Position numbers and translations under genes: made by a program
Shown: positions 1 through 64,000 of the stretch, one piece after another
Numbering within the stretch: position 1 is the stretch's first letter
Layout of the letters: every line of letters begins with the position of its first letter
Notes under the pieces: generated by a model
Databases searched by the model: none
Told to the model about the DNA's origin: nothing
The model's input: the letters and a program-made list of their open reading frames with translations, nothing else
From: an uncultured Lachnospiraceae bacterium
GTDB lineage: Bacteria > Bacillota > Clostridia > Lachnospirales > Lachnospiraceae
Direction: 5' to 3'
Assembly (NCBI GenBank): GCA_946554445.1
Contig: CAMNSD010000010.1
Coordinates: 1-64,000, forward strand
Length of the DNA: 64,000 bases

Positions 1-302
1 AGCCGGATCTGGAAAAGCCGCCCCGCCGCACACGCCGGGAACGTCAGGAAGAAGCCGCAGGACAGCAGACAGAAGGTGAAAACTTTGCTGATAAATTTAT
101 GGATATTCCTGACGGACAGGATGAAGATCCGCTTCCCATGCCCCCCCCTGTAGAGGGTGGCAGAAAGACCCGTGAACGTAAGGTAAGGGATATTCAGCCG
201 GAAGGTCAGGCAGAACCGCAGGAAACGCCGCAGGAAGCCGTTCAGGAGCCTGAACAGGGTGGATCTGCAAGGTCACGCCGTACAAGGCGCACAAGGGGGT
301 AA
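1..302 (+). CDS. C-terminal part of a phage early-region protein (5' end outside window)
   Basis: An open frame enters from the left edge (codons in phase from base 3) and stops with TAA at 300-302. The visible 99 residues are highly charged and proline-rich, with Arg clusters, Glu/Gln-rich stretches and a basic tail (RSRRTRRTRG). This looks like a disordered C-terminus. It sits two bases before the zinc-ribbon gene at 305, so both are in the phage early operon. From its place ahead of a DUF669-like protein and DNA polymerase it may be the end of a recombination or replication protein, but the catalytic part is not in view and no family is assigned. Confidence 0.5.
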   Translation, partial: PDLEKPPRRTRRERQEEAAGQQTEGENFADKFMDIPDGQDEDPLPMPPPVEGGRKTRERKVRDIQPEGQAEPQETPQEAVQEPEQGGSARSRRTRRTRG

Positions 303-304
303 AA

Positions 305-583
305 ATGGCACAAAAAGTAAAGTGTGATAAGTGTGGAGCAAAAATTTTCATCAAAATGAAAAAGAAACAGAATGGTGATCTGGAATACCAGTATTTCACT
401 TGTAAGCACTGTAATACTTCCTATGTGGTATCAGCAACAGATCCGCCCTTGCGCCGGGAAATGCAGCGGTATGAAGATCTTGTTAAACAGGCTAACGCAC
501 TGGTACAACAGGCGCAGGAACTTTTACAGGTAAACGTGAAGCGGTGCAGGGAGATCATGGATCAGCATCCGCTTGAACTGTAG
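305..583 (+). CDS. Small zinc-ribbon protein
   Basis: This 92-residue protein has an N-terminal zinc ribbon: CDKC near residues 8-11 and CKHC near residues 33-36, two CxxC knuckles separated by about 20 residues. A helical, Glu/Gln-rich C-terminal half follows. The architecture suits a small nucleic-acid-binding or adaptor protein. It lies between the truncated first gene and the DUF669-like gene, in the phage replication operon, and starts at an ATG three bases after the previous stop, so it is probably translationally coupled. Similar small zinc-ribbon proteins are common in clostridial phages and mostly uncharacterised. The exact role is unknown. Confidence 0.75.
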   Translation: MAQKVKCDKCGAKIFIKMKKKQNGDLEYQYFTCKHCNTSYVVSATDPPLRREMQRYEDLVKQANALVQQAQELLQVNVKRCREIMDQHPLEL

Positions 584-635
584 GCAAAAAATTTAATTTT
601 ATGGCCCCATGAAGGGCAGAAAGGATGTTATAATT

Positions 636-1082
636 ATGGCAGTAGATTTTTCAGCATTAGACAAGGCAGTTGATCAGGCACAGTTGAAGAAGGACGTTGA
701 GGAAGCGAAGAACAATAGCGGCGATATTCCCAAAGGGACCTATATTGTGGGAATCGACAAGATGGAAATCAAGGCAACGAAGGACGGCCGCCCTATGTTC
801 TTCATACAGGCCCGTGTAAAGGAAGGGGAACATAAAAACAAGTGCGTGTTCATGAACCGGGTTATTTACGGCACAAAGAACGATGGCAACATGATCCAGA
901 GCGTCCTGACCGTACTTGACAAGTTCCAGACTGACATACTTCCTGAATTTAACGGTTATCAGGACTTTGTGGATCTGGTGGCCGACATCTATGAAGAAAT
1001 TCAGGGCAAGGTTGAATGTGAAATTGAGTATGACAAGGACGCTTTCAACAGCATCAGCATTAAAGAGGTTTTTGACGTGTAA
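636..1082 (+). CDS. DUF669-like phage replication-region protein
   Basis: A 148-residue acidic protein. The middle (IPKGTYIVGIDKMEIKATKD) resembles the start of DUF669-type phage proteins, which usually accompany recombination and replication genes and may act as single-strand DNA-binding or annealing accessories. An ATG nine codons upstream (609) is possible, but the ATG at 636 follows a GAAAGGA ribosome binding site and gives the expected N-terminus, so it was chosen. It lies directly before the DNA polymerase gene. The family call rests on pattern similarity only; the ssDNA-binding role is inference. Confidence 0.6.
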   Translation: MAVDFSALDKAVDQAQLKKDVEEAKNNSGDIPKGTYIVGIDKMEIKATKDGRPMFFIQARVKEGEHKNKCVFMNRVIYGTKNDGNMIQSVLTVLDKFQTDILPEFNGYQDFVDLVADIYEEIQGKVECEIEYDKDAFNSISIKEVFDV

Positions 1083-1116
1083 ATTTTTTTCCTCTAAAAG
1101 TTAAGACTTCTTTACT

Positions 1117-1148
1117 CTTCCAGTGGGTAAGCAATTACCTACTGGAAG
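1117..1148 (+). promoter_or_regulatory. Strong hairpin just upstream of the phage DNA polymerase
   Basis: An inverted repeat, CTTCCAGT at 1117-1124 and ACTGGAAG at 1141-1148, with a further GGTAA/TTACC pairing inside and a GCAA loop. It ends at the AAAGGA ribosome binding site of the polymerase gene. No T-run follows, so it is not a classical terminator. It could be an operator, an RNA-processing site or a translational control hairpin. Confidence 0.5.
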
Positions 1149-1163
1149 AAAGGAAAAAAGCCT

Positions 1164-2999
1164 ATGTTGTTTTATGACTTTGAAGTTTTCAAATATGACT
1201 GGCTGGTAGTGGTCATTGACAGTGATACGCAGAAAGAAAGCGTGATCATAAATGACCGTGACCAACTTGAAGCCTTATATAAAGCGAACAAATACAATAT
1301 ATGGGTAGGTTTTAACAGCCGCCACTATGATCAATATATCCTGAAAGGGATCCTTTGTGATTTTGATCCGAAAGAAATAAGTGATTTTATTATTGTTCAA
1401 CATATGGACGGATGGCAGTTTTCAAGGGAACTGAACAAAATCACACTGAATAATTATGACGTGATGCCGAATCCCCCCATCGGCCTGAAAACGCTTGAAG
1501 GCTTTCTTGGTTCCGATATACGGGAAACGGAAGTTCCCTTTGATCTTGACAGGAAGCTGACACAGGAAGAACTTGATCAGACAGTGTTCTACTGCCGCCA
1601 TGACGTAGAGGAAACGATCAAGGTATTTCTGGAAAAGATAGACGATTTTCACGCCATGTATGGGATTGTAAAGGCGTTCAATCTCCCACTTTCCTGTATA
1701 GGCAATACGGAAGCCCGGATCACTTCTAAAGTGCTGGGGTGCGTAAAACAAAACTTTCATGATGAATTTGACTATTTCTTTCTTCCCTGCATACAGCTGA
1801 AAAAATACAAGGCGGTTCAGGACTGGTTTGAAGAAAAGAAACGGGAAGCCCTGTCAAACAATATTCAGGGGAAAAACGATGCCGCAAAAAAGGCATGGTA
1901 TAAAGCGCAGTCTTTTGAAATGATTGTGGCCGGGGTTCCTCACGTTTTCGGTTTTGGCGGCCTGCATGGTGCGCCGGATAAGCCCATACACAAAAAGGGG
2001 CTGCTGCTTCATGTTGATGTGGGCAGCTACTACCCTTCTTTACTGCTGGCGTGGGAACTTGTCACCAGAGCGGCCACAAACGACAACTACAGGCGTGTAT
2101 ATGACACCAGAATGAGCCTGAAAGCCGCTGGTAAGAAGAAAGAACAGGCCCCATATAAAAAGCTGTTAAATGCCCTATCTGGGGCTATGAAAGATATTAC
2201 CAATCCGGCATATGATCCCCGGAACAATAACTGTATGTGTATTAACGGCCAGCTGATGCTTCTGGATCTGATTGAACACCTTGAAGCTGTTCCGGGCCTT
2301 GAACTTATCCAGAGCAACACGGACGGCCTGATCATATGGATCCCTGACACTGATGAAGCCTTTAACATGGTGGATGATATTTGCTATGACTGGGAATGCA
2401 GATGCAGCACTGAAAAATGTAATATCAGTCTGGGGCTGGATGTCGTTTCAGAGATATTCCAGAAAGACGTGAACAATTATTTGTGGATTGATTCAAAGGG
2501 CAAGATTGAAAGGAAGGGCGCATATGTCAAGGAACTTTCCCAGATAGATAACGATCTTCCTATCCTGAATAAAGCCCTGATTGATTATATGACAAATGGA
2601 ACGCCCGTAGAGCAGACCATCAATGACTGTACTGACCTGATCCAGTTCCAGAAAATAGTGAAATTGTCAGACAGTTATAAATGGGTGGAGCATGAACACG
2701 GAACGCCTGAACTGGTGCATAAAGGCGTGAGGGTGGTCAAGACCTATTATAACTATACCGACACAAAGCGGTACACCTATAAGTCATACCGTGTCTTTGC
2801 TTCCAAAGATATGACAGACGGAAGGATCCTGAAATGTGGTGGGAAACGTGGACGGCCTGAAAAGTTTGGAAACACGCCTGACCATTGCTATATCTTCAAT
2901 GAATCGGTGGTAGGGGTTCAGGCACATGAAAAACTGGATCGTCAATGGTATATAGATTTTGCCCGGAAGCGGCTGAAAGATTTTGGGGTGATTGCATGA
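1164..2999 (+). CDS. Phage family B DNA polymerase (compact, with 3'-5' exonuclease)
   Basis: A 611-residue replicative polymerase. The N-terminal exonuclease domain shows Exo I (DFEVF, D5/E7), an Exo II-like segment (FNSRHYDQYIL) and an Exo III-like YCRHDVEET near residue 150. The polymerase palm shows motif A (HVDVGSYYPS, D285), a fingers helix containing KLLNALSG, and motif C as SNTDG with D387. Where most family B enzymes have DTD, this one has NTD. At 611 residues it is shorter than cellular family B enzymes (about 780 or more), as is usual for phage versions. It overlaps the next gene by four bases and sits with the primase-helicase, giving the phage its own replication core. The start ATG follows a good AAAGGA site. 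Confidence 0.88.
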   Translation: MLFYDFEVFKYDWLVVVIDSDTQKESVIINDRDQLEALYKANKYNIWVGFNSRHYDQYILKGILCDFDPKEISDFIIVQHMDGWQFSRELNKITLNNYDVMPNPPIGLKTLEGFLGSDIRETEVPFDLDRKLTQEELDQTVFYCRHDVEETIKVFLEKIDDFHAMYGIVKAFNLPLSCIGNTEARITSKVLGCVKQNFHDEFDYFFLPCIQLKKYKAVQDWFEEKKREALSNNIQGKNDAAKKAWYKAQSFEMIVAGVPHVFGFGGLHGAPDKPIHKKGLLLHVDVGSYYPSLLLAWELVTRAATNDNYRRVYDTRMSLKAAGKKKEQAPYKKLLNALSGAMKDITNPAYDPRNNNCMCINGQLMLLDLIEHLEAVPGLELIQSNTDGLIIWIPDTDEAFNMVDDICYDWECRCSTEKCNISLGLDVVSEIFQKDVNNYLWIDSKGKIERKGAYVKELSQIDNDLPILNKALIDYMTNGTPVEQTINDCTDLIQFQKIVKLSDSYKWVEHEHGTPELVHKGVRVVKTYYNYTDTKRYTYKSYRVFASKDMTDGRILKCGGKRGRPEKFGNTPDHCYIFNESVVGVQAHEKLDRQWYIDFARKRLKDFGVIA

Positions 3000-3265
3000 A
3001 AAACATTTATATTAAAACGGAACACGGACACATGACAATATACGCTGATCAGTTCTTTCCTTGCACACAAAAGCAGTTTAGAAAACTGTTAAGCGTGATC
3101 AAAGAGTTTAGTTATTTAAACAATGTTAAGGAAATAGCTGAACAACTAAAAACTGTTATTACTCACAAAAAACAGTGTATGGATTCCGTTCACTGGACAA
3201 AAAAAAGGAATCGGGAAATATCGGCATTAAAGAAGTGTCTTGAAATGCTGGAACAGGTGGGATGA
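2996..3265 (+). CDS. Small phage protein between polymerase and primase genes
   Basis: An 89-residue basic protein of unknown function. The ATG at 2996 overlaps the polymerase stop codon (ATGA), which argues for translational coupling. An upstream start at 2945 would lie inside the polymerase gene and was rejected. The second half is predicted helical and Lys-rich (IAEQLKTVITHKK; KKRNREISALKKCLEML), suggesting a coiled-coil or nucleic-acid-binding tail. No recognised domain. Its place between two replication enzymes suggests an accessory replication role, by context only. Confidence 0.6.
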   Translation: MKNIYIKTEHGHMTIYADQFFPCTQKQFRKLLSVIKEFSYLNNVKEIAEQLKTVITHKKQCMDSVHWTKKRNREISALKKCLEMLEQVG

Positions 3266-3269
3266 CGCT

Positions 3270-5162
3270 ATGGGTAATCTGTATAAAGGGTACGTTGAAA
3301 CCAAAAACAAAAAATGTGTGGAAAAGTTCAAGGACAGGACGGACTTCAAGACGCTGGAACAGGTGCAGTCACTCCCGGAGTATGCCGGGATCCTTGCAAA
3401 AAATACTATGTTCATAGACATTGACGATCCTGAACAGTCTGAAATACTGATGGATATTGTGGAAGAATTTCAGCTGAATTGCCGGGTGATCTGTACCAGC
3501 CGGGGAAAACATTTCATTTTCAGGAACACACAGCTTCACCAGTGCAAGACGCATACACGGCTTGCCATAGGGCTGACTGCTGATATAAAAGTGGGTTATG
3601 TTGCATCCTATGAAGTGCTGAAAACGGATGGAGAAGAACGCTTCTGTGAATGGGATATTGAACCGGGTGGGGAATATCAGGAAGTGCCGAAGTGGTTACT
3701 GCCTGTCAGGTGCAAAATGGACTTCCTGAATATGGAAACCGGGGATGGACGGAATCAGGAACTTTTCAACTACATACTGACCTTGCAGAGCAATGACTAC
3801 AGCGTAGAGGAAACACGGGAAGCGATCCGCATTATAAACAGGTTCGTCCTGAAGGATCCGCTTTCTGATCAGGAAATAGAAACCATTTTAAGGGATGACG
3901 CTTTCAAAAAGCCTGTGTTCTTCAATGGCCCGAAGTTCCTCTTTGACCGTTTTGCCGCTTATATGAAGAATACCCATCACGTTGTACTGATCAACGGGAA
4001 CCTTCACATATACCGGGATGGTGTATATGAAGATGGTTACAGGGCCATTGAAGCGGAAATGATCAGGATCATTCCTGACCTTTCTGACGCAAAAAGAAAA
4101 GAAGTCCTGAAATATATGCAGCTGATATGTGACAAGGTTCAGCCAGCAGATGCCCGCTATATCGCTTTCAGGAATGGCATATATGACGTGGTAACGGACA
4201 CCATGCAGGACTTTTCACCGAATATAGTAATGACCAATAAAATACCGTGGGATTACAATTCAGCGGCGTTCAGTGAACTGGCTGACCACACACTGAACAG
4301 ACTGGCGTGTGATGATCCGACTATCCGTTCATTGCTTGAAGAATGTATTGGCTACTGCTTCTATAGGCGTAATGAGTTAGGAAAAGCATTTATTCTGACA
4401 GGTGATAAGAACAACGGAAAAAGTACCTTTCTGGAAGTGGTCAAGGCTATTTTGCATGATTCCAACATATCAGCACTGGACGCTAAAGAACTGGGGGATC
4501 GCTTCACCACTTCAATGATGTTCGGAAAGCTGGCAAACATAGGTGATGATATATCAGATGATTTTATGCAGGGTTCACAGGTCAGTATATTCAAAAAGAT
4601 AGTGACGGGGAACCGTATCAAGGCAGAGCGCAAAGGTCAGGATCCCTTTGAGTTCAATCCCTATATAAAGCTGCTGTTCAGCGCAAACGACATTCCCCGG
4701 ATGAAGGATAAAACCGGGGCTGTGTTGCGCCGTCTGGTCATTATTCCTTTTAATGCCACATTTACGAAAGAAGATCCTGACTATGACGCTTTCATAAAAT
4801 ATAAGCTGGTGGAACCGGGATCCGTGGAATACCTGATCAAGCTGGGGCTGGCCGGCTTGCGGCGTGTTCTGGAAAATCAGGGCTTTACCAGTTCAGAAAA
4901 GGTTGACAGGCAGCTGGAAGAATACGAAGAAGAAAACAATCCTATTGTTGCATTTATCCATGATCAGGAAAATGGAGAAGCTGACATACTCAACGAAACC
5001 ACGGAAGATGTATATGCCCGGTATAAAGTATTCTGCAACGCCGCAAGTATGACACCTATGTCAAAGATTGTATTCACAAAGCAAATAAACAAACGGCTGA
5101 AAACGGAAGCGGTTGTTCAACGGATTGCTGGAAAAACAGCAAGAGTTTACAAAAAAATATAA
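3270..5162 (+). CDS. Phage primase-helicase (AEP-like N-terminus, D5 domain, SF3 helicase)
   Basis: A 630-residue protein for priming and unwinding at the phage origin. The N-terminus carries FIDIDD (D50 and D52), the DxD motif of archaeo-eukaryotic primases, followed by SRGKHFIF, the sxH-like motif. A D5_N-like region precedes the SF3 helicase: Walker A GDKNNGKST at residues 378-386, a Walker B-like LANIGDDIS, and LLFSANDIP with the arginine-containing LRRLVIIPF typical of the P4/D5 family. The start at 3270 (MGNLYKGY) is used because the 3240 start lies inside the upstream gene. It forms the replication core with the polymerase. Confidence 0.85.
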   Translation: MGNLYKGYVETKNKKCVEKFKDRTDFKTLEQVQSLPEYAGILAKNTMFIDIDDPEQSEILMDIVEEFQLNCRVICTSRGKHFIFRNTQLHQCKTHTRLAIGLTADIKVGYVASYEVLKTDGEERFCEWDIEPGGEYQEVPKWLLPVRCKMDFLNMETGDGRNQELFNYILTLQSNDYSVEETREAIRIINRFVLKDPLSDQEIETILRDDAFKKPVFFNGPKFLFDRFAAYMKNTHHVVLINGNLHIYRDGVYEDGYRAIEAEMIRIIPDLSDAKRKEVLKYMQLICDKVQPADARYIAFRNGIYDVVTDTMQDFSPNIVMTNKIPWDYNSAAFSELADHTLNRLACDDPTIRSLLEECIGYCFYRRNELGKAFILTGDKNNGKSTFLEVVKAILHDSNISALDAKELGDRFTTSMMFGKLANIGDDISDDFMQGSQVSIFKKIVTGNRIKAERKGQDPFEFNPYIKLLFSANDIPRMKDKTGAVLRRLVIIPFNATFTKEDPDYDAFIKYKLVEPGSVEYLIKLGLAGLRRVLENQGFTSSEKVDRQLEEYEEENNPIVAFIHDQENGEADILNETTEDVYARYKVFCNAASMTPMSKIVFTKQINKRLKTEAVVQRIAGKTARVYKKI

Positions 5163-5174
5163 GGTGGTGGAATT

Positions 5175-5273
5175 ATGCGTAAAATGTGGTTGGCGGTGGT
5201 GCTGCTTGTAGTAGGCGCAGCCGTGATATATAAAAAGTGTATTTATGATTATTACAAGGCGGCTATAAATTGA
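5175..5273 (+). CDS. 32-residue single-span membrane peptide
   Basis: A short ORF with a good ribosome binding site (AAGGTGGTGG, eight or so bases upstream). It encodes one hydrophobic segment (WLAVVLLVVGAAVIY, about residues 5-19) followed by a basic/aromatic tail. It begins 12 bases after the primase-helicase stop and ends at the TGTTAC repeat block. Function unknown. Its length and single membrane span resemble many small phage membrane peptides, but nothing more specific can be said. Confidence 0.5.
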   Translation: MRKMWLAVVLLVVGAAVIYKKCIYDYYKAAIN

Positions 5274-5274
5274 C

Positions 5275-5368
5275 TGTTACAGTTTGTTACAGTTTGTTAC
5301 AGTTAATGTTACAGTTAATGTTACAGTTAAAAGCCTTTATTTATGCGGTTGTTACAGTTGTTACAGTT
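5275..5368 (+). repeat. Seven direct copies of TGTTACAGTT (iteron-like array)
   Basis: TGTTACAGTT occurs at 5275, 5285, 5295, 5307, 5319, 5350 and 5359. Spacing is 10, 10, 12, 12, 31 and 9 bases, close to one helical turn or multiples of it. The array is AT-rich, non-coding, and lies between the primase-helicase gene and the late-regulator gene. That arrangement suits either a phage replication origin bound by an initiator or an operator cluster. Confidence 0.8.
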
Positions 5369-5455
5369 AAATGTTAATGTTCTTATAATTGAGATATTGC
5401 AAACTATAAAAAATGTAATATTGAAGAAAATATATAGTAGTATAGGCGTTTTTAC

Positions 5456-5549
5456 TGTTACAAGTGTAACAAGAATATAGAAAATGTTGAAAATGCAAGT
5501 GTTTCAGCTGTTACGGTTCCATAATTTTAAGTGTAACACAGCTGTAACA
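5456..5549 (+). promoter_or_regulatory. Inverted TGTTAC/GTAACA motifs upstream of the late regulator
   Basis: The same hexamer as in the direct array reappears in palindromic form: TGTTACA at 5456-5462 facing TGTAACA at 5465-5471 with a two-base gap, then CAGCTGTTAC at 5505-5514 and GTGTAACA plus GCTGTAAC at 5531-5548. The last copies lie within 20-35 bases of the ATG at 5567. They may be operator sites controlling the late regulator, or part of the origin. Bases 5369-5455 between the arrays are AT-rich with no gene seen. Confidence 0.55.
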
Positions 5550-5566
5550 CGGAAAGAAGGTATATC

Positions 5567-6013
5567 ATGAGCAAAGAAAAAAGCTCATATGATCAGGCGG
5601 TTTATTATCTGACACAAGTACAATACATAGATGGCATGATAAATGAAAAAAAGGATATAATCGAAAGCATGAGAAGCAGTATCACGGGTACTTCTGCCAG
5701 TGTAGAAGGTGAACGTGTTCAGACTTCACCGAAAGACCGTTTAGGTGAAACGTGCGTGAAGATCGTTGACCTATGTACGCAGATGCAGGACGATATTGAC
5801 AAGCTGCTTGAAATGAAAGCCGAAGTGATCCAGACCATAGATCAGTATGTGACTGACCTGAAAGCCCGGAAGCTGTTATATTTGCGGTACATTAAATACA
5901 TGAGCATTGAAACAGTAGCCCATGAAATGAGAATGTCAAGGGCTACAGCTTATAAAATGCACAAAGCAGCCGTGACCAGTATTTCCAAAAAATTTCAGTG
6001 TGAGAAAAAATGA
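5567..6013 (+). CDS. ArpU/DUF1492-type phage late transcription regulator
   Basis: A 148-residue protein. Its N-terminal two thirds are helical. Its C-terminus has a sigma-70 region 4-like helix-turn-helix (YLRYIKYMSIETVAHEMRMS, then RATAYKMHKAA). This is the layout of DUF1492 and ArpU proteins, which sit just before the terminase genes in many Firmicute phages and are thought to switch on late genes. Here it is exactly in that place: palindromic repeats before it, and a terminator followed by the terminase operon after it. Activation or antitermination of the late operon is inferred from family and position. Confidence 0.8.
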   Translation: MSKEKSSYDQAVYYLTQVQYIDGMINEKKDIIESMRSSITGTSASVEGERVQTSPKDRLGETCVKIVDLCTQMQDDIDKLLEMKAEVIQTIDQYVTDLKARKLLYLRYIKYMSIETVAHEMRMSRATAYKMHKAAVTSISKKFQCEKK

Positions 6014-6094
6014 GATTATTTAAGACAAATATAGATATTCAGATACTTGTAATAGATAGTGATCTGTTTTATAGTGTATGCAGAAAGATATGTG

Positions 6095-6139
6095 ATAGCC
6101 TTTGACGGGGAGCAGATCCAGCGTCAGGGGCTATTTTTA
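6095..6139 (+). terminator. Rho-independent terminator between late regulator and terminase
   Basis: ATAGCC (6095-6100) pairs with GGCTAT (6129-6134) and TGACG (6103-6107) pairs with CGTCA (6122-6126). A T-rich run follows. It lies in the gap between the ArpU-like gene and terminase small subunit, so it separates early from late transcription, or serves as a target for phage antitermination. Confidence 0.7.
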
Positions 6140-6168
6140 TTTCAAATAAAGGATAAGGGGGTGATTCC

Positions 6169-7098
6169 GTGCCGGAGGCAAAGGACGAATTGCGGAAGGA
6201 AGCCTTTGAAATGTTCCGGCATGGTTCCAAACTCAAAGACATAGCCGAACAGCTTCAAGTTCCGGCTGGAACTGTCAGGCGGTGGAAATGTACTGATAAG
6301 TGGGAACAGGAAGCGAACGCGAACGCAAAAGCGAACGCTAAAAATGACGCACGAACGAACGCACGGAACAGGCGAAGGAACAGACCTGTAACTGTAGAGG
6401 AAAAGGCAGAGGAAAAGCCCGGACTTACTGAAAAACAGGGGCTTTTCTGTTTGTTTTATGTGCGGTACTTCAATGCAACAAAGGCGTACATGAAAGCCTA
6501 TGGTGTGGATGCTAAAACGGCGGGGGCTAACGGTTATAAGCTACTGAAAAAGGCTGAAATCAGGCAGGAGATCGAAAGGCTGAAACAAAACCGCCTGAAC
6601 CGGGAACTGCTTTCAGAAGCGGACATTTTTCAGAAATACATGGACATAGCCTTTTCTGACATAACGGACTATCTTGTGTTTGGTCAGAAGGAAGTTCCAG
6701 TTATGGGGCCGTTCGGGCCTATCAAGGTAGAAGATCCAGACACCGGGGAAAAAGTGCCTGTTACCAAAATAGTGAATGTTGTCCAGTTCCGTGAATCGGA
6801 TGAAGTTGACGGAACGCTGATCAGCGAAGTGAAACAGGGGCGTGACGGCGCAAGCATTAAACTGTCTGACCGTATGAAGGCCCTGAATTGGCTGGCTGAT
6901 CACATGGACTTTGCAACGCCTGAACAAAAGGCGAAGGTCAGAAAGCTGGAAGCCGAAACAGAGCGGATCCAGCGCAGCAATGCGCCTGAAAATGAAGATG
7001 ATGGGGTGGAAATAATCAATGACATACCAGCGGAAAAAGAAACAGGTGCGGATTTCGGAAATAATCATTCCGAAGTATCAGAAGATATTCAACAATAA
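6169..7098 (+). CDS. terS: Phage terminase small subunit
   Basis: A 309-residue DNA-packaging protein that recognises phage DNA for the large subunit. The N-terminus is a helix-turn-helix (HGSKLKDIAEQLQVPAGTVR, about residues 19-38), then a low-complexity Ala/Asn/Arg linker. The Terminase_2-type core starts near residue 85 (LTEKQGLFCLFYVRYFNATK) and includes AEIRQEIERLKQ. The C-terminus is acidic. The GTG start at 6169 follows GGATAAGGGGG. The gene overlaps terL by 80 bases in another frame. The long linker and extra N-terminal HTH are typical of Firmicute siphophages of this type. Confidence 0.85.
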   Translation: MPEAKDELRKEAFEMFRHGSKLKDIAEQLQVPAGTVRRWKCTDKWEQEANANAKANAKNDARTNARNRRRNRPVTVEEKAEEKPGLTEKQGLFCLFYVRYFNATKAYMKAYGVDAKTAGANGYKLLKKAEIRQEIERLKQNRLNRELLSEADIFQKYMDIAFSDITDYLVFGQKEVPVMGPFGPIKVEDPDTGEKVPVTKIVNVVQFRESDEVDGTLISEVKQGRDGASIKLSDRMKALNWLADHMDFATPEQKAKVRKLEAETERIQRSNAPENEDDGVEIINDIPAEKETGADFGNNHSEVSEDIQQ

Positions 7099-8389
7099 GA
7101 CCTACAAGCATATCATCCTGACTTCTGGCCGTGCTGGTACGAAGTCCAGCTTTGCCGGGATCCGTGGCCCGTATCAGCTTGTTTCTGATCCTTATGGTTC
7201 CGTGGTGGTGCTTAGAAAGCGTCACAACAAATTGCGGAAAACGGTCTATAAGGAAATGTTAAGGGGAATCAACCGTCTGAGGATAGGGAAAAGCAAGTTC
7301 ACCATAACCAAAAGCCCGATGGAGATCACCTATAACAAGTATGGAACAACAATGTACTTTGCCGGATCTGACGGTATAGACGATACAAAGGGAATCATTG
7401 ACGAAGATAAGCCCATCAAGCTGGTCATTCTGGACGAATTGACGGAGTTCTTTGACGATGGGGAAGGTGAGGACGAACTTCTGAACATTGAAGCTACTTT
7501 TGCCCGTGGAAACAAGGGCGATTTTCAGATGCTTTATTTGTTCAATCCCCCGAAGAATCCAAACAGCCCGGTCATGAAATGGCTGGAAAAGATGAAGCAG
7601 CGGCCTGACTGCATCCACATTCACACTGATTACAGGGATGTTCCCCCTGACTGGCTGGGGCCTGACCTGATAAAGTCAGCGGAAGTTTTACGGGATATTG
7701 ACGAAAGGCTGTACAGATGGGTGTGGCTTGGTCAGTGTGTAGGCATTGACGAAGCCATTTATTATATGTTCAGCAATGAACACATGGCTGAACCTGAACA
7801 GGGGCAGCGTTTTTCTATTATCGGGATCGGCGGTGATTATGGCCAGCAGAACGCTACAACATTTCAGGCGTTTGGTGTGGACATTCCGCACATGAAGCTG
7901 GCTGGACTTGGTGAATATTATCACAGTGGCCGGGAATCAGGACATCAGCGCAGCCCTTCCGAGTATGCACAGGACTTTGTTCAGTTCGTCCGTGAACTGT
8001 ATGAACAGTATGGAAGTGGTGGATGCCGCTTCTACCTGTATCTGGATCCATCGGCGCAGGGCTTGCAGGAAGAAATAAAAAGGGCTTGCAGGACTGCTGG
8101 GTTACAGGTCAGCGTGAACGATGCTGAAAATGACGTGAAGCTGGGGATCAGCCGTGTCCAGAAGCTATTGACCTACCAGATCATGAGCGTCAGCCGGACA
8201 AAGCAGGAAAACGCCGTTCGTGAGTTTGGAACCTATGAATATAACAAGGACAGCATTGAAAAAGGCAAAGAAGAACCTGTTAAAATTGATGATCACTGCA
8301 TGGATGCAATCCGCTATGTGGTCATGGGTTTGTGGTCAAAAATAAAACGCTGGCTACCAGTGCCGGACGATGACGAAGGGACGAAGTAA
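7019..8389 (+). CDS. terL: Phage terminase large subunit (PBSX/Terminase_3 family)
   Basis: A 456-residue packaging motor: an N-terminal ATPase drives DNA into the prohead and a C-terminal RNase H-like nuclease cuts the concatemer. Walker A is TSGRAGTKSS (residues 35-44). Walker B is KLVILDELTEF (D139/E140). A nuclease-domain aspartate is seen in IGIGGDYGQQN (near residue 275), and a late acidic motif in KIDDHCMDAIRYV. Length is normal. It starts inside terS and overlaps the portal start by one base, so the packaging genes are tightly coupled. Confidence 0.93.
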   Translation: MTYQRKKKQVRISEIIIPKYQKIFNNKTYKHIILTSGRAGTKSSFAGIRGPYQLVSDPYGSVVVLRKRHNKLRKTVYKEMLRGINRLRIGKSKFTITKSPMEITYNKYGTTMYFAGSDGIDDTKGIIDEDKPIKLVILDELTEFFDDGEGEDELLNIEATFARGNKGDFQMLYLFNPPKNPNSPVMKWLEKMKQRPDCIHIHTDYRDVPPDWLGPDLIKSAEVLRDIDERLYRWVWLGQCVGIDEAIYYMFSNEHMAEPEQGQRFSIIGIGGDYGQQNATTFQAFGVDIPHMKLAGLGEYYHSGRESGHQRSPSEYAQDFVQFVRELYEQYGSGGCRFYLYLDPSAQGLQEEIKRACRTAGLQVSVNDAENDVKLGISRVQKLLTYQIMSVSRTKQENAVREFGTYEYNKDSIEKGKEEPVKIDDHCMDAIRYVVMGLWSKIKRWLPVPDDDEGTK

Positions 8390-9831
8390 TGGACATTTTT
8401 TCATATTTCAAAAATCATGATATTGATACAGTGGATGCCACGTTTTACAGGACTATCAGGGTATGGCGCAGCTGGTACTATTCCAACGTGAGGAAATTCC
8501 ACAAATATAAGGTTTACCGGGGGAATGGTACTTCTATCAACTGTACCCGATATTCTTTAAGCATGGCTAAAAAGGTATGTGAAGATATTGCTGATCTGCT
8601 GCTGAATGAGAAGGTACAGATCACCATAGCAGACAAGGCAACGGATGACTTTGTGAAACAGGTCTTGACTAATAACACATGGGAAGAACTGGGGAACGAA
8701 TTTCAGGAGTGGAAGGCCGCACTGGGAACGGTTGCCTATGTGGTCTATATCCGGGATGGTCAGGTGGACGAAGCCGGAAACATGACCGGGGGAAAGATCG
8801 GGATCAACTATGTGGATGCGCTGAACATATACCCTACTTCATGGGAAAATAAGGTTGTGAAGGAATGTATTTTCACATTCCGCAAGACCTACAAGCGCAA
8901 GAAATACGTCCACATACAGTATCACAGGCTTGAACCGCTGGCAGACGGAACCGGGAACCAGTATGTGATTGAAAATGCGGTTGTGGAAGATACAGCCGGA
9001 AGCGGTACGGAACTGACACCTGAACAGTGGCGCATGATCCCCCACTTTTCCGGGCTGGCTGAACGTGTTGAAACACATTCCGACAAGGCCATGTTCACTA
9101 TTGATCGTCTGAACATAGTGAACAATGCTGACGATGACACAACTAATCCGATGGGTATAGCCCTGTTTGCAAACGGAATTGACATAGTACGCAGCATTGA
9201 CCTGAAATATGACAGCTATGCAAATGAATTTTCTTTAGGGAAAAAACGTCTGTTTGTTGCGCCTGAATTTACTACCAATGTGGACGGGAACGCCGTCTTT
9301 GATCCGAATGATACGGTATTCTATGAACTGCCGGAAGATTTTTTCAAAAATGCTGAATCAAAGGAAGCGATTCATGAAATAAACATGGAATTGCGGATTG
9401 AGGAACACAGCAAGGGGATCACGGACGATCTGAATTTTCTTTCTATGGCGTGTGGTTTTGGAACTGACCGCTATAAGTTTGAGAATGGCAGCGTGAAAAC
9501 TGCTACAGAAGTGATCAGTGAAAATTCCGATATGTACCGTTCACTGGTAAAACATGAACTGGTGCTGAACCGTGTCCTGATACAGCTGATCCAGACTATT
9601 ATCCGGGCCGGTATCGACATAGGAACGCCGGGGCTGAATGAAAATACTGACATCACTATCCAGTTTGACGATTCCATAATTGAGGATAAAGTCACGGAAA
9701 GGCAAAATGACCGTCAGGATGTGGCTATGGGTGCTATGGGTGTGGCTGAATACCGGGCTAAATGGTACGGGGAAACACCTGAACAGGCACAAGCGAACCT
9801 TCCGGCGCAAGAAAGTGAAGTGATACTTTAA
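8389..9831 (+). CDS. Phage portal protein (SPP1 gp6/A118-like)
   Basis: A 480-residue protein expected to form the dodecameric ring at one capsid vertex through which DNA passes. Length and position after terL fit, as do the N-terminus (FYRTIRVWRSWYYSNV), the mid-region (NPMGIALFANGIDIVRSIDLKYDSY) and the C-terminal acidic helix, all of which resemble SPP1-type portals of Firmicute siphophages. The stop TAA overlaps the next start ATG (TAATG). No defects seen. Confidence 0.9.
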   Translation: MDIFSYFKNHDIDTVDATFYRTIRVWRSWYYSNVRKFHKYKVYRGNGTSINCTRYSLSMAKKVCEDIADLLLNEKVQITIADKATDDFVKQVLTNNTWEELGNEFQEWKAALGTVAYVVYIRDGQVDEAGNMTGGKIGINYVDALNIYPTSWENKVVKECIFTFRKTYKRKKYVHIQYHRLEPLADGTGNQYVIENAVVEDTAGSGTELTPEQWRMIPHFSGLAERVETHSDKAMFTIDRLNIVNNADDDTTNPMGIALFANGIDIVRSIDLKYDSYANEFSLGKKRLFVAPEFTTNVDGNAVFDPNDTVFYELPEDFFKNAESKEAIHEINMELRIEEHSKGITDDLNFLSMACGFGTDRYKFENGSVKTATEVISENSDMYRSLVKHELVLNRVLIQLIQTIIRAGIDIGTPGLNENTDITIQFDDSIIEDKVTERQNDRQDVAMGAMGVAEYRAKWYGETPEQAQANLPAQESEVIL

Positions 9832-11930
9832 TGAAATCCGAATACCAGTCTATTCTTTCCGCTGGCATAGAAAAGAAATATACCACGCTGGAACAGGAAA
9901 TAATGTCTGATGTGGTGCGCCGGATCCAAAAAGCCGGAAAGATCACTTCTACAGCTGACTGGCAGCTACAGCGTTACATGGTGCTGGGGCATAGTACGGA
10001 AGATGTTGAAAATATTATCCGTTCAGCGGTGGGTGGTGACTATGTTGACACCTTCCGGCTGTATGATGAAGTGATCGAAACGGAATATGTCAGGTCAAAG
10101 GCCACGTATGAACAGGTGAACGCACACTTTACGCCGTATGAACAGAACTATGAACTGCAACAGCTGACCAGCGCGCTGATCCAGCAGTCTAATGACGAAC
10201 TTTTCAATATCAGTAAATCACTGGGCTTTATGGTGGATATGGGAAACGGCCGGAAAGTGTTCACACCGCTTTCAGAAGTTTACAATGGCTATCTGGACAA
10301 TGCAATCACTATGATGGCATCTGGGGCGTATGATTATAACACGCTGATCCGTAAGGTTGTCGGACAGATGACCGCTTCCGGCTTGCGCACGGTTGATTAT
10401 GCTTCCGGGCATAGTAACCGGGTAGATGTTGCTGTACGGCGGGCCCTTCTCACTGGCATGGGGCAGCTGACCGGGCGCATATCGGATATGAACGGCCAGA
10501 ACTTAGGTACTGACCAGTTTGAAATTGACTGGCATCTTGGCGCACGTCCTGATCATGCAGCGTGGCAGGGCCGTGTGTGGAGAAAGGAACAGCTGTATTC
10601 CGTTTGCGGTCTGGGAACTGGCCCCGGTCTTTTGGGGTGGGGTTGCAGACATACCTACTACCCTTTTATTCCGGGCGTTTCAGTCAGGAACTATTCTGAT
10701 GAATGGCTGGAAGAAAAGGCCCGTGAAGAAGCTGAAAAGAAGCCCTTCCGGGGGAAGGAATACAATTTGTATGAAGCAACGCAGAAACAGCGGCAAATGG
10801 AAACGGCAATGCGGGCCCAGCGTGAGAAGGTGAAACTTCTACAGGAAGGGAAAGCTGACAAAGACGATATAATCAATGCAAAGTGCAAATATCAGGCACA
10901 GCTTGATGAATATGCAGAGTTCAGCAAAAAGTTCAACCTTCCTGAACAGCGTGAACGCATATACTACGACTTGAAGGGGCGTGTTGCGCCTTCACAGCGC
11001 ACGTATAAGCAATGGCAAGCGGAACAGGCTGAAAAAGCGGCCAAACGTGCAGCCGCAAATGAACGCAAAGCGAACCGTGCAATGCAGATCAAGGCTGAAA
11101 TGCAGCGGCGGGCAGATATGGACGCAGCAAAAGGGAATCAGTTTATTTCCGGCATAAAGGACTATCTGGCGCAGAATCCGGGCGTGAGTATCAAAAAGCT
11201 GGGGCGTAAACTTTTGGATGACCTGAACCTGAACAATGTAGCGGATCATCTGAAATCCATGAAAGAATATGGTTCTTGCCGCTTCTACTCTCACACTGGT
11301 GTTGTTCAGATGGTGGACTATAACCTGAACAGCAAGGATCAAAGATCATACCAGTACAGGGTGAAAACAGCTTTTCATGAAGCATTTCACGCAAAGTCTG
11401 ACGGATTGAAAATAGATGCGGCAAGGCTGGGAAACAAAGCGTGGTTAGACATTGAAGAAACTTTTGCGGAAAGTTCAGCACACTATCTTGCTGGACAGAT
11501 GGGGATCACGGATCTGGCCCCGTCTTATGGTTCAAGGCTGTGTGAAATGCTTCCACGGCTGAAACAGCTGCCGGAATTTTCTTCCTGTTCTACTATTGCC
11601 GATTTTGGGAAAATTGCCTTTAATGGCAGAATGAACGGTCAAGCCCCGGAATGGACGGATCTTTATAACCGGGCTATGGGGGTTTCCTATGACTGGAAAA
11701 CTTATTCAAAGCAGTATTTTCCCACAATTACGGCAAACGCTGATGATTATATTGACAAGATGCTGGAAAATATGCCAAACTTTAAGACATACTGGGAACA
11801 GATGAAGGGTGAACTGGGAACAGCTATAGAAAAAATCAATGCCGGAAACGCTGGTATGCTGACCGGGAATGAGGAAACAGTTATAAAAAATGTTCTGGCT
11901 ATTGCTATGAACAGGATGGGGGTAAAGTAA
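9831..11930 (+). CDS. Minor capsid protein with C-terminal zinc-peptidase-like domain
   Basis: A 699-residue protein. Residues 1 to about 330 resemble phage minor capsid protein 2/MuF-type head proteins, including the GARPDHAAWQGRVWR and GWGCRHTYYPFIPG motifs. A charged coiled-coil linker (about 340-470) follows. The C-terminal domain carries HEAFH at residues 516-520 and, after a normal gap, EETFAE (E543 and E547), matching the HExxH plus glutamate pattern of gluzincin-type metallopeptidases. Minor capsid proteins of this class often carry variable C-terminal enzyme or toxin domains that ride in the virion, and the peptidase would be such a cargo. Peptidase activity is inferred from the motif only. 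The gene is coupled to portal and to the next gene by TAATG overlaps. Confidence 0.85.
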   Translation: MKSEYQSILSAGIEKKYTTLEQEIMSDVVRRIQKAGKITSTADWQLQRYMVLGHSTEDVENIIRSAVGGDYVDTFRLYDEVIETEYVRSKATYEQVNAHFTPYEQNYELQQLTSALIQQSNDELFNISKSLGFMVDMGNGRKVFTPLSEVYNGYLDNAITMMASGAYDYNTLIRKVVGQMTASGLRTVDYASGHSNRVDVAVRRALLTGMGQLTGRISDMNGQNLGTDQFEIDWHLGARPDHAAWQGRVWRKEQLYSVCGLGTGPGLLGWGCRHTYYPFIPGVSVRNYSDEWLEEKAREEAEKKPFRGKEYNLYEATQKQRQMETAMRAQREKVKLLQEGKADKDDIINAKCKYQAQLDEYAEFSKKFNLPEQRERIYYDLKGRVAPSQRTYKQWQAEQAEKAAKRAAANERKANRAMQIKAEMQRRADMDAAKGNQFISGIKDYLAQNPGVSIKKLGRKLLDDLNLNNVADHLKSMKEYGSCRFYSHTGVVQMVDYNLNSKDQRSYQYRVKTAFHEAFHAKSDGLKIDAARLGNKAWLDIEETFAESSAHYLAGQMGITDLAPSYGSRLCEMLPRLKQLPEFSSCSTIADFGKIAFNGRMNGQAPEWTDLYNRAMGVSYDWKTYSKQYFPTITANADDYIDKMLENMPNFKTYWEQMKGELGTAIEKINAGNAGMLTGNEETVIKNVLAIAMNRMGVK

Positions 11931-12127
11931 TGAAAATGTATATTCCTGAATCGGAACTGAACAATACTGAACATATGCAGCAGATCGTTGACATACTGGA
12001 AGAAGTACCTGACACTGATTTTCAGTGCATGAACGGCGCAGAAATGACGCTTGATGATGCCGTGCAGAAAATCCGGGAACTGGGGGAAGATAAAATTGCG
12101 GATCTGATAGGCGGTGATTCTTTATGA
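11930..12127 (+). CDS. Small acidic phage protein of unknown function
   Basis: A 65-residue acidic protein (many Asp/Glu) that starts at the ATG overlapping the minor capsid stop and ends overlapping the start of the Prp-like gene. The tight coupling on both sides supports real translation. No domain is recognised. It sits between head genes, so a role in head assembly or as a partner of the minor capsid protein is possible but is only context. Confidence 0.6.
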   Translation: MKMYIPESELNNTEHMQQIVDILEEVPDTDFQCMNGAEMTLDDAVQKIRELGEDKIADLIGGDSL

Positions 12128-12420
12128 TCAGCGTATCAGTAACACTAAACAGGATCCATGTATCAGGTCACGCAAACACGGCCCCACATGGTTCAGATAT
12201 TGTTTGTGCTGCCGTTTCTGCTATTACCCTTACACTTATAAAGGGGCTTGAAAATATTGCTCATATGAGCCTATATGAGAGCATAGAACCGGGTAATATC
12301 TGTATTGAGTGGCAGACCATAAACGACACGGGCAAGGCCCTGATTGATACATGGTTTTTAGGTATTCTTGGAATTGCCGAAGAATACCCGGTTATTGAAC
12401 TGAAAACTGACAATGAATGA
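12124..12420 (+). CDS. Prp-family cysteine protease encoded by the phage
   Basis: A 98-residue protein with the ribosomal-processing cysteine protease (Prp/YsxB) pattern: SGHA with H16, then GSDIVCAAVSA with C28. The His-Cys gap of 12 residues matches the catalytic pair reported for the staphylococcal enzyme. In Firmicutes, Prp removes the short N-terminal extension of ribosomal protein L27 after an LQFF-type motif, and it also trims some phage head proteins. Here the gene lies directly before scaffold and capsid genes whose products begin with LQLF motifs, as does the tail tube. The likely job is processing phage structural proteins. The family call is by motif; the substrates are inference. 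Confidence 0.85.
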   Translation: MISVSVTLNRIHVSGHANTAPHGSDIVCAAVSAITLTLIKGLENIAHMSLYESIEPGNICIEWQTINDTGKALIDTWFLGILGIAEEYPVIELKTDNE

Positions 12421-12442
12421 GCATCCGAAAGGGTGTTTTTTT
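12421..12442 (+). terminator. Short GAAA-loop hairpin with T-run after the protease gene
   Basis: GCATCC at 12421-12426, a GAAA tetraloop, GGGTGT at 12431-12436 (two wobble pairs), then a run of T. It starts right after the protease stop. It may act as a partial terminator or attenuator lowering or resetting transcription before the scaffold and capsid genes. Confidence 0.5.
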
Positions 12443-12500
12443 CATGCCCGACGGGGCGTAAAAATACGGGAATATCACAGAAAGGTGAGGAATCAGGAAC

Positions 12501-13109
12501 ATGAAGAAGAAACTGTTATTTGACTTACAGCTTTTCACTGACGGCGGTGATGGCGGCACTGGAACAGGTGCAGGAACAGCCGGGGGAACTGGTGACGGCG
12601 GCCAGAAAGCAACAGCCGGGGCTACAGCAACAGGAGGCTACAGCTTTGAACAGGCAGAAGAAATTGCGGAAGCAAGGGCTGACCGGGCATCCAAAGCGGC
12701 ACTTGCCAGCTACTTCAAGCAGCAGGGAATGAGTGAGGAAGAAATCACGGCCGCCATCAACGACTACAAGCAGAAAAAGGCGAAAAACCAGCCTGACGTG
12801 TCGGCAATCGCACAGCAGCGTGACGATGCGCTGAAAAAGGTTGCTGAAATGGAGAACATGGAGTATTTGAGATCCAAAGGCGTGAAGCAGGAAGATCTTG
12901 ACTATGTTCTTTTCAAGGCCAGTAAGAACGTGAACGACAAGACCGACTTCAAGAAAGCGGCTGACGCTTTCCTGAAAGACAATCCCCGCTACACTGGCAG
13001 GGGCTACACGGTTGTTTCCACGGGAACGCCTGACGGCGGATCTGGTGCAGGCCAGAACGCAAACGACATCATCAACAGTTCCATCCGGGCGGCGTTCGGA
13101 AGGGGCTAA
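12501..13109 (+). CDS. Phage scaffold protein (DUF4355-like)
   Basis: A 202-residue helical, charged protein directly upstream of the capsid gene, the normal place for an internal scaffold. The N-terminus MKKKLLFDLQLFTDGG carries an LQLF motif that matches Prp cleavage sites, with the expected cut after F12. A Gly/Thr-rich stretch follows, then a long helical, coiled-coil-like middle (AEEIAEARADRASKAALASY, VSAIAQQRDDALKKVAEMEN), typical of scaffolds. Staphylococcal phage 80alpha scaffold and capsid proteins have the same kind of processed leader. Function is from position and composition; no sequence search was possible. Confidence 0.82.
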   Translation: MKKKLLFDLQLFTDGGDGGTGTGAGTAGGTGDGGQKATAGATATGGYSFEQAEEIAEARADRASKAALASYFKQQGMSEEEITAAINDYKQKKAKNQPDVSAIAQQRDDALKKVAEMENMEYLRSKGVKQEDLDYVLFKASKNVNDKTDFKKAADAFLKDNPRYTGRGYTVVSTGTPDGGSGAGQNANDIINSSIRAAFGRG

Positions 13110-13134
13110 ATTTCAAGAAGGGAGATTTTAAGAC

Positions 13135-14136
13135 ATGAACAGAAACAAAGGACTTTTCAAGAATTTACAGCTTTTCACGGCCCCGGCTATCGCCCGGAGC
13201 AATGCGGAAGCACTGATCCCCACACAGGAAAGCCACGACATCATTCAGGGGGCGGTTGAACAGTCTGCCGTGTTGCAGCGTGGCCGGAAGTTGGCAAACA
13301 TGACCGCTTCACAGTACAAGATGCCCGTGCTTGACCTTCTCCCGGTGGCGTATTTCGTCAACGGTGAAGGTGGATCCGCAATGAAGCAGACCACTAACAT
13401 GGCATGGGATAAGAAAGTGATCTATGCGGAAGAAATCGCCGTGATCGTTCCCATTTCGGAAGCGGTGCTTGACGATGCTGAATATGACATCTGGGGAGAG
13501 GTAAAGCCCCGGCTGGTGGAAGCGTTCGGCCAGAAAATTGACGGTGCGATCCTGTTCGGCGTTGATAAGCCGTCCACATGGCGGGATGATGTTGTCACCA
13601 CGGCCACAAAGGCAAATTCCATTGTCACGCTGAACGATGACCTGTACGGTTCCATTCTGGGCGAAGATGGGGTTATCGCAAAGGTTGAGGAAAGCGGCTA
13701 TTTCGTCAACGGCCACATGGCTGACATTTCCATGCGGGCAAAACTTAGAGGTCTGAAAGATACCACGGGCCAGCCTGTTTTCAAGTCTGATATGCAGACA
13801 GGAACGAACTACACGCTGGACGGTTCCCCTATGAACTTCCCCCGGAATGGTGCTTTCGATAAGTCCAAAGCATTGATGATCAGTGGTGACTTCTCACAGC
13901 TGGTTTACTCTATCAGGCAGGACATCACTTTCAAGATCTTTGATCAGGGCGTTATTCAGGATCCGGGAACGAAGGAAATTATTTATAACCTGATGCAGAA
14001 TGATATGGTGGCGTTGCGTGCCGTTATGCGTCTGGGTTGGGAAATTCCCAATCCGATCAATGCGATCCAGAAGAATAAGACGAAACGCTGCCCGTTTGCA
14101 CTTCTGAAAACCGCAGCAGCTGTCGCAAAGGCATAA
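13135..14136 (+). CDS. Major capsid protein (HK97 fold)
   Basis: A 333-residue protein after the scaffold gene. It resembles phage major capsid proteins of the HK97 type: a helical start (IPTQESHDIIQGAVEQSAVL), a spine region and a C-terminal P-domain-like segment (LVYSIRQDITFKIFDQG, MVALRAVMRLGWEIPNPINA). The N-terminus carries NLQLFTAP, a Prp-type processing motif with the expected cut after F14. Length is typical for an unprocessed HK97-like coat lacking a long delta domain, which agrees with a separate scaffold. A strong AAGGGAG ribosome binding site precedes the ATG, as expected for the most abundant phage protein. Confidence 0.9.
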   Translation: MNRNKGLFKNLQLFTAPAIARSNAEALIPTQESHDIIQGAVEQSAVLQRGRKLANMTASQYKMPVLDLLPVAYFVNGEGGSAMKQTTNMAWDKKVIYAEEIAVIVPISEAVLDDAEYDIWGEVKPRLVEAFGQKIDGAILFGVDKPSTWRDDVVTTATKANSIVTLNDDLYGSILGEDGVIAKVEESGYFVNGHMADISMRAKLRGLKDTTGQPVFKSDMQTGTNYTLDGSPMNFPRNGAFDKSKALMISGDFSQLVYSIRQDITFKIFDQGVIQDPGTKEIIYNLMQNDMVALRAVMRLGWEIPNPINAIQKNKTKRCPFALLKTAAAVAKA

Positions 14137-14154
14137 TTTCAGGGGGTGTTCAGG

Positions 14155-14547
14155 ATGTATGTGAAGTATGGTTATTATAACAACAACTTCAAGGGAACAG
14201 TGATTCCGAAAGAGGACTTTCAGAGGTCTGAACAGGAAGCTGAAACATACATCCGATACCTGACCTATCTGAACGGTGACATTTTCGCAGATGAAGCACA
14301 CACGGATCCTGTTATTGCGGATGCCGTGTGTGCCGCAGCGGAAGCCTACTACACGGCAACTATGGAACAGCAGCAAGGTGGAAATGTGAAGTCTGAAAAT
14401 AAGGACGGAATGAGCGTTTCTTTTGTAGTGGCCCGGAAAGATGGGGAAACGGTGGATGAATATGTGAAGCGGTCTATGTATCAGGCTATCAGGATCCGGC
14501 TGCTTCCTACTGGCTGGCTGTCCAGAAGGGCAAAGGTGGGCGTATGA
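14155..14547 (+). CDS. Head-tail connector protein
   Basis: A 130-residue protein in the normal place of the connector that binds below the portal. It is helical (DFQRSEQEAETYIRYLTYLN; DPVIADAVCAAAEAYYTATM), resembling gp15/gp6-like adaptors of Firmicute siphophages. The ATG at 14155 is preferred over the GTG at 14146 because AGGGGG at 14141-14146 then has an eight-base spacing. It overlaps the next gene by four bases (ATGA). The precise connector type is not certain. Confidence 0.7.
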   Translation: MYVKYGYYNNNFKGTVIPKEDFQRSEQEAETYIRYLTYLNGDIFADEAHTDPVIADAVCAAAEAYYTATMEQQQGGNVKSENKDGMSVSFVVARKDGETVDEYVKRSMYQAIRIRLLPTGWLSRRAKVGV

Positions 14548-14987
14548 TCACAAATACATCTATAACTATTTTCAATGGGCGCATGGACAAGGAAGAACGG
14601 CGCATGAAGTATTTCCCCACGGTAATCAGGGGCGTGTCCTATCAGGAAGCAAAAGGGGCCACGATTGCCAGTAATGGCGTGTGGGGTGAAAACGTCAACT
14701 ATAAGATCAGGATCCCGCTGGTGGGTTCAGATATTCAGGATAAGCGGCTTTATATGCCCTGTCTTGAATATGCGAAGCTGGAAGATGGCGAAGCCCCGGC
14801 ATACTGGACTATAAAGAAAGGGGATCTGATTGTCAGGGGCGAACATCCGGGAGATCCCATGTATGAGGATGCTTTGAACGTGTACGCAAGGGAAAATTCC
14901 CTTGACCTGATCCACGTCACAGAGTACGCCGACAACACTATAGGGGGAAGTCTTTATGTGCGACACTACAGGATAGGGGGTAATTGA
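14544..14987 (+). CDS. Phage head closure/neck protein (DUF6751-like)
   Basis: A 147-residue beta-rich protein. The start MITNTSITIFNGRMDKEERR and the GDLIVRGEH segment match small putative minor capsid or head-closure proteins found between connector and tail terminator genes in clostridial phages. It is coupled to the upstream connector by an ATGA overlap and lies one base before the next gene. Role by synteny: closing the head or joining it to the tail. Confidence 0.65.
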   Translation: MITNTSITIFNGRMDKEERRMKYFPTVIRGVSYQEAKGATIASNGVWGENVNYKIRIPLVGSDIQDKRLYMPCLEYAKLEDGEAPAYWTIKKGDLIVRGEHPGDPMYEDALNVYARENSLDLIHVTEYADNTIGGSLYVRHYRIGGN

Positions 14988-14988
14988 T

Positions 14989-15369
14989 ATGCCGGGAACA
15001 CATCACATTGATACGCCTGACGATCTCACGATCCAATATAACGGCGGCCGTGTCCGGCTATGCTGGGATGGCGGTTTCAGTGAACGGCGTTCAAATATGT
15101 TCAACAGGAAGCAGATGATCGTTGACAGTGAAGCATTGCGTTACTGTTCCCCGCTGATACCCTTCCGCACTGGTGCGCTGACACGTTCCGGCACAATCGG
15201 AACGGTGATCGGATCCGGGCTTTTGCAGTATTCAACGCCGTATGCACGGATGCAATACTACTGTACCGCTGAATCAAGGTCATATGACACACGCCGGGGC
15301 GCAAGGTGGTTCGAGAGAATGAAAACAGCCCACAAGAAAGACATTCAGAGGGCTGCTGAAAGAGGGTGA
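14989..15369 (+). CDS. Minor capsid protein/neck protein
   Basis: A 126-residue protein resembling the minor capsid (Minor_capsid_2-like) proteins of A118-type phages. It holds the SPLIPFRTGALTRSG segment also found in HK97 gp10-like neck proteins, then YSTPYARMQYY and a basic C-terminal helix (RGARWFERMKTAHKKDI). It sits between head closure and tail terminator genes, with spacing of one base to the gene before it. Likely a neck component; the name differs among annotated phages. Confidence 0.7.
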   Translation: MPGTHHIDTPDDLTIQYNGGRVRLCWDGGFSERRSNMFNRKQMIVDSEALRYCSPLIPFRTGALTRSGTIGTVIGSGLLQYSTPYARMQYYCTAESRSYDTRRGARWFERMKTAHKKDIQRAAERG

Positions 15370-15373
15370 TCGA

Positions 15374-15808
15374 TTGGTAAACTCAATTATAGAAGGGCTT
15401 GACCAGTATTTCAGGAAATGCCCGCTGTTAAAGGATGGCGTGTTCCGTGTGGACACAATGGGTCCTGAACCGATTGAATATGAACTTGAAACTGGCATAA
15501 CCACGCCGGTGATCAAGACATACCTTGACGGTTCCAGCGTCAGACAGTATATGTTCAACTTCAACAGTAAGGACTACTACTCTATGGATAGGGTTCAGAT
15601 GATCCAGAACAGCACCTTCTATGAACATTTTTGTAACTGGGTGGAAGAACAGAGTTTTCTTGAAAACCTTCCTGAAATGCCGGAAGGGTGCGAAGCGCAA
15701 GCCCTGACTGTTCTGACACCGGGCTTTATGCTGGACGCAACAATGATCAATGCACGTTATCAAGTCCAGCTGCAACTACAATATTTTAAGGAGGCCATGA
15801 AAAAATGA
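15374..15808 (+). CDS. Tail terminator/minor capsid protein
   Basis: A 144-residue protein directly before the tail tube gene, the usual place of the tail terminator that ends tube growth. It has a mixed alpha/beta pattern (FRVDTMGPEPIEYELETG; YMFNFNSKDYYSMDRVQMIQ) similar to minor capsid C/tail-completion proteins. The start is a TTG at 15374 after GAGGGTGAT; no ATG is available near. It overlaps the tail tube start by four bases (ATGA). The exact functional class is inferred from order. Confidence 0.65.
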   Translation: MVNSIIEGLDQYFRKCPLLKDGVFRVDTMGPEPIEYELETGITTPVIKTYLDGSSVRQYMFNFNSKDYYSMDRVQMIQNSTFYEHFCNWVEEQSFLENLPEMPEGCEAQALTVLTPGFMLDATMINARYQVQLQLQYFKEAMKK

Positions 15809-16386
15809 AAAAATTCAATTTACAGCTTTTTGCTGGTGGCAGAAGCGCACTGATCAGAAATATGATTGGTGACTATCTGGAAGTGTCCGGCAAAATGGAA
15901 TTGTGCGGAATCGGTTTTACGAAGCTGAATGAATCGCCGGGCGCACAGTCTGACAGCACAACGTACATCAATGAAACAACGTCATCCGCTGACATTATAG
16001 GGTATGAAACGAAATTTCCCTATGAGTTTGATGCGATTCCTTCACAGAAAGCCCTTTATACTTTATGGCTTGACGGACGGGATCACCATACTGGGGATGC
16101 AGCACAGCACGTTTTTGTGAAGGTAGATCTGTTTAATCCTATCGGTACACCGTCAGCAACTTCCGCTGAATATACGGCACGTCAGTTCATTGTATCAAAT
16201 GAAGTGAGTGAGTTTGCCGGGGATGGCGGTCAGAAAATCACCGCATCCGGCACACTTCACGCTGCTGGTGATCCTGTTCAGGGCAAGTTTGACACGGTTT
16301 CAATGACATTTACCGAAGGTGAGTTCAAGGGGAAATATGACCTTGACCTTGAAGCGGCGGCCGGTGACGATACCACGGAAGAATAA
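15805..16386 (+). CDS. Major tail (tube) protein with Prp-type leader
   Basis: A 193-residue beta-rich protein in the place of the major tail protein. The N-terminus MKKFNLQLFAGGRSAL carries NLQLF followed by A, almost the same as the L27 processing motif, so maturation after F9 by the phage protease is likely. The body matches phage tail tube proteins (YETKFPYEFDAIPSQKALYT, VKVDLFNPIG, ARQFIVSNEVSEF). It is followed by about 120 bases without a gene, holding an imperfect CACCAC/GTGGTG hairpin, before the tail chaperone genes. Confidence 0.85.
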   Translation: MKKFNLQLFAGGRSALIRNMIGDYLEVSGKMELCGIGFTKLNESPGAQSDSTTYINETTSSADIIGYETKFPYEFDAIPSQKALYTLWLDGRDHHTGDAAQHVFVKVDLFNPIGTPSATSAEYTARQFIVSNEVSEFAGDGGQKITASGTLHAAGDPVQGKFDTVSMTFTEGEFKGKYDLDLEAAAGDDTTEE

Positions 16387-16508
16387 AGAAACAATACTGA
16401 TAACGGAAGCTGACCATTAAGGCAGCGGAACGATCAGGGCGGCGCAGAGTATCACCACGGCTTTGCACCGTCTTTTAATATGCGGTGGTGGAAGAAAGGA
16501 AAAAAATT

Positions 16509-16898
16509 ATGAATATTGAGATCAATGGGGTAACTTTGCAGGGTGATTTTATGGATGCCGGATTTATGGAAATACTGGAACCGGCACTGGTAGAAGTCAG
16601 GGAAGATATTCAGAAAACAAAGACGCAGCCACGGGGTTTAGTGGCGGCCAGCTATGATGCTTTGAATAAAGCAATGGATAAGTTTTTCAATAAAGTATTC
16701 GGCCCTGAAACTTCTAAACAGCTTTTCGGTGAAAGCCGTAATGTTATGATCCGCATGGAAGCACTGGCGAAAATTGACCAGTTAGCGAAGGAATCACGGA
16801 AGCAGTTCAATGACTTTTCAAACAAGTATTCGCAACGCCAGCAGCAGAACGGCTTTAATTCCATGCAGGGGCATAAACCGAAGCAGAAACGTACATGA
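16509..16898 (+). CDS. Tail assembly chaperone, first gene (DUF6673-like)
   Basis: A 129-residue helical protein between tail tube and tape measure, the standard place of the gpG-type tail chaperone. It starts at MNIEINGV (ATG 16509, with GAAGAAAGGA upstream); the earlier start at 16485 would include the ribosome binding site and was rejected. The C-terminus is Gln/Lys-rich. It overlaps the next gene by ATGA. No slippery heptamer was seen, so the pair seems to be made by re-initiation and not by a frameshift. Confidence 0.7.
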   Translation: MNIEINGVTLQGDFMDAGFMEILEPALVEVREDIQKTKTQPRGLVAASYDALNKAMDKFFNKVFGPETSKQLFGESRNVMIRMEALAKIDQLAKESRKQFNDFSNKYSQRQQQNGFNSMQGHKPKQKRT

Positions 16899-17518
16899 AC
16901 ATCCTAATGGATGAACTTCCCTACAACGTAAATATAGCGGGCCATACCGTACCCATAAACACAGACTACCGCACAGGCATTTATTTTGAACAGTGCCTTG
17001 CTGATGAAACGCTGGACGATGACACAAAGCTGAATGAAGTCCTGCTTCTGTATTTTGGGGAAAGTATAGGCCCGCTTCTTACGGACTGGGAAACCGTGAC
17101 GGAAGCAATCAACGCCGTCATGTGGTTTTATCGGTGCGGTGCTGATGAAAATGTGCTGGCTGATTCTGAAAGCACTGGTTCCGGGGAAGAAGAACCGCCG
17201 TTTTCATACGAACATGACAGCGGCTATATTTATTCAGCGTTTCTTGAAGCATACCATATAGACCTGACAGAAAAAAGACTTCATTGGTGGCAGTTTCGGG
17301 CTTTATTTTTGGCTTTGCCGGAAGATGCGGAATTTTCAAAGATCGTAGGCTACCGCACTATGGAAATTCCGGCGAAAATGTCAAAGGAAAAGAAACGGTT
17401 CTACCAGCGCATGAAAAAAATTCATAAGCTGCCGGATCCGCCTGACCGGGTAAGGCTCGAAAAAGACCTTGAAGCCATCCTTGCAAAAGGGGGCGATATA
17501 TCACAGCTAATAAAGTGA
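16895..17518 (+). CDS. Tail assembly chaperone, second gene (Gp15 family)
   Basis: A 207-residue protein resembling bacteriophage Gp15 family proteins: YRTGIYFEQCLAD near the start, LLYFGESIGP, and the conserved LHWWQFRALFLALPEDAEFS near residue 130, followed by a Lys-rich helix. It lies right before the tape measure gene and is coupled to the previous gene by ATGA overlap. In this phage type the two genes together are thought to coat the tape measure protein during tail assembly. That role is known from relatives, not shown here. Confidence 0.8.
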   Translation: MNILMDELPYNVNIAGHTVPINTDYRTGIYFEQCLADETLDDDTKLNEVLLLYFGESIGPLLTDWETVTEAINAVMWFYRCGADENVLADSESTGSGEEEPPFSYEHDSGYIYSAFLEAYHIDLTEKRLHWWQFRALFLALPEDAEFSKIVGYRTMEIPAKMSKEKKRFYQRMKKIHKLPDPPDRVRLEKDLEAILAKGGDISQLIK

Positions 17519-17528
17519 GGTTTTTTCG

Positions 17529-20500
17529 ATGGCACATGACGGTACGCTGAATTTTGATACAAAAATAATAACTTCCGGCTTTAAAAAAGGCGTGGAAGAA
17601 ATAGGGGGAATTGCGAAAGCCGGGATCGACCTGACTACCAAAGTTTTACAGGGGGCCACGGCCGGGGTTACTGCTTTAGGGGCGGCGGCTATCAAAGTAG
17701 GATCTGACTTTGAAGCCGGAATGTCACAGGTGCAGGCCATTTCAGGCGCATCCGGCGAAGATCTTGAAAAACTGAAAAATAAGGCTAAAGAAATGGGGGC
17801 TACCACGAAGTTCAGTGCAACTGAATCAGCGGAAGCCCTTAATTATATGGCTATGGCCGGCTGGAAAACAGAGGATATGTTGGGCGGCCTTGAAGGTGTA
17901 ATGAACCTTGCTGCCGCTTCTGGGGAAGATCTGGCCACGGCATCCGACATTGTAACGGACGCTATGACAGCGTTAGGAATGCAGGCCAGCGAAGCCGGAC
18001 ATTTTTCTGACGTTCTGGCCGCCGCCGCTTCCAACGCTAACACCAGTGTAGGCGGCATGGGTGAAACCTTCAAGTATGCCGGGGCTATGGCTGGAACGCT
18101 GGGTTATTCCGTGGAAGATGTGGCACTGGCTACCGGGCTGATGGCAAATGCCGGGATCAAGGGTACTATGGCCGGTACTTCCCTGAACAGCATAATGACA
18201 AGGCTTTCCACGAATACGAACGGCGCAAGGGATGCTATTGAGGAATTAGGGGTTGCTTTCTTCAATGAGGACGGATCAGCCAGAAGCCTGACCGATGTAA
18301 TGATGGAATTGAGAGAAGCCACGGCTGATATGACCACGGAGCAGAAAGCTAATTTTGCCAATACCGTGGCCGGCATGGAAGCACAGAAAGGCTTGTCTGC
18401 TATCCTGAACGCTACAGAGGATGACTATAACAAGTTATCCGCAGCAATCCAGAACGCTGACGGTTGTGCGCTGGAAATGGCTGAAACCATGCAGGACAAT
18501 TTACAAGGCCAGCTGACGATCCTTCAATCCGGCCTTGAAGGTCTGGGGATCTCCCTATATGAAACTTTTCAGGGTACAGCAAAGGATGTTGTAAAAGAAG
18601 CACAGGGGATGCTTCAGCAGTTACAGGACGCTTTCAACGCTGGCGGCCTTGACGGTCTTGTGTCCGCTGTAGGTGATGTGCTGGCACAGATCATTGAACG
18701 GTTAGCTGGGGCAGCCCCGGAACTGGTCAATATGGCGGTCAGTCTGGTGGGTTCCCTATGCGAAGGGCTGAAAAGTGCGCCGGGGATCGGTGATTCTGCT
18801 GCTTCCCTGATCACTTCACTGGTGACAGGGCTTGCTTCATGCGTGGATGACCTATGGACTACTGCTATAGTGCTTGTAGGCAAAATGGCCGAAGGTGTGG
18901 CTGCTGGTGCGCCGCAGATGGTTCAGGCAATTTCTACCACGGTTACGGACATTCTGGAATGTCTGGTTGACTGGGGCCCTGATCTGCTACAGGCAGGGGT
19001 TGACATACTTCTTGCATTGGTGGACGGAATCGTTTCAGCTTTACCAACGCTTATCAGTCAGGCATCTATGCTTCTGTTAGAAATATGTGAAGCCTTGCGG
19101 GCGAATCTTCCAGCACTGACACAGGCGGCTATTGATATTGTGATGGCTCTGATCACAGGATTGGCAGAATCAGCCCCGCTTTTGCTTGAAGCGGCGGTTC
19201 AGCTTTTAATGTCAATCATTGAAGCTATACCCATTATCAGAGAACAGCTGCTTGCTGTCCTTCCTGAACTGATAACGACAATATGTAATTTTCTTGCCGA
19301 AAGCATACCGCTGATAGTGGATGCCGCTATTCAGCTTTTAATGGGTATCATTGAGGCCATACCCACTATCATTCAGGCGGTAGTTGACAATTTGCCCTTG
19401 ATCATCACTTCACTTGTAGACGGACTGACCGGAGCCCTGCCGCAGATAGTTCAGGCAGCGATCACGCTGCTGATGGGTATTATTCAGGCAATCCCTGATA
19501 TTGTCGTGGCTATAGCTGAAAATCTTCCGCAGATCATAACGGCGATAGCTTCCGGGCTGGCGCAGGCCATACCGCAGATTTTCACGGCGGCGAAGGATCT
19601 ATTGTGGCAGCTTATACTTGCCGTGCCTGATATTGTCGTGGGAATCGGTCAGGCCATACCTGATATTATAGCCGGAATCGTCAACGGACTGATCGGCGGG
19701 ATAGGTGCAGTCAAAGACGCAGCCCTTGAACTGGGTTCCGGGATCCTGAACGGCATCAAGTCATTTTTCGGGATCAACAGCCCTTCTACTGTGATGGCTG
19801 AACAGGGTGATTATTTAGTACAGGGCTTGATCAATGGTCTGGCAGAAATGCCCGATCAGATGATGCAGACGCTTGACACCGCCCTGAATAACCTGCTTGC
19901 ATGGGGGCAGCAAATGCTTTCAGGCATACAGGACACTGTTCAGAATATGGTGAACAGTGCTGAACAGGTGATTTCACAGCTTCCGGGTAAAATCTGGACG
20001 CATTTAGTCAATGTCGTTACTAAAGTAATGACGTGGGGCCAGCAAATGTTGACAACTGCCACTACTGCCATACAGAACATGATTTCAAGTATCATTTCCC
20101 TGATTTCTGAACTTCCGGGGAAGGTATGGACACATTTAGTCAACGTGGTCACAAAAGTGACAACATGGGGGCAGCAGATGCTTTCAGCTGCTACCACGGC
20201 AATACAGAACATGATTTCTGCCATCATTTCCAAACTGGCAGAACTTCCCGGAAAGGTGACTTCTAAACTTGCAGAGGTCACGGCGGCAATGGTTCAGTGG
20301 GGTTCTGATATTGTTTCAAAAATGACGGACGTAGGCAAAAATATTGTTTCAGGAATCTGGAACGGTATTTCTTCCGGCTGGGATTGGCTAAAAGGAAAAG
20401 TTGCTGACCTTGCAAACAGCCTACTGGACAGCGCAAAAAGCGCACTGGGGATCAATTCCCCTTCTACAAAATTCAGGGATCAAGTGGGTAAATGGCTGAT

Positions 20501-20798
20501 GCCCGGTGTGGCAGAAGGTGTTGAAAAGACGATGCCCAAAACCTTGAAGGATATGAAAGCGGAAGCCGGAAAGCTGGTAGCCGCTATGCAGGGAACGGTT
20601 GATGCCGCTATGGGCAATTATGCACTTGCTACAGCTAACGGCGCAAGCCTGAAAGCTGCTACAACAGGGGCTACTTTCGTACAGATCGACAACAGCCAGA
20701 CACAGGAAAATAACTACCACGAAAAAGTTATATCACCGTCAGAAGTGGCGAAGAATCAGCGGGAAGCATTCAGGAACTTCCAGAAAGGTGTGAAGTAA
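17529..20798 (+). CDS. Tape measure protein
   Basis: A 1089-residue protein that sets tail length and is held inside the tube. The N-terminal TMP core is clear (ATTKFSATESAEALNYMAMA and MAGTSLNSIMTRLSTN). The middle, about residues 350-750, has repeated hydrophobic blocks with Ile/Ala/Leu/Pro (AIPIIREQLLAVLPELITT-like, five to seven units, each starting near VQAAIxLLMGIIEAIP) that look like membrane-active or helical repeats. Two near-identical blocks follow (KIWTHLVNVVTKVMTWGQQM and KVWTHLVNVVTKVTTWGQQM). It overlaps the distal tail gene by one base. Length implies a tail of roughly 150 nm by the usual 1.5 angstrom per residue rule. Confidence 0.93.
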   Translation: MAHDGTLNFDTKIITSGFKKGVEEIGGIAKAGIDLTTKVLQGATAGVTALGAAAIKVGSDFEAGMSQVQAISGASGEDLEKLKNKAKEMGATTKFSATESAEALNYMAMAGWKTEDMLGGLEGVMNLAAASGEDLATASDIVTDAMTALGMQASEAGHFSDVLAAAASNANTSVGGMGETFKYAGAMAGTLGYSVEDVALATGLMANAGIKGTMAGTSLNSIMTRLSTNTNGARDAIEELGVAFFNEDGSARSLTDVMMELREATADMTTEQKANFANTVAGMEAQKGLSAILNATEDDYNKLSAAIQNADGCALEMAETMQDNLQGQLTILQSGLEGLGISLYETFQGTAKDVVKEAQGMLQQLQDAFNAGGLDGLVSAVGDVLAQIIERLAGAAPELVNMAVSLVGSLCEGLKSAPGIGDSAASLITSLVTGLASCVDDLWTTAIVLVGKMAEGVAAGAPQMVQAISTTVTDILECLVDWGPDLLQAGVDILLALVDGIVSALPTLISQASMLLLEICEALRANLPALTQAAIDIVMALITGLAESAPLLLEAAVQLLMSIIEAIPIIREQLLAVLPELITTICNFLAESIPLIVDAAIQLLMGIIEAIPTIIQAVVDNLPLIITSLVDGLTGALPQIVQAAITLLMGIIQAIPDIVVAIAENLPQIITAIASGLAQAIPQIFTAAKDLLWQLILAVPDIVVGIGQAIPDIIAGIVNGLIGGIGAVKDAALELGSGILNGIKSFFGINSPSTVMAEQGDYLVQGLINGLAEMPDQMMQTLDTALNNLLAWGQQMLSGIQDTVQNMVNSAEQVISQLPGKIWTHLVNVVTKVMTWGQQMLTTATTAIQNMISSIISLISELPGKVWTHLVNVVTKVTTWGQQMLSAATTAIQNMISAIISKLAELPGKVTSKLAEVTAAMVQWGSDIVSKMTDVGKNIVSGIWNGISSGWDWLKGKVADLANSLLDSAKSALGINSPSTKFRDQVGKWLMPGVAEGVEKTMPKTLKDMKAEAGKLVAAMQGTVDAAMGNYALATANGASLKAATTGATFVQIDNSQTQENNYHEKVISPSEVAKNQREAFRNFQKGVK

Positions 20799-21715
20799 TG
20801 ACTATAAACACATTAAAGATTGAATTGACGTGCAACGGCCGGACTCTGGTAATGGGCCCGAATGAGGACATAGACATCACCAAAGTGACCGGCCTTGAAT
20901 CGTCTGAACTGGAAATTTCCACTTCTGACAATGCGCTGGTGGATGGCGTTTCGGTTGACGGCAAGAAAATCAGCAAGAGGCCCATCCACATTGAAGCGAA
21001 GTTTAAGAAAAACAAGAACAATCCTGAAAACCGGGCGGCGGTGATCAAGTTCTTCAATCCAAAGTATACCGGGAAAGCCCTGATCACAAACATGGGTATT
21101 TCCCGGAATATCAACTATGAACTGGAAGGGTGGACGTTTGCGGAGCAGCGGAACCTTGACACACGGCTGGGGATCATTGTGGATCTGATGTGTCCTGATC
21201 CCTATATGCTGAACGTGGACAATTTCGGAAAGAACATGGCCCACTATACGGCACAGTTTCATTTTCCGTGGCACAGTCTGGCAAGGCGGGCCACGAACAA
21301 AAATGACTATCCTGAACAGGCGCGGGGGCTTATGTTAGGCGGCACGATCACGGGCTACAGGACGCTTCACAAGGAAGTTGTGCTTGCAAATGACGGTGAC
21401 GTGCCTACAGGCTTACAGATACAGTTTGTGGCGAAGCGTGGAACCGTAAAGAATCCGAAGATCACCAATGTGAGAACCGGCCAATATATGCGGGTATGTT
21501 GTGATATGGTGGCCGGTGACATTCTTCTGGTGGACACCAACGAACGCCATCAGGTCATTGAACTGAACGGCGTGAACTACTATAACCACATTGACCGTAA
21601 ATCTGAACCGTTTGAACTGGAAGTTGGCGAAAATTACCTTGAATATGACGCTGACGAAAATTACACGAATCTGGACGTAAATATTTTTTACCGTCCTAAA
21701 TATCTGGGGGTGTAA
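20798..21715 (+). CDS. Distal tail protein (Dit-like, phage tail family)
   Basis: A 305-residue protein after the tape measure gene, where the distal tail protein joins tube to baseplate. The N-terminal half shows a tail-family pattern: TCNGRTLVMGPNEDIDITKV, KPxxIEAKFK-like strands and RNINYELEGWTFAEQRNLD. The C-terminal half is a beta-rich, galectin-like region (NDGDVPTGLQIQFVAKRGTV; ILLVDTNERHQVIELNGVNY). It is translationally coupled to the tape measure (TAATG). The name Dit is based on order and pattern. Confidence 0.8.
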   Translation: MTINTLKIELTCNGRTLVMGPNEDIDITKVTGLESSELEISTSDNALVDGVSVDGKKISKRPIHIEAKFKKNKNNPENRAAVIKFFNPKYTGKALITNMGISRNINYELEGWTFAEQRNLDTRLGIIVDLMCPDPYMLNVDNFGKNMAHYTAQFHFPWHSLARRATNKNDYPEQARGLMLGGTITGYRTLHKEVVLANDGDVPTGLQIQFVAKRGTVKNPKITNVRTGQYMRVCCDMVAGDILLVDTNERHQVIELNGVNYYNHIDRKSEPFELEVGENYLEYDADENYTNLDVNIFYRPKYLGV

Positions 21716-21718
21716 CTG

Positions 21719-22816
21719 GTGCAATTTATTATACTTGACAAGGATTTTCAGACAATGGGATCCATAAAGGTATTCAATACCCTGATGTGGCACAGACGCT
21801 ACTACAGCCCCGGCATATTTGAACTTCATCTTCCGGCTGAATATTTTGATCTGATAAATACCGGCCGTTATCTGTATAGGAATGACCGCACGGAATTAGG
21901 GGTTATCCGGGAAGTCAATTTTGCAAGGGGTGAGAAAAGCGAAAAAACAGCCTATTGTAAAGGGTTTTTTTCTGAACACTTGCTGAACAACGGCGTGATC
22001 TATCCTGTATTCAGCCGGACAGGAAAGCCGGATGCACTCTCCCACACCGTAGTTGACACATACCTGATCAATCCGGCTGACAATAAACGGAAAATAAACG
22101 CTGACATACGGCTGGGGAATCTGGAAGGGCTGGGAACTTCTATCACGCTACAGAATACCGGGGATGAAGTGGGAACAAAGCTGTATGAAGTTTTGCAGAC
22201 ACAAGAAATGTCACAGCGGCTTGTATTTGATTATCTTAAAAATACCCTGACATATGAAGTCTGGCAGGGTAAAGACCGCACTGACAATCAGACAGAAAAC
22301 AGCTGGGCGATCTTTTCAGATTCCTTCAGGAATATAAAAAACGCACAGTATCACCGTGATGAATCAGACTGTAAAAATGTGGCTTATGTGGCTGGTGAAG
22401 GTGAAGGGGCTGCCCGTATTGTGGTTGAGGTGGATGTCAGGTTAAGCCTGGATGAAGAACGGCGTGAACTGTTTGTTGATGCCCGCGATCTTCAAAAAAC
22501 TACGGAAAGCGTAACCTATACGGATGCACAGTACAGGGAAATGTTGCACCAGCGTGGGCTTGAAAAGCTGGCTGAATGTGCCGCCATTGAAAAGGTTGAT
22601 TCCGGCGTGGATCCGGCTGCTAATCTCATATATGGCAAGAATTTTGATTTAGGGGATCTTTGTACATACCGTTATAGTGACGTGAACATAGAATGTTCAA
22701 AGCGTATCACGGAAATACAGGAAGTGATTGAAGGATCCAAACAAACGCTGAATGTCATTTTCGGAATTGACGATGCAAAGAATTTTAAACAAATTTTTAG
22801 AAAGGAAATGAGGTAA
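21719..22816 (+). CDS. Baseplate/tail protein (ReqiPepy6 Gp37-like)
   Basis: A 365-residue protein resembling siphovirus ReqiPepy6 Gp37-like tail proteins, which sit at the tail tip and take the place of Tal. Typical features are an N-terminal MQFIILDKDFQTMGSIKVF, the FELHLPAEYF strand, a central SEHLLNNGVIYPVF region and the C-terminal NFDLGDLCTYRYSDVNIECS followed by RITEIQEVIE. It starts at GTG 21719, three bases after the Dit-like gene. It lacks an obvious peptidase or lysozyme domain. Confidence 0.8.
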   Translation: MQFIILDKDFQTMGSIKVFNTLMWHRRYYSPGIFELHLPAEYFDLINTGRYLYRNDRTELGVIREVNFARGEKSEKTAYCKGFFSEHLLNNGVIYPVFSRTGKPDALSHTVVDTYLINPADNKRKINADIRLGNLEGLGTSITLQNTGDEVGTKLYEVLQTQEMSQRLVFDYLKNTLTYEVWQGKDRTDNQTENSWAIFSDSFRNIKNAQYHRDESDCKNVAYVAGEGEGAARIVVEVDVRLSLDEERRELFVDARDLQKTTESVTYTDAQYREMLHQRGLEKLAECAAIEKVDSGVDPAANLIYGKNFDLGDLCTYRYSDVNIECSKRITEIQEVIEGSKQTLNVIFGIDDAKNFKQIFRKEMR

Positions 22817-22817
22817 A

Positions 22818-23927
22818 ATGTTTAGGTTTGGCTATTTTGATTCTGACATTATCGGGGTGGACGATGAAGGGATGCCCATATTTGACCGGGCTGAATTATC
22901 TGACCTGTTCGCCCTATTCTTTGCCAGTCTGGTGAGTGACGGCGTTCTGGCCCTTCCGAATACCTGTTTCAAGATCGTGGCAGCTGGAAACGGTCTGGAT
23001 ATTGAACGGATGCCGGGTTTTGGTATGGTCAAGGGGCATTTCTGCTATGATGACGAATCCGACTTTATGACACTGACCGCACCGCAGAAATATAACAGGA
23101 TTGACCGTGTTATCATGCGCCTGAACCTTCTGGACAGGATGGTTGAAATTATCATAAAGCAGGGTGAGGAAGCGGAAAAACCGAAGCCCCCGGAACTGAT
23201 CAGGCCGTCAGCTGGTGACTATTTTGAACTTTGTCTTGCTGAAATAACACTGGCGGCGAAGCAGACAGTGATCACACAATCCAGCATAAACGACACCAGA
23301 GCAAACAGCGCATTGTGCGGCTTTATCACACAGCTAATTGACCATCTTGATACAGCCGTGTTCTTTGACCAGCTGAACGCTTTTTATCAGGAATTTGTTG
23401 ACAAGTCCAATGCCAGCTATGCCGAATTTGAACAGATGGCAAAAACGGCTTATGAGAAATTCAATGCTGACATTACCCTGTATATTTCCACGCTGAAAAA
23501 AGACAGTACGGACGCATACAACAATCTGATCAGCACAATGAACGCTTTTTATCAGGATCTTTCCGCACAGGGAAAGGCCCTGTATGACAAATACAGTGCA
23601 GAGATCGCCGCCTATGCCACACAACTACAGGAACAGGGGCAGAAGGACGTTCTGGCGATCATCCAACAGCTGACAGAGTTCAAGACGGTGAACGAAGCTG
23701 AATTTCTGGCATGGTTTGAACATATCAGGGGGCAGCTTGAAGAAGATCCGGCGGGGAAGCTACAGCTGGAACTTGATCAGGCAAATGCACAGATCGGGGA
23801 TCTGGAAGCAATGCTTTTCACTGGAATGGTCAGGGTGAAGCTGAACACTGATCAGGGTGACTATATTACTGACAGTTTAGGGAAGCCGCTACTAATCGGC
23901 TGGCCCATCTGTAAATGCAAAAAATAA
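22818..23927 (+). CDS. Baseplate/tail-tip structural protein with long coiled coil
   Basis: A 369-residue protein. The N-terminal part (YFDSDIIGVDDEGMPIFDRA; YNRIDRVIMRLNLLDRMVEI) resembles baseplate proteins placed before receptor-binding proteins in clostridial phages. Residues about 175-320 form a long helical, trimer-like coiled coil with repeated AxYxxF/Y units (NAFYQEFVDKSNASYAEFEQ and similar). It sits directly before the DGR-diversified tail protein, so it may form the stalk carrying that protein. Specific adhesin activity is not evident. Confidence 0.7.
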   Translation: MFRFGYFDSDIIGVDDEGMPIFDRAELSDLFALFFASLVSDGVLALPNTCFKIVAAGNGLDIERMPGFGMVKGHFCYDDESDFMTLTAPQKYNRIDRVIMRLNLLDRMVEIIIKQGEEAEKPKPPELIRPSAGDYFELCLAEITLAAKQTVITQSSINDTRANSALCGFITQLIDHLDTAVFFDQLNAFYQEFVDKSNASYAEFEQMAKTAYEKFNADITLYISTLKKDSTDAYNNLISTMNAFYQDLSAQGKALYDKYSAEIAAYATQLQEQGQKDVLAIIQQLTEFKTVNEAEFLAWFEHIRGQLEEDPAGKLQLELDQANAQIGDLEAMLFTGMVRVKLNTDQGDYITDSLGKPLLIGWPICKCKK

Positions 23928-23952
23928 AACAGGAAAGTGAGGAAAAAAAAGA

Positions 23953-26064
23953 ATGAATCAGGGGCAGACAATTTTTGACTTGCCACAGGCTGAAACTGTT
24001 CCGGCTGGCAGCCGTTATGTGGTGGAAATGGGCGATGGCACAGGTACAAAATCAGTCACACATGAGGATGTAGTCAAGGCCGTGGGCGGTGATCTTCCGC
24101 TGGGTGACACAAAAGACCTTGAAACGGTGGAAAAAGGTACTTTTGTGGCCGCTATCAATGAGATCAAAGAGCGGACAGACAAGGCATCCGGGGGCGCCGC
24201 TATCAGGGTAAAGACCGGGGATCCCGGTTTATATGGGCGCACGGTCATGGTAACGGATGGGGAAACCACACTACAGGGATCTATGTCATATACAGGTGAA
24301 TGTGTCATTTCCGGCGTTATCATGAATGGGAACCTGACAGTATCGGCTACCACAGAAGAAGGGGCAACAGATCAAGCGGTTGTGTATGTGTCGGCTTATG
24401 CAACATATGACGTACAGCTGGACACCAGACAGGCCTATAACTGGATCAATGTCACCACTTCCGAAGCATCGCTTTTTGATACAAAAGTGACCGCTTCCAA
24501 TGGTGAAGAAACGGCCACGGCTATGATCGGGAAAGACGGAACGGCCCGGATTAAATTCACGTTTTCCGGCACGGTTACGGTTACGGCTACCGATGGGGTG
24601 AACGTGGTCAGTGCCGCCGTGGACGTTTCCGGGGAAGTTTCTGGAAGCTATGATGTGGATCTACAGCTGTACAAGGTAACAGTTACCACACAGGAAGCAT
24701 CCCTTGAAAAACAGACTGTGACGCTGAAAAACGGCGGTTACACCAGAACGGCGGTTTTCAGTGAGGGAACCGCTACTATTGTATTTGACAGTAATTTCAT
24801 GGGTGAATGTCAGGTCACGGCAACGGACGGCATGAAAACCGGGAAAATGAAGTTCACAGCGGTTGCAGATACCCATGAATACAGCCTGACTTTAAAGTTA
24901 GGTACTATTTTCACGGCTTTGCTTGACCTTACAAAGTCCGATCCTGAAAAAATAGTAACCTATGCAGACGATGCTACAGGTATGCAGAAAAAGTTTTCAG
25001 CGTGGCGCAATCAGGAAATTTTCAAAAATTTGCACTTGTGTGTGCTGAAAGACGGGAAGAAGCTGTATGAACTGGATGATAACAACACCGCAAAGAAAAA
25101 AGACGGAACCGATGCAGACATCACTACACTGGGGAATGATGTCATGCTGGAACTTCCTGAACGGCTGGGCTATATGATTGAGTGGGTAATTCCCGGAAAT
25201 TCGCTTTTGAAAGTGTCCGTGACCAATGAAGCAGACAATGAAGCGTATGAATATGACGCTTTCAGCCTTGATTCATATAACGATTGTGACAGAATCTACA
25301 TCGGAACATTCAAAGGTCATTGTACCGGGAACAAAGCATATTCTTCTTCCGGGAAAGCGGTCACAGTATCACAGACAATAGACGCTTTCAGAACATGGTG
25401 CAGGGCAAGGGGTACGGGCTACCAGCAGCGCACCTATGGAAGCGTGAAGCTGATGCAATGCCTGTATATTATCAGCCACGGCACACTGAACAGTCAGGCG
25501 GCGGTTGGCACTGGTTACGTTGCATCCAGCCATTCAGCCGGGGTTAAGACTGGCGGTACTAATGCGTATGGTTTTGATTCTGAATTGATCAGGGCCAGCA
25601 ATCCGTCATACATGACTGACCAGAATCATCAGGTGAAATGTCTTGGCCTTGAAGATTTCTGGGGGAACTACTGGGAATTTGTGGATGGTCTTGTGTCCGA
25701 TGCTTCCCGGAATGTTCTGACGGCCAGATGTGCAAAGGATTTCAATACACAGGGATCCGGCTATGAGAACAACGGAAACGGCGGTGTGTCTGCTAATATC
25801 GGTAACTATATGAAACTTCCGCAGGGTGGAAGCAAGGCCGGCTTTACAGCCCGTGACGTATCGGGATCAGACAGCACATATTTCACGGATTATGCTGTTT
25901 TGTATGCGTCCTGTCTTGCTCTTTTCGGTGGTTATTGGGCTGATGCGCTTTCTGCGGGGGCTTTTCGGCTGTCTGTGCATATTGCCTTTTCTTTATCGTA
26001 TGCGAGTGTCGGTTGTCGCCTGATGTATATGCACAAGGAAGAAAAAGCAGACGCAGCGGCGTAA
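23953..26064 (+). CDS. DGR-diversified tail receptor-binding protein
   Basis: A 703-residue protein, the target of the adjacent diversity-generating retroelement. The N-terminus has a phage-particle attachment segment (residues 1-70). Three beta-rich, Ig-like repeats follow at about residues 75-310, each ending near TATDG-like turns. The C-terminal region from about residue 430 has the C-type lectin/formylglycine-enzyme-like fold used by DGR proteins (GLEDFWGNYWEFVDG). The last 60 residues contain the variable region (bases 25880-26021), closing with SVGCRL. Nineteen residues there differ from the template coding version, nearly all at Asn, Thr or Ser codons. It likely binds the host surface. 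The start follows AAAGTGAGGAA. Confidence 0.93.
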   Translation: MNQGQTIFDLPQAETVPAGSRYVVEMGDGTGTKSVTHEDVVKAVGGDLPLGDTKDLETVEKGTFVAAINEIKERTDKASGGAAIRVKTGDPGLYGRTVMVTDGETTLQGSMSYTGECVISGVIMNGNLTVSATTEEGATDQAVVYVSAYATYDVQLDTRQAYNWINVTTSEASLFDTKVTASNGEETATAMIGKDGTARIKFTFSGTVTVTATDGVNVVSAAVDVSGEVSGSYDVDLQLYKVTVTTQEASLEKQTVTLKNGGYTRTAVFSEGTATIVFDSNFMGECQVTATDGMKTGKMKFTAVADTHEYSLTLKLGTIFTALLDLTKSDPEKIVTYADDATGMQKKFSAWRNQEIFKNLHLCVLKDGKKLYELDDNNTAKKKDGTDADITTLGNDVMLELPERLGYMIEWVIPGNSLLKVSVTNEADNEAYEYDAFSLDSYNDCDRIYIGTFKGHCTGNKAYSSSGKAVTVSQTIDAFRTWCRARGTGYQQRTYGSVKLMQCLYIISHGTLNSQAAVGTGYVASSHSAGVKTGGTNAYGFDSELIRASNPSYMTDQNHQVKCLGLEDFWGNYWEFVDGLVSDASRNVLTARCAKDFNTQGSGYENNGNGGVSANIGNYMKLPQGGSKAGFTARDVSGSDSTYFTDYAVLYASCLALFGGYWADALSAGAFRLSVHIAFSLSYASVGCRLMYMHKEEKADAAA
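25880..26021 (+). repeat. DGR variable region (VR)
   Basis: Aligned to the template repeat with a constant offset of 251 bases and no gaps. Between 25888 and 26021 there are 25 differences, and every one is at a template adenine (A to G, C or T). No template C, G or T is changed. The 5' eight bases align to the template A-tract. The 3' end, GTTGTCGCCT, is identical in both copies and would be the site where cDNA integration begins (IMH-like). Confidence 0.97.
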
Positions 26065-26130
26065 ATAATATAGGCGGTGAAAGCATGACATAAGGTTGAT
26101 CACAGAATGAACCGCATGAAAAGAACAGAC

Positions 26131-26272
26131 AAAAAAAAGATTATACTAATTTGTATACGTCCTGTCTTACTATTTTCAGTGGTAATTGGAATAATGCACT
26201 TAATGCAGGGGCTTTTCAACTGAATGTGAATAATACCTTTTCTTTATCGAATGCGAATGTCAGTTGTCGCCT
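26131..26272 (+). repeat. DGR template repeat (TR)
   Basis: The adenine-rich, non-coding donor copy of the variable region, 67 bases after the target gene stop and about 150 bases before the reverse transcriptase. Read in the target frame it has AAT, ACT and AGT codons at the diversified positions (for example WNNALNAGAFQLN), the arrangement that gives the widest amino-acid choice on adenine mutation. An unbroken eight-A tract opens it. Confidence 0.97.
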
Positions 26273-26304
26273 ATTGTTTTCCAGCAATAGTATTTTTTTA
26301 GCAA

Positions 26305-26318
26305 GGTGAACCTTCACC
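26305..26318 (+). other. Palindromic hairpin in the DGR RNA downstream of TR
   Basis: GGTGAA, a CC loop, then TTCACC. It lies in the 147 bases between TR and the reverse transcriptase gene, which in studied DGRs is part of the structured template RNA that binds the enzyme and primes cDNA. The rest of 26319-26419 holds no ORF except the reverse transcriptase ribosome binding site region. Confidence 0.5.
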
Positions 26319-26419
26319 GCCGTGCCACTTGGCAAAACATAACAATTCCCGGATCTGTATTAGTAGCCAACAGGTGAAAGTTCAGGGGTGGAAAACATCA
26401 AAAAAAGGGCGGGTGCTAT

Positions 26420-27544
26420 ATGAAAAGGTATGGTGATATTTACCCTAAAGTTTGCACCATAGAAAACTTGCGGGAAGCACACGCCAACGCCAGAAAAGAC
26501 AAACTTTTCTATCAGGAAGTAAAAATGGTTGACGCTGATCCTGACAGCTTCCTAAAAGAAATTCAGGAAATGTTGCTGAATGAAACATATGAGATCAGCG
26601 CATCGGATTATGTAAAGAGCATAATAAACGACAAAGGAAAAGAACGGGAACTTGCAAAGCTGGCATATTACCCACACAGAATCATTCAGTGGGCGATCAT
26701 GCTACAGATCGAACCTGTTTTCATGGAAGTGTTCTGTTCCCATACTTGCGCTTCTATCAAGGATCGGGGAATCAGCAAGGCCCTTGATCTGGTGCAGGAA
26801 TATTTAAAGGACGTACCGGGAACACAATATTGCCTGAAAATAGACGTTTCAAAGTTCTATCCTAGTATTGACCATGAAATATTGAAGCAGCTGCTTGAAA
26901 GGAAGTTCAAAGACAGGCGGCTGCTTTCTCTTATGTTCAAAATCGTGGACAGTGTAGAAGGTTCAGGCGTACCCATCGGATCATACCTGTCACAGTACCT
27001 TGCTAACTATTATCTGGCATACTTTGACCACTACCTGAAAGAGGTCCTTCACTTGGAGTATGTTGTCAGGTATATGGATGACGTGATCATACTGTCAGAC
27101 AGCAAGGAAAAACTTCATGAAGTCAGAAAGCTGATGGATCAGTATTTGCAAACACAGCTGAACCTTCACCTGAAAGATAACTGGCAAGTGTTCCCGGTGG
27201 ATGCCCGTGGTATTGATTTTATAGGGTTCTGCTGTTTCCACGGTTTCACGCTGTTACGGAAACGGACATACAAACGCTTTAAGGCTGGTATGATACAGAT
27301 TCTTGAAAAGCAGGAAAACGGCCAGCTGATCAGCTATTCAGAATTTTGTTCAGCTAATTCATATTGCGGATGGCTGGATATGTGTGACGGGAACAGGCTG
27401 AAAGAAAAATACATTGTTCCTATTGTGCCGTCACTGGTACGGTACTATGAAGAAGTCATTGCTGCCGGGAAGAAAGACAAGGCGGCAAAGATAAGGAAAT
27501 ATAAAAAGAAACTGGAAAAGAAAGGACTGGTGAAAGCAGCATGA
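26420..27544 (+). CDS. DGR reverse transcriptase
   Basis: A 374-residue reverse transcriptase that copies the TR RNA with errors at adenines. It shows the RT motifs in order: YYPHRIIQW (domain 2), CLKIDVSKFYPSIDH (domain 3), GVPIGSYLSQYLANYYL with S191-Q192 (the DGR-type SQ motif of domain 4), YMDD at residues 218-221 (catalytic), and IDFIGFCCFHG (domain 6/7). A basic C-terminus (KIRKYKKKLEKKG) may hold RNA. No maturase, protease or integrase domain is attached. The gene lies in the tail operon and overlaps the next gene by four bases. No Avd gene is seen nearby. Confidence 0.96.
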   Translation: MKRYGDIYPKVCTIENLREAHANARKDKLFYQEVKMVDADPDSFLKEIQEMLLNETYEISASDYVKSIINDKGKERELAKLAYYPHRIIQWAIMLQIEPVFMEVFCSHTCASIKDRGISKALDLVQEYLKDVPGTQYCLKIDVSKFYPSIDHEILKQLLERKFKDRRLLSLMFKIVDSVEGSGVPIGSYLSQYLANYYLAYFDHYLKEVLHLEYVVRYMDDVIILSDSKEKLHEVRKLMDQYLQTQLNLHLKDNWQVFPVDARGIDFIGFCCFHGFTLLRKRTYKRFKAGMIQILEKQENGQLISYSEFCSANSYCGWLDMCDGNRLKEKYIVPIVPSLVRYYEEVIAAGKKDKAAKIRKYKKKLEKKGLVKAA

Positions 27545-27837
27545 AAGATCTTGGAATCAGACAGGGAAGCGGGGCCTTTGCCGTTCCGCTGGTGGTAATG
27601 CCCGATGCGGTGTATGTGCATACGGACATTCAGAAAGTGGAACCACAGGAAGGAATGGAAACTTCCGGGGAAGTGTATCAGTACCATGAATACATTTATG
27701 AGCCGGATGAATACATTCAGCTGATCGGCAATGAGAACAGCACCTTGAAGGAAAAGCTGGCGGGCGTGTCTGACGAACTGACCAGCACACAGATGGCACT
27801 TGTAGAAGTTTATGAATTGATAGGAGGTGTGCAGTAA
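27541..27837 (+). CDS. Small phage tail-region protein
   Basis: A 98-residue acidic protein. The N-terminal half is beta-like (PLVVMPDAVYVHTDIQKVEP); the C-terminal half is a helix (NSTLKEKLAGVSDELTSTQM). Proteins of this kind often stand between tail-fibre genes and CD1375-family peptides in clostridial phages. It is coupled to the reverse transcriptase by ATGA overlap and to the next gene by TAATG. Its composition and predicted fold do not match Avd, the DGR accessory protein. Function unknown. Confidence 0.65.
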   Translation: MKDLGIRQGSGAFAVPLVVMPDAVYVHTDIQKVEPQEGMETSGEVYQYHEYIYEPDEYIQLIGNENSTLKEKLAGVSDELTSTQMALVEVYELIGGVQ

Positions 27838-27956
27838 TGAGCATGATGGCGAAGGTATACGCTGACCTGATCCGCAAAGGCAAGAAAACAATCAAAGATG
27901 TACCGAAGGAATTGCAAAAAGAGGTCAAGGCTATTCTGGCGGGTGACGAAAAATGA
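27837..27956 (+). CDS. CD1375-family small phage protein, copy 1
   Basis: A 39-residue peptide (MAKVYADLIRKGKKTIKDVP core, ending AILAGDEK) of the CD1375 family, small proteins found between tail and lysis genes in clostridial phages, function unknown. The ATG overlaps the preceding stop (TAATG). An in-frame second ATG (residues 3-4) gives the family-typical MAKVYA start and could be the true one. It was read directly from the sequence. Confidence 0.7.
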   Translation: MSMMAKVYADLIRKGKKTIKDVPKELQKEVKAILAGDEK

Positions 27957-28009
27957 TCCTGCTTCATGCCTTGCTTTTTTTAATACTGGGGAAAGGGGGT
28001 AAAAATGAT

Positions 28010-28138
28010 ATGGCTATTGTTTACGCTGTTCTGATCGTAAAAGGCAAGAAAACATTCGCTGACGTTCCGGCGAAGATTCAGGCACAGGTCAGGGAAGTCC
28101 TGATTGATATGGAACTTCCTGAACTGGCTGAAATCTGA
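28010..28138 (+). CDS. CD1375-family small phage protein, copy 2
   Basis: A 42-residue peptide starting MAIVYAVLIVKGKKTFADVP, clearly related to copy 1 (VYADLIRKGKKTIKDVP). The ATG at 28010 follows GAAAGGGGG with good spacing. A longer frame starting at 27953 would add 19 hydrophobic residues not found in copy 1, so it was not used. The pair looks like a local gene duplication that has since diverged. Confidence 0.7.
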   Translation: MAIVYAVLIVKGKKTFADVPAKIQAQVREVLIDMELPELAEI

Positions 28139-28180
28139 CGTTTTATCAGCCACATGGACAAATTATCAAACAGGTACATA

Positions 28181-28225
28181 AAACCGCCTATATGACGTTA
28201 TATGAGCGTCAGAAAGGCGGTTTTT
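28181..28225 (+). terminator. Rho-independent terminator before the lysis genes
   Basis: AAACCGCC (28181-28188) pairs with GGCGGTTT (28216-28223) and an inner GACG pairs with CGTC. A short T-run follows. It marks the end of the tail operon and lies just before the holin start at 28249, so the longer holin frame starting at 28192 would begin inside the stem-loop and is unlikely. Confidence 0.75.
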
Positions 28226-28248
28226 GTGTGCCGGAAAGGTGGAAAACA

Positions 28249-28677
28249 ATGAAAATGAAACTTTTAACTTTTATCGGTGTGCTGGGAAGCTGGATCGCTT
28301 CCCTGTTTGGCGGCTGGGATGCCGCACTGGTGACGCTGCTGATCTTCATGGGAATTGATTATGTGACCGGGCTGATCGTGGCCGGGGTATTCAAGACCAG
28401 CGAAAAGACGGAGAACGGCGCACTGGAAAGCCGGGCCGGCTGGAAGGGCTTATGTAGAAAAGGCGTGACGCTGCTTGTGGTGCTTGTGGCGTGTCGGCTG
28501 GATCTGGTCATGGGATCCAATTTTATCAGGGATGCCGTGGTGATCGCTTTTATTGCCAATGAAACGATCAGCATTATTGAAAATGCTGGATTGATGGGTA
28601 TACCTATCCCGGCGGTAATTGTCAAGGCTGTTGAAGTGCTGAAAAAGAAAACAGAAAGTGAAGGTGACGGGGAATGA
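28249..28677 (+). CDS. Phage holin (Holin_4/TcdE-like)
   Basis: A 142-residue membrane protein with three or four hydrophobic segments: LLTFIGVLGSWIASLFGG, ALVTLLIFMGIDYVTGLIVA, GVTLLVVLVACRLDLVM and a fourth around AVVIAFIANETISII. The GIDYVTGLIVA segment and the following Lys/Glu loop (KTSEKTENG) are typical of the TcdE/phage holin family. The C-terminus is Lys/Glu-rich. It would form membrane lesions to let the endolysin out. ATG 28249 follows GGAAAGGTGG. It overlaps the endolysin gene by four bases. Confidence 0.9.
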   Translation: MKMKLLTFIGVLGSWIASLFGGWDAALVTLLIFMGIDYVTGLIVAGVFKTSEKTENGALESRAGWKGLCRKGVTLLVVLVACRLDLVMGSNFIRDAVVIAFIANETISIIENAGLMGIPIPAVIVKAVEVLKKKTESEGDGE

Positions 28678-30089
28678 TCAAGATCTGTCTGGATGCCGGC
28701 CACTGGGGGAAATATAACCGTTCCCCCGGTGTAAAGGCTTATTATGAATCTGATATGGCGTGGAAGTTGCACCTGTTTCAGAAGAAGTTTCTGGAAGAAT
28801 ATGAAGGTGTGTCTGTTATCACTACCCGGACGGATCAGGGAACAGACAAGGCCCTTTTTGACCGTGGCATGACTTCAAAGGGGTGTGACCTGTTTCTGTC
28901 TGACCATTCTAACGCCGTGGGTTCCGGCATGAATGAATCTGTTGATTATGTCGCAGTCTATCATCTTGTGGATGACACTACCACGGAAATAGACGATATT
29001 TCAAAACTGATTGCTGAACAGCTGGCCCCTGTCATAGCCGGGGTTATGGGAACTAAACAGGGCTTCCGGGTCGTTACCAGAAAATCAGGAAATGACCGCA
29101 ACGGTGACGGGATGCTGAATGATAATTATTATGGTGTCCTTCATGGCGCACGGATGGCAGGAACGCCGGGCCTGATTCTGGAACACAGCTTTCACACCAA
29201 CACAAGGATGACAAACTGGCTTCTGGACGATGGGAACCTTGCCAGACTTGCACAAGCGGAAGCTGACGCAATCGCTGCCTATTATGGGCTTGTGAAGAAA
29301 GGGCATACTGGCGGTAACGTAACAGCACCAGCGCAGGAAAGCACGGGATCCAATGAGGAATTGATCTGGAAGTTCCTGAAAAGTAAAGGGCTGAATGATT
29401 ATGCTGTAGCCGGGATCTGGGGGAACCTGAAAAAAGAATGTGGGTTCCGTCCTGATAATCTCCAAAATACCTATGAAAAGAAATATGGTTTTTCTGATGC
29501 AGAATACACCGCTGCTGTTGATTCCGGGGCTTATGGAAACTTTGTCCATGATTCAGCCGGGTATGGTCTGGCACAATGGACATTTTGGAGCCGTAAAAAA
29601 GCCCTGTATGACCGGGCAAAGGCGGCCGGCGTATCCATCGGTGATCTGAATATGCAGCTGGCTTTCTTGTGGGAAGAAATTCAGGGATATAAACAGGTAA
29701 TGAACGTGCTGAACAATGCCGGATCCGTTCAGGCTGCTTCTGATGCAGTCATGACCGGGTACGAAAAACCGGGTGATCAGAGTGAGGCGGCTAAACAGGT
29801 GCGGCGGGCATACAGTCAGGAAGGTTTTGACAAGTACGCCGGATCAGGATCCGCTTCTGCTGCTTCTGCCCTTCCCTATCTTGTCAGGGTGGAGATCCCC
29901 GATCTGAATATCAGGACGGGGCCCGGAACTGACTATGATGAAGCCGGGGAGTATACCGGGATCGGCACTTTCACCATTGTGGAAGAAGCTGACGGAAAAG
30001 GGGCTGGAAAGTGGGGGCTTTTGAAGTCTGGAAGTGTAAAGCGTAACCGCTGGATCTCCCTTGACTTTGCCACAAAAATTTGTTCCTAA
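28674..30089 (+). CDS. Modular endolysin: amidase_3, phage tail lysozyme and SH3b domains
   Basis: A 471-residue lysin with three parts. Residues 1-205 are an N-acetylmuramoyl-L-alanine amidase (CLDAGHWG zinc-ligand start, LFLSDHSNAV, LILEHSFHTN). Residues about 225-390 match the phage tail lysozyme type (IWKFLKSKGLNDYAVAGIWG and GFRPDNLQNTYE), giving a second cutting activity. The last 75 residues form an SH3-like wall-binding domain (LNIRTGPGTDYDEAGEY, WGLLKSG). Two different wall-degrading domains in one lysin is a common pattern in Clostridia. Coupled to holin by ATGA. Confidence 0.92.
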   Translation: MIKICLDAGHWGKYNRSPGVKAYYESDMAWKLHLFQKKFLEEYEGVSVITTRTDQGTDKALFDRGMTSKGCDLFLSDHSNAVGSGMNESVDYVAVYHLVDDTTTEIDDISKLIAEQLAPVIAGVMGTKQGFRVVTRKSGNDRNGDGMLNDNYYGVLHGARMAGTPGLILEHSFHTNTRMTNWLLDDGNLARLAQAEADAIAAYYGLVKKGHTGGNVTAPAQESTGSNEELIWKFLKSKGLNDYAVAGIWGNLKKECGFRPDNLQNTYEKKYGFSDAEYTAAVDSGAYGNFVHDSAGYGLAQWTFWSRKKALYDRAKAAGVSIGDLNMQLAFLWEEIQGYKQVMNVLNNAGSVQAASDAVMTGYEKPGDQSEAAKQVRRAYSQEGFDKYAGSGSASAASALPYLVRVEIPDLNIRTGPGTDYDEAGEYTGIGTFTIVEEADGKGAGKWGLLKSGSVKRNRWISLDFATKICS

Positions 30090-30174
30090 TTTGTTACTAA
30101 ATGAGCGTATTTTAGGGTATTTGAGGGGTGCTAAACTGATGAACATTTCCCACAAATACAGTATTTGCGCCATA

Positions 30175-30203
30175 TTGTAATGAACACTGATTCATGATAT
30201 AAT
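30175..30203 (+). promoter_or_regulatory. Promoter upstream of the Fic gene
   Basis: TTGTAA at 30175-30180 and a perfect TATAAT at 30198-30203 with a 17-base gap. It follows the endolysin stop by about 85 bases and precedes the HTH-Fic gene, so the accessory region has its own sigma-A type transcription, separate from the phage late operon. Bases 30090-30174 have no gene. Confidence 0.65.
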
Positions 30204-30229
30204 AGACGCAGGTTCAGCAACATGAGTCA

Positions 30230-30252
30230 CAAGAATTGCCTTGCAATTCTTG
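30230..30252 (+). other. Perfect inverted repeat in the Fic leader
   Basis: CAAGAATTGC, CTT, then GCAATTCTTG: a 10-bp perfect stem. It lies 26 bases downstream of the promoter's -10 element and 70 bases before the Fic start. No T-run follows. It could be an operator bound by the HTH domain of the Fic protein, or an RNA hairpin. Confidence 0.55.
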
Positions 30253-30321
30253 CTGAAATCGCCATGGATTACAGCTTCTGTGGATATTGATATAATAAAG
30301 TGGTAGAAAGGATGTGAAAAA

Positions 30322-31263
30322 TTGAAGATATCTTACAACAAACTGTTTGAGATTTTGGAACAAAGGAATATTACAAAAACAGAGTTAAGAGAAAATATAG
30401 GCATTTCTACTGCTACCCTTGCGAAATTATCCAAAAATGAACTGATAGCGATGAAAGTGATTGGGGATATTTGTGATTTTTTAAACTGTCAACCAGGAGA
30501 GATTATGGAACTGGAAAAAGAAGTTGATAAAACTACATTACTATATCGACTGCGGGAAGAGAAACAGATCAAATTAAAGGGTGGGATTTATCACCAGACA
30601 CAAGTGAAACTTGCATATAATTCTAATCATATGGAGGGAAGCAAACTCACAGAGGACCAGACAAGATATATTTATGAAACGAATACGATAGGATTAGAAA
30701 AAGAACCGGCTAATATAGATGATATTATAGAAACAGTAAATCATTTTCAGTGCTTTGATTATATTTTAGACTGTGCAGAAAATGTATTATCTGAAAACAT
30801 AATAAAAAAAATTCATCAGATATTAAAATCAAATACATCGGATAGTCGTTTGGAATGGTTTAACATTGGGGACTATAAACAACGCCCTAATATGGTTGGT
30901 GATTCAAAAACTACTCCGCCTGGCAGTGTGAAAAAGGAAATGCAACGATTATTATTTGAATATCAACAGAAGGAAACGATTGCTTTTGAGGACATTGTAG
31001 AATTTCATTACTATTTTGAAAAAATACATCCGTTTCAGGATGGCAATGGCAGGGTAGGGCGTTTGATAGTATTTAAAGAGTGTTTGAAACATAATATAAT
31101 CCCATTTATTGTGGAGGAACGGCATAAACTTTATTATTACAGAGGATTAAAAGAGTTTGAGAATGAGCGGGGATATTTGATAGATACTTGTTTATCTGCA
31201 CAGGATAAGTATGGTGAATTATTGGAGTACTTTGCAGAAGATGCAGAAGAATACAATTTGTAA
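30322..31263 (+). CDS. HTH-Fic domain protein
   Basis: A 313-residue protein. The N-terminal 65 residues are an XRE-like helix-turn-helix (FEILEQRNITKTELRENIGI, then STATLAKLSKNE). A Fic domain follows, with the class II inhibitory motif SNHMEG near residue 109 and the catalytic HPFQDGNGRVGR near residue 240. Fic enzymes usually move AMP from ATP to a target protein. The attached HTH suggests it also regulates transcription, perhaps its own, through the inverted repeat in its leader. It starts at TTG with AGAAAGGA at a nine-base spacing. Codon use is more AT-rich than in the phage genes, so this is likely a separately acquired cargo gene. Confidence 0.85.
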   Translation: MKISYNKLFEILEQRNITKTELRENIGISTATLAKLSKNELIAMKVIGDICDFLNCQPGEIMELEKEVDKTTLLYRLREEKQIKLKGGIYHQTQVKLAYNSNHMEGSKLTEDQTRYIYETNTIGLEKEPANIDDIIETVNHFQCFDYILDCAENVLSENIIKKIHQILKSNTSDSRLEWFNIGDYKQRPNMVGDSKTTPPGSVKKEMQRLLFEYQQKETIAFEDIVEFHYYFEKIHPFQDGNGRVGRLIVFKECLKHNIIPFIVEERHKLYYYRGLKEFENERGYLIDTCLSAQDKYGELLEYFAEDAEEYNL

Positions 31264-31269
31264 TTCCGT

Positions 31270-31389
31270 ATGATTGCAGTTGGGCAAAATGCTAATTTTA
31301 GGAGATTAACAGGGATGTATGCAGATGGAGATTCTGATAAAATAGTCTGCGTACTGGGCGATGAATATAATATAAGGAAATTTTATTGA
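31270..31389 (+). CDS. Possible 39-residue ORF after Fic (weak)
   Basis: An ORF seven bases after the Fic stop with no convincing ribosome binding site. It could be translated by read-through of ribosomes from Fic, or be a remnant of another gene (its tail VCVLGDEYNIRKFY looks protein-like). No family recognised. Confidence 0.2.
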   Translation: MIAVGQNANFRRLTGMYADGDSDKIVCVLGDEYNIRKFY

Positions 31390-31457
31390 AATGTGGTTTG
31401 AACTCAAATTTTTCATATACTAATATTAAAAATCAAAAGAAAAATGTTTTGAGTTAA

Positions 31458-31513
31458 ATATTTGCAAAAAAAATGCAAATATGATTGACAAAACAAAACA
31501 ATTAAAATATTAT
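31458..31513 (+). promoter_or_regulatory. Strong promoter with operator palindrome for the ATPase-HEPN pair
   Basis: A consensus promoter: TTGACA at 31485-31490, TATTAT at 31508-31513, spacing 17. Directly upstream, ATATTTGC at 31458-31465 and GCAAATAT at 31475-31482 form a perfect 8-bp inverted repeat with a nine-base spacer, ending three bases before the -35. This is the geometry of an operator or activator site. Bases 31390-31457 are AT-rich with nothing else recognised. Confidence 0.75.
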
Positions 31514-31542
31514 ATAGGTATAAATCGGGAGAGGTGACAAAG

Positions 31543-32793
31543 ATGCTGCTGGAATTTAGCTGTTCAAATCATCGTTCTATTAAAGAAGAAGTGAGATTTT
31601 CTATGATTGCAGGAAGCGACAATACATCAGAAGAACTCTTAAAAGGATTTGGCAATATTAGGGTTTTACGTTCTGCAATCATATATGGAGCAAATGGATC
31701 TGGAAAAAGCAATTTTATCAGTGCTTTGTCATTTATGAAAGGATTGGTAAGTAATAGTATTAACCATCAGCCGGGACAGGGGGTATTTCAGGCACCCCAT
31801 AAATTGAGCGCCGAAAAAACTCCAAGCGAATATAGCATTCAGTTTGTAAGGAATGACATAAGATATGCATATGGTTTTTCCGTGAAGGAAAATTTGATAC
31901 AAGATGAATATTTATATTATTTTCCTAATGGAAGGCAGGTAAAGATTTTTGAACGGGATGGAATGGTGATCAAACCCGGCGACAGATACAAAGGCGTATT
32001 TGATGTGAGTATTGGCATAGTGAAAGAAAACAGATTGTTTTTATCCTGTGCGGCCAATTATAGCAATGTAAAAGAAGTGGAAGAAGCGTTTCTTTTTTTT
32101 AACACAGATATTGTGGTGTACAATCCGGAGATTAATAACTGGACGGAGTATTCCATCGAGTTAATGCAGAGCAATAAGGCGATTAAGCAGATTTTTGTGG
32201 ATATCCTGCGGGCGCTAGGTACGGGGATTAAAGATGTAAAAGTAAAACTTGAGAAAATAAAGTTGGGGGAGTTAACACAGGAATTGCAGATACCTGATGT
32301 ACTGAAAGGTCTGATAGGGGGGCAGGAAGGGAACCGAATAGAAGCAAAGGTAATTTACGATCAATTTGAAGTGGATCTGATGGCAGAGGAGTCGGCGGGA
32401 GTGAAGCGTTTATTCCAGATGGTTTGCCCGATTCTTGATATTTTGAAAGAAGGAAAAATACTTATTTGTGATGAACTGGAGACTAGCCTGCATGAATCAG
32501 TAATTTCCCAAATTGTAAAGTTATTTCAACATTACGAAAAGGATAAGTTTGCCCAATTAATTTTTTCAACACATGATACAAGTTTATTGGATACTGATTT
32601 GTTCAGGCGTGATCAGGTGTGGTTTACGCAATTAAATATGGAGAGAGCAACGGATTTATATTCTCTTGTGGAGATTAAGAATGTCCGTAAGTCCGAAAAT
32701 CTGGAAAAGGGATATGTATCTGGAAAATATGGTGCGATACCTATGCTTAATAAAGCATTCTTTCAAGAATTGGAAGAAGGTATTTTAGGATAG
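31543..32793 (+). CDS. ABC-type ATPase (AAA_15/AAA_21), probable defence-module sensor
   Basis: A 416-residue OLD/RloC-type ABC ATPase. The N-terminus LEFSCSNHRSIKEEVRFSM is typical of the AAA_15 group. Walker A is GANGSGKSN (49-57), Walker B is LICDELE (D310/E311) and an H-loop STHD follows (H344). The interrupting middle region has no toprim or HNH motif, so no nuclease is fused. Its partner gene 11 bases downstream is a HEPN protein. ATPases of this group act as sensors or activators in several antiphage systems such as PARIS, RloC and OLD-like systems. ATG 31543 is preferred over GTG 31534, which lies within the ribosome binding site GGGAGAGG. Confidence 0.85.
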   Translation: MLLEFSCSNHRSIKEEVRFSMIAGSDNTSEELLKGFGNIRVLRSAIIYGANGSGKSNFISALSFMKGLVSNSINHQPGQGVFQAPHKLSAEKTPSEYSIQFVRNDIRYAYGFSVKENLIQDEYLYYFPNGRQVKIFERDGMVIKPGDRYKGVFDVSIGIVKENRLFLSCAANYSNVKEVEEAFLFFNTDIVVYNPEINNWTEYSIELMQSNKAIKQIFVDILRALGTGIKDVKVKLEKIKLGELTQELQIPDVLKGLIGGQEGNRIEAKVIYDQFEVDLMAEESAGVKRLFQMVCPILDILKEGKILICDELETSLHESVISQIVKLFQHYEKDKFAQLIFSTHDTSLLDTDLFRRDQVWFTQLNMERATDLYSLVEIKNVRKSENLEKGYVSGKYGAIPMLNKAFFQELEEGILG

Positions 32794-32804
32794 GGGGGTA
32801 CTGT

Positions 32805-33503
32805 ATGGAAGATAGAAATCTTGACTTAATGGAAAGAAATGAGGGTACAAGAGAAAAATTTCGCACGGAAGTTAAAAGGTTTGAGTTGGATCAGATAATG
32901 CAGCATTTTACAGAGACAATGCAGGCTATAAAGGCCCAGTTTCCCGTGGCAGATGAACTGATTGAATCCGGAAAAGTCACAGAGGGAGAAAATATCTGGC
33001 GGGCGCAGGTAATTTTTCTTGCAAGTGCTTTTGATTTCTATATGCATGAACTGACGAAATATGGGCTGTGTGAAATTTATGCAGAGAATTGGGGGAGAAC
33101 GGATAAATATGAGAATATCCAAGTAAAAATGAAAGTGATAGAGGTAGCATTAAAAGAAGGAGGGGATATAGATTGGTTTCTTGAATATATTAACGGGCAT
33201 TATGGAAATATTACGATGGTATCATATAAATCGGTAAAAAGTCAGCTTAAATTATTGGGGTTGAATTTGACGAGTATTGCAGCAAGAGCGTTCCATCAAA
33301 TAGGCAGAACAGAAAAAACAGGAGATAAGCTGAAAAGACGTCTGGATGAATTGTTTGAAAGAAGAAATATTATTGCCCACCAAACAGATAGGGCTCATAC
33401 CGATGCACAGATTAACAGCATTACAAAAGAGATTGTACAAGAATTTGTATCTGATGTTGAAAAAATTGTAAATGCTATCGACGTAGAAACAAAAAATATG
33501 TAA
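32805..33503 (+). CDS. HEPN-domain RNase-like protein (RiboL-PSP-HEPN-like)
   Basis: A 232-residue helical protein with a HEPN catalytic motif R187-N-I-I-A-H192 (Rx4-6H) in a helix near the C-terminus. The region ENIWRAQVIFLASAFDFYMH (about residues 64-83) resembles the first helices of the RiboL-PSP-HEPN group. HEPN proteins with this motif are metal-independent RNases used in toxin-antitoxin, CRISPR and abortive-infection systems. It lies 11 bases after the ABC ATPase gene under the same promoter, so it is the likely effector of a two-gene module. Activity is inferred from the motif only. Confidence 0.78.
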   Translation: MEDRNLDLMERNEGTREKFRTEVKRFELDQIMQHFTETMQAIKAQFPVADELIESGKVTEGENIWRAQVIFLASAFDFYMHELTKYGLCEIYAENWGRTDKYENIQVKMKVIEVALKEGGDIDWFLEYINGHYGNITMVSYKSVKSQLKLLGLNLTSIAARAFHQIGRTEKTGDKLKRRLDELFERRNIIAHQTDRAHTDAQINSITKEIVQEFVSDVEKIVNAIDVETKNM

Positions 33504-33600
33504 TACCATATATTGTATGGAAATGAAAAATAAATACAATATGTAGTTGAACAGATAGAAAGAATATGATAAAATGTTAAAAGATTGCAGCATTGCTGTT

Positions 33601-33644
33601 ATCATAAAAAGCTGCAAGGCTGGCACCTTGCAACTTTATATGAT
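33601..33644 (+). other. Long imperfect hairpin after the HEPN gene
   Basis: ATCATA/TATGAT ends with an inner GCAAGG/CCTTGC stem form an imperfect 20-bp hairpin. It follows the HEPN stop by about 100 bases. Without a clear T-run it may be a weak terminator, a structured RNA or an attachment-like site. The rest of 33504-33760 shows no gene. Confidence 0.4.
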
Positions 33645-33760
33645 TTAGTGAAAGGAAAAACCATCCACTAGTTATGTAGCATATCTAGTATATCAAATCC
33701 TTTTGCTAAAATCAATTAAAATCGCTTAAGGGCGAAATAAATGATGGAGGTGAATAGGGT

Positions 33761-33868
33761 ATGAAGAAGCTTGTAAAACAAAAGTATATTTTCAGACCAT
33801 ATATTACTAAGAACGGAAAAAGAATTTATCCGAAACATAGTAAAGTCTTTAAGATTCCAGTAGATTAA
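33761..33868 (+). CDS. 35-residue basic peptide
   Basis: A short ORF with a good ribosome binding site (GGAGG about 11 bases upstream). The product is strongly basic (KKLVKQKYIFRPYITKNGKR), with a pattern of Tyr/Lys reminiscent of small conserved proteins found on clostridial mobile elements. It lies before the DUF2188-like gene. Function unknown. Confidence 0.5.
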   Translation: MKKLVKQKYIFRPYITKNGKRIYPKHSKVFKIPVD

Positions 33869-33946
33869 ATGTTTTGTGAAAATGTTGGGATGGTTCATTT
33901 TCACTTTCCTGTAATTGATTTTTTAGATTAAAGGGAGGAAAATGAA

Positions 33947-34177
33947 ATGGGGAAAAATCAATTTGTTGTAAAACATAGTGATGAGTGGTCCGTTATAGGC
34001 GCTAACAATAAGAGGGCTACACGTGTCGTAGATACGCAGAAAAAGGCGATTAGTATAGCAAGAAATATTGCAATTAATCAGCAGTCTGAAATGCGTGTTC
34101 AAGATCAACATGGAAAGTGGCGCGTGTGTAACAGCTATGGTAAAGACACCTGTCCGCCTAAAGATAAGAATTATTAA
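33947..34177 (+). CDS. DUF2188-like small protein
   Basis: A 76-residue protein. The pattern FVVKHSDEWSVIGANNKRAT, then the helix KKAISIARNIAINQQSEMRV and QDQHGKWRV, matches DUF2188, a short conserved family (antiparallel strands plus one helix) found in many bacteria and on mobile elements, function unknown. A strong GGGAGG site precedes the ATG. A terminator follows at 34230. It may be cotranscribed with the 35-residue peptide. Confidence 0.75.
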   Translation: MGKNQFVVKHSDEWSVIGANNKRATRVVDTQKKAISIARNIAINQQSEMRVQDQHGKWRVCNSYGKDTCPPKDKNY

Positions 34178-34229
34178 CATGCGGCTATTTAGGTGCAGGT
34201 GAATAAAGAACCATTTATCAAAAAGAAAG

Positions 34230-34266
34230 AGGATGCAAAAGCTGTAAAAAGCCATGCATCCTTTTT
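34230..34266 (+). terminator. Rho-independent terminator after the DUF2188-like gene
   Basis: AGGATGCA (34230-34237) pairs with TGCATCCT (34255-34262), with inner AAGCT/AGCC-like pairing, then CTTTTTGTTT. A textbook terminator closing the small-protein operon. Confidence 0.8.
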
Positions 34267-34294
34267 GTTTCTAAAATGATTGGAGGTGGTGTGG

Positions 34295-34411
34295 ATGGGA
34301 ATGTTTTCGTTTCAGGATTTAATTCTATTCGACGCGTCAATAGTAATCCGAGATTCCCGTCCAAGGGGGAAAGTGGGAAACAAACAGGATAAAATATCAT
34401 GGAGAAAGTGA
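34295..34411 (+). CDS. Possible 38-residue peptide (weak; perhaps a degraded toxin-like ORF)
   Basis: An ORF with a strong ribosome binding site (TGGAGGTGGTG, about seven bases before the ATG). The first 18 residues (MGMFSFQDLILFDASIVI) resemble the start of clostridial holin-like toxin peptides, but the normal hydrophobic middle is replaced by charged residues. It could be a decayed member of that group, interrupted shortly before the IS element. Uncertain. Confidence 0.25.
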   Translation: MGMFSFQDLILFDASIVIRDSRPRGKVGNKQDKISWRK

Positions 34412-34561
34412 CGATACAAAAGCAGGAGGGACGCAGATAAGGATTAAAAAGGGGCTGTTGCAAAAGTAGATGAATAATCTACTGGGGCAACAGCTCCGTT
34501 TTTGTGCCCAAAAACAGAAAAGCAGGCTCCGAAGAACCTGCCATCCGTGGTATAATAAGTT

Positions 34562-36165
34562 ATGACGAGTAAATTAAAATACCATAAAAATTATACCGAA
34601 TTTGGCGAGCCTTATCAACTGGTTTTGCCATTAAGTTTGGAAAGCCTGGTTCCTGAAGATGAATCTGTCCGACTGCTGAGCCACGAACTGGAGGAATTAG
34701 ATTACAGCTTGCTGTACAGAGCTTACTCTGCCAAAGGCAGAAATCCGGCAGTGGACCCAAAGACCATGTTCAAGATCCTGACCTATGCTTATTCACAAAA
34801 CATCTATTCCTCGAGAAAGATCGAGACTGCATGCAGACGTGACGTCAACTTCATGTGGCTGTTAGCTGGTCAGAAAGCACCTGACCACAGCACCATCGCC
34901 CGCTTCCGTACAGGATTTCTGGCAGATGCCTGTGAGAGCCTTTTCTATCAGATGGTAAAAAGGCTGGAACAGGCAGATGAATTATCAAAGGAGACGGTAT
35001 TCATAGACGGGACAAAGTTGGAAGCCTGTGCCAACAAATATACTTTCGTGTGGAAAAAATCTGTTGGGAAGTGGGAAGAAAAGATGTTCCGAAAGATACA
35101 GGACGCCGTGCAACTCCTGAACCACGAATACATACAGGATTTTTCAGTTGGTGAAGAAACAAGGACACAGGACATACAAAAGGTATCCAGATTTTTGGAA
35201 GAAAAGTGTAGGACAGATGGAGCGGTCTTTGTCCATGGACGAGGGAAAAGAAAGAGCAGGAACCAGAGGTATCTGGAACTCTTTCGCAGATTTCTTGAAC
35301 GACAGACAATCTATGACTGGCATACAGCAAGTTTTCAGGGGCGGAACAATTACTGTAAGACAGATCCGGATGCCACCTTTATGCACATGAAGGACGACCA
35401 TATGCGTAACGCCCAGCTAAAACCGGGATACAACGTACAGATCGGTGTGGACAGCGAGTACATCGTTGCGGTGGATATTTTTCAAGACGGAAACGATGTA
35501 TGGACGCTGGTGCCGTTCCTGAAAAGCATGGAAGAAAAACTGGGATTCCGGTATCCAAGCGTAACAGCGGATTCCGGTTATGAAAGTGAAGAGGGCTACA
35601 GCTTTTTAAGAGAGAACAAGCAGAAGCCTTATATAAAACCCCAGACATATGAGAAGTGGAAAAACGCAGCTTTAAAAGGGACATCAGCAAACGTGAAAAC
35701 ATGGCATACAATGAAGAAGAGGATGTTTATACTTGTCATGCCGGAAGAAGCCTGAATGCCCAATACATAAAGAAGCAGAAAAGCAAAAGCGGCTACGAAC
35801 CCCAGGTGACCGTATACGAATGCGAGGATTGTACCGGCTGCCCTTACAAAGAGAAATGTACAAAGTCAAAGAAGAACAAACGCCTGTACGTTTCCAAAGG
35901 TTTTATGGAGAAACGTGAGGAATCCTACCGGAACGTCCTGAGTGAAACTGGCACAAGGTACCGCATGAACCGTTCCATTCAGGTAGAGGGAGCCTTCGGG
36001 GTGCTGAAAAACGACTATGAGTTCCAAAGGTTTTTGCTTCGTGGAAAGACCAAGGTAAAACTTGAGGTTCTCTTGTTGTGCTTTGGTTATAACATAAATA
36101 AACTGCACGCAAAGATCCAGGGTGACAGGATGGGAAGCCATCTGTTTCCCCTGAAAACCGCATAA
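34562..36165 (+). pseudogene. IS1182-family transposase, frameshifted
   Basis: Two overlapping frames together give a full IS1182 transposase (about 534 residues). The first (34562-35755) holds the N-terminal DUF772-like region (SARFRTG-like ARFRTGF and YAYSQNIYSSRKIETAC) and the DDE core (ETVFIDGTKLEACANKYTF; VTADSGYESEEG). The second (from about 35656 to 36165, -1 frame) holds the zinc-ribbon-like CPYKEKC and the ending YGIxRSIQVEGAFGVLKND-type DDE glutamate region. The frames meet at a run of five A at 35660-35664. A sixth A would restore one frame, so a single-base deletion or sequencing error is the simplest cause. It is probably inactive. Confidence 0.85.
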
Positions 36166-36204
36166 ACAGCAGGCTGTTATGATGCAGCTTTATTAAAGTA
36201 TGAA

Positions 36205-36250
36205 AAAAACAGGTGAGAAATCCACGGAACAGGATTTCTTACCTGTTTTT
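36205..36250 (+). terminator. Strong bidirectional terminator at the right end of the IS
   Basis: AAAAACAGGTGAGAAATCC at 36205-36223 pairs perfectly with GGATTTCTTACCTGTTTTT at 36232-36250 (19-bp stem, eight-base loop). A-run and T-run on both sides allow termination in either direction, shielding neighbours from transposase transcription. Confidence 0.85.
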
Positions 36251-36319
36251 CATATTTCTTAGAGCAAGGATGCCGCCAATCATCTTTATCTATGATTTTG
36301 CAACGTCCCCTTTTCCTGC

Positions 36320-36403
36320 CTATTTACGGTTGTTGTGATTATCTATGTAAGCCAAAGCGGCAAATACCACTAAGAGCAATGTCAAAATTTCTAACGTGTC
36401 CAT
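36320..36403 (-). CDS. 27-residue hydrophobic peptide, holin-like toxin type
   Basis: On the minus strand, a 27-codon ORF with a strong GGGGG ribosome binding site six bases before the ATG. The product starts MDTLEILTLLLVVFAAL, a single membrane span, and ends in a short polar, basic tail (YIDNHNNRK). This is the layout of the putative holin-like toxins (TxpA/BsrG/Fst-type, type I toxin-antitoxin) common in Lachnospiraceae. It lies ten bases beyond the IS right end. The antisense RNA partner was not found with certainty. Confidence 0.6.
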   Translation of the reverse strand: MDTLEILTLLLVVFAALAYIDNHNNRK

Positions 36404-36409
36404 AGAACC

Positions 36410-36626
36410 CCCTTTCCGTTTCCGAAAAGGGCAACCGAGGAACTATCCCCATACTGTCTATACTGACTAAGACAACTATAGCACAGTATTTCGGATATTG
36501 CCACATGTAGAAACCACCGGCATTGATGACTAGTGTGGTGATTCTTTGCATTACTTGCACCATTTACCAAGTTATTTTCAATATTAATTGTACCTTTACA
36601 CCCTTTCCTATTTCCGCAAAAGGGTG
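36410..36626. other. Two similar CCCTTT-loop-AAAAGGG hairpins in the gap before pncB
   Basis: CCCTTTCCGTTTCCGAAAAG (then GG) near 36410-36431, and ACCCTTTCCTATTTCCGCAA (then AAGGGT) near 36600-36625, share stem and loop letters. They flank the region upstream of the toxin-like peptide on its own strand. They may belong to its regulation (for example an antisense RNA and its promoter). Nothing else was seen in 36404-36699 apart from the pncB ribosome binding site. Confidence 0.4.
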
Positions 36627-36699
36627 TATGATTAACAAAAGTAAATTCCTTATAAAAACCATAATAGAAAACACCATACCCGGTGACGGAGGAAAAACC

Positions 36700-38154
36700 A
36701 TGGACAGACAGAATCTGACACTGCTTACCGACCTGTATGAACTTACGATGATGCAGGGATATTTTAAGAATAAGGATCAAAATGAGACCGTCATTTTTGA
36801 CGCCTTTTACCGCAACAATCCCTGTGATGGCGGATTTGCCATCGCGGCGGGCTTAGAGCAGTTGATTCAGTATATTAAGGAACTGCATTTTGACAAGGAA
36901 GATATTGCCTATCTGGCAAGTCTTGGTATTTTTGACCGGGACTTCCTGGAGTATCTGGAGAGTTTCCGGTTCACGGGAGACATTTACGCGATTCCGGAAG
37001 GAACGGTGGTATTTCCCAGAGAGCCGCTGGTGAAGGTGATCGCGCCGATCATGCAGGCACAGTTGGTGGAGACAGCTATTTTAAATATCGTCAATCATCA
37101 GAGCCTGATTGCTACGAAGGCGGCCAGGGTTTGTTATGCGGCACAGGGTGACGGAATCATGGAGTTTGGCCTCCGTCGGGCCCAGGGGCCGGATGCAGGG
37201 ACATACGGCGCGCGGGCGGCAGTGATCGGCGGATGCGTGGGGACTTCGAACGTGCTCTGCGGGCAGCTTTTTGATGTGCCGGTGAAAGGAACCCATGCCC
37301 ACAGCTGGATCATGAGTTTCCCGGATGAATACACGGCTTTTAAGACGTATGCGGACATGTATCCTTCGGCCTGCATTTTGTTGGTGGATACATATGATAC
37401 TTTAAAATCCGGGGTGCCTAATGCGATTCGTGTTTTCAAAGAGATGAGAGAGGCTGGGGTGCCGCTTACCTTCTATGGAATCCGTCTGGACAGCGGCGAT
37501 CTGGCTTATCTGTCCAAAAAGGCGCGGAAGATGCTAGATGAGGCTGGCTTCCCGGATGCGGTGATCTCTGCATCGAACGATCTGGACGAGTTCCTGATCC
37601 AGAGCCTGAAAGACCAAGGCGCTAAGATCACATCCTGGGGTGTGGGTACGCATCTGATCACGTCCAAGGACTGCCCGTCCTTCGGTGGTGTGTACAAGCT
37701 GGCGGCGATCATGGGCAAGGACGGCAAGTTCATTCCGAAGATTAAGCTTTCAGAAAATTCGGAGAAAGTGACGAATCCTGGGAATAAGACGGTGTACCGT
37801 GTTTATGATAAGGAGAGCGGGAAGATCAAAGCGGATCTGATCTGTCTGGTGGATGAGGTGTTTGACGAGAACGAGTCCCTTCTTTTGTTTGATCCTATGG
37901 AACCTTGGAAGAAGACCAGGCTGGCGCCGGGCAGCTATCAGATGAGAGATTTGATGGTGCAGGTGTTCAAGGGGGGAGAGTGCTGTTATACTTCCCCGAA
38001 AGTTATGGATATCCGGGAGTACTGTAAGAAAGAGCAGGAGACGCTCTGGGATGAGACGAGACGTCTGGTGAATCCGCATAAGGTGTATGTGGATTTGTCC
38101 AGCCGGCTTTATGATATCAAGATACAGCTTCTTGACCAAATGAGTCAATCTTAA
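36700..38154 (+). CDS. pncB: Nicotinate phosphoribosyltransferase
   Basis: A 484-residue enzyme converting nicotinate and PRPP to nicotinate mononucleotide, the first step of the Preiss-Handler NAD salvage route in the cytoplasm. Family marks are TDLYELTMMQGYFKN at the start, FGLRRAQGPDAG, GTHAHSWIMSF (with the phosphorylated-type histidine region) and the phosphate-binding YGIRLDSGDLAYLS. ATG 36700 follows ACGGAGG. An upstream frame start at 36523 has no ribosome binding site and was rejected. Length is normal for the Firmicute type. Confidence 0.95.
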   Translation: MDRQNLTLLTDLYELTMMQGYFKNKDQNETVIFDAFYRNNPCDGGFAIAAGLEQLIQYIKELHFDKEDIAYLASLGIFDRDFLEYLESFRFTGDIYAIPEGTVVFPREPLVKVIAPIMQAQLVETAILNIVNHQSLIATKAARVCYAAQGDGIMEFGLRRAQGPDAGTYGARAAVIGGCVGTSNVLCGQLFDVPVKGTHAHSWIMSFPDEYTAFKTYADMYPSACILLVDTYDTLKSGVPNAIRVFKEMREAGVPLTFYGIRLDSGDLAYLSKKARKMLDEAGFPDAVISASNDLDEFLIQSLKDQGAKITSWGVGTHLITSKDCPSFGGVYKLAAIMGKDGKFIPKIKLSENSEKVTNPGNKTVYRVYDKESGKIKADLICLVDEVFDENESLLLFDPMEPWKKTRLAPGSYQMRDLMVQVFKGGECCYTSPKVMDIREYCKKEQETLWDETRRLVNPHKVYVDLSSRLYDIKIQLLDQMSQS

Positions 38155-38164
38155 AAGCTGGTTC

Positions 38165-38275
38165 GTGGGATTTACCGGTGGAGGTTCGCTTTGTGGACGG
38201 GAATGTAATTGTGAATGCAACTGTAAACGTAATTGTGAATGTAACTGTGAATGGAACCAGGGGTATGACGAATGA
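38165..38275 (+). CDS. Possible 36-residue Cys-rich peptide (CNCEC repeats)
   Basis: An ORF from a GTG at 38165 encodes a peptide with eight cysteines in alternating pairs (ECNCECNCKRNCECNCEW). The DNA underneath is a tandem repeat of units like AATTGTGAATG and AACTGTGAATG. The stop TGA overlaps the ATG of the next gene (ATGA), the usual sign of coupling. No good ribosome binding site precedes the GTG, so translation is uncertain. If made, the pattern suggests a metal-binding peptide. Confidence 0.25.
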   Translation: MGFTGGGSLCGRECNCECNCKRNCECNCEWNQGYDE

Positions 38276-39384
38276 GCTGGGGTAGATATGGAACTGCATT
38301 TGTACTGCCTATCATTTTGGTCTGTTGTCTGTTGTGGCCTGGCTCTGTGCAGGCCGCGCCCACAGAGGCGGAAGACGGGGCTGTGCTTGCAGAATATGAG
38401 GCATACTATGACCGCCTGATGTCCATAGAGGACCGGAGCGGGATAGCAGATGGTGGTTTCCGGGTGGTAGAAGACCAGATTTTTGCTTTGGATCCGGATG
38501 ATGAGAACAGTATTCTGATGGTGCCGGCTTTTGATGAACAGTATAACCGGCTGGCGGTGTTTGTGGTGGATGTGGAGGGGCAGATTCTCTATCGGACGGA
38601 GCAGCTGGAGACCAATTACTGTGTTAGGGGGCGTATGAGGCAGCCAATACAGTCCATTGCGGCAGTTTCTTTTCAGGATTTAAACCGGGACGGCAGGATA
38701 GATATCATCCTTATCACTTCCTGTGTCAATGAGAGCGGGATGTATGCGGGTAAGACCTACAAGGTGGGGGATGTGCTTTTTCAGAACAAGGCAGGGGGCG
38801 GTTTTTACAGGGATTATCGGATATCGGATAAGATCAACCGCTTTGGCATGAATAAAAGTGCGGAGACTATCGCGGCCTTTGTCAGGGATGGAAATTCCAC
38901 GGAGTTTCTGTATACGGCATCTACGCTGCGGGAATTGCAGAGGAATAACTTCCGCATCATTCCGGAACAGTGTTATTTCAGGACTTTTGGCAAGTTGGGT
39001 AAACTGCAGGTAACGCCGGGAACGTACCGGATTGCGGACTATGACGTTTTTATGATCTATCTGGTGAACGAGCAGGGAGACATTGTATCTATCCTGCAAC
39101 CCATGGGGGAGTATGACAATCTCTATGCGCTCAAGGGAGTTACCTGCAGAGATATCGATGGAGATGGCCTGAAAGATATTGTGATACTGGCCAGGTACAG
39201 CTATGAGGGCGAGGGCGGGGAACTGCTCGTTGAGAGCGATTACCGGATTTATTATCAGCGGACCGGTGGGTTTGTGCCGGATACGGAGATTAGGGATACC
39301 TATCGCTGCAGTGATGAGGATACGATGGAGATACTGGTAGAGAAAGCACGAGCTTATTGGGGGTGGCAGTCCACTAATGATTAA
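38272..39384 (+). CDS. Secreted FG-GAP/VCBS-repeat protein of the two-component operon
   Basis: A 370-residue exported protein. A signal peptide covers about residues 1-29 (AFVLPIILVCCLLWPGSVQA). Two calcium-binding-like FG-GAP units are seen: DLNRDGRIDIILI (about residue 137) and DIDGDGLKDIVIL (about residue 295). The repeats suggest a propeller-like folded outer domain. The gene overlaps the response regulator by eight bases, so all four genes here form one operon. A sensing role, presenting an external signal to the kinase, is inferred from context only. Confidence 0.75.
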   Translation: MSWGRYGTAFVLPIILVCCLLWPGSVQAAPTEAEDGAVLAEYEAYYDRLMSIEDRSGIADGGFRVVEDQIFALDPDDENSILMVPAFDEQYNRLAVFVVDVEGQILYRTEQLETNYCVRGRMRQPIQSIAAVSFQDLNRDGRIDIILITSCVNESGMYAGKTYKVGDVLFQNKAGGGFYRDYRISDKINRFGMNKSAETIAAFVRDGNSTEFLYTASTLRELQRNNFRIIPEQCYFRTFGKLGKLQVTPGTYRIADYDVFMIYLVNEQGDIVSILQPMGEYDNLYALKGVTCRDIDGDGLKDIVILARYSYEGEGGELLVESDYRIYYQRTGGFVPDTEIRDTYRCSDEDTMEILVEKARAYWGWQSTND

Positions 39385-40036
39385 GATATTGATTGTAGAT
39401 GATGAAAAACCGATTTGTGATTTAATAGATTTAAATCTTTCTTCCGCAGGGTATCACTGTACGGCAGTACAGGATGGCCTGCAGGCGATTGATCTGATTG
39501 AGAAAGAGGAGTTTGATTTGGTGCTTCTGGATATCATGCTGCCGGGTGCGGACGGTTATGATGTGATGGAATACATACGGCCGCTGGGAGTTCCGGTGAT
39601 CTTTATCACCGCCAAGCATGAAGTCAAACAGCGTGTCAAGGGTTTAAAACTGGGCGCTGACGATTATCTGGTAAAGCCTTTTGACGTGGTGGAACTGGTG
39701 GCTAGGGTGGAAGCGGTGCTGCGGCGTTACAATAAGGCGGAACAGCGTCTTGTGGCCGGGGATGTGACAGTGGATGTAGATGCGCGCAGGGTAACCAGGG
39801 CAGGACGTCCCGTGGAACTGACCAATAAGGAATTTGGCCTTTTATTATTATTTATGAAAAATAAAAATGTTGCCCTGTTCCGGGAGACCTTATATGAAAA
39901 GGTGTGGGAAGGGGAATATTTTGCGGATAGTCGTACACTGGATCTGCATGTACAGCGCCTGCGGAAAAAACTCGGATGGGAGCATAATCTGGTGGCGGTG
40001 TATAAGGTTGGCTACCGTTTAGAGGTGCAGGAATGA
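39377..40036 (+). CDS. OmpR-family response regulator
   Basis: A 219-residue two-domain regulator. The receiver has acidic pocket DDEK at 8-11, phosphoryl acceptor D52 in LLDIMLPG and the switch lysine in KPFDVVELVARV. The C-terminal winged helix (DVDARRVTRAGRPVELTNKE; SRTLDLHVQRLRKKLG) is the OmpR/PhoB type, which usually binds direct repeats of about 11 bases. It overlaps the kinase gene by four bases (ATGA). Targets may include the phased 11-bp repeats at 46049-46114. Confidence 0.93.
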   Translation: MIKILIVDDEKPICDLIDLNLSSAGYHCTAVQDGLQAIDLIEKEEFDLVLLDIMLPGADGYDVMEYIRPLGVPVIFITAKHEVKQRVKGLKLGADDYLVKPFDVVELVARVEAVLRRYNKAEQRLVAGDVTVDVDARRVTRAGRPVELTNKEFGLLLLFMKNKNVALFRETLYEKVWEGEYFADSRTLDLHVQRLRKKLGWEHNLVAVYKVGYRLEVQE

Positions 40037-41463
40037 AATTTTCAATCAAATTGGTGCTGTCTACGATGATCGTGCTGGCATTGGCACTGGGATTCAGTGG
40101 CTTCTATTTTGTAAATTATGTGTTTGAGACTTCTCTGGACAGAGATGTGGGACAGGCGCTGGATGAGAGCAGTATCCTTAGTTTTGCTTTTGAGACGGCG
40201 GCTTTGAATGTGCCGCTTAAGTACAGCGTCCTGCCTGACAGCGTGGTGGAGGAGATCGCCTCCAAGCTGGAAATGGGCGGACAGAGCGGCGGCCGTCTGC
40301 TGCGGATCGCGGATGAAGAGAAAAACGTACTGTATACCAGCGATGGATTTACTGCGGATGAGGGACTGCTTCCGCAGACAGACCAGCATACTAAGTCTTA
40401 CCGTGTGATCCATGTGCAGGACGATGATCAGGATAATTATTATATACATACTTGTGTATCCATTAATGCCTTGGATCGTATCCTGTATCTGGAGACCATG
40501 AAGAGCGTGACGGAGGTTTTCACGGAACGGGCGCTGGGATTTTCTCTGTACCGTAAGGTGACGGTAGTCATGCTATTGACTGGAATGGTCATCATGCTTT
40601 TTATTGCCTCCCTGCTGACGAAACCAATCCGGCTTTTGACCAAGGCGACTAAGAGAATGGCGGCGGGAGATTACACCTACCGGGCCCGACAGATCAGCCA
40701 GGATGAACTGGGGCAGCTTACCAGGGATTTTAACAGGATGGCCAATGCGCTGGAAGATAATATCTGTAAACTAGAGGAAGAGATTGAGGCCAGGGAAGAG
40801 TTCATGGGCGCTTTTGCCCATGAATTGAAAACACCGCTGACGGCCATCATCGGTTATGCGGATATGCTGCGCTCCCACAAGATGGATGAGGAAAAGAGCA
40901 TCATGTCGGCCAATTATATCTATACGGAAGGCAAACGCTTAGAGGCTATGTCCTTCCGTCTGCTGGACATCATCGTGGCTAAGCAGGAGGAGGCAGATCT
41001 GCAGGAAACATCGGTGGGAGAGTTGTTTGAATACCTGCGGGAGATGTTTGCGGAAAAGAAAGGGATAGATATCCGCTTTGCCCATGAGGAGGCCATGGTA
41101 TGGGTGGAAACAAATCTGATCAAGACGGTGCTGGTGAATCTGATTGATAATGCCTGTAAGGCTTCGGAGATAAACGGGGTAATCGAAGTGACAGGACAGG
41201 CAGTCGAGAATGGCTATCGGATTGCGGTGAAAGATTACGGAATCGGGATACCGGAGGCGGAACAGCATAAGATTGTCAAAGCCTTCTACATGGTGGACAA
41301 GTCTAGGGCCAGAAGTAAGAACGGGGCCGGTTTAGGTCTTGCCCTGTGTTCGGAAATCTTAAAGATACATCACAGCGAATTACAGATTGACAGCAAAGTA
41401 GGGGAGGGCTCCTGTTTCAGCTTTGTCCTTCCTGTAGAGAATAGAGGAACCTATGAAGAGTAA
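40033..41463 (+). CDS. Membrane sensor histidine kinase
   Basis: A 476-residue sensor. A membrane helix spans about residues 7-29 (LVLSTMIVLALALGFSGFYF), then an external domain to about residue 175. A second helix (MLLTGMVIMLFIASLLT) leads to HAMP (KPIRLLTKATKRMAAGDY). The HisKA box FMGAFAHELKTPLTAIIGYA gives H263, and the ATPase has N, G1 and G2 boxes (NLIDNACKAS; DYGIGIPEAE; GAGLGLAL). It should phosphorylate the adjacent regulator. The external domain has no familiar sensor fold, which makes the secreted neighbour proteins candidates for partners. Confidence 0.93.
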   Translation: MKFSIKLVLSTMIVLALALGFSGFYFVNYVFETSLDRDVGQALDESSILSFAFETAALNVPLKYSVLPDSVVEEIASKLEMGGQSGGRLLRIADEEKNVLYTSDGFTADEGLLPQTDQHTKSYRVIHVQDDDQDNYYIHTCVSINALDRILYLETMKSVTEVFTERALGFSLYRKVTVVMLLTGMVIMLFIASLLTKPIRLLTKATKRMAAGDYTYRARQISQDELGQLTRDFNRMANALEDNICKLEEEIEAREEFMGAFAHELKTPLTAIIGYADMLRSHKMDEEKSIMSANYIYTEGKRLEAMSFRLLDIIVAKQEEADLQETSVGELFEYLREMFAEKKGIDIRFAHEEAMVWVETNLIKTVLVNLIDNACKASEINGVIEVTGQAVENGYRIAVKDYGIGIPEAEQHKIVKAFYMVDKSRARSKNGAGLGLALCSEILKIHHSELQIDSKVGEGSCFSFVLPVENRGTYEE

Positions 41464-42283
41464 GATATACTATTTGACCTTTCCGTTACTGGCGGCCTTT
41501 GCGATGTACATTTCCATATGGGGGCCGGAAGCACTGGCGCAGTATAAGGACCAGGGGATTTTGGACAGACCTCATACGGAGAATGTGGAAACTGCCGGGG
41601 AAGGTTATCGCTATCGGATGAACAGTAATGAAAAACTTTATCTGCTGTCCTGCTGTCTGAGCAGTCAAACGCTTCCGGAGAGCGAGACCAGTGCCATGAC
41701 GCGTGAGGCGGATACGGGAGTGGAGTATCAGGAACTGGAAGGCTCTTATGCCTTTGTGGTGAACCGCAGAGGACCTTCCGGTAAAGAAATTACGGATGAG
41801 CAGATTTATGCCACATGTAATGAAGGACTGGATTTATTGAAAGAAAAGGGAATCCTGCCGGAGCAGGTGAGAGAGGTGGACGTGTCCTCCTATGACGTCA
41901 CGCTCTATTCGGCAATTGATGTGCTGGAACCACGCAATAATGTGGCGGTATGGAAGATGAGCCTTTCCAATTCCCAGAAAAATGCGGATAAAGCAAACCG
42001 TCTGATGGATGCCTATATCGATGCGGATGATGGGAAGATTTATGAGTTTTATGTGCGGACGCCTCTTTTGTGGGAAGATATCGATACGGACGCTCTGGTG
42101 GCTGCCTGGGCGGAGTATATGGGCTTGAGTGAGCCGGCGCCTTATGAGTCGGACAATCCCCTCTTGGAGACCACTCCCTATTTCCGCAAATATGTGTTTA
42201 CGGGCATGGGGAATGGTCAGACAGTGGTGACACTGGGGTTCTATGAGGGAATCAATGAGTTGTTTTTGAAGGTTTCCCGGTAA
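41453..42283 (+). CDS. Membrane-anchored or secreted protein of the two-component operon
   Basis: A 276-residue protein with one N-terminal hydrophobic segment (IYYLTFPLLAAFAMYISIWG, residues 4-23), then an outside domain with mixed alpha/beta pattern. It overlaps the end of the kinase by 11 bases, so it is made with it. No named family; YycH/YycI-like modulators of cell-wall kinases have similar size and topology, but no sequence evidence ties this protein to them. It may adjust kinase signalling. Confidence 0.6.
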   Translation: MKSKIYYLTFPLLAAFAMYISIWGPEALAQYKDQGILDRPHTENVETAGEGYRYRMNSNEKLYLLSCCLSSQTLPESETSAMTREADTGVEYQELEGSYAFVVNRRGPSGKEITDEQIYATCNEGLDLLKEKGILPEQVREVDVSSYDVTLYSAIDVLEPRNNVAVWKMSLSNSQKNADKANRLMDAYIDADDGKIYEFYVRTPLLWEDIDTDALVAAWAEYMGLSEPAPYESDNPLLETTPYFRKYVFTGMGNGQTVVTLGFYEGINELFLKVSR

Positions 42284-42284
42284 T

Positions 42285-43601
42285 TCATCGATCAAACTGC
42301 GGCAGATATTCCTTGTTTTCCGCCAAGATATCATCCAAGATACTGCGGGCCACAGTCGCGGAGTTGACCAAGGGATGAATGGTCAGTGCCTGCAGGGCAG
42401 CCTCGTAATTGCCAGTGACGGCGGCTTCGATGGTAAGCTGCTCGTAGGCTTTTACAGTCTGCAGAAGCCCTCGGATCTTAAGCGGCGTATGGCCGATATG
42501 CAAGGGATGCGCCCCATTGGCATCGATGACGCAGTTACGCTCGATTACAGCATGATATGGCAGGTCAGCATTCGTACCGCAGTTTAGGACATTCACGGTT
42601 TGGATGTCCTTTTTGTTATTATAAATAGAGTCGATCAGGGAGCAGGCTGCGTCAGAATAGCGGGCGCCGCCCCTGGAAGCAAGCTGGGCAGGTTTTGTGT
42701 CCAGTTCAGGATTTCGGTACAGGTCGAACAGTTCTTTTTCCACTTTCTTGATCACTTCGCCCCGGCATCCGTCCCCTTCTGCAGCGGCGATACATTCCGC
42801 CAGCATTTCTGGCTGCATATAATAATATTTGAGGTAACTCACCGGCACCATCCCTATGGATTTTAAAAAGATCGGATCATAGTGGATTTCCGGGATGTTG
42901 GCCATAATCTCTTTGGCGGAGTCGGAGCAGATCTTGTCGATGGCTTCCGCAGTCACATCGCGGCCGCGCACCAGGACTTTCTGCGCCCAGATCAGGTGGT
43001 TGATACCCACGAAATCGCAGAACACATCATCCACAGGACAGTCAAATTTTTCCGCCATGTCATTGATCATATTGATGGGACAGTTGCACAGTCCGATTGC
43101 CTTGATGGAAGTGTGGTTTAATACGGCTTCCGTCAGGATACCGGAAGGATTAGCGAAATTGATCAGCCAGGCGTTCGGGCATAATTCTTCCATATCGTGG
43201 CAGATGTCCAGGATAACAGGAATGGAGCGCAGAGCCTTGGCAAAACCGCCGGCACCGGTGGTTTCCTGCCCGATTCTTTGATAGCGCAGGGGAATCCGTT
43301 CATCGCGGATGCGGGCGTCCAAAAGCCCTACCCGGAACTGTGTGGTGACAAAGTCGGCGTCCTTTAAGGCTTCCCGTCTGTCGGTTGTCGCGTGAATCTG
43401 TAAATCGGCGCCGCTCTTGGCTGCCATTCTCTGGGCAAGGGCAGTGACAATCTGTAATTTTTCTAATCCGGCATCAATATCCACCAGATAAATGTCTTTC
43501 ACGGGCAGGCTTGCAAGACGTTTGATGAAGCCTTCAATCAGTTCCGGCGTATAACTGGAACCTCCGCCGATGGTTGCGATTTTTAATCCTCTTTTAGTCA
43601 T
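42285..43601 (-). CDS. GH4 6-phospho-beta-glucosidase-type enzyme
   Basis: A 438-residue glycoside hydrolase of family 4. The N-terminal Rossmann fold binds NAD (IATIGGGSSYTPEL, residues 8-21). Metal-binding and catalytic segments are GLCNCP (Cys near residue 172) and GINHLIW (His near residue 200). Family 4 enzymes act by an oxidation-elimination route needing NAD and manganese. Sequence style fits the LicH/CelF-type phospho-beta-glucosidases. A strong AAGGAGG precedes the ATG. It is downstream of its likely LacI regulator on the same strand; no PTS genes are seen in the window to fix the substrate. Confidence 0.9.
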   Translation of the reverse strand: MTKRGLKIATIGGGSSYTPELIEGFIKRLASLPVKDIYLVDIDAGLEKLQIVTALAQRMAAKSGADLQIHATTDRREALKDADFVTTQFRVGLLDARIRDERIPLRYQRIGQETTGAGGFAKALRSIPVILDICHDMEELCPNAWLINFANPSGILTEAVLNHTSIKAIGLCNCPINMINDMAEKFDCPVDDVFCDFVGINHLIWAQKVLVRGRDVTAEAIDKICSDSAKEIMANIPEIHYDPIFLKSIGMVPVSYLKYYYMQPEMLAECIAAAEGDGCRGEVIKKVEKELFDLYRNPELDTKPAQLASRGGARYSDAACSLIDSIYNNKKDIQTVNVLNCGTNADLPYHAVIERNCVIDANGAHPLHIGHTPLKIRGLLQTVKAYEQLTIEAAVTGNYEAALQALTIHPLVNSATVARSILDDILAENKEYLPQFDR

Positions 43602-43630
43602 GATAGGTCCTCCTTTTAATACTTGAATTT

Positions 43631-43730
43631 GGTATAGGAAAATATTCCGCTTATCCGAGTCCGCGAAGCGGATCTCGCAAGGTATAGAAAAGTTTTTCGC
43701 TTATCCGAGTCCGCGAAGCGGATCTCGCAA
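43631..43730. repeat. Tandem 50-bp repeat with GAA-loop hairpin core
   Basis: Two exactly adjacent 50-base units (43631-43680 and 43681-43730) differ at only four positions, all in the first 20 bases. Each holds a 23-base core (43655-43677, 43705-43727) that folds as GAG-TCCGC-GAA-GCGGA-CTC. The same core, slightly changed, occurs at 56090-56112 and 56936-56958. It lies between LacI and the GH4 gene. Confidence 0.85.
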
Positions 43731-43757
43731 AGTTAATTTGCGAAGCAAATTAACTTT
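43729..43757 (+). terminator. 13-bp hairpin with T-run after the LacI gene
   Basis: AAAGTTAATTTGC at 43729-43741, GAA loop, GCAAATTAACTTT at 43745-43757, and further T to 43762 on the plus strand. It abuts the LacI stop codon. On the minus strand the T-run after the stem is only the three T within it, so it may terminate weakly there and could separate LacI from the GH4 gene. It shares the GAA loop with the adjacent repeats. Confidence 0.6.
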
Positions 43758-43760
43758 TTT

Positions 43761-44762
43761 TTAACGGCAGGTATCCCGCAAGATCAGTTCTGCCTCAAAA
43801 GTCCGGGTTTGCGCCTCCCTGCCGGGATTGGCGATGGCATCGAGCAGCAGTTCCACGCCGGCTTTTCCCATCTCATAGAGGGGCTGGCGCATGGTGGAAA
43901 GGCCCGGAAAGACGATATCCCTGGACTCGGGCGTGTCATCGTCAAATCCAATGACGGCCAGGTCATTTGGAATCGATAGTCCGGCTTCCATGGCGGCGCG
44001 CAGTACACCGTAGGCAGGCTTGTCGGCGCCCACGAAACAGGCATCCGGTTTCTTGCCCTCTGCGATCAGACGCCGCATCTGCTGGCAGGCAGTCTGTTCA
44101 AAGCAGTCTGCGTAGATGATGGAATCGGGACCAAGCGGGATTCGGTAGTCGTGCATGGCCTGCACGAAGCCGTTCAGGCGCTCCAGCGACACATCATAAT
44201 TCATATCATTGGTAATATGAATGATATTGCGATGTCCCTGCTTGATCAGATGCTCGGTTGCGGTATAAGCGCCGTGAAAATTATCGAGCAGGATTTGATT
44301 GATCTTACAGCCGTCCAGACTGCCCTCGATCAGGACACAGTTGACGGATTTGGCGGCAATGCTGCGGAAGAGTTCTTCGTCCTCCCGGTTGCTGCCGTAG
44401 GCGATAATGCCGTCTGTGCGCCCCTGTGCAAAATAGTCCACATATTTCATGCGGGTGGCAATGTCCTTTCGGCCGCTGCAAAATAACATATTGTAATCGT
44501 GCGCTTCCCCGGTATCCTGCAGACCGGAGATCAGGTCAAAGAAAAAATCATTGCACAGATCGTCCATGACAACCCCTATGGTCATGGTCTTTTGCAGTAC
44601 CAGCGCCCGCGCCAGGCCGTTTGGCACGTAGTTGTGTTTTTTCATGACATCCAGGATTCTCTGCCGGTTTTCGGGACTGACGCCCGGTTTGTTGTTGAGG
44701 ACTCTGGAGACAAGGGTTCTGGAAACATTCGCTTCTTTTGCTATCTCTGATATGGTTGCCAT
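43761..44762 (-). CDS. LacI-family transcription regulator
   Basis: A 333-residue repressor. The start is at ATG 44762 (MATISEIAKEANVS), preceded by GGGAGG; 28 codons upstream are open but lack family similarity. The helix-turn-helix at 5-24 has SRTLVSRVLNNKPGVSPENR, the hinge helix NGLARAL, and the periplasmic-binding-like core (TIGVVMDDLCNDFFFDLISG; PNDLAVIGFDDDTP). It lies upstream of the GH4 gene and divergent from a sugar kinase. Likely targets are the 44975 and 44850 palindromes. The effector is unknown. Confidence 0.9.
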   Translation of the reverse strand: MATISEIAKEANVSRTLVSRVLNNKPGVSPENRQRILDVMKKHNYVPNGLARALVLQKTMTIGVVMDDLCNDFFFDLISGLQDTGEAHDYNMLFCSGRKDIATRMKYVDYFAQGRTDGIIAYGSNREDEELFRSIAAKSVNCVLIEGSLDGCKINQILLDNFHGAYTATEHLIKQGHRNIIHITNDMNYDVSLERLNGFVQAMHDYRIPLGPDSIIYADCFEQTACQQMRRLIAEGKKPDACFVGADKPAYGVLRAAMEAGLSIPNDLAVIGFDDDTPESRDIVFPGLSTMRQPLYEMGKAGVELLLDAIANPGREAQTRTFEAELILRDTCR

Positions 44763-44849
44763 GACTGCCTCCCTGCATTGTGCGAATTGTGTGCTTTGCT
44801 GTTTTGTATGTTTGCCTTTACGTTGAATATGTTTTAAATGTTTCAAAGT

Positions 44850-44866
44850 TTACACATAAAGTGTAA
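44850..44866. promoter_or_regulatory. Palindrome in the divergent intergenic region
   Basis: TTACAC at 44850-44855 and GTGTAA at 44861-44866, spacer ATAAA. It lies about 90 bases upstream of the LacI start on the LacI side of the gap, the place for an operator controlling the regulator or the hydrolase. Confidence 0.5.
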
Positions 44867-44934
44867 CATAATGTATCAAAAAGTCAACAGGAAATATAAA
44901 AATGTAAATTTTATAGCATTTTTAAAATAAAAGA

Positions 44935-44964
44935 TTGACAAAAAGCGTAAAAATAGGCTAATAT
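44935..44964 (+). promoter_or_regulatory. Promoter of the sugar kinase gene
   Basis: TTGACA at 44935-44940 and TAATAT at 44959-44964 with an 18-base spacer (TATAAT at 44962 would give 21). The transcript would start about 85 bases before the ATG at 45059. Confidence 0.6.
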
Positions 44965-44974
44965 AATGAAAAAA

Positions 44975-44990
44975 TGTGAATCGATAAACA
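44975..44990. promoter_or_regulatory. LacI-type operator at the kinase promoter
   Basis: A 16-base imperfect palindrome TGTGAATCGATAAACA with a central ATCGAT; half sites TGTGAATC and TGTTTATC agree at six of eight positions. It lies just after the -10 element, so a bound repressor would block start-up. The even-length symmetry and central CG fit LacI-family operators. Confidence 0.6.
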
Positions 44991-45058
44991 CCGGCAAAGA
45001 ATTGTGAAAATTATTTTACTTATAAGTTCATGAGTTAGAAATTAGAAGGAGGACAGAT

Positions 45059-46051
45059 ATGAACTATCTTTTGGGAATCGACCAAGGGGGATCCAAGACG
45101 GCGGCAGCCATTATGCGCGAGGATGGAACGATTATCGGCACGGCGGTGGTCAAAGGCGCCTATTATCCGAAGCACGGAATCCCGCTGGCCCTGGACCGTA
45201 TGGAAGAGGCGGCGGAAGCGGCATGGACGCAGGCGGGTATCCGCAGGGAAGACATTTCTCTTTCGGTGGCAGGTGTTACCGGCATCGACTGGCCGGGAGA
45301 AGATAAAATGATAGAGGATGTCCTGCGTCAGAGAATAGATTTGGAACAGGTGACTGCCTGCAACGATATGATCAATGCCTTGTATACCGTGAAGGGGATT
45401 TCCCACGGGATGGTCCTATGTGCGGGAACGGGGATGAACGGTGCGATCATTGATGCAACCGGGCGGCAGTTTGTCTATGGGGATTATATGGAGGATGCCA
45501 TGCAGGGCGGCAGCGCTTTGGCTCAGAGAGCCATCCGCAAGGTCTTTGACGCCCAGATGGGATTGTGCGGTAGTACGGCGCTGACAGATTTATTCCTGCG
45601 ATATGCAGGTGTGGATACGGTGGACCGGCTGCTTCATGCCTACATGACGAAAGAGGGATTCTCGGAGGAGATACGTTTCTTGATGCCTGATATTATCCGG
45701 ATTGCAGGAGATCATGATCAGGAGACCTGTCATATGCTGGAAGAATTTGCGGCGCGGACGGTGGACTTCATCTTTGCCGGATTCCGCAAGATGGACATTT
45801 CCCCCAAACAGGAAAAAATCGTGCTGGCGGGAAGTGTATTGAAAGGGGCAGACAATTATCTTACGGGGCGGATTTTGGAGAAGATAAAGGAACGGGAACC
45901 GGAAGCGTCTGTGGTGATGGCGGAGTATGAGCCTGTGGTGGGAGCCTGTGTTATGGGACTTCGCGCATTGCAGATTTATGGCGAAACAATAGAGCAGAAT
46001 ATTGATGCGAGCGCACGAGAACGGGGACTTTGCCTGACTAAAAATAAATGA
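45059..46051 (+). CDS. BadF/BcrA-type ATPase, N-acetylglucosamine-kinase-like
   Basis: A 330-residue ASKHA-fold kinase: phosphate 1 motif LGIDQGGSKTAAAI (5-18), connect and phosphate 2 motif LCAGTGMNGAI (about 118-128), adenosine motif VLAGSVLKGA (about 260). This set is typical of the BadF/BadG/BcrA/BcrD group that includes N-acetylglucosamine kinases. Strong AGAAGGAGG precedes the ATG. Divergent from the LacI gene and probably under its control together with the GH4 hydrolase; the sugar is not certain. Confidence 0.8.
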   Translation: MNYLLGIDQGGSKTAAAIMREDGTIIGTAVVKGAYYPKHGIPLALDRMEEAAEAAWTQAGIRREDISLSVAGVTGIDWPGEDKMIEDVLRQRIDLEQVTACNDMINALYTVKGISHGMVLCAGTGMNGAIIDATGRQFVYGDYMEDAMQGGSALAQRAIRKVFDAQMGLCGSTALTDLFLRYAGVDTVDRLLHAYMTKEGFSEEIRFLMPDIIRIAGDHDQETCHMLEEFAARTVDFIFAGFRKMDISPKQEKIVLAGSVLKGADNYLTGRILEKIKEREPEASVVMAEYEPVVGACVMGLRALQIYGETIEQNIDASARERGLCLTKNK

Positions 46052-46114
46052 TGCAACTTTGATGCAAAAAAGATGGTACTTTGATGCAACTTAGATGAAA
46101 TTCTGATGCAGCCT
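46049..46114 (+). repeat. Six phased 11-bp direct repeats (TGATGCAACTT type)
   Basis: Units begin exactly every 11 bases at 46049, 46060, 46071, 46082, 46093 and 46104. Four have the perfect TGATGCA heptamer; two are degenerate (AGATGGT, AGATGAA). An 11-bp period places all units on one helix face, as in PhoB/OmpR-type operators. The array ends 66 bases before the amidase-deacetylase ATG. An inverted repeat, GTATGCTT at 46119-46126 and AAGCATAC at 46145-46152, follows. Confidence 0.75.
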
Positions 46115-46180
46115 GCCGGTATGCTTGATGTATGGAAAGATGGAAAGCATACAAAAGAGTTTTGAGAGGGGCGTCAGGAT

Positions 46181-47746
46181 ATGTACGGAGGGTCATCGTT
46201 TACTTGGGAATATGTCTGTGGTTATGAGACGAGGGAGCAGAGAAAAAGGCGTCTGGCCAGAAGGGCATATGTGTTGATGATCGTGTTGTGCATGGTTTGC
46301 CTGACGGTAGTGATTTCGGTGAGGTTCATTGCAGCAGGCGGACATCATTTATTGGCTGCAAAATGGGGAATCACAGAAATACTGGATACAGAAAACTTGT
46401 GGAATGGTGCAGGAAAAGTAGAGACAGATAGGCTGCTAATAGACGGTGTTGGGACAGCAGAGACAGCAGAGACAGAAAGCCTGCTGGGGAACGGTGAAGC
46501 AATTGCGGCACCGTTTGACATTATGATAGAACAGATGGCCCTGGCGGCACAGATAGCGGTTGCCGGTGTGGGTGACACGGTACATACGATGGTGGGGCTG
46601 GAATACATTCCCACGGTTTATCTGGATCCGGGACATGGCGGGACGGACGAGGGCTGTGCTAGGAATGGCGTTCTGGAAAAAGATTTGAATCTGGCCATCG
46701 CACTGCTGGTAAGGGACGAGTTGAGGGAAAAAGGCTATCAGGTGATCATGTCCCGGGAAACGGATGCCTACATTGCGAAGGAAGACCGGGTGAATGAGGC
46801 CAATCAGGCCGGAGCGGATATTTATATCAGCATCCATCAGAACGCCACGGATGAGGGCGCAGGAATAAGCGGGATGGAAGTATGGTATGAAGAGGATGAT
46901 TCCGGGCGTGACAGTAAGAGGCTGGCGCAGCTGATTCAGCAGCAGACTATAAAGAGTACGGGAGCCGTGGAGCGGGATTTGCGTGGCGATGCAGATTTTC
47001 ATGTGACAGGCAGCACCTCCATGCCCGCCTGCCTGATCGAGACAGGATTTCTCTCCAATGCGGCGGAACGCCGAAAACTCAGTCTTGCAGAATACCAGCA
47101 GCAGATTGCAGACGGTATCGTGCAGGGTGTTGTCTATTATTTTCATCCCAAGACCATGTATCTGACCTTTGATGACGGGCCTTCCGAGGAAAACACCCAG
47201 AAAGTGCTTGATATATTGCGGGACAGGGACATCAAGGCCACATTCTTTCTGGTGGGAGAAAGTGTGAGAAAGCATCCTGACATGGCGCGCAGGATCGTAG
47301 CGGAAGGACATACCATCGGCATTCACTGCGATAATCATGATTATAACGCCTTGTATGCGAGCGTGGACAGTTACGTGGCGGATTTTGAAAAGGCCAGACA
47401 GACCGTGTATGAGGTGACGGGGGTGGAGACGAATCTTTTCCGTTTTCCGGGCGGCAGTGTCAATGCCTATAACCAGAAGACGGGACAGGCTATCATCCAG
47501 GAGATGACAGCCAGGGGTTACATATATTATGACTGGAATGCAAGTCTGGAGGATGCGGTCAAGAACCCAGATCCCAAGAAACTGATTGCCAATGGGGTAT
47601 CTACCACATTTGGCCGCAAGAAGGTTATTCTGCTTGCCCATGATGTGGTGGGCAGTACGGGACTTTGTCTGGAAGAACTCCTGGACAGCCTGCCGGAATA
47701 TGAGATGAAACCTCTCAGCGAGGATGTGGCGCCTATCTGTTTTTAA
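46181..47746 (+). CDS. Bifunctional cell-wall enzyme: amidase_3 plus polysaccharide deacetylase
   Basis: A 521-residue membrane-anchored protein. Residues 30-50 are a membrane helix (YVLMIVLCMVCLTVVISV), then a linker to about 140. The amidase domain (145-325) has zinc ligands in LDPGHGG (H152), SIHQNA and a catalytic Glu in LIETGFLSN. The deacetylase domain (328-505) has the NodB motifs TFDDGPS (D331/D332), HCDNHD and RFPGGS. It would cut stem peptides from and deacetylate peptidoglycan outside the cell. Both active sites look complete. It overlaps the converging MFS gene by 14 bases. The 11-bp repeat array lies upstream. Confidence 0.9.
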   Translation: MYGGSSFTWEYVCGYETREQRKRRLARRAYVLMIVLCMVCLTVVISVRFIAAGGHHLLAAKWGITEILDTENLWNGAGKVETDRLLIDGVGTAETAETESLLGNGEAIAAPFDIMIEQMALAAQIAVAGVGDTVHTMVGLEYIPTVYLDPGHGGTDEGCARNGVLEKDLNLAIALLVRDELREKGYQVIMSRETDAYIAKEDRVNEANQAGADIYISIHQNATDEGAGISGMEVWYEEDDSGRDSKRLAQLIQQQTIKSTGAVERDLRGDADFHVTGSTSMPACLIETGFLSNAAERRKLSLAEYQQQIADGIVQGVVYYFHPKTMYLTFDDGPSEENTQKVLDILRDRDIKATFFLVGESVRKHPDMARRIVAEGHTIGIHCDNHDYNALYASVDSYVADFEKARQTVYEVTGVETNLFRFPGGSVNAYNQKTGQAIIQEMTARGYIYYDWNASLEDAVKNPDPKKLIANGVSTTFGRKKVILLAHDVVGSTGLCLEELLDSLPEYEMKPLSEDVAPICF

Positions 47747-48869
47747 ATAGTTCCAGCAGAATCAATCCGCAAAAGCATAAAAATGCGCCGAACAAAAGTG
47801 CCCACATCAGATTCTTTTCTGCCAACGCGCCAAAAATGAGATTGGTCCCGATGCCTGCGCTGTCGATCATAACGGCATTGATACTCAGGGCGGATGCCCG
47901 GTTGGGCGTGGTAATCTGGTCATTTTGCATCTGTGTCTGCAATGGGGTAAACAGGCTGAATGCGGCCCGAAGGACGAGGATACCCAACACTGCACCAAGG
48001 ATACTGTCAGTCAGCGCGAGAAGCACACATGCGGCGGCTGCGGACAGGAAGCAGATTCTTATCAGAACGGTTTTTCCTGTTTTGCGTGTCATGGCGGAAG
48101 AATATACCCCGCACATGCCTACGATTGTGACGATGATATAGAGATATCCGATTACCGTATTTGAAATTCCGACCTTGATATATATCAACTGGTTCAAAAA
48201 AACAGTCACAGTCTGATGTGTCTCGTTCAGGAAAGCAATTCCCAGCAACAAGAGAATCAGATATTTGTCTGAAAGTATCTGACGCAGAGTGGCGCAGAAG
48301 TTTTTTACAGTGGTCCGCTCCGGTGCTTCTTCCGCCACTTCCGTGAGGAACAGCGCCAATATCGCAGCAATGCCATAACTTATGACTGTCATAAAACCGG
48401 CCAGCCGGTAATCATCACCGATCAATGCAGAATAGATAAAAGCAGCTGCCAGAAGGCCTGCCATGCTCAGACTGTTATAAATGCCGAATACTTTTTGACT
48501 GTCACTGTCTCGGGAAGACAGATATAAAATACTGGTATCCACGCCTGATAGACCGGCAATCACCACACTCAGCAGGATGCGCTCCAACAAAAACAGGATA
48601 AATGTGTCCGCCCTCCAGAATATGATCTTGGAGATAAAATACAACAGACAGCATATGATCATTGTTTTCTTGTACCCGATTCTGTCTGCTATGATACCCC
48701 ACGGAAGTTCCAACAAAAGACAAAGTGCAAGCGAGATGCTCTCTATCAGTGTAATCTCAAAAACAGTAACGCCCTGCGCCTGCCGGTATAATGTGGCGAT
48801 CGGACCATAAAATACCATTCCCTGCAGGCAGGAGATGGCATACATCAAATATATATTTTTCTTTAACAT
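47733..48869 (-). CDS. MFS transporter
   Basis: A 378-residue major facilitator with about 12 membrane segments. Motif A is seen after helix 2 (LPWGIIADRIGYKKTM), and the second half repeats the fold (FLNETHQTVTVFLNQLIYIK; GVYSSAMTRKTGKT). The start is ATG 48869 after GAGAGGAAAGG; a TTG further up has no ribosome binding site. The size and drug-efflux style resemble mef- or tetA-like exporters, and the leader region holds an attenuator-like structure, but the substrate is unknown. Confidence 0.85.
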   Translation of the reverse strand: MLKKNIYLMYAISCLQGMVFYGPIATLYRQAQGVTVFEITLIESISLALCLLLELPWGIIADRIGYKKTMIICCLLYFISKIIFWRADTFILFLLERILLSVVIAGLSGVDTSILYLSSRDSDSQKVFGIYNSLSMAGLLAAAFIYSALIGDDYRLAGFMTVISYGIAAILALFLTEVAEEAPERTTVKNFCATLRQILSDKYLILLLLGIAFLNETHQTVTVFLNQLIYIKVGISNTVIGYLYIIVTIVGMCGVYSSAMTRKTGKTVLIRICFLSAAAACVLLALTDSILGAVLGILVLRAAFSLFTPLQTQMQNDQITTPNRASALSINAVMIDSAGIGTNLIFGALAEKNLMWALLFGAFLCFCGLILLELFKNR

Positions 48870-48897
48870 CACAAAACCTTTCCTCTCTGAATTTAGG

Positions 48898-48951
48898 AAC
48901 CACAAAAAACCATGTTGTTAACATGGATTGTTTTATCTGCCTTTTGTGGTT
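48898..48951 (-). promoter_or_regulatory. Attenuator-like nested hairpins in the MFS leader
   Basis: On the minus strand, CCATGTT-AAC-AACATGG (48910-48926) is followed by TTTTTT, a typical terminator. An outer pair, AACCACAAAA (48942-48951) with TTTTGTGGTT (48898-48907), overlaps the T-run. The two structures could compete. It lies 29 bases before the MFS start and after a short leader ORF, as in drug-inducible resistance genes. Confidence 0.6.
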
Positions 48952-48957
48952 TTTGTA

Positions 48958-48978
48958 TCAGGTTGGAAAGTTTTTCAT
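48958..48978 (-). CDS. Possible six-residue leader peptide (MKNFPT) for the MFS gene
   Basis: ATG AAA AAC TTT CCA ACC TGA, ending seven bases before the outer attenuator arm. The ribosome binding site is poor (GTGAGAA). Its placement between promoter and attenuator suits ribosome-stalling control. Highly speculative on its own. Confidence 0.3.
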   Translation of the reverse strand: MKNFPT

Positions 48979-49014
48979 GGATGTTCTCACATTTCTTTTT
49001 GTATATGATTATTT

Positions 49015-49043
49015 ATTTTACATTAAATTACAACGAGAGACAA
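49015..49043 (-). promoter_or_regulatory. Promoter for the MFS leader
   Basis: On the minus strand, TTGTCT (49038-49043) and TAAAAT (49015-49020) with a 17-base spacer. Transcription would start near 49007 and run through the leader ORF and attenuator into the MFS gene. Confidence 0.55.
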
Positions 49044-49104
49044 GATTACATTATAAGATTCGGGGAAAATTATATAAATAAAGTATAAATAATAAGATAT
49101 GACA

Positions 49105-49133
49105 TTGAATGTACTCTTTTAAGATGTTAGAAT
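49105..49133 (+). promoter_or_regulatory. Promoter of the degV gene
   Basis: TTGAAT at 49105-49110 and TAGAAT at 49128-49133, spacing 17. An inverted repeat TGTTAG (49125-49130)/CTAACA (49144-49149) overlaps the -10 and may be an operator. Confidence 0.5.
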
Positions 49134-49169
49134 GTAGGGAACGCTAACAGTGTGAAGGAGTGCATTTTT

Positions 49170-50057
49170 ATGCTTAAAATCATTACGGACTCGGCATCAG
49201 ATCTGCCCCGGGAATATATTGAGGAACATCATCTGCATGTGATTCCTACGCCAGTTGTGATCGATGATGTGGATTATTTCGATGGGGCTACAATTCAGAC
49301 AAAAGAATTTTATGGGATACTGGATGATATTAAGAGAGATGTAAAGACATATCATATTAATCCGGCGATGTTTACGGATGCGTTCCTGCCCTATGCCAAG
49401 GCGGGGGATACCATTATTTACCTGTGTTTTTCCACTGGAATAGCCGGCACGTTCAATGCGGCCAATGTGGCGAAGGCTAATGTACTGGAAGAATATCCGG
49501 ATTTTGACCTGACGATCATTGATTCCAAATGTGCGTCCATCGGATTTGGCATGGTGGTGTCAAAGCTTGTCACGATGTTGGAAAAGGGCGCTTCCAAGGA
49601 GGAGATTATTGAGGCGGCGGATTACTTTATTTCCCATGTGCGGCATGTGTTCACAGTGCATACACTGGCTTATCTGATTAAGGGCGGCAGACTGACGAAG
49701 TTCAAGGGGACGTTAGCGGAGACATTGGATATGAAACCAGTTCTGATCGTGGATGAAAATGGGGCATTGTCCGTGATCAAGACTGTGCGTGGACGGAAGA
49801 AGTCCTTGCGTTTCCTGTTAGAGTACGCGAAGGAGAACGGTTATCATCTGGAAGAGCAGATGGTTGCTCTCTGCCATGGGGAAGATGAGGAAGGACGGGA
49901 TTATATGCTCTCTCTGATAGAAGCGGAGATTCATCCCAGAGATGTTATGGTAGGGACCGTAGGCTGCGCCATCGGCGCACATACTGGGCGGGGGATTGTA
50001 GGTTTCTGTTTCTTCGATGCGGACGAAGGCAAATATAAAAGGTATTTCGCAAAATAG
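49170..50057 (+). CDS. DegV family protein (fatty-acid-binding type)
   Basis: A 295-residue DegV/FakB-like protein. The N-terminal ITDSASDLPREY is diagnostic, as are FSTGIAGTFNAA (fatty-acid head-group loop) and the C-terminal GAHTGRGIVGFCFF. Relatives bind a fatty acid and hand it to the FakA kinase for phospholipid synthesis. Start at ATG 49170 is preferred over GTG 49152, which precedes the GAAGGAG site. No FakA partner gene is near. Confidence 0.9.
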   Translation: MLKIITDSASDLPREYIEEHHLHVIPTPVVIDDVDYFDGATIQTKEFYGILDDIKRDVKTYHINPAMFTDAFLPYAKAGDTIIYLCFSTGIAGTFNAANVAKANVLEEYPDFDLTIIDSKCASIGFGMVVSKLVTMLEKGASKEEIIEAADYFISHVRHVFTVHTLAYLIKGGRLTKFKGTLAETLDMKPVLIVDENGALSVIKTVRGRKKSLRFLLEYAKENGYHLEEQMVALCHGEDEEGRDYMLSLIEAEIHPRDVMVGTVGCAIGAHTGRGIVGFCFFDADEGKYKRYFAK

Positions 50058-50098
50058 CAATAAAACAAGATGATGGAAGTGATTGGAGAGGAACAGTG

Positions 50099-50842
50099 AT
50101 GTACAGCCCGAGAAAAATGAGTAAGAAACCTCTGGGTGCCCGGGTGGAAGATGAACTGATGAAGTATATTCTACAGGAACCGGTAGAACCTGGGCAGAAA
50201 ATTCCGAATGAATTTGAATTGGCCGAGCGGTTTGGGGTTGGGAGAAGTACTGTCAGGGAGGCGGTGAAAGGGCTTGTATCGCGCGGGATACTGGAAGTTC
50301 GCAGAGGCTCCGGTACTTATGTGATTAATACAAATTCTATTGAAGTGGATCCGCTGGGATTCGGTAAGATAGAGGACAAATATAAGCTGGCGCTGGATTT
50401 GTTTGAAGTACGCCTTATGATAGAGCCGGAGATCGCGGCTCTGGCTGGCAGAAACGCATCGGTGGAGGAACTGAAGAATCTGAAAAGGCTGTGTGATGAG
50501 ACGGAATATCTGTATCTGAACGGACGTAATCATATCAGTAAGGATATTGAATTTCATACCTGCATTGCCCGATGCAGTAAGAATCAAGTGGTGGAGACTT
50601 TGATACCGGTCATCAATACGGCGGTCTATACGTTTGCTAATCTCACGCATCACATGCTGATGGAAGAAACGATCAAGACGCATCGGGCAGTTACGGAAGC
50701 TATTTTGAAAAGGGATACAGTAGGCGCCAAATGTGCGATGATGATGCATTTGACGTATAATCGGCAGACGATCATGAAGATTATGGAAGAACGGGAAAAG
50801 GGAAATACATCAGATGACTTAAGGGCTCCTGCAAACGGCTGA
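50099..50842 (+). CDS. FadR-type GntR regulator of the sugar-acid operon
   Basis: A 247-residue GntR regulator. The winged helix (LAERFGVGRSTVREAVKGLV, about residues 42-61) and the FCD effector domain (EVRLMIEPEIAALA; DIEFHTCIARCSKNQ; MLMEETIKTHRAVTEAILKR) are clear, with metal-binding Asp/His residues of the FCD pocket. ATG 50099 follows GGAGAGGA at six bases. It lies directly upstream of a permease/dehydratase/aldolase/kinase set, with operator-like repeats in the gap, so it likely controls that operon in response to a sugar acid or KDG. Confidence 0.9.
   Translation: MYSPRKMSKKPLGARVEDELMKYILQEPVEPGQKIPNEFELAERFGVGRSTVREAVKGLVSRGILEVRRGSGTYVINTNSIEVDPLGFGKIEDKYKLALDLFEVRLMIEPEIAALAGRNASVEELKNLKRLCDETEYLYLNGRNHISKDIEFHTCIARCSKNQVVETLIPVINTAVYTFANLTHHMLMEETIKTHRAVTEAILKRDTVGAKCAMMMHLTYNRQTIMKIMEEREKGNTSDDLRAPANG
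50803..50816 (+). promoter_or_regulatory. Operator-like site inside the 3' end of the GntR gene
   Basis: AAATACATCAGATG, identical to the core of the two intergenic sites at 50931 and 50984, though lying in codons for the C-terminus. It could be a remote operator or a chance match. Confidence 0.35.
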
Positions 50843-50872
50843 TAAAAATAAATGGTAAAAATGCACAAATGA

Positions 50873-50907
50873 AGATGAGAGTTTGAAGACGAACTCTCAT
50901 CTTTTTT
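50873..50907 (+). terminator. Terminator after the GntR gene
   Basis: AGATGAGAGTT (50873-50883) pairs perfectly with AACTCTCATCT (50892-50902), followed by TTTTT. It separates the regulator transcript from the operon. Confidence 0.9.
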
Positions 50908-50932
50908 GTACAAATAGGAGAATGAAAAATAA

Positions 50933-50947
50933 ATACATCAGATGTAT
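50933..50947. promoter_or_regulatory. GntR operator 1 (perfect palindrome)
   Basis: ATACATC-A-GATGTAT, a perfect 15-base palindrome ending at the first base of the -35 element of the operon promoter. Confidence 0.75.
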
Positions 50948-50975
50948 TGTGGAAAAATAATAATAAATCTATAAT
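50947..50975 (+). promoter_or_regulatory. Promoter of the sugar-acid operon
   Basis: TTGTGG at 50947-50952 and a perfect TATAAT at 50970-50975 with 17 bases between. It is bracketed by the two operators, so repression by the GntR regulator is likely. Confidence 0.75.
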
Positions 50976-50985
50976 TATATTGCAA

Positions 50986-51008
50986 ATACATCAGACGTCG
51001 GATGTTAT
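50986..51008. promoter_or_regulatory. GntR operator 2
   Basis: ATACATC at 50986-50992 and GATGTTAT at 51001-51008 around a GACGTC centre: the same half sites as operator 1 set wider apart. It lies over the expected transcription start, ten bases after the -10. Confidence 0.6.
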
Positions 51009-51071
51009 AAATGGGAAAAATGGAATAAAGCAAAAAATTATAATGAGCAGAGAAGAAGGAGGTTTCTAATT

Positions 51072-52430
51072 ATGGCTGGAGAAATGGTGGCATTAAATCC
51101 GACCAGATTGGTATTGGCAGCAATTTTGGGGCTTGCGGTATTACTTTTATTGATTATTAAGTTTAAAGTACAGGCGATGGTTTCCATTTTGGTGGGGGCA
51201 ATCGTAATCGGGCTTGGAGCCGGGATGCCTTTGGATAATATCGTAACGGCAGTAAATGATGGTATTGGAAATACCTTAAAGGGTATCGCTTTGTTGGTAG
51301 GTCTGGGTTCTATGTTCGGAGCAATATTGGAGGCTTCAGGCGGGGCGCAGACGCTGGCAGTCAGCATGGTCAAATGGTTTGGCGATAAGAAGGCGGCATG
51401 GGCGCTGGGGATTACGGGATTGGTGATCGCCATGCCAGTGTTCTTTGATGCCGGGCTGATCATTCTGATCCCGTTAGCTTTTTCATTGGCTAAGAGGACG
51501 AACCGATCTTCATTATTTTATGCGATTCCGCTGCTTGCAGGGTTGGCTGTAGGACATGCCTTTATTCCGCCTACGCCGGGACCTGTTCTGGTGGCAACCA
51601 TGCTGAACGTAGAACTTGGCTGGGTTATTATGGTTGGCGTTTTGTGCGGTATTTTTTCGATGATTGTTGCCGGGCCTGTGTGGGGTGCCGTCTGCGGCAA
51701 AAAATATATGGTTCCGGTTCCGGAGCATGTGGCGAACCAGGAAGATTTTGATGAATCCAAACTTCCGAATTTCTGGACGATTGTAGGAATTATTTTGATT
51801 CCGCTGGTATTGATCATTCTGGACTCCGTGGCAGGTGTGGTACCGGCACTGAGCGGACTGGCACCTGTCTTTGGATTTCTGGGAGAGCCCTTTGTGGCGT
51901 TATTGATTGCGACAATTGCCGCCATGCTGATTCTGGGTTTAAAGCATGGTTATACGATGCAGGATTTGGAAAAGATTATGACAAAGTCCCTGGAACCTAC
52001 CGGTCTAATCCTGCTGGTGACTGCGTGCGGCGGTGTCCTGCGGTATATCTTACAGTATTCCGGTCTGGGTGATCTGATCGGTAATGCGGTCTCTTCCGCA
52101 AATCTGCCGATTGTGGTGGTGGCATTTATTGTAGCTGCATTGGTCAGAATCTGTGTCGGTTCGGCAACAGTTGCCATGACGATGGCAGCCGGCATTATTG
52201 CGGCAATGCCAGGGATAGCAGAATTATCCCCTCTGTATCTGGCATGTACCACGGCAGCAGTGGCAGGCGGCGCAACGGTGTGTTCCCACTTTAATGATTC
52301 GGGATTCTGGCTGGTAAAATCCCTTGTGGGAATGGATGAAAAGACTACTTTAAAGACCTGGACAATTATGGAGACTCTGGTGGGCGGAACAGGATTTGTG
52401 GTAGCACTTATTATTTCGTTTTTTGCATGA
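51072..52430 (+). CDS. GntP-family gluconate/sugar-acid permease
   Basis: A 452-residue membrane carrier with about 12-14 helices. It resembles the GntP family (proton-linked uptake of gluconate and related acids): KAAWALGITGLVIAMPVFFD, the FIPPTPGPVLVATMLNVELG loop, ICVGSATVAMTMAAGIIA and the HFNDSGFWLVKSLVGMD box near the C-terminus. A strong AGAAGGAGG precedes the ATG. It is the first gene of the operon and probably takes up the acid later handled by the dehydratase. Confidence 0.92.
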   Translation: MAGEMVALNPTRLVLAAILGLAVLLLLIIKFKVQAMVSILVGAIVIGLGAGMPLDNIVTAVNDGIGNTLKGIALLVGLGSMFGAILEASGGAQTLAVSMVKWFGDKKAAWALGITGLVIAMPVFFDAGLIILIPLAFSLAKRTNRSSLFYAIPLLAGLAVGHAFIPPTPGPVLVATMLNVELGWVIMVGVLCGIFSMIVAGPVWGAVCGKKYMVPVPEHVANQEDFDESKLPNFWTIVGIILIPLVLIILDSVAGVVPALSGLAPVFGFLGEPFVALLIATIAAMLILGLKHGYTMQDLEKIMTKSLEPTGLILLVTACGGVLRYILQYSGLGDLIGNAVSSANLPIVVVAFIVAALVRICVGSATVAMTMAAGIIAAMPGIAELSPLYLACTTAAVAGGATVCSHFNDSGFWLVKSLVGMDEKTTLKTWTIMETLVGGTGFVVALIISFFA

Positions 52431-52481
52431 CCTGTCAGAACTTGGAAAAGCAAAGTGGATAGAGAAAGGAGAAGAAAGGGT

Positions 52482-54227
52482 ATGGAATTAAGAAGTCAGG
52501 AAATGCGTAAACTTGCGCCGGAGTTGGATCCGCTTCGTATTGGGACAGGATGGAAACCGGAAGATTTGTCCAAACCTCAAGTGATGATTGAGAGTACTTA
52601 CGGTGACAGCCATCCGGGAAGCGGACACCTGCATATTTTGGTAGAGGAAGTGCGCAAGGGAATTGAGGAAGCAGGCGGACATGGAGCGCGTTATTATTGT
52701 ACGGATATCTGTGATGGTGAGAGTCAGGGGACGGACGGGATTAATTACAGTCTGGCAAGCCGTGAGATGATCGCCAATATGATAGAGATTCATGCCAATG
52801 CCACTCCCTTTGATGCGGGGGTATATCTGGCAAGCTGCGATAAAGGAATGCCGGGGAATCTGATGGGCCTGGCAAGAGCGGATGTACCGGCAGTCGTGGT
52901 GCCTGGCGGCACCATGAATGCGGGACCTGAAATGCTCACGCTGGAGCAGCTTGGCATGTATAGTGCGAAGTATCAGCGCGGTGAGATTGATGAGGAAAAA
53001 CTGAACTGGGCAAAATGTAATGCTTGTCCAAGCTGTGGAGCCTGTTCTTTCATCGGCACGGCCTCTACCATGCAGATTATGGCGGAGGCGTTGGGGCTTG
53101 CGCTTCCTGGAAGCGCCCTGATGCCGGCCACAAGTCCGGATCTGCTTACTTTTGCAAGAGAAGCAGGTATGCAGGCGGTGAAACTGGCGACCATGCCGCA
53201 TATGCGTCCGAGCGATATTGTTACCATGGAGAGTTTTGAAAATGCGATTCTTGTACATGCGGCCATTTCGGGCAGTACAAACTGTCTGCTGCACATTCCG
53301 GCTATTGCCCATGAATTTGGCATTGAAATCACAGGAGATACTTTTGACAGACTGCACAGAAACGCCAGATATCTTCTGGATGTGCGTCCGGCAGGCCGCT
53401 GGCCGGCAGAATGCTTCTATTATGCAGGCGGGGTACCGGCGATCATGGAGGAAATCAGACAGCATCTTCATTTGAATGTAATGACCGTGACAGGCAGGAC
53501 TTTGGGAGAGAACCTGGATACTCTGAAAAAGAACGGATTTTACGAAAGGTGTGAAAAGTGGCTGCAAGAATTTAATAAGCGCTATGGAGTTTCCCTGAAA
53601 AAGGAAGATATCATCCGTCCTTATGATAATGCCATCGGAACGGACGGCAGCATTGCTATCCTGAGAGGGAACCTGGCGCCGGAGGGAGCAGTGATCAAGC
53701 ATACGGCCTGTCCGAAAGAGATGTTTAAGGCTGTTTTGCGGGCCAGACCTTTTGACAGTGAAGAGGAATGTCTGGATGCTGTCTTAAAGCATAAAGTGCA
53801 AAAAGGGGATGCCGTATTTATCCGTTATGAAGGGCCGAAAGGAAGCGGGATGCCGGAGATGTTCTACACTTCTGAAGCAATCAGCAGCGATAAGGAACTG
53901 GGCAGAAGTATTGCGCTGATTACGGATGGCCGTTTTTCCGGGGCATCTACCGGGCCGGTGATTGGACATTGCAGTCCAGAGGCAGTGGACTGTGGGCCGA
54001 TTGCACTTGTAGAAGAAGGAGACCTGATAGAGATTGATGTAGAAGAGCGAAAGCTGAATATCATCGGTATTGCAGGTGAGCGTAAGAGTATGGAGGAAGT
54101 GGAAGAGGTTCTTGCAATGCGGCGTAAGAACTGGAAGCCCAGGGAACCCAAGTATACAAAAGGCGTGCTCAGGCTGTTCAGTGAACATGCGGCGAGTCCG
54201 ATGAAGGGAGCGTATTTGGAGTATTGA
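52482..54227 (+). CDS. IlvD/Edd-family sugar-acid dehydratase
   Basis: A 581-residue iron-sulfur dehydratase. Cluster cysteines are seen in ASCDKGMPGN and NACPSCGACSFIGT; the active-site and metal regions in YCTDICDGESQGTDG and ITDGRFSGASTGP. The family includes IlvD (branched-chain amino acids), Edd and sugar-acid dehydratases. Gene neighbours (GntP permease, KDPG aldolase, PfkB kinase) favour a sugar-acid dehydratase producing KDG. The exact substrate (gluconate, galactonate or other) is open. ATG 52482 follows GAAAGG; the first ATG at 52455 precedes that site. Confidence 0.88.
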   Translation: MELRSQEMRKLAPELDPLRIGTGWKPEDLSKPQVMIESTYGDSHPGSGHLHILVEEVRKGIEEAGGHGARYYCTDICDGESQGTDGINYSLASREMIANMIEIHANATPFDAGVYLASCDKGMPGNLMGLARADVPAVVVPGGTMNAGPEMLTLEQLGMYSAKYQRGEIDEEKLNWAKCNACPSCGACSFIGTASTMQIMAEALGLALPGSALMPATSPDLLTFAREAGMQAVKLATMPHMRPSDIVTMESFENAILVHAAISGSTNCLLHIPAIAHEFGIEITGDTFDRLHRNARYLLDVRPAGRWPAECFYYAGGVPAIMEEIRQHLHLNVMTVTGRTLGENLDTLKKNGFYERCEKWLQEFNKRYGVSLKKEDIIRPYDNAIGTDGSIAILRGNLAPEGAVIKHTACPKEMFKAVLRARPFDSEEECLDAVLKHKVQKGDAVFIRYEGPKGSGMPEMFYTSEAISSDKELGRSIALITDGRFSGASTGPVIGHCSPEAVDCGPIALVEEGDLIEIDVEERKLNIIGIAGERKSMEEVEEVLAMRRKNWKPREPKYTKGVLRLFSEHAASPMKGAYLEY

Positions 54228-54289
54228 TGTCCCGTTAGGGCGGGAAAATGAAGCGGATTGTCAGGAAATGTCATAGGAGGATAAATGAT

Positions 54290-54940
54290 ATGAAAACAAT
54301 TGCGGAACAATTTTATGAATATGGCGTAGTGCCGGTAGTTGTCCTGGAGGATGCGAAAGACGCACTTCCATTGGCTAAGGCATTGACGGAAGGAGGTCTG
54401 CCCTGTGCGGAAGTAACTTTCCGCACGGAGGCGGCGGAGGAATCCATCCGCCGGATGAGTGAAGCATATCCGGATATGCTTGTAGGAGCGGGTACCGTGT
54501 TGACGATAGAGCAGGTGGACCGGGCTGTGATGGCTGGCGCGAGGTTTATTGTCAGTCCTGGCTTTGATCCGGAGATTGTGGATTATTGCCTGGGTAAAGA
54601 CATTCCGGTATTTCCGGGATGTATCACACCCTCCGAGGTGGCGCAGGCGGCGAAGCGGGGCATGAAAGTAGTGAAGTTTTTTCCGGCCGAACAGGCTGGC
54701 GGTGTGTCCATGATCAAGGCTATGGCAGCGCCTTATACCATGATGAAATTCATGCCAACCGGCGGAATCAACGCTAAGAATCTGAAAGAATATCTGGAAT
54801 ATGATAGGATTCTGTGTTGTGGCGGCAGTTGGATGGTGAAGGGTGATATGATCCGAAACGGAGAGTTTGACAAGATCAAAGAACTGACAAAAGAGGCTGT
54901 GGAACTGGCTGCGTCAATCCGCGCAGGTTTGAAACGATAG
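54290..54940 (+). CDS. KDPG/KHG aldolase
   Basis: A 216-residue class I aldolase cutting 2-keto-3-deoxy-6-phosphogluconate to pyruvate and glyceraldehyde 3-phosphate. The Schiff-base lysine K129 is in VVKFFPAEQAGG. Also visible are EVTFRTEAA (catalytic Glu region), VGAGTVLT, FPGCITPSE and FMPTGGI (phosphate site). ATG 54290 follows AGGAGG ten bases upstream; the earlier ATG at 54248 was rejected. It lies between dehydratase and kinase in the operon. Confidence 0.95.
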   Translation: MKTIAEQFYEYGVVPVVVLEDAKDALPLAKALTEGGLPCAEVTFRTEAAEESIRRMSEAYPDMLVGAGTVLTIEQVDRAVMAGARFIVSPGFDPEIVDYCLGKDIPVFPGCITPSEVAQAAKRGMKVVKFFPAEQAGGVSMIKAMAAPYTMMKFMPTGGINAKNLKEYLEYDRILCCGGSWMVKGDMIRNGEFDKIKELTKEAVELAASIRAGLKR

Positions 54941-54966
54941 AAAGCGAATCGGGAAGGGAGAACAGA

Positions 54967-56064
54967 ATGAATTTGAACCTAAAACCTAAGAGTGAATGTA
55001 AATATGATGCGGTATCCCTGGGAGAGGTGATGCTGCGCTTGGATCCGGGCGAGGGAAGGATTCGCACAGCCAGGAGTTTCCGTGCATGGGAAGGCGGCGG
55101 AGAATATAACGTGGTACGTGGTCTTCGCAGATGTTTTGGTATGAATACAGCTGTGATCACGGCCTTTGCCGATAATGAAATCGGTATGTTGATGGAAGAT
55201 TTCATATTGCAGGGTGGTGTGGACACTTCTTTGATCAAGTGGATGAAGACAGACGGTATTGGTAGAACCTGTAGAAACGGACTGAATTTTACGGAGCGCG
55301 GTTTTGGTATCCGTGGCGCAGTGGGGTGCTCTGACAGGGCCAATACGGCGATATCCAAGGCGACTCCTGAGGATTTTGATTTTGAGTATATCTTTGGAGA
55401 ACTGGGTGCGCGCTGGCTCCATACGGGAGGAATCTATGCGGCATTGTCCGAACAGTCCTGCGAGACGGTGCTTGCGGCGATTAAGACAGCCAAAAAGTAC
55501 GGCATGGTAGTTTCTTATGACTTGAATTACAGGCCCTCAATGTGGAGCGCTATCGGCGGTTTGACGAAAGCCCAGGAAGTGAATAAGGAAATTGCGAAAT
55601 ATGTGGATGTGATGATTGGCAACGAGGAAGATTTCACGGCCTGCCTCGGCTTTGAGATAGAGGGCAACGATGAAAACCTCAAAGCGTTAAATCTGGATGG
55701 ATATAAGAAGATGATCAATCATGCGGCACAGGTATATCCGAATTTTAAGGTGGTTGCTACGACTCTGCGAGAGGTAAAAACAGCCACAGTAAATGACTGG
55801 AGCGCAATCTGCTGGGCGGACGGTGAGATTTATAAGGCGAAGGACTATAAAGGTCTGGAGATTATGGACCGTGTAGGCGGCGGTGATTCCTTTGCATCTG
55901 GGTTGATATACGGCCTGATGACGACAGGCGATGCTGAGACGGCAGTAAATTACGGTGCGGCGCATGGAGCGCTGGCGATGACCACACCAGGAGATACCAC
56001 GATGGCAAGCAGGAAAGAAGTGGAAGCCATCATGGGCGGCGCCGGGGCGCGGGTTCAGAGATAA
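54967..56064 (+). CDS. PfkB-family sugar kinase (probable 2-keto-3-deoxygluconate kinase)
   Basis: A 365-residue ribokinase-like kinase with the N-terminal YDAVSLGEVMLRLDPGEG and GGGEYNVVRGL (substrate side), and the C-terminal DRVGGGDSFASGLIYG with catalytic Asp. Last gene of the operon: with the dehydratase and KDPG aldolase it completes the semi-phosphorylative Entner-Doudoroff route (acid to KDG to KDPG). Length is a little above the usual 310-340. KDG as the substrate is inferred from context. Confidence 0.88.
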   Translation: MNLNLKPKSECKYDAVSLGEVMLRLDPGEGRIRTARSFRAWEGGGEYNVVRGLRRCFGMNTAVITAFADNEIGMLMEDFILQGGVDTSLIKWMKTDGIGRTCRNGLNFTERGFGIRGAVGCSDRANTAISKATPEDFDFEYIFGELGARWLHTGGIYAALSEQSCETVLAAIKTAKKYGMVVSYDLNYRPSMWSAIGGLTKAQEVNKEIAKYVDVMIGNEEDFTACLGFEIEGNDENLKALNLDGYKKMINHAAQVYPNFKVVATTLREVKTATVNDWSAICWADGEIYKAKDYKGLEIMDRVGGGDSFASGLIYGLMTTGDAETAVNYGAAHGALAMTTPGDTTMASRKEVEAIMGGAGARVQR

Positions 56065-56080
56065 TGATTGGAACTCCAAA

Positions 56081-56158
56081 CAGAGGAATCCGAGGCCGCG
56101 AAGCGGACCTCGAGAAGCTATTTTCCAGCTGATTTCGAAGAAATTTACTTCTTGACAA
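56081..56158 (+). repeat. 78-bp interspersed repeat, copy 1
   Basis: This copy and 56927-57004 are the same 78-base sequence with few differences. Each has the GAA-loop hairpin core (here 56090-56112), AGCTATTTTCCAGCTGATTT, a second GAA hairpin (TTTCGAAGAAA) and ends in CTTCTTGACA. The end supplies TTGACA at 56152-56157, which with TAAAAT at 56175-56180 (17-base gap) forms a promoter-like pair. Confidence 0.85.
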
Positions 56159-56218
56159 AATTGACATATGCCCTTAAAATATAGTTTATAAAAAGAAATG
56201 AGTTTTTCGACCGTAAAG

Positions 56219-56743
56219 CTATTGCTCAAGCGGCTTGCTCGTTTCTTTTTTTGTCCGCAAAATGTCATACAGATACAGTTTTCCGTCTTTTGCATGGCGC
56301 ACCAATATCCTTGCTTTAAAGATATTGTACCTGACCAATATACCCGCATTATCATAAACTGGAATTGCAAAACGAGTGTCATACCTGTACCAGCCAAATT
56401 TTGCATCCATGTTGTGCTTTTGTGCATAGTTTTCTGCAAATGTTTTATTCGTGGCAAGTTCAAGCATCTCTTTGATAATTCCTGAAGAATTTGCTTTTGC
56501 ATACATATTTGCTCCCCTTAGTTCCTTTGTGTCTCTGGAATGTGCAAACTCATCCGGAAAATCAGTGCCTATGTATATAACATCCGATGTTTCTGAAATC
56601 TTCACACACTGACCGATATATTTTTTTAGGTGATTCTCAACAATATTCCAATCTACGCTTCTTCTTCCTTTGAAATGTAAGTTGTTGATGACCACTATGT
56701 TTTTACCGTCAGCGTCCTTTATAATATCAACTTTCTTATCCAT
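56219..56743 (-). CDS. LPD3-like orphan protein (polyvalent-protein-associated domain)
   Basis: A 174-residue protein. Its pattern, IYIGTDFPDEFAHSRDTKEL, then EMLELATNKTFAENYAQKHN, GWYRYDTRFAIPVY and DGKLYLYDILRTKKETSKPL, resembles LPD3, a domain usually found at the end of large polyvalent proteins or toxin-like genes of phages and conjugative elements. Here it stands alone with an AAGGAG ribosome binding site, between two 78-bp repeats, on the strand opposite its neighbours. It may be a leftover or a stand-alone immunity-like protein. Function unknown. Confidence 0.6.
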   Translation of the reverse strand: MDKKVDIIKDADGKNIVVINNLHFKGRRSVDWNIVENHLKKYIGQCVKISETSDVIYIGTDFPDEFAHSRDTKELRGANMYAKANSSGIIKEMLELATNKTFAENYAQKHNMDAKFGWYRYDTRFAIPVYDNAGILVRYNIFKARILVRHAKDGKLYLYDILRTKKETSKPLEQ

Positions 56744-56926
56744 TGTAGTGGCTCCTTGGTAAATTCATTTTAGTAATTAAGTTTAATAGTTGCATTATAT
56801 CATGCTATATTATATAAATCCATAAAAAAATTAACTATTATTAATTAATATTTGACAGGTAGATTTTGTGGAATGACAGAGTGAGGGGAGAAGCAAATTT
56901 CGAAGAAATGCTTGAAGATTGGCACC

Positions 56927-57004
56927 CAGAGGAATCCGAGGCCGTGAAGCGATCCTCGAGAAGCTATTTTCCAGCTGATTTCGAAAAAATTTGCTTCTTG
57001 ACAA
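56927..57004 (+). repeat. 78-bp interspersed repeat, copy 2
   Basis: Second copy, 846 bases from the first, in the same direction. The hairpin core (56936-56958) has changes that weaken one stem arm. Its last bases, TTGACA at 56998-57003, form the -35 of the ileS promoter. Upstream, 56890-56915 carries a similar small GAA hairpin (AAGCAAATTTCGAAGAAATG). Nothing else was seen in 56744-56926 besides the AT-rich upstream region of the LPD3-like gene. Confidence 0.85.
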
Positions 57005-57027
57005 CTTTGATTGCAGGGAATTATAAT
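56998..57027 (+). promoter_or_regulatory. Promoter of the ileS T-box transcript
   Basis: Perfect TTGACA at 56998-57003 and perfect TATAAT at 57022-57027, spacing 18. The transcript would start about 20 bases before the T-box Stem I. Confidence 0.85.
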
Positions 57028-57060
57028 GGCATCATCAAAGACGTTGAAGAAGACAGTAGC

Positions 57061-57310
57061 TGATATTCAAAAGTCACAGCGAGCCGGTGAGGGTGTAAGA
57101 CCGGTATGAGTAGAAGATCAGGGAAGATCACTTCCGAGTCGCGGGCCGAACTTTTTGCATGGATTAAGATGCAGGAGCAGTAAGTACCGACGGATATCCT
57201 CCGTTATGGGATGACGTATGGAGCGCTTTATGATAGACAGGCGTTAGTGCGGGAGTAACAGGTGGTATAACGAGAATTGGCCTCGTCCTTTTACTGGGAC
57301 GGGGCTTTAT
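57061..57310 (+). ncRNA. T-box riboswitch (isoleucine)
   Basis: Leader of ileS that reads tRNA-Ile charging. The distal Stem I loops fit the consensus (AGCGAGCCGGTGAGGGTGTA, 57079-57098). The specifier is probably ATC (57117-57119, or the repeat at 57127-57129). The T-box TGGT at 57263-57266 would pair with the ACCA end of uncharged tRNA-Ile, whose discriminator is A. The terminator is CCTCGTCC (57281-57288) with GGACGGGG (57297-57304) and CTTTAT. Uncharged tRNA would favour the antiterminator and allow ileS transcription. Confidence 0.9.
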
Positions 57311-57361
57311 GTTGCTGATTCACACCCTTTAAAAAGTTAATTTAGAGAAAGGAAGAAGAGT

Positions 57362-60300
57362 ATGTACCAGAAAGTTGACGCGAACTTGAATTTTGTGGAC
57401 AGAGAGAAAGAAGTATGCCAGTTCTGGAAAGAAAATGACATTTTCAGGAAGAGCATGGAGGCAAGAAAAGAAGGGCCCACTTATACTTTTTATGACGGCC
57501 CGCCGACGGCCAACGGCAAGCCGCACATTGGACACGTGCTGACACGCGCCATGAAGGATATGATTCCCAGATACCGTACCATGAAGGGATACATGGTGCC
57601 CCGTAAGGCAGGATGGGATACCCATGGTCTGCCGGTGGAACTGGAAGTGGAGAAGCTCCTGGGCCTGGATGGCAAGGAGCAGATTGAAGAATATGGTCTG
57701 GATCCCTTTATCGGAAAATGTAAGGAGTCTGTGTGGCAGTATAAGGGCATGTGGGAGGATTTCTCCCAGACGGTCGGTTTCTGGGCGGATATGGATGATC
57801 CCTATGTGACTTATCATGATAATTTTATTGAGTCCGAATGGTGGGCGCTTAAGCAGATCTGGGATAAGGGACTTCTCTATAAGGGCTTTAAGATTGTGCC
57901 TTACTGCCCGCGCTGCGGGACACCTTTGTCATCCCATGAGGTGGCACAGGGCTATAAGGCGGTGAAGGAGCGCTCCGCCGTGGCAAGATTTAAGGTAGTG
58001 GGAGAGGATGCTTATTTTCTGGCATGGACCACCACGCCCTGGACACTGCCCTCCAATGTGGCGCTCTGTGTGAATCCTGATGAAACCTACGTGAAGGTAA
58101 AGGCGGCGGACGGATATACCTATTATATGGCTCAGGCTCTGTTGGATACGGTGCTTGGCAAACTGGCCAAAGATGATGCTCCTGCCTACGAAATCTTAGA
58201 GACCTATGTGGGCACGGATCTGGAATATAAAGAGTATGAACCTCTCTTTGCCTGTGCCGGTAAGGAAGCGGAGAAACAGAAAAAGAAAGCCCATTATGTG
58301 ACCTGCGACAACTACGTTACCATGACGGATGGTACCGGAATCGTTCATATTGCGCCGGCTTTCGGTGAGGACGACGCCCAGGTGGGACGCAAGTATGATC
58401 TGCCCTTCGTGCAGTTTGTGGACGGCAAGGGTAATATGACCGAGGAGACTGCTTACGCAGGCACCTTCGTAAAAGATGCGGATCCGGAGATCATCAAGGA
58501 TCTGGATAAAGAGGGCAAGCTGTTTGACGCGCCCAAGTTTGAGCATGATTATCCTTTCTGTTGGCGCTGTGATACCCCGTTGATCTACTATGCGCGCGAA
58601 TCCTGGTTTATTAAGATGACGGCGGTGCGGGATGATCTGGTGGCCAATAATAAGACGGTCAACTGGATTCCGGAGTCCATCGGTGAGGGGCGTTTTGGCA
58701 ACTGGCTTGAGAATATCCAGGATTGGGGTATTTCCAGAAATCGTTACTGGGGTACGCCTTTAAATGTGTGGGAGTGTGAGGAATGCGGACACATGGAGTC
58801 CATCGGTTCCAGGGATGAACTGGAGAAGATGAGCGGCAATCCGGCGGCGCAGACGGTGGAACTGCACAGACCTTATATTGACGAGATCACCTGTACCTGC
58901 CCGAAGTGCGGCAAGACCATGAAGCGTGTGCCGGAGGTGATCGACTGTTGGTTTGATTCCGGTGCCATGCCTTTTGCGCAGCACCATTATCCCTTTGAGA
59001 ATCAGGATTTGTTTGAGAAACAGTTCCCGGCGCAGTTTATCTCCGAGGCTGTGGACCAGACCAGAGGATGGTTTTATTCCCTGCTGGCGGAATCTACCCT
59101 GCTGTTTAACAAGTCCCCTTTTGAGAATGTCATCGTCTTAGGCCATGTGCAGGATGAGAACGGGCAGAAGATGAGTAAATCCAAGGGTAATTCAGTGGAT
59201 CCTTTTGAAGCATTGGAGACTTACGGGGCGGATGCAATCCGCTGGTACTTCTATATTAATTCGGCGCCCTGGCTGCCCAATCGGTTCCATGGCAAGGCCG
59301 TGCAGGAGGGACAGAGGAAGTTCCTGGGTACTTTGTGGAACACTTACGCTTTCTTTGTGCTCTATGCCAATATCGATCAGTTTGACGCGACCAAATACAG
59401 CCTGGAATATGACAAACTTCCGGTCATGGATAAGTGGCTGTTATCCAAATTAAATACGGCGGTGAAGGAAGTGGACAATCACCTGGATCAGTACAGGATC
59501 CCGGAGGCCGCAAGGGTTTTGGATAACTTTGTGGACGAGATGAGCAACTGGTATGTGAGAAGAAGCCGCGAACGTTTCTGGGCAAAGGGTATGGAACAGG
59601 ATAAGATCAATGCTTATATGACTCTCTACACAGCGCTTGTGACCATCTGTAAATGTGCGGCGCCCATGGTGCCCTTCATGACGGAGGAAATCTACAGGAA
59701 TCTGGTGTGCAGTGTGGATCAGGACGCACCGGAGAGTATCCACCTGTGTGACTTCCCTGTGGCGAACGAGGCGAGGATCGACAAGAAACTGGAAGAATCT
59801 ATGGAAGAAGTCTTAAAGATTGTCGTTATGGGCCGGGCGGCCCGCAATACGGCGAGCATCAAGAACCGTCAGCCCATTGGCACCATGTATGTGAAGGCCG
59901 AGAAGGTGCTGGATGACTTCTATCAGGATATTATTAGGGATGAGTTGAATGTGAAGCAGATTGTCTTCTCTGATGATGTATCTGCGTTTACTACCTATAG
60001 TTTCAAACCCCAGCTTAAGACCGTAGGGCCTAAATACGGCAAACAGCTTGGCGGCATCAAGGCATATCTGTCTGACCTGGACGGCAGTGCGGCTATGGAG
60101 ACCTTAAAGACAAACGGTGCGCTTATCTTTACGGTGGACGGCACGGAGGTTTCCCTGACAGAGGAAGATCTGCTGATTGATATGGCACAGAAAGAAGGCT
60201 TTGTTGCGGAGGCTGACAATTATATGACGGTGGTGCTTGACACGAACCTGACAGAGGAACTGATCGAGGAAGGCTTTGTGTACGAGATCATCAGCAAGAT

Positions 60301-60517
60301 CCAGACCATGAGAAAAGATGCAGACTTCGAAGTCATGGATCACATCAAAGTTGCCTTGAACGGCAATGAGAAAGTGGCGCAGATTGCGGCCAGAAATAAG
60401 GAAATGATCGCGGGCAAAGTCCTGGCGGAAGCGATTGTCACGGAAGAAGAACTTGCAATTTCCAAAGAGTGGAATGTCAATGGGGAGAAAGTGACGATTG
60501 GTGTGGAAAAAGTCTAA
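57362..60517 (+). CDS. ileS: Isoleucyl-tRNA synthetase
   Basis: A 1051-residue class I synthetase joining isoleucine to its tRNA. HIGH at 55-58 (GKPHIGHVLT), KMSKS at 603-607 (GQKMSKSKGNS), an editing domain (AWTTTPWTLPSNVALCVNPD; GTGIVHIAPAFGEDDAQVG) and zinc-site cysteines (CEECGHMES; CPKCGKTM) are all present. The anticodon-binding region has WYVRRSRERFW. The length is of the longer, eukaryote-like type common in Clostridia. Strong AGAAAGGAAG precedes the ATG. Controlled by the upstream T-box. Confidence 0.97.
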   Translation: MYQKVDANLNFVDREKEVCQFWKENDIFRKSMEARKEGPTYTFYDGPPTANGKPHIGHVLTRAMKDMIPRYRTMKGYMVPRKAGWDTHGLPVELEVEKLLGLDGKEQIEEYGLDPFIGKCKESVWQYKGMWEDFSQTVGFWADMDDPYVTYHDNFIESEWWALKQIWDKGLLYKGFKIVPYCPRCGTPLSSHEVAQGYKAVKERSAVARFKVVGEDAYFLAWTTTPWTLPSNVALCVNPDETYVKVKAADGYTYYMAQALLDTVLGKLAKDDAPAYEILETYVGTDLEYKEYEPLFACAGKEAEKQKKKAHYVTCDNYVTMTDGTGIVHIAPAFGEDDAQVGRKYDLPFVQFVDGKGNMTEETAYAGTFVKDADPEIIKDLDKEGKLFDAPKFEHDYPFCWRCDTPLIYYARESWFIKMTAVRDDLVANNKTVNWIPESIGEGRFGNWLENIQDWGISRNRYWGTPLNVWECEECGHMESIGSRDELEKMSGNPAAQTVELHRPYIDEITCTCPKCGKTMKRVPEVIDCWFDSGAMPFAQHHYPFENQDLFEKQFPAQFISEAVDQTRGWFYSLLAESTLLFNKSPFENVIVLGHVQDENGQKMSKSKGNSVDPFEALETYGADAIRWYFYINSAPWLPNRFHGKAVQEGQRKFLGTLWNTYAFFVLYANIDQFDATKYSLEYDKLPVMDKWLLSKLNTAVKEVDNHLDQYRIPEAARVLDNFVDEMSNWYVRRSRERFWAKGMEQDKINAYMTLYTALVTICKCAAPMVPFMTEEIYRNLVCSVDQDAPESIHLCDFPVANEARIDKKLEESMEEVLKIVVMGRAARNTASIKNRQPIGTMYVKAEKVLDDFYQDIIRDELNVKQIVFSDDVSAFTTYSFKPQLKTVGPKYGKQLGGIKAYLSDLDGSAAMETLKTNGALIFTVDGTEVSLTEEDLLIDMAQKEGFVAEADNYMTVVLDTNLTEELIEEGFVYEIISKIQTMRKDADFEVMDHIKVALNGNEKVAQIAARNKEMIAGKVLAEAIVTEEELAISKEWNVNGEKVTIGVEKV

Positions 60518-60548
60518 AGAGTGCAATGGTGTTATAAAAATACAAAGC

Positions 60549-62012
60549 ATGTTCCGAAAAGTCTGTATGACAGCGGCCGCAGTTTTTGCGGCCGGTCTGC
60601 TGACAGGCTTTGGGACAGACAGCCCTGCTGGAAAAACTGGGGCAGACAAACCTGCGAGGAAAGCGCAGGAAGCAGACGTTATACAGTATAACTTCGGCCC
60701 CGTATCTTATGATCTGACCAATCTCCCTCCTATGAAAAATAAATTATATACCGCGTGGGAGGGCAGGATTTACTACAGGCAGTATTCTGATGAGGATATG
60801 GAAGAAGGCGGCCTGTGGGGGGATTTCTCCCCGATTGCGGACACGGAAAAAGAACTCATGTGTATGGAACGCGATGGAAGCGTGGCGCAGGTGGGAGTGG
60901 ATTACGGTTATGATGGGATGTATATTGTGGAAGGCCGGATTTATTCCCAGAAATGTAAGCCAAAGGGAACGTCTGAAGTTTCGGTAGTCTATTCCTGTGC
61001 GTTGGATGGCAGCGATGTGATAGAATACACCTCTGATCGGGTACTCGATGTGGCGGGAAGCAGGATTATCTGTAGCTGGAAATATGATGGGATTTCCGGG
61101 AATGATGGAATTTCCTGGATTGACGCCAAGGACGGGCGCGAGCATATTCTGGTATTTAAAGCGTATCCGGAACGCGGGGCAGAATATCTGGGGGCAACGG
61201 AAGAAGAACTGTTTTATTACCAACTCGTGGAGAACGAGGAAACGGAGTCTTATGACCTGCATTTATATGCTATGGATTATCAGGGAAATGAGAAAGAATT
61301 GATGACCGTCACCATGCAGGAATATATAGACTCCTTTCAGGGTGAAGAAAGAGAGTATATAGAAAATATAGCCCCTTCACCGCTTCTCATTCCCTTTTTT
61401 CAGATATTGGGTGATGATATTTATTTTTCAGTGGGAACCACCAATGGAACGGCGCATATATATTCTGGTGGTCTGATTTATGGCATGAGAAAAGACGGCA
61501 GCAGATGTAAACTCTTGTCCACATCCTACTACGAGTATTTTTATTTGTATGATGACGGACAGAGCAGGTCACTGTATTGTAAGCCGCAGGGAGCCGAATG
61601 TGGCATCGCAGCAGGTAAAGAGGGAATGCGTCAGATCAGATTGTTTGGAAAAACACAGAAGGATATCATTCCGTGGGAGGGATTTACGGCGTATGATGAA
61701 CCACGGGTGTACCTGTACAAGAATCCCACCGATTCCATCGTGTTTTATCCGGATACTTCCGGAATCTGTTATGTTTTGCTTACGGTGGAAGAGAGTGAGA
61801 AACTTGCCATTGCAACCACAAAGGACAGCAGGACAGTGCAGCAGGTAGACGGGATTGAATATCTTGAGGGAAAGTTGGTTTTTACGGTGACGGATTTGAC
61901 TTACAGTACCCATTACAGCCTTGGCTGGCGGGACGGTTATGAGCGCGGCAGGAGCGTGTGTTATTGCAAAGACCTGATAAACGGGAAGATTCGCAAACTT
62001 TACGCATATTGA
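60549..62012 (+). CDS. Secreted DUF5050-like propeller protein
   Basis: A 487-residue exported protein. The N-terminus (MFRKVCMTAAAVFAAGLLTG) is a signal peptide, then a polar linker and repeated short strands with YW/YY and GxxIYY patterns (NKLYTAWEGRIYYRQYSDED; GDDIYFSVGTTNGTAHIYSG), typical of DUF5050/WD-like beta propellers in Clostridia. The start is uncertain: TTG 60498 or GTG 60501 overlap ileS and have a weak GGGGAG site, while ATG 60549 lacks a good site but gives the clean signal peptide. Function unknown. Confidence 0.65.
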   Translation: MFRKVCMTAAAVFAAGLLTGFGTDSPAGKTGADKPARKAQEADVIQYNFGPVSYDLTNLPPMKNKLYTAWEGRIYYRQYSDEDMEEGGLWGDFSPIADTEKELMCMERDGSVAQVGVDYGYDGMYIVEGRIYSQKCKPKGTSEVSVVYSCALDGSDVIEYTSDRVLDVAGSRIICSWKYDGISGNDGISWIDAKDGREHILVFKAYPERGAEYLGATEEELFYYQLVENEETESYDLHLYAMDYQGNEKELMTVTMQEYIDSFQGEEREYIENIAPSPLLIPFFQILGDDIYFSVGTTNGTAHIYSGGLIYGMRKDGSRCKLLSTSYYEYFYLYDDGQSRSLYCKPQGAECGIAAGKEGMRQIRLFGKTQKDIIPWEGFTAYDEPRVYLYKNPTDSIVFYPDTSGICYVLLTVEESEKLAIATTKDSRTVQQVDGIEYLEGKLVFTVTDLTYSTHYSLGWRDGYERGRSVCYCKDLINGKIRKLYAY

Positions 62013-62034
62013 AGAATATTTCGCATATTACATA

Positions 62035-62063
62035 TGGTCAAAAGCAGAAATACGATATATAAT
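62035..62063 (+). promoter_or_regulatory. Promoter of the glycogen phosphorylase gene
   Basis: TGGTCA at 62035-62040 (four of six matches) and a perfect TATAAT at 62058-62063 with 17 bases between. The ATG at 62123 follows 60 bases later. Confidence 0.5.
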
Positions 62064-62122
62064 AAAATGTAATTGAGACAGCAACTGTTTTCACAGCTAT
62101 GAGCAAACGAGGAGGAACAAAG

Positions 62123-64000
62123 ATGGTAAAGAAAGCTGTAACAACGAGTTTTGATACAGAGCTTTTTAAGCGAAGCGTACTCTACAATGTCAAGACACTT
62201 TACAGAAAGACTCTTGAGGAAGCTACAGATCAGCAGATTTTCCAGGCAGTATCCTATGCAATCAAGGACGCGATCGTGGATCAATGGCTGACCACGCAGA
62301 AAGAATATGACAAGCAGGATCCCAAGATGGTCTATTATCTGTCCATGGAATTTCTGATGGGACGTGCCTTAGGTAATAATATCATTAATTTACAGGCTTA
62401 TAAGGCGGTGGAGAAAGCGCTGGATGAGCTGGGTATCGATATCAATGTGGTGGAGGATCAGGAGCCCGATGCAGCTTTGGGAAATGGTGGACTTGGCCGT
62501 CTGGCGGCATGTTTCCTGGATTCCCTTGCTACCCTTGGCTATGCGGCATACGGCTGCGGCATCCGCTATCGTTATGGCATGTTTAAGCAGGAGATTCGTG
62601 ACGGTTATCAGGTAGAAGTGCCGGATAACTGGTTGCGTGACGGCAATCCTTTTGAATTAAGAAGGCCGGAATATACGAAGGAAGTCCGGTTCGGCGGTTA
62701 TGTCAATGTGTATGTGGATGGCAACGGCAGAAGTAATTTCCGTCTGGAAGGCTATCAGGCTGTGACGGCGATTCCTTACGATTTGCCGGTGGTAGGTTAT
62801 GGCAACGGTATCGTCAATACCTTAAGAATCTGGGATGCAGAGCCGGTGAACTGTTTCCAGCTTGACTCTTTCGACAAGGGTGATTATCAGAAAGCGGTAG
62901 AGCAGGAGAATCTTGCCAGGAATATTGTGGAGGTGCTTTACCCGAACGATAACCACTATGCAGGTAAGGAACTGCGTTTGAAACAGCAGTATTTCTTTAT
63001 CTCTGCTTCGGTGCAGGAAGCAGTGGCAAAATATATGAGAAAGCATGATGATGTGAGGAAGCTTTATGAGAAGGTGACCTTCCAGTTGAACGATACCCAT
63101 CCCACAGTGGCGATTGCGGAATTGATGCGTATTCTGATGGATGAACATTATCTGACTTGGGACGAGGCCTGGGAAGTGACTACCAAGACCTGCGCTTATA
63201 CAAACCACACGATTATGTCCGAGGCTTTGGAGAAATGGCCGATCGAATTGTTTTCCAGATTACTGCCCCGTATCTACCAGATCGTGGAGGAGATCAATCG
63301 TAGGTTTATCGCTCAGATTGAGCAGAAATATCCGGGCAACCATGAGAAAATCCGCAAGATGGCGATTATTTATGACGGCCAGGTGAAGATGGCGCATCTT
63401 GCCATCGTGGCAGGATATTCTGTCAATGGTGTGGCCAGATTACATACGGAGATTTTGAAGCATCAGGAGTTGAGGGACTTCTATGAGATGATGCCGGAGA
63501 AGTTTAACAATAAGACCAACGGCATTACCCAGAGACGTTTCCTTTTGCATGCGAACCCGCTTCTGGCGGATTGGGTGACGGCGCATGTGGGCAATGACTG
63601 GATTACCGATCTGCCGAAGATCAATAAATTAAAGATTTATGCGGATGACGAGAAGGCGCAGCAGGAGTTCATGAACATTAAATATCAGAATAAGGTGCGT
63701 CTGGCGGAGTATATCTTAGAGCATAACGGCGTAGAGGTAAATCCCCGTTCCATCTTCGATGTACAGGTTAAGAGACTGCATGAATATAAGCGCCAGCTTC
63801 TGAATATCCTGCATGTGATGTATCTGTATAACGAGTTGAAAGAGCATCCGGATATGGATTTCTATCCTCGCACCTTCATCTTTGGCGCCAAGGCGGCAGC
63901 AGGTTATAAGAATGCGAAACTGACGATCAAGCTGATCAATTCCGTGGCGGACGTGGTCAATAACGATCCGGCGATCAATGGTAAGATTAAGGTGGTATTT
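62123..64000 (+). CDS. glgP: Glycogen phosphorylase (3' end outside window)
   Basis: The frame opens at ATG 62123 after GAGGAGGAAC and is still open at the right edge (626 codons). It phosphorolyses glycogen to glucose 1-phosphate. Diagnostic stretches are VYYLSMEFLMGRALGNNI near residue 69, DAALGNGGLGRLAACFLDSL near residue 115, LNDTHPTVAIAELMRILM near residue 320, KTNGITQRRFLLHANP near 460 and VQVKRLHEYKRQLLN near 548, just before the pyridoxal-phosphate-binding GAKAAAGY segment and the lysine region that lies beyond the edge. The protein starts with the TDE-like N-terminal domain shorter than in muscle enzymes, as in bacterial forms. Confidence 0.96.
   Translation, partial: MVKKAVTTSFDTELFKRSVLYNVKTLYRKTLEEATDQQIFQAVSYAIKDAIVDQWLTTQKEYDKQDPKMVYYLSMEFLMGRALGNNIINLQAYKAVEKALDELGIDINVVEDQEPDAALGNGGLGRLAACFLDSLATLGYAAYGCGIRYRYGMFKQEIRDGYQVEVPDNWLRDGNPFELRRPEYTKEVRFGGYVNVYVDGNGRSNFRLEGYQAVTAIPYDLPVVGYGNGIVNTLRIWDAEPVNCFQLDSFDKGDYQKAVEQENLARNIVEVLYPNDNHYAGKELRLKQQYFFISASVQEAVAKYMRKHDDVRKLYEKVTFQLNDTHPTVAIAELMRILMDEHYLTWDEAWEVTTKTCAYTNHTIMSEALEKWPIELFSRLLPRIYQIVEEINRRFIAQIEQKYPGNHEKIRKMAIIYDGQVKMAHLAIVAGYSVNGVARLHTEILKHQELRDFYEMMPEKFNNKTNGITQRRFLLHANPLLADWVTAHVGNDWITDLPKINKLKIYADDEKAQQEFMNIKYQNKVRLAEYILEHNGVEVNPRSIFDVQVKRLHEYKRQLLNILHVMYLYNELKEHPDMDFYPRTFIFGAKAAAGYKNAKLTIKLINSVADVVNNDPAINGKIKVVF

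What the first reader, a model, noticed from the sequence alone, without database searches (positions are those of the whole stretch)
25880..27544. Complete DGR in the prophage tail module, with fully adenine-specific TR/VR differences
Seen: VR (25880-26021) and TR (26131-26272) align without gaps at an offset of 251. All 25 differences between 26139 and 26272 are at TR adenines, with none at C, G or T. A reverse transcriptase with YMDD and the SQ motif follows. TR in the target frame has AAT/ACT/AGT codons exactly at changed sites, altering 19 residues of a lectin-like C-terminus. Known: this is the signature of diversity-generating retroelements, best studied in Bordetella phage BPP-1. Inference: the phage varies its receptor-binding protein and the VR has been rewritten recently, as no other mutations have accumulated.
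Basis: partly seen in the sequence, partly recalled or inferred. Interest (0 to 1): 0.9.

Follow-up and report, generated by a model that had tools for sequence, protein, structure and literature searches.

The report
Active protein-diversifying retroelement in prophage tail
A virus lodged in a gut bacterium carries a known kind of mutation machine that keeps rewriting the tip of its tail protein; it is real and recently active, and beside its template lies a conserved folded RNA that may tie together several RNA families listed without a stated role.

Summary
The finding is right. VR (25888-26022) and TR (26139-26273) align without gaps; 25 of 25 differences in the first 134 positions fall at TR adenines. 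A metagenomic copy of this phage (L002, 8980 bp) differs from the window at 17 positions: 13 lie in VR, all at TR adenines, and TR is identical. This is strong evidence of recent A-specific rewriting. The target's C-terminal domain best matches solved DGR variable proteins, TaqVP and then BPP-1 Mtd. So it is an ordinary DGR, a new member of a known kind. Two BPP-1 hallmarks were not found: Avd, and the inverted repeat after VR. The best extra result lies between TR and RT: a covarying structured RNA, just over the Rfam RT-17 threshold, 7-102 nt 3' of TR in 80 of 80 loci where both were mapped. In 10 DGRs whose TR lies downstream of RT, its RGUA/GAA core still follows TR in 9, against 1 of 10 before RT. 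It is most likely part of the template RNA, not a leader of the RT gene. Whether that link is already published I could not check.

The parts
23953..26064 (+). Target gene: 703-aa tail protein; its C-terminal domain carries the VR
   Evidence: phrog_5302 tail protein, E 2e-42; C-terminal profile of 35 relatives matches PDB 5vf4, E 3e-12; model matches TaqVP and Mtd
25888..26022 (+). Variable repeat (VR)
   Evidence: Gap-free match to TR at offset 251; 25 of 25 differences in 25888-26021 at TR adenines
26139..26273 (+). Template repeat (TR)
   Evidence: identical in L002; the A8 run 26131-26138 before it is uninformative
26317..26414 (+). Structured RNA between TR and RT (match of model R1; Rfam RT-17 at 26318-26405)
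   Evidence: RT-17 40.7 bits against gathering score 40.4; R1 76.9 bits, but the window is one of the 39 training sequences; covariation
26323..26334 (+). Small hairpin UGCC-ACUU-GGCA of that RNA
   Evidence: 4 pairs, 3 with changes on both sides, 100% of cells paired in 39 sequences
26354..26386 (+). Main helix of that RNA with internal loop AGUA (26362-26365) opposite GAA (26376-26378)
   Evidence: 8 pairs, 7 with changes on both sides; GUA and GAA invariant in 39 of 39
26420..27544 (+). DGR-type reverse transcriptase, 374 aa
   Evidence: RVT_1; phrog_1423; 30% identity to BPP-1 brt; best solved relative 8ub7

Best explanation
This is a recently active diversity-generating retroelement of a siphophage-type prophage. 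Inferred mechanism, by analogy with BPP-1: TR is transcribed together with the structured RNA that follows it; that RNA recruits the RT and sets the start of cDNA synthesis at the TR 3' end; the RT misreads adenines; the cDNA replaces VR and changes residues of a lectin-like tail protein. Shown here: A-specific VR variation between near-identical natural copies with an unchanged TR, a DGR-type RT, a match of the target to known DGR variable proteins, and a covarying RNA that goes with TR. Inferred: priming, homing, receptor binding, and that the system works without Avd.
For: 25 of 25 TR/VR differences at TR adenines. L002: 13 VR differences, all at TR-A sites, against 4 in the other 8845 positions; TR identical. 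7 pairs of near-identical loci: 108 of 274 TR-A sites, 3 of 626 other VR sites, 0 of 900 TR sites differ. AAT/AAC codons fill 959 of 3862 TR codons in the target frame, 53 of 3860 and 45 of 3853 in the other frames. Target fold. RT. RNA covariation and place beside TR.
Against: No Avd found in the own genome or in 33 of 33 virus records of relatives, many of them fragments. No inverted repeat like that of BPP-1 after VR: best perfect stem 4 bp; 7 bp or more in 7 of 85 related loci, 2 in one shuffle. The structure model is of medium confidence, mean pLDDT 66.1. R1 does not match the BPP-1 spacer. No forward-strand promoter-like site was found in 25800-26450, so transcription of TR is assumed to come from upstream. 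No reads, cDNA or RNA data were available.
Confidence: 0.92

Rival explanations
1. The structured RNA is a cis-regulatory leader of the RT gene and has no part in templating.
For: In the window and in 86 of 86 mapped hits with an RT position, it lies 75-195 nt before the RT start. Rfam names such families only RT-n.
Against: In 10 loci with TR downstream of RT, the core pattern (short loop) lies within 250 nt 3' of TR in 9 and within 250 nt 5' of RT in 1 (expected from shuffles 0.3 and 0.4). With the looser pattern it is 9 against 3. RT-14 begins 1-7 nt after TR in 5 of 9 such loci, 1 of the 5 above the gathering score. In BPP-1 the Rfam family Phage_DGR fills nearly the whole spacer after TR.
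Confidence: 0.12
2. The element is a relic: VR was diversified long ago and no longer changes.
For: No cell or phage reads were examined. L002 and the window share many VR bases, so part of the TR/VR difference is inherited.
Against: 13 VR differences against 4 in the other 8845 positions between window and L002, all 13 at TR-A sites. The RT frame is open.
Confidence: 0.05
3. The repeat is an assembly or duplication artefact.
For: The assembly is a draft of 87 contigs.
Against: L002, a separate record, has the same layout. The own genome holds one such place: a TR/VR pattern finds just these two copies. 110 of 132 sequences searched give a candidate pair of this type at a loose threshold, 99 at a stricter one.
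Confidence: 0.01
4. Avd is supplied in trans by another DGR of the host, so the system is not truly independent of Avd.
For: In one host genome (that of L083, RT 80% identical) two bAvd genes lie beside other, more distant RTs on other contigs, not beside the relative of this DGR.
Against: The window's own genome, 96.1% complete, shows no bAvd at all, with the same model ringing in BPP-1 and in 4 of 6 host genomes. A diverged Avd below the model's reach, or one in the missing 4%, is not excluded.
Confidence: 0.15

Closest known systems
Bordetella phage BPP-1 DGR (mtd, avd, TR, brt)
   Same: Order target, TR, RT; A-specific differences; RT homologous (30% identity); target C-terminus of related fold; structured RNA between TR and RT
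   Different: BPP-1 has avd between VR and TR and an 8-bp GC stem with GAAA loop after VR; neither was found here. Its spacer belongs to Rfam Phage_DGR, not RT-17, and model R1 does not match it
Thermus aquaticus DGR variable protein TaqVP (PDB 5vf4)
   Same: Best match of the target's C-terminal profile and model
   Different: 15% identity in the structural alignment; the window protein is a phage tail protein of 703 aa
Rfam RT-17, RT-18, RT-14 and Phage_DGR RNAs
   Same: The four consensus lines printed by the tool each show a small hairpin followed by A-rich bases, then a helix with RGUA opposite GAA
   Different: Listed as four families with no clan. The window passes RT-17 only just and is below threshold for RT-18. 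BPP-1 itself reads AUUA where the Phage_DGR consensus has AGUA
DGRs of Faecalibacterium prophages (PMC11792537, abstract and passages)
   Same: DGRs of gut Bacillota prophages with adenine-specific variation, seen there in reads
   Different: RT of Faecalibacterium phage FP_Epona only 28.8% identical; the paper was not compared further

Membership tests
Diversity-generating retroelement | TR/VR pair with differences confined to TR adenines | tested here: met
   25 of 25, p 2e-19
Diversity-generating retroelement | RT of the DGR type close to TR | tested here: met
   26420-27544; phrog_1423; BPP-1 brt relative; GSYLSQ and YMDD seen in the translation (motif meaning recalled)
Diversity-generating retroelement | VR at the 3' end of a target gene with C-type-lectin-like domain | tested here: met
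   VR ends 13 codons before the last codon; TaqVP and Mtd matches of a medium-confidence model
Diversity-generating retroelement | VR varies between close relatives while TR stays constant | tested here: met
   L002 and 6 further pairs
Diversity-generating retroelement | Mutagenised cDNA and replacement of VR observed | not testable with these tools
   No reads or experiments at hand
BPP-1-type DGR | Accessory protein Avd | tested here: not met
   PF22296 absent from the own genome and from 33 of 33 virus records of relatives; rings in BPP-1. Not a defining feature of DGRs at large: 62% co-occurrence per PMC8934634 (passages)
BPP-1-type DGR | GC-rich inverted repeat of 7-10 bp after VR (as described in PMC3240598, passages) | tested here: not met
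   Best perfect stem within 60 nt is 4 bp; BPP-1 control gives 8 bp
Rfam RT-17 RNA | Score at or above the gathering threshold | tested here: met
   40.7 against 40.4 bits, a narrow pass
Rfam RT-17 RNA | Base pairs kept by compensatory change | tested here: met
   On my own alignment of 39 spacers: 10 of 12 pairs with changes on both sides

The most novel reading that the evidence does not exclude
Rfam families RT-14, RT-17 and RT-18 and the BPP-1 family Phage_DGR are one RNA superfamily: the 3' domain of the DGR template RNA. Its core is a small hairpin, A-rich bases, then a helix with an RGUA/GAA internal loop (AGUA/GAA is what I recall as the consensus of the bulged-G, loop-E or sarcin-ricin module). 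It occurs in DGRs with Avd (three cyanobacterial loci, BPP-1) and in those without (this one), so this RNA, rather than Avd, may be the constant recruiting and priming part of DGRs.
Probability: 0.6. Interest if true: 0.55.

Novelty: new member of a known kind. Interest (0 to 1): 0.38.

Why it matters
As a DGR it adds one well-supported, naturally varying case in gut bacteria, and it shows A-specific variation in a lineage with no detectable Avd or target hairpin. If the RNA reading holds, it gives a role to Rfam families whose names say only that an RT is near. It also offers a way to find DGRs without the RT: the model found one whose RT is 29% identical. And it makes testable which RNA part starts mutagenic cDNA synthesis where Avd is missing.

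Tried and rejected
Avd by PF05635: nothing rang in the controls, so PF22296, named by a scan of BPP-1 Avd, was used. A second target VR in the own genome: a TR/VR pattern found only VR and TR, and the target domain as protein found itself and TR. Close DNA relatives in the phage collection: none. RT search of 98 kin genomes at 1e-40: 5 matches, the window's own and four at 32-39% identity. BPP-1 spacer with my model: no match. A hairpin straddling the TR 3' end as a general priming device: it folds so in the window and some near relatives but not in many others, so it is not claimed. The bulged-G reading of AGUA/GAA is recalled; alignment columns 61 and 95 co-vary as A-A 16, G-G 13, A-C 6 and other 4 of 39 (0 of 5000 shuffles reach the MI), which does not settle the register.

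Literature. Some searches ran (one search failed). In them, no paper held both a DGR term and RT-17, and the phrases RT-14 RNA, RT-17 RNA and RT-18 RNA had no occurrence. The papers likeliest to make the link are not held: Weinberg 2017, Handa 2025, Handa 2018, Handa 2021, Wu 2018. I cannot say that the link is unpublished. Seen as passages only: PMC12875486, PMC8144416, PMC11792537, PMC3240598, PMC8934634. All other papers were seen in listings only.

Rows dropped before counts: L001, the own copy. Of 102 loci or window with an RT position, 20 were skipped for spacers. The 82 spacers gave 68 distinct; 5 of these lacked the simple hairpin pattern; of the 63 left, 39 were put in A1. Of 10 near-identical pairs, 3 were fully identical and not counted. 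L132 and a second, weak hit in L069 were left out. TR/VR pairs were found with A-tolerant scoring, so the family total (2070 of 2138 differences at A in 95 pairs) leans that way.

In this one I corrected the loop consensus to RGUA, added that BPP-1 itself deviates, added the weak transposase hit, placed the Avd genes of G034, and added a control for the 5' side of RT. Odds of the novel case are unchanged; confidence in the best explanation is set at 0.92.
Full report
Observation. VR and TR align gap-free at offset 251. In 25888-26021 against 26139-26272, 25 of 134 positions differ, all at TR adenines (35 of 134 positions are A; p 2e-19), with products G 14, T 6, C 5. A 26th A-type difference is at 26022/26273. 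Eighteen residues differ between the TR translation and VR, not 19.

Setting. The window begins at base 1 of a 142-kb contig of a 4.39-Mb genome that is 96.1% complete. Terminase, portal and minor capsid genes, scaffold, major head and tape-measure genes, Dit and a Gp37-like protein come before the element, holin and endolysin after it. From about 36.5 kb on, host-type genes follow: nicotinate phosphoribosyltransferase, a histidine kinase, an IlvD-type dehydratase and a class I tRNA synthetase. I read this as a prophage whose left part is cut off by the contig end. Among the proteins scanned, no integrase was named; the one integration-class hit is a weak transposase match at 34562-35755. The closest named relative (RT 95%) lies in a Lachnospiraceae genome with MGBC in its title, which I recall as a mouse gut catalogue.

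Activity. L002, a viral contig of 8980 bp, matches the window over its full length with 17 differences. Thirteen lie in VR, all at TR-A sites, and TR is identical; the other four lie at 21841-21861. VR against the rest gives Fisher p 3e-21; 13 of 13 at A gives p 5e-9. Among the loci with a TR/VR pair, ten near-identical pairs were found, 3 of them fully identical. The 7 informative ones differ at 108 of 274 TR-A sites in VR, 3 of 626 other VR sites, 0 of 900 TR sites and 175 of 18917 flank sites. In 97 mapped targets, AAT/AAC codons fill 959 of 3862 TR codons in the target frame but 53 of 3860 and 45 of 3853 in the other two.

Target and RT. The C-terminal profile of 35 relatives finds 5vf4 (E 3e-12). 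The AlphaFold2 model (mean pLDDT 66.1, pTM 0.73) is best matched by TaqVP chains of that entry (E 2e-8 to 6e-8) and then by BPP-1 Mtd variants (E 1e-3 to 1e-2). The single sequence alone found nothing in the PDB set. The RT's best solved relative is 8ub7, E 4e-31 (I recall it as BPP-1 bRT, the tool says only reverse transcriptase); it is 30% identical to annotated BPP-1 brt. What the lectin-like domain binds is not known.

Missing hallmarks. Avd (PF22296) was not found in the own genome (its built-in controls did not ring) nor in 33 of 33 virus records of relatives. The same search finds it in BPP-1 and in 4 of 6 host genomes reached through loci. In three of these, all cyanobacterial by title, it lies just before the RT. 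In the fourth, the host of L083, both Avd genes lie beside other RTs on other contigs, and not beside the DGR related to this one. Many virus records are fragments. In the window fewer than 80 nt separate the target stop codon from TR, which leaves no room for avd there. PMC3240598 proposes an inverted repeat after VR as a conserved requirement (passages). Here the best perfect stem within 60 nt is 4 bp; 7 bp or more occurs in 7 of 85 loci, against 2 in one shuffle. DGRs without Avd as such are not new: PMC8934634 gives 62% co-occurrence.

The RNA. Rfam places RT-17 at 26318-26405, between TR and RT, just over its threshold. RT-17 also passes in 9 of 13 related loci searched, L002 included. 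An alignment of 39 spacers gives 12 pairs, 10 with changes on both sides. Of the cells, 95.7% pair; the covariation score is 0.605 against a shuffled mean of 0.242 (0 of 500 reach it), and sliding by 1-3 columns brings it to 0.14 or less. GUA and GAA of the internal loop are invariant in 39 of 39. The model R1 hits 88 of 89 sources of the family at E<=1, 39 of them training sequences; the miss, L060, has 61 nt before RT. The RNA starts 7-102 nt 3' of the TR end in 80 of 80 loci where both were mapped. In 77 genomes of the genus R1 finds 3 places at E<=0.001. Besides the window, both have RT and an A-specific pair: one is the kind already known (RT 80%; 25 A-type differences, 1 other), the other has an RT 29% identical and 18 of 18 A-type differences. 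In the own genome, two weaker places (E 0.1 and 0.8) show neither RT nor TR/VR within about 3 kb.

Leader or template part? In 10 loci TR lies downstream of RT. The loose RGUA/GAA pattern occurs within 250 nt 3' of TR in 9 of 10 (1.1 expected) and within 250 nt 5' of RT in 3 of 10 (1.1 expected). With a short loop it is 9 of 10 against 1 of 10 (0.3 and 0.4 expected). The pattern was chosen after seeing the family. Rfam RT-14 begins 1-7 nt after TR in L104, L106, L115, L109 and L110, 5 of 9 searched; only L104 is above the gathering score. R1 itself hits L106 66 nt 3' of TR (E 0.004), but it reaches only 2 of 32 distant sources at that level, and not BPP-1. In BPP-1 the Rfam family Phage_DGR covers 2355-2487, nearly the whole stretch between the annotated TR end 2350 and brt at 2495. 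PMC12875486 says that this spacer recruits bRT-Avd and that an internal adenine in it primes cDNA (passages). The printed consensus lines of RT-14, RT-17, RT-18 and Phage_DGR each show a small hairpin followed by A-rich bases, and further on RGUA opposite GAA inside a helix; BPP-1 itself has AUUA there. I read this as one RNA architecture that belongs to TR. It is a comparison by eye across four models, not one model that finds all four.

Verdict. A genuine, recently active DGR: a new member of a known kind, of moderate interest. The more novel part is the RNA. Its link to TR is well supported here; its unity across families and its newness in print are not settled.

Noticed in passing
21841-21861: Outside VR, the only 4 differences between window and L002 lie within 21 bp of the Gp37-like gene (two silent, E to D, T to N); a tiny mosaic patch or local recombination.
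   Followed up: partly
25951-25953 and 25972-25974: Two VR codons are TCT in the window and AGT in L002, both serine, from TR codon AAT (sequence; translations): the same residue reached by different base changes, perhaps selection.
   Followed up: no
L146:5100-6766: Another DGR in a genome of the same genus (G049), with RT 29% identical, found by the RNA model alone; its target ORF is 949 aa.
   Followed up: partly
L053, L062, L069, L075, L079: In these relatives one TR matches two or more VR-like places, so the DGR may have more than one target.
   Followed up: no
26272-26291: CTATTG and CAATAG form a possible hairpin just at the TR 3' end, also in some near relatives; it could place a primer there.
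   Followed up: partly
27838-28139: Two tiny ORFs after the RT operon look alike by eye (both read like K.GKK.F/I.DVP); not tested by any search beyond the sequence.
   Followed up: no
30322-33503: Fic-domain protein with an HTH (30322-31263) and an AAA ATPase (31534-32793) followed by a protein of unknown family, downstream of the lysis genes; possibly a prophage-borne defence or toxin module.
   Followed up: no
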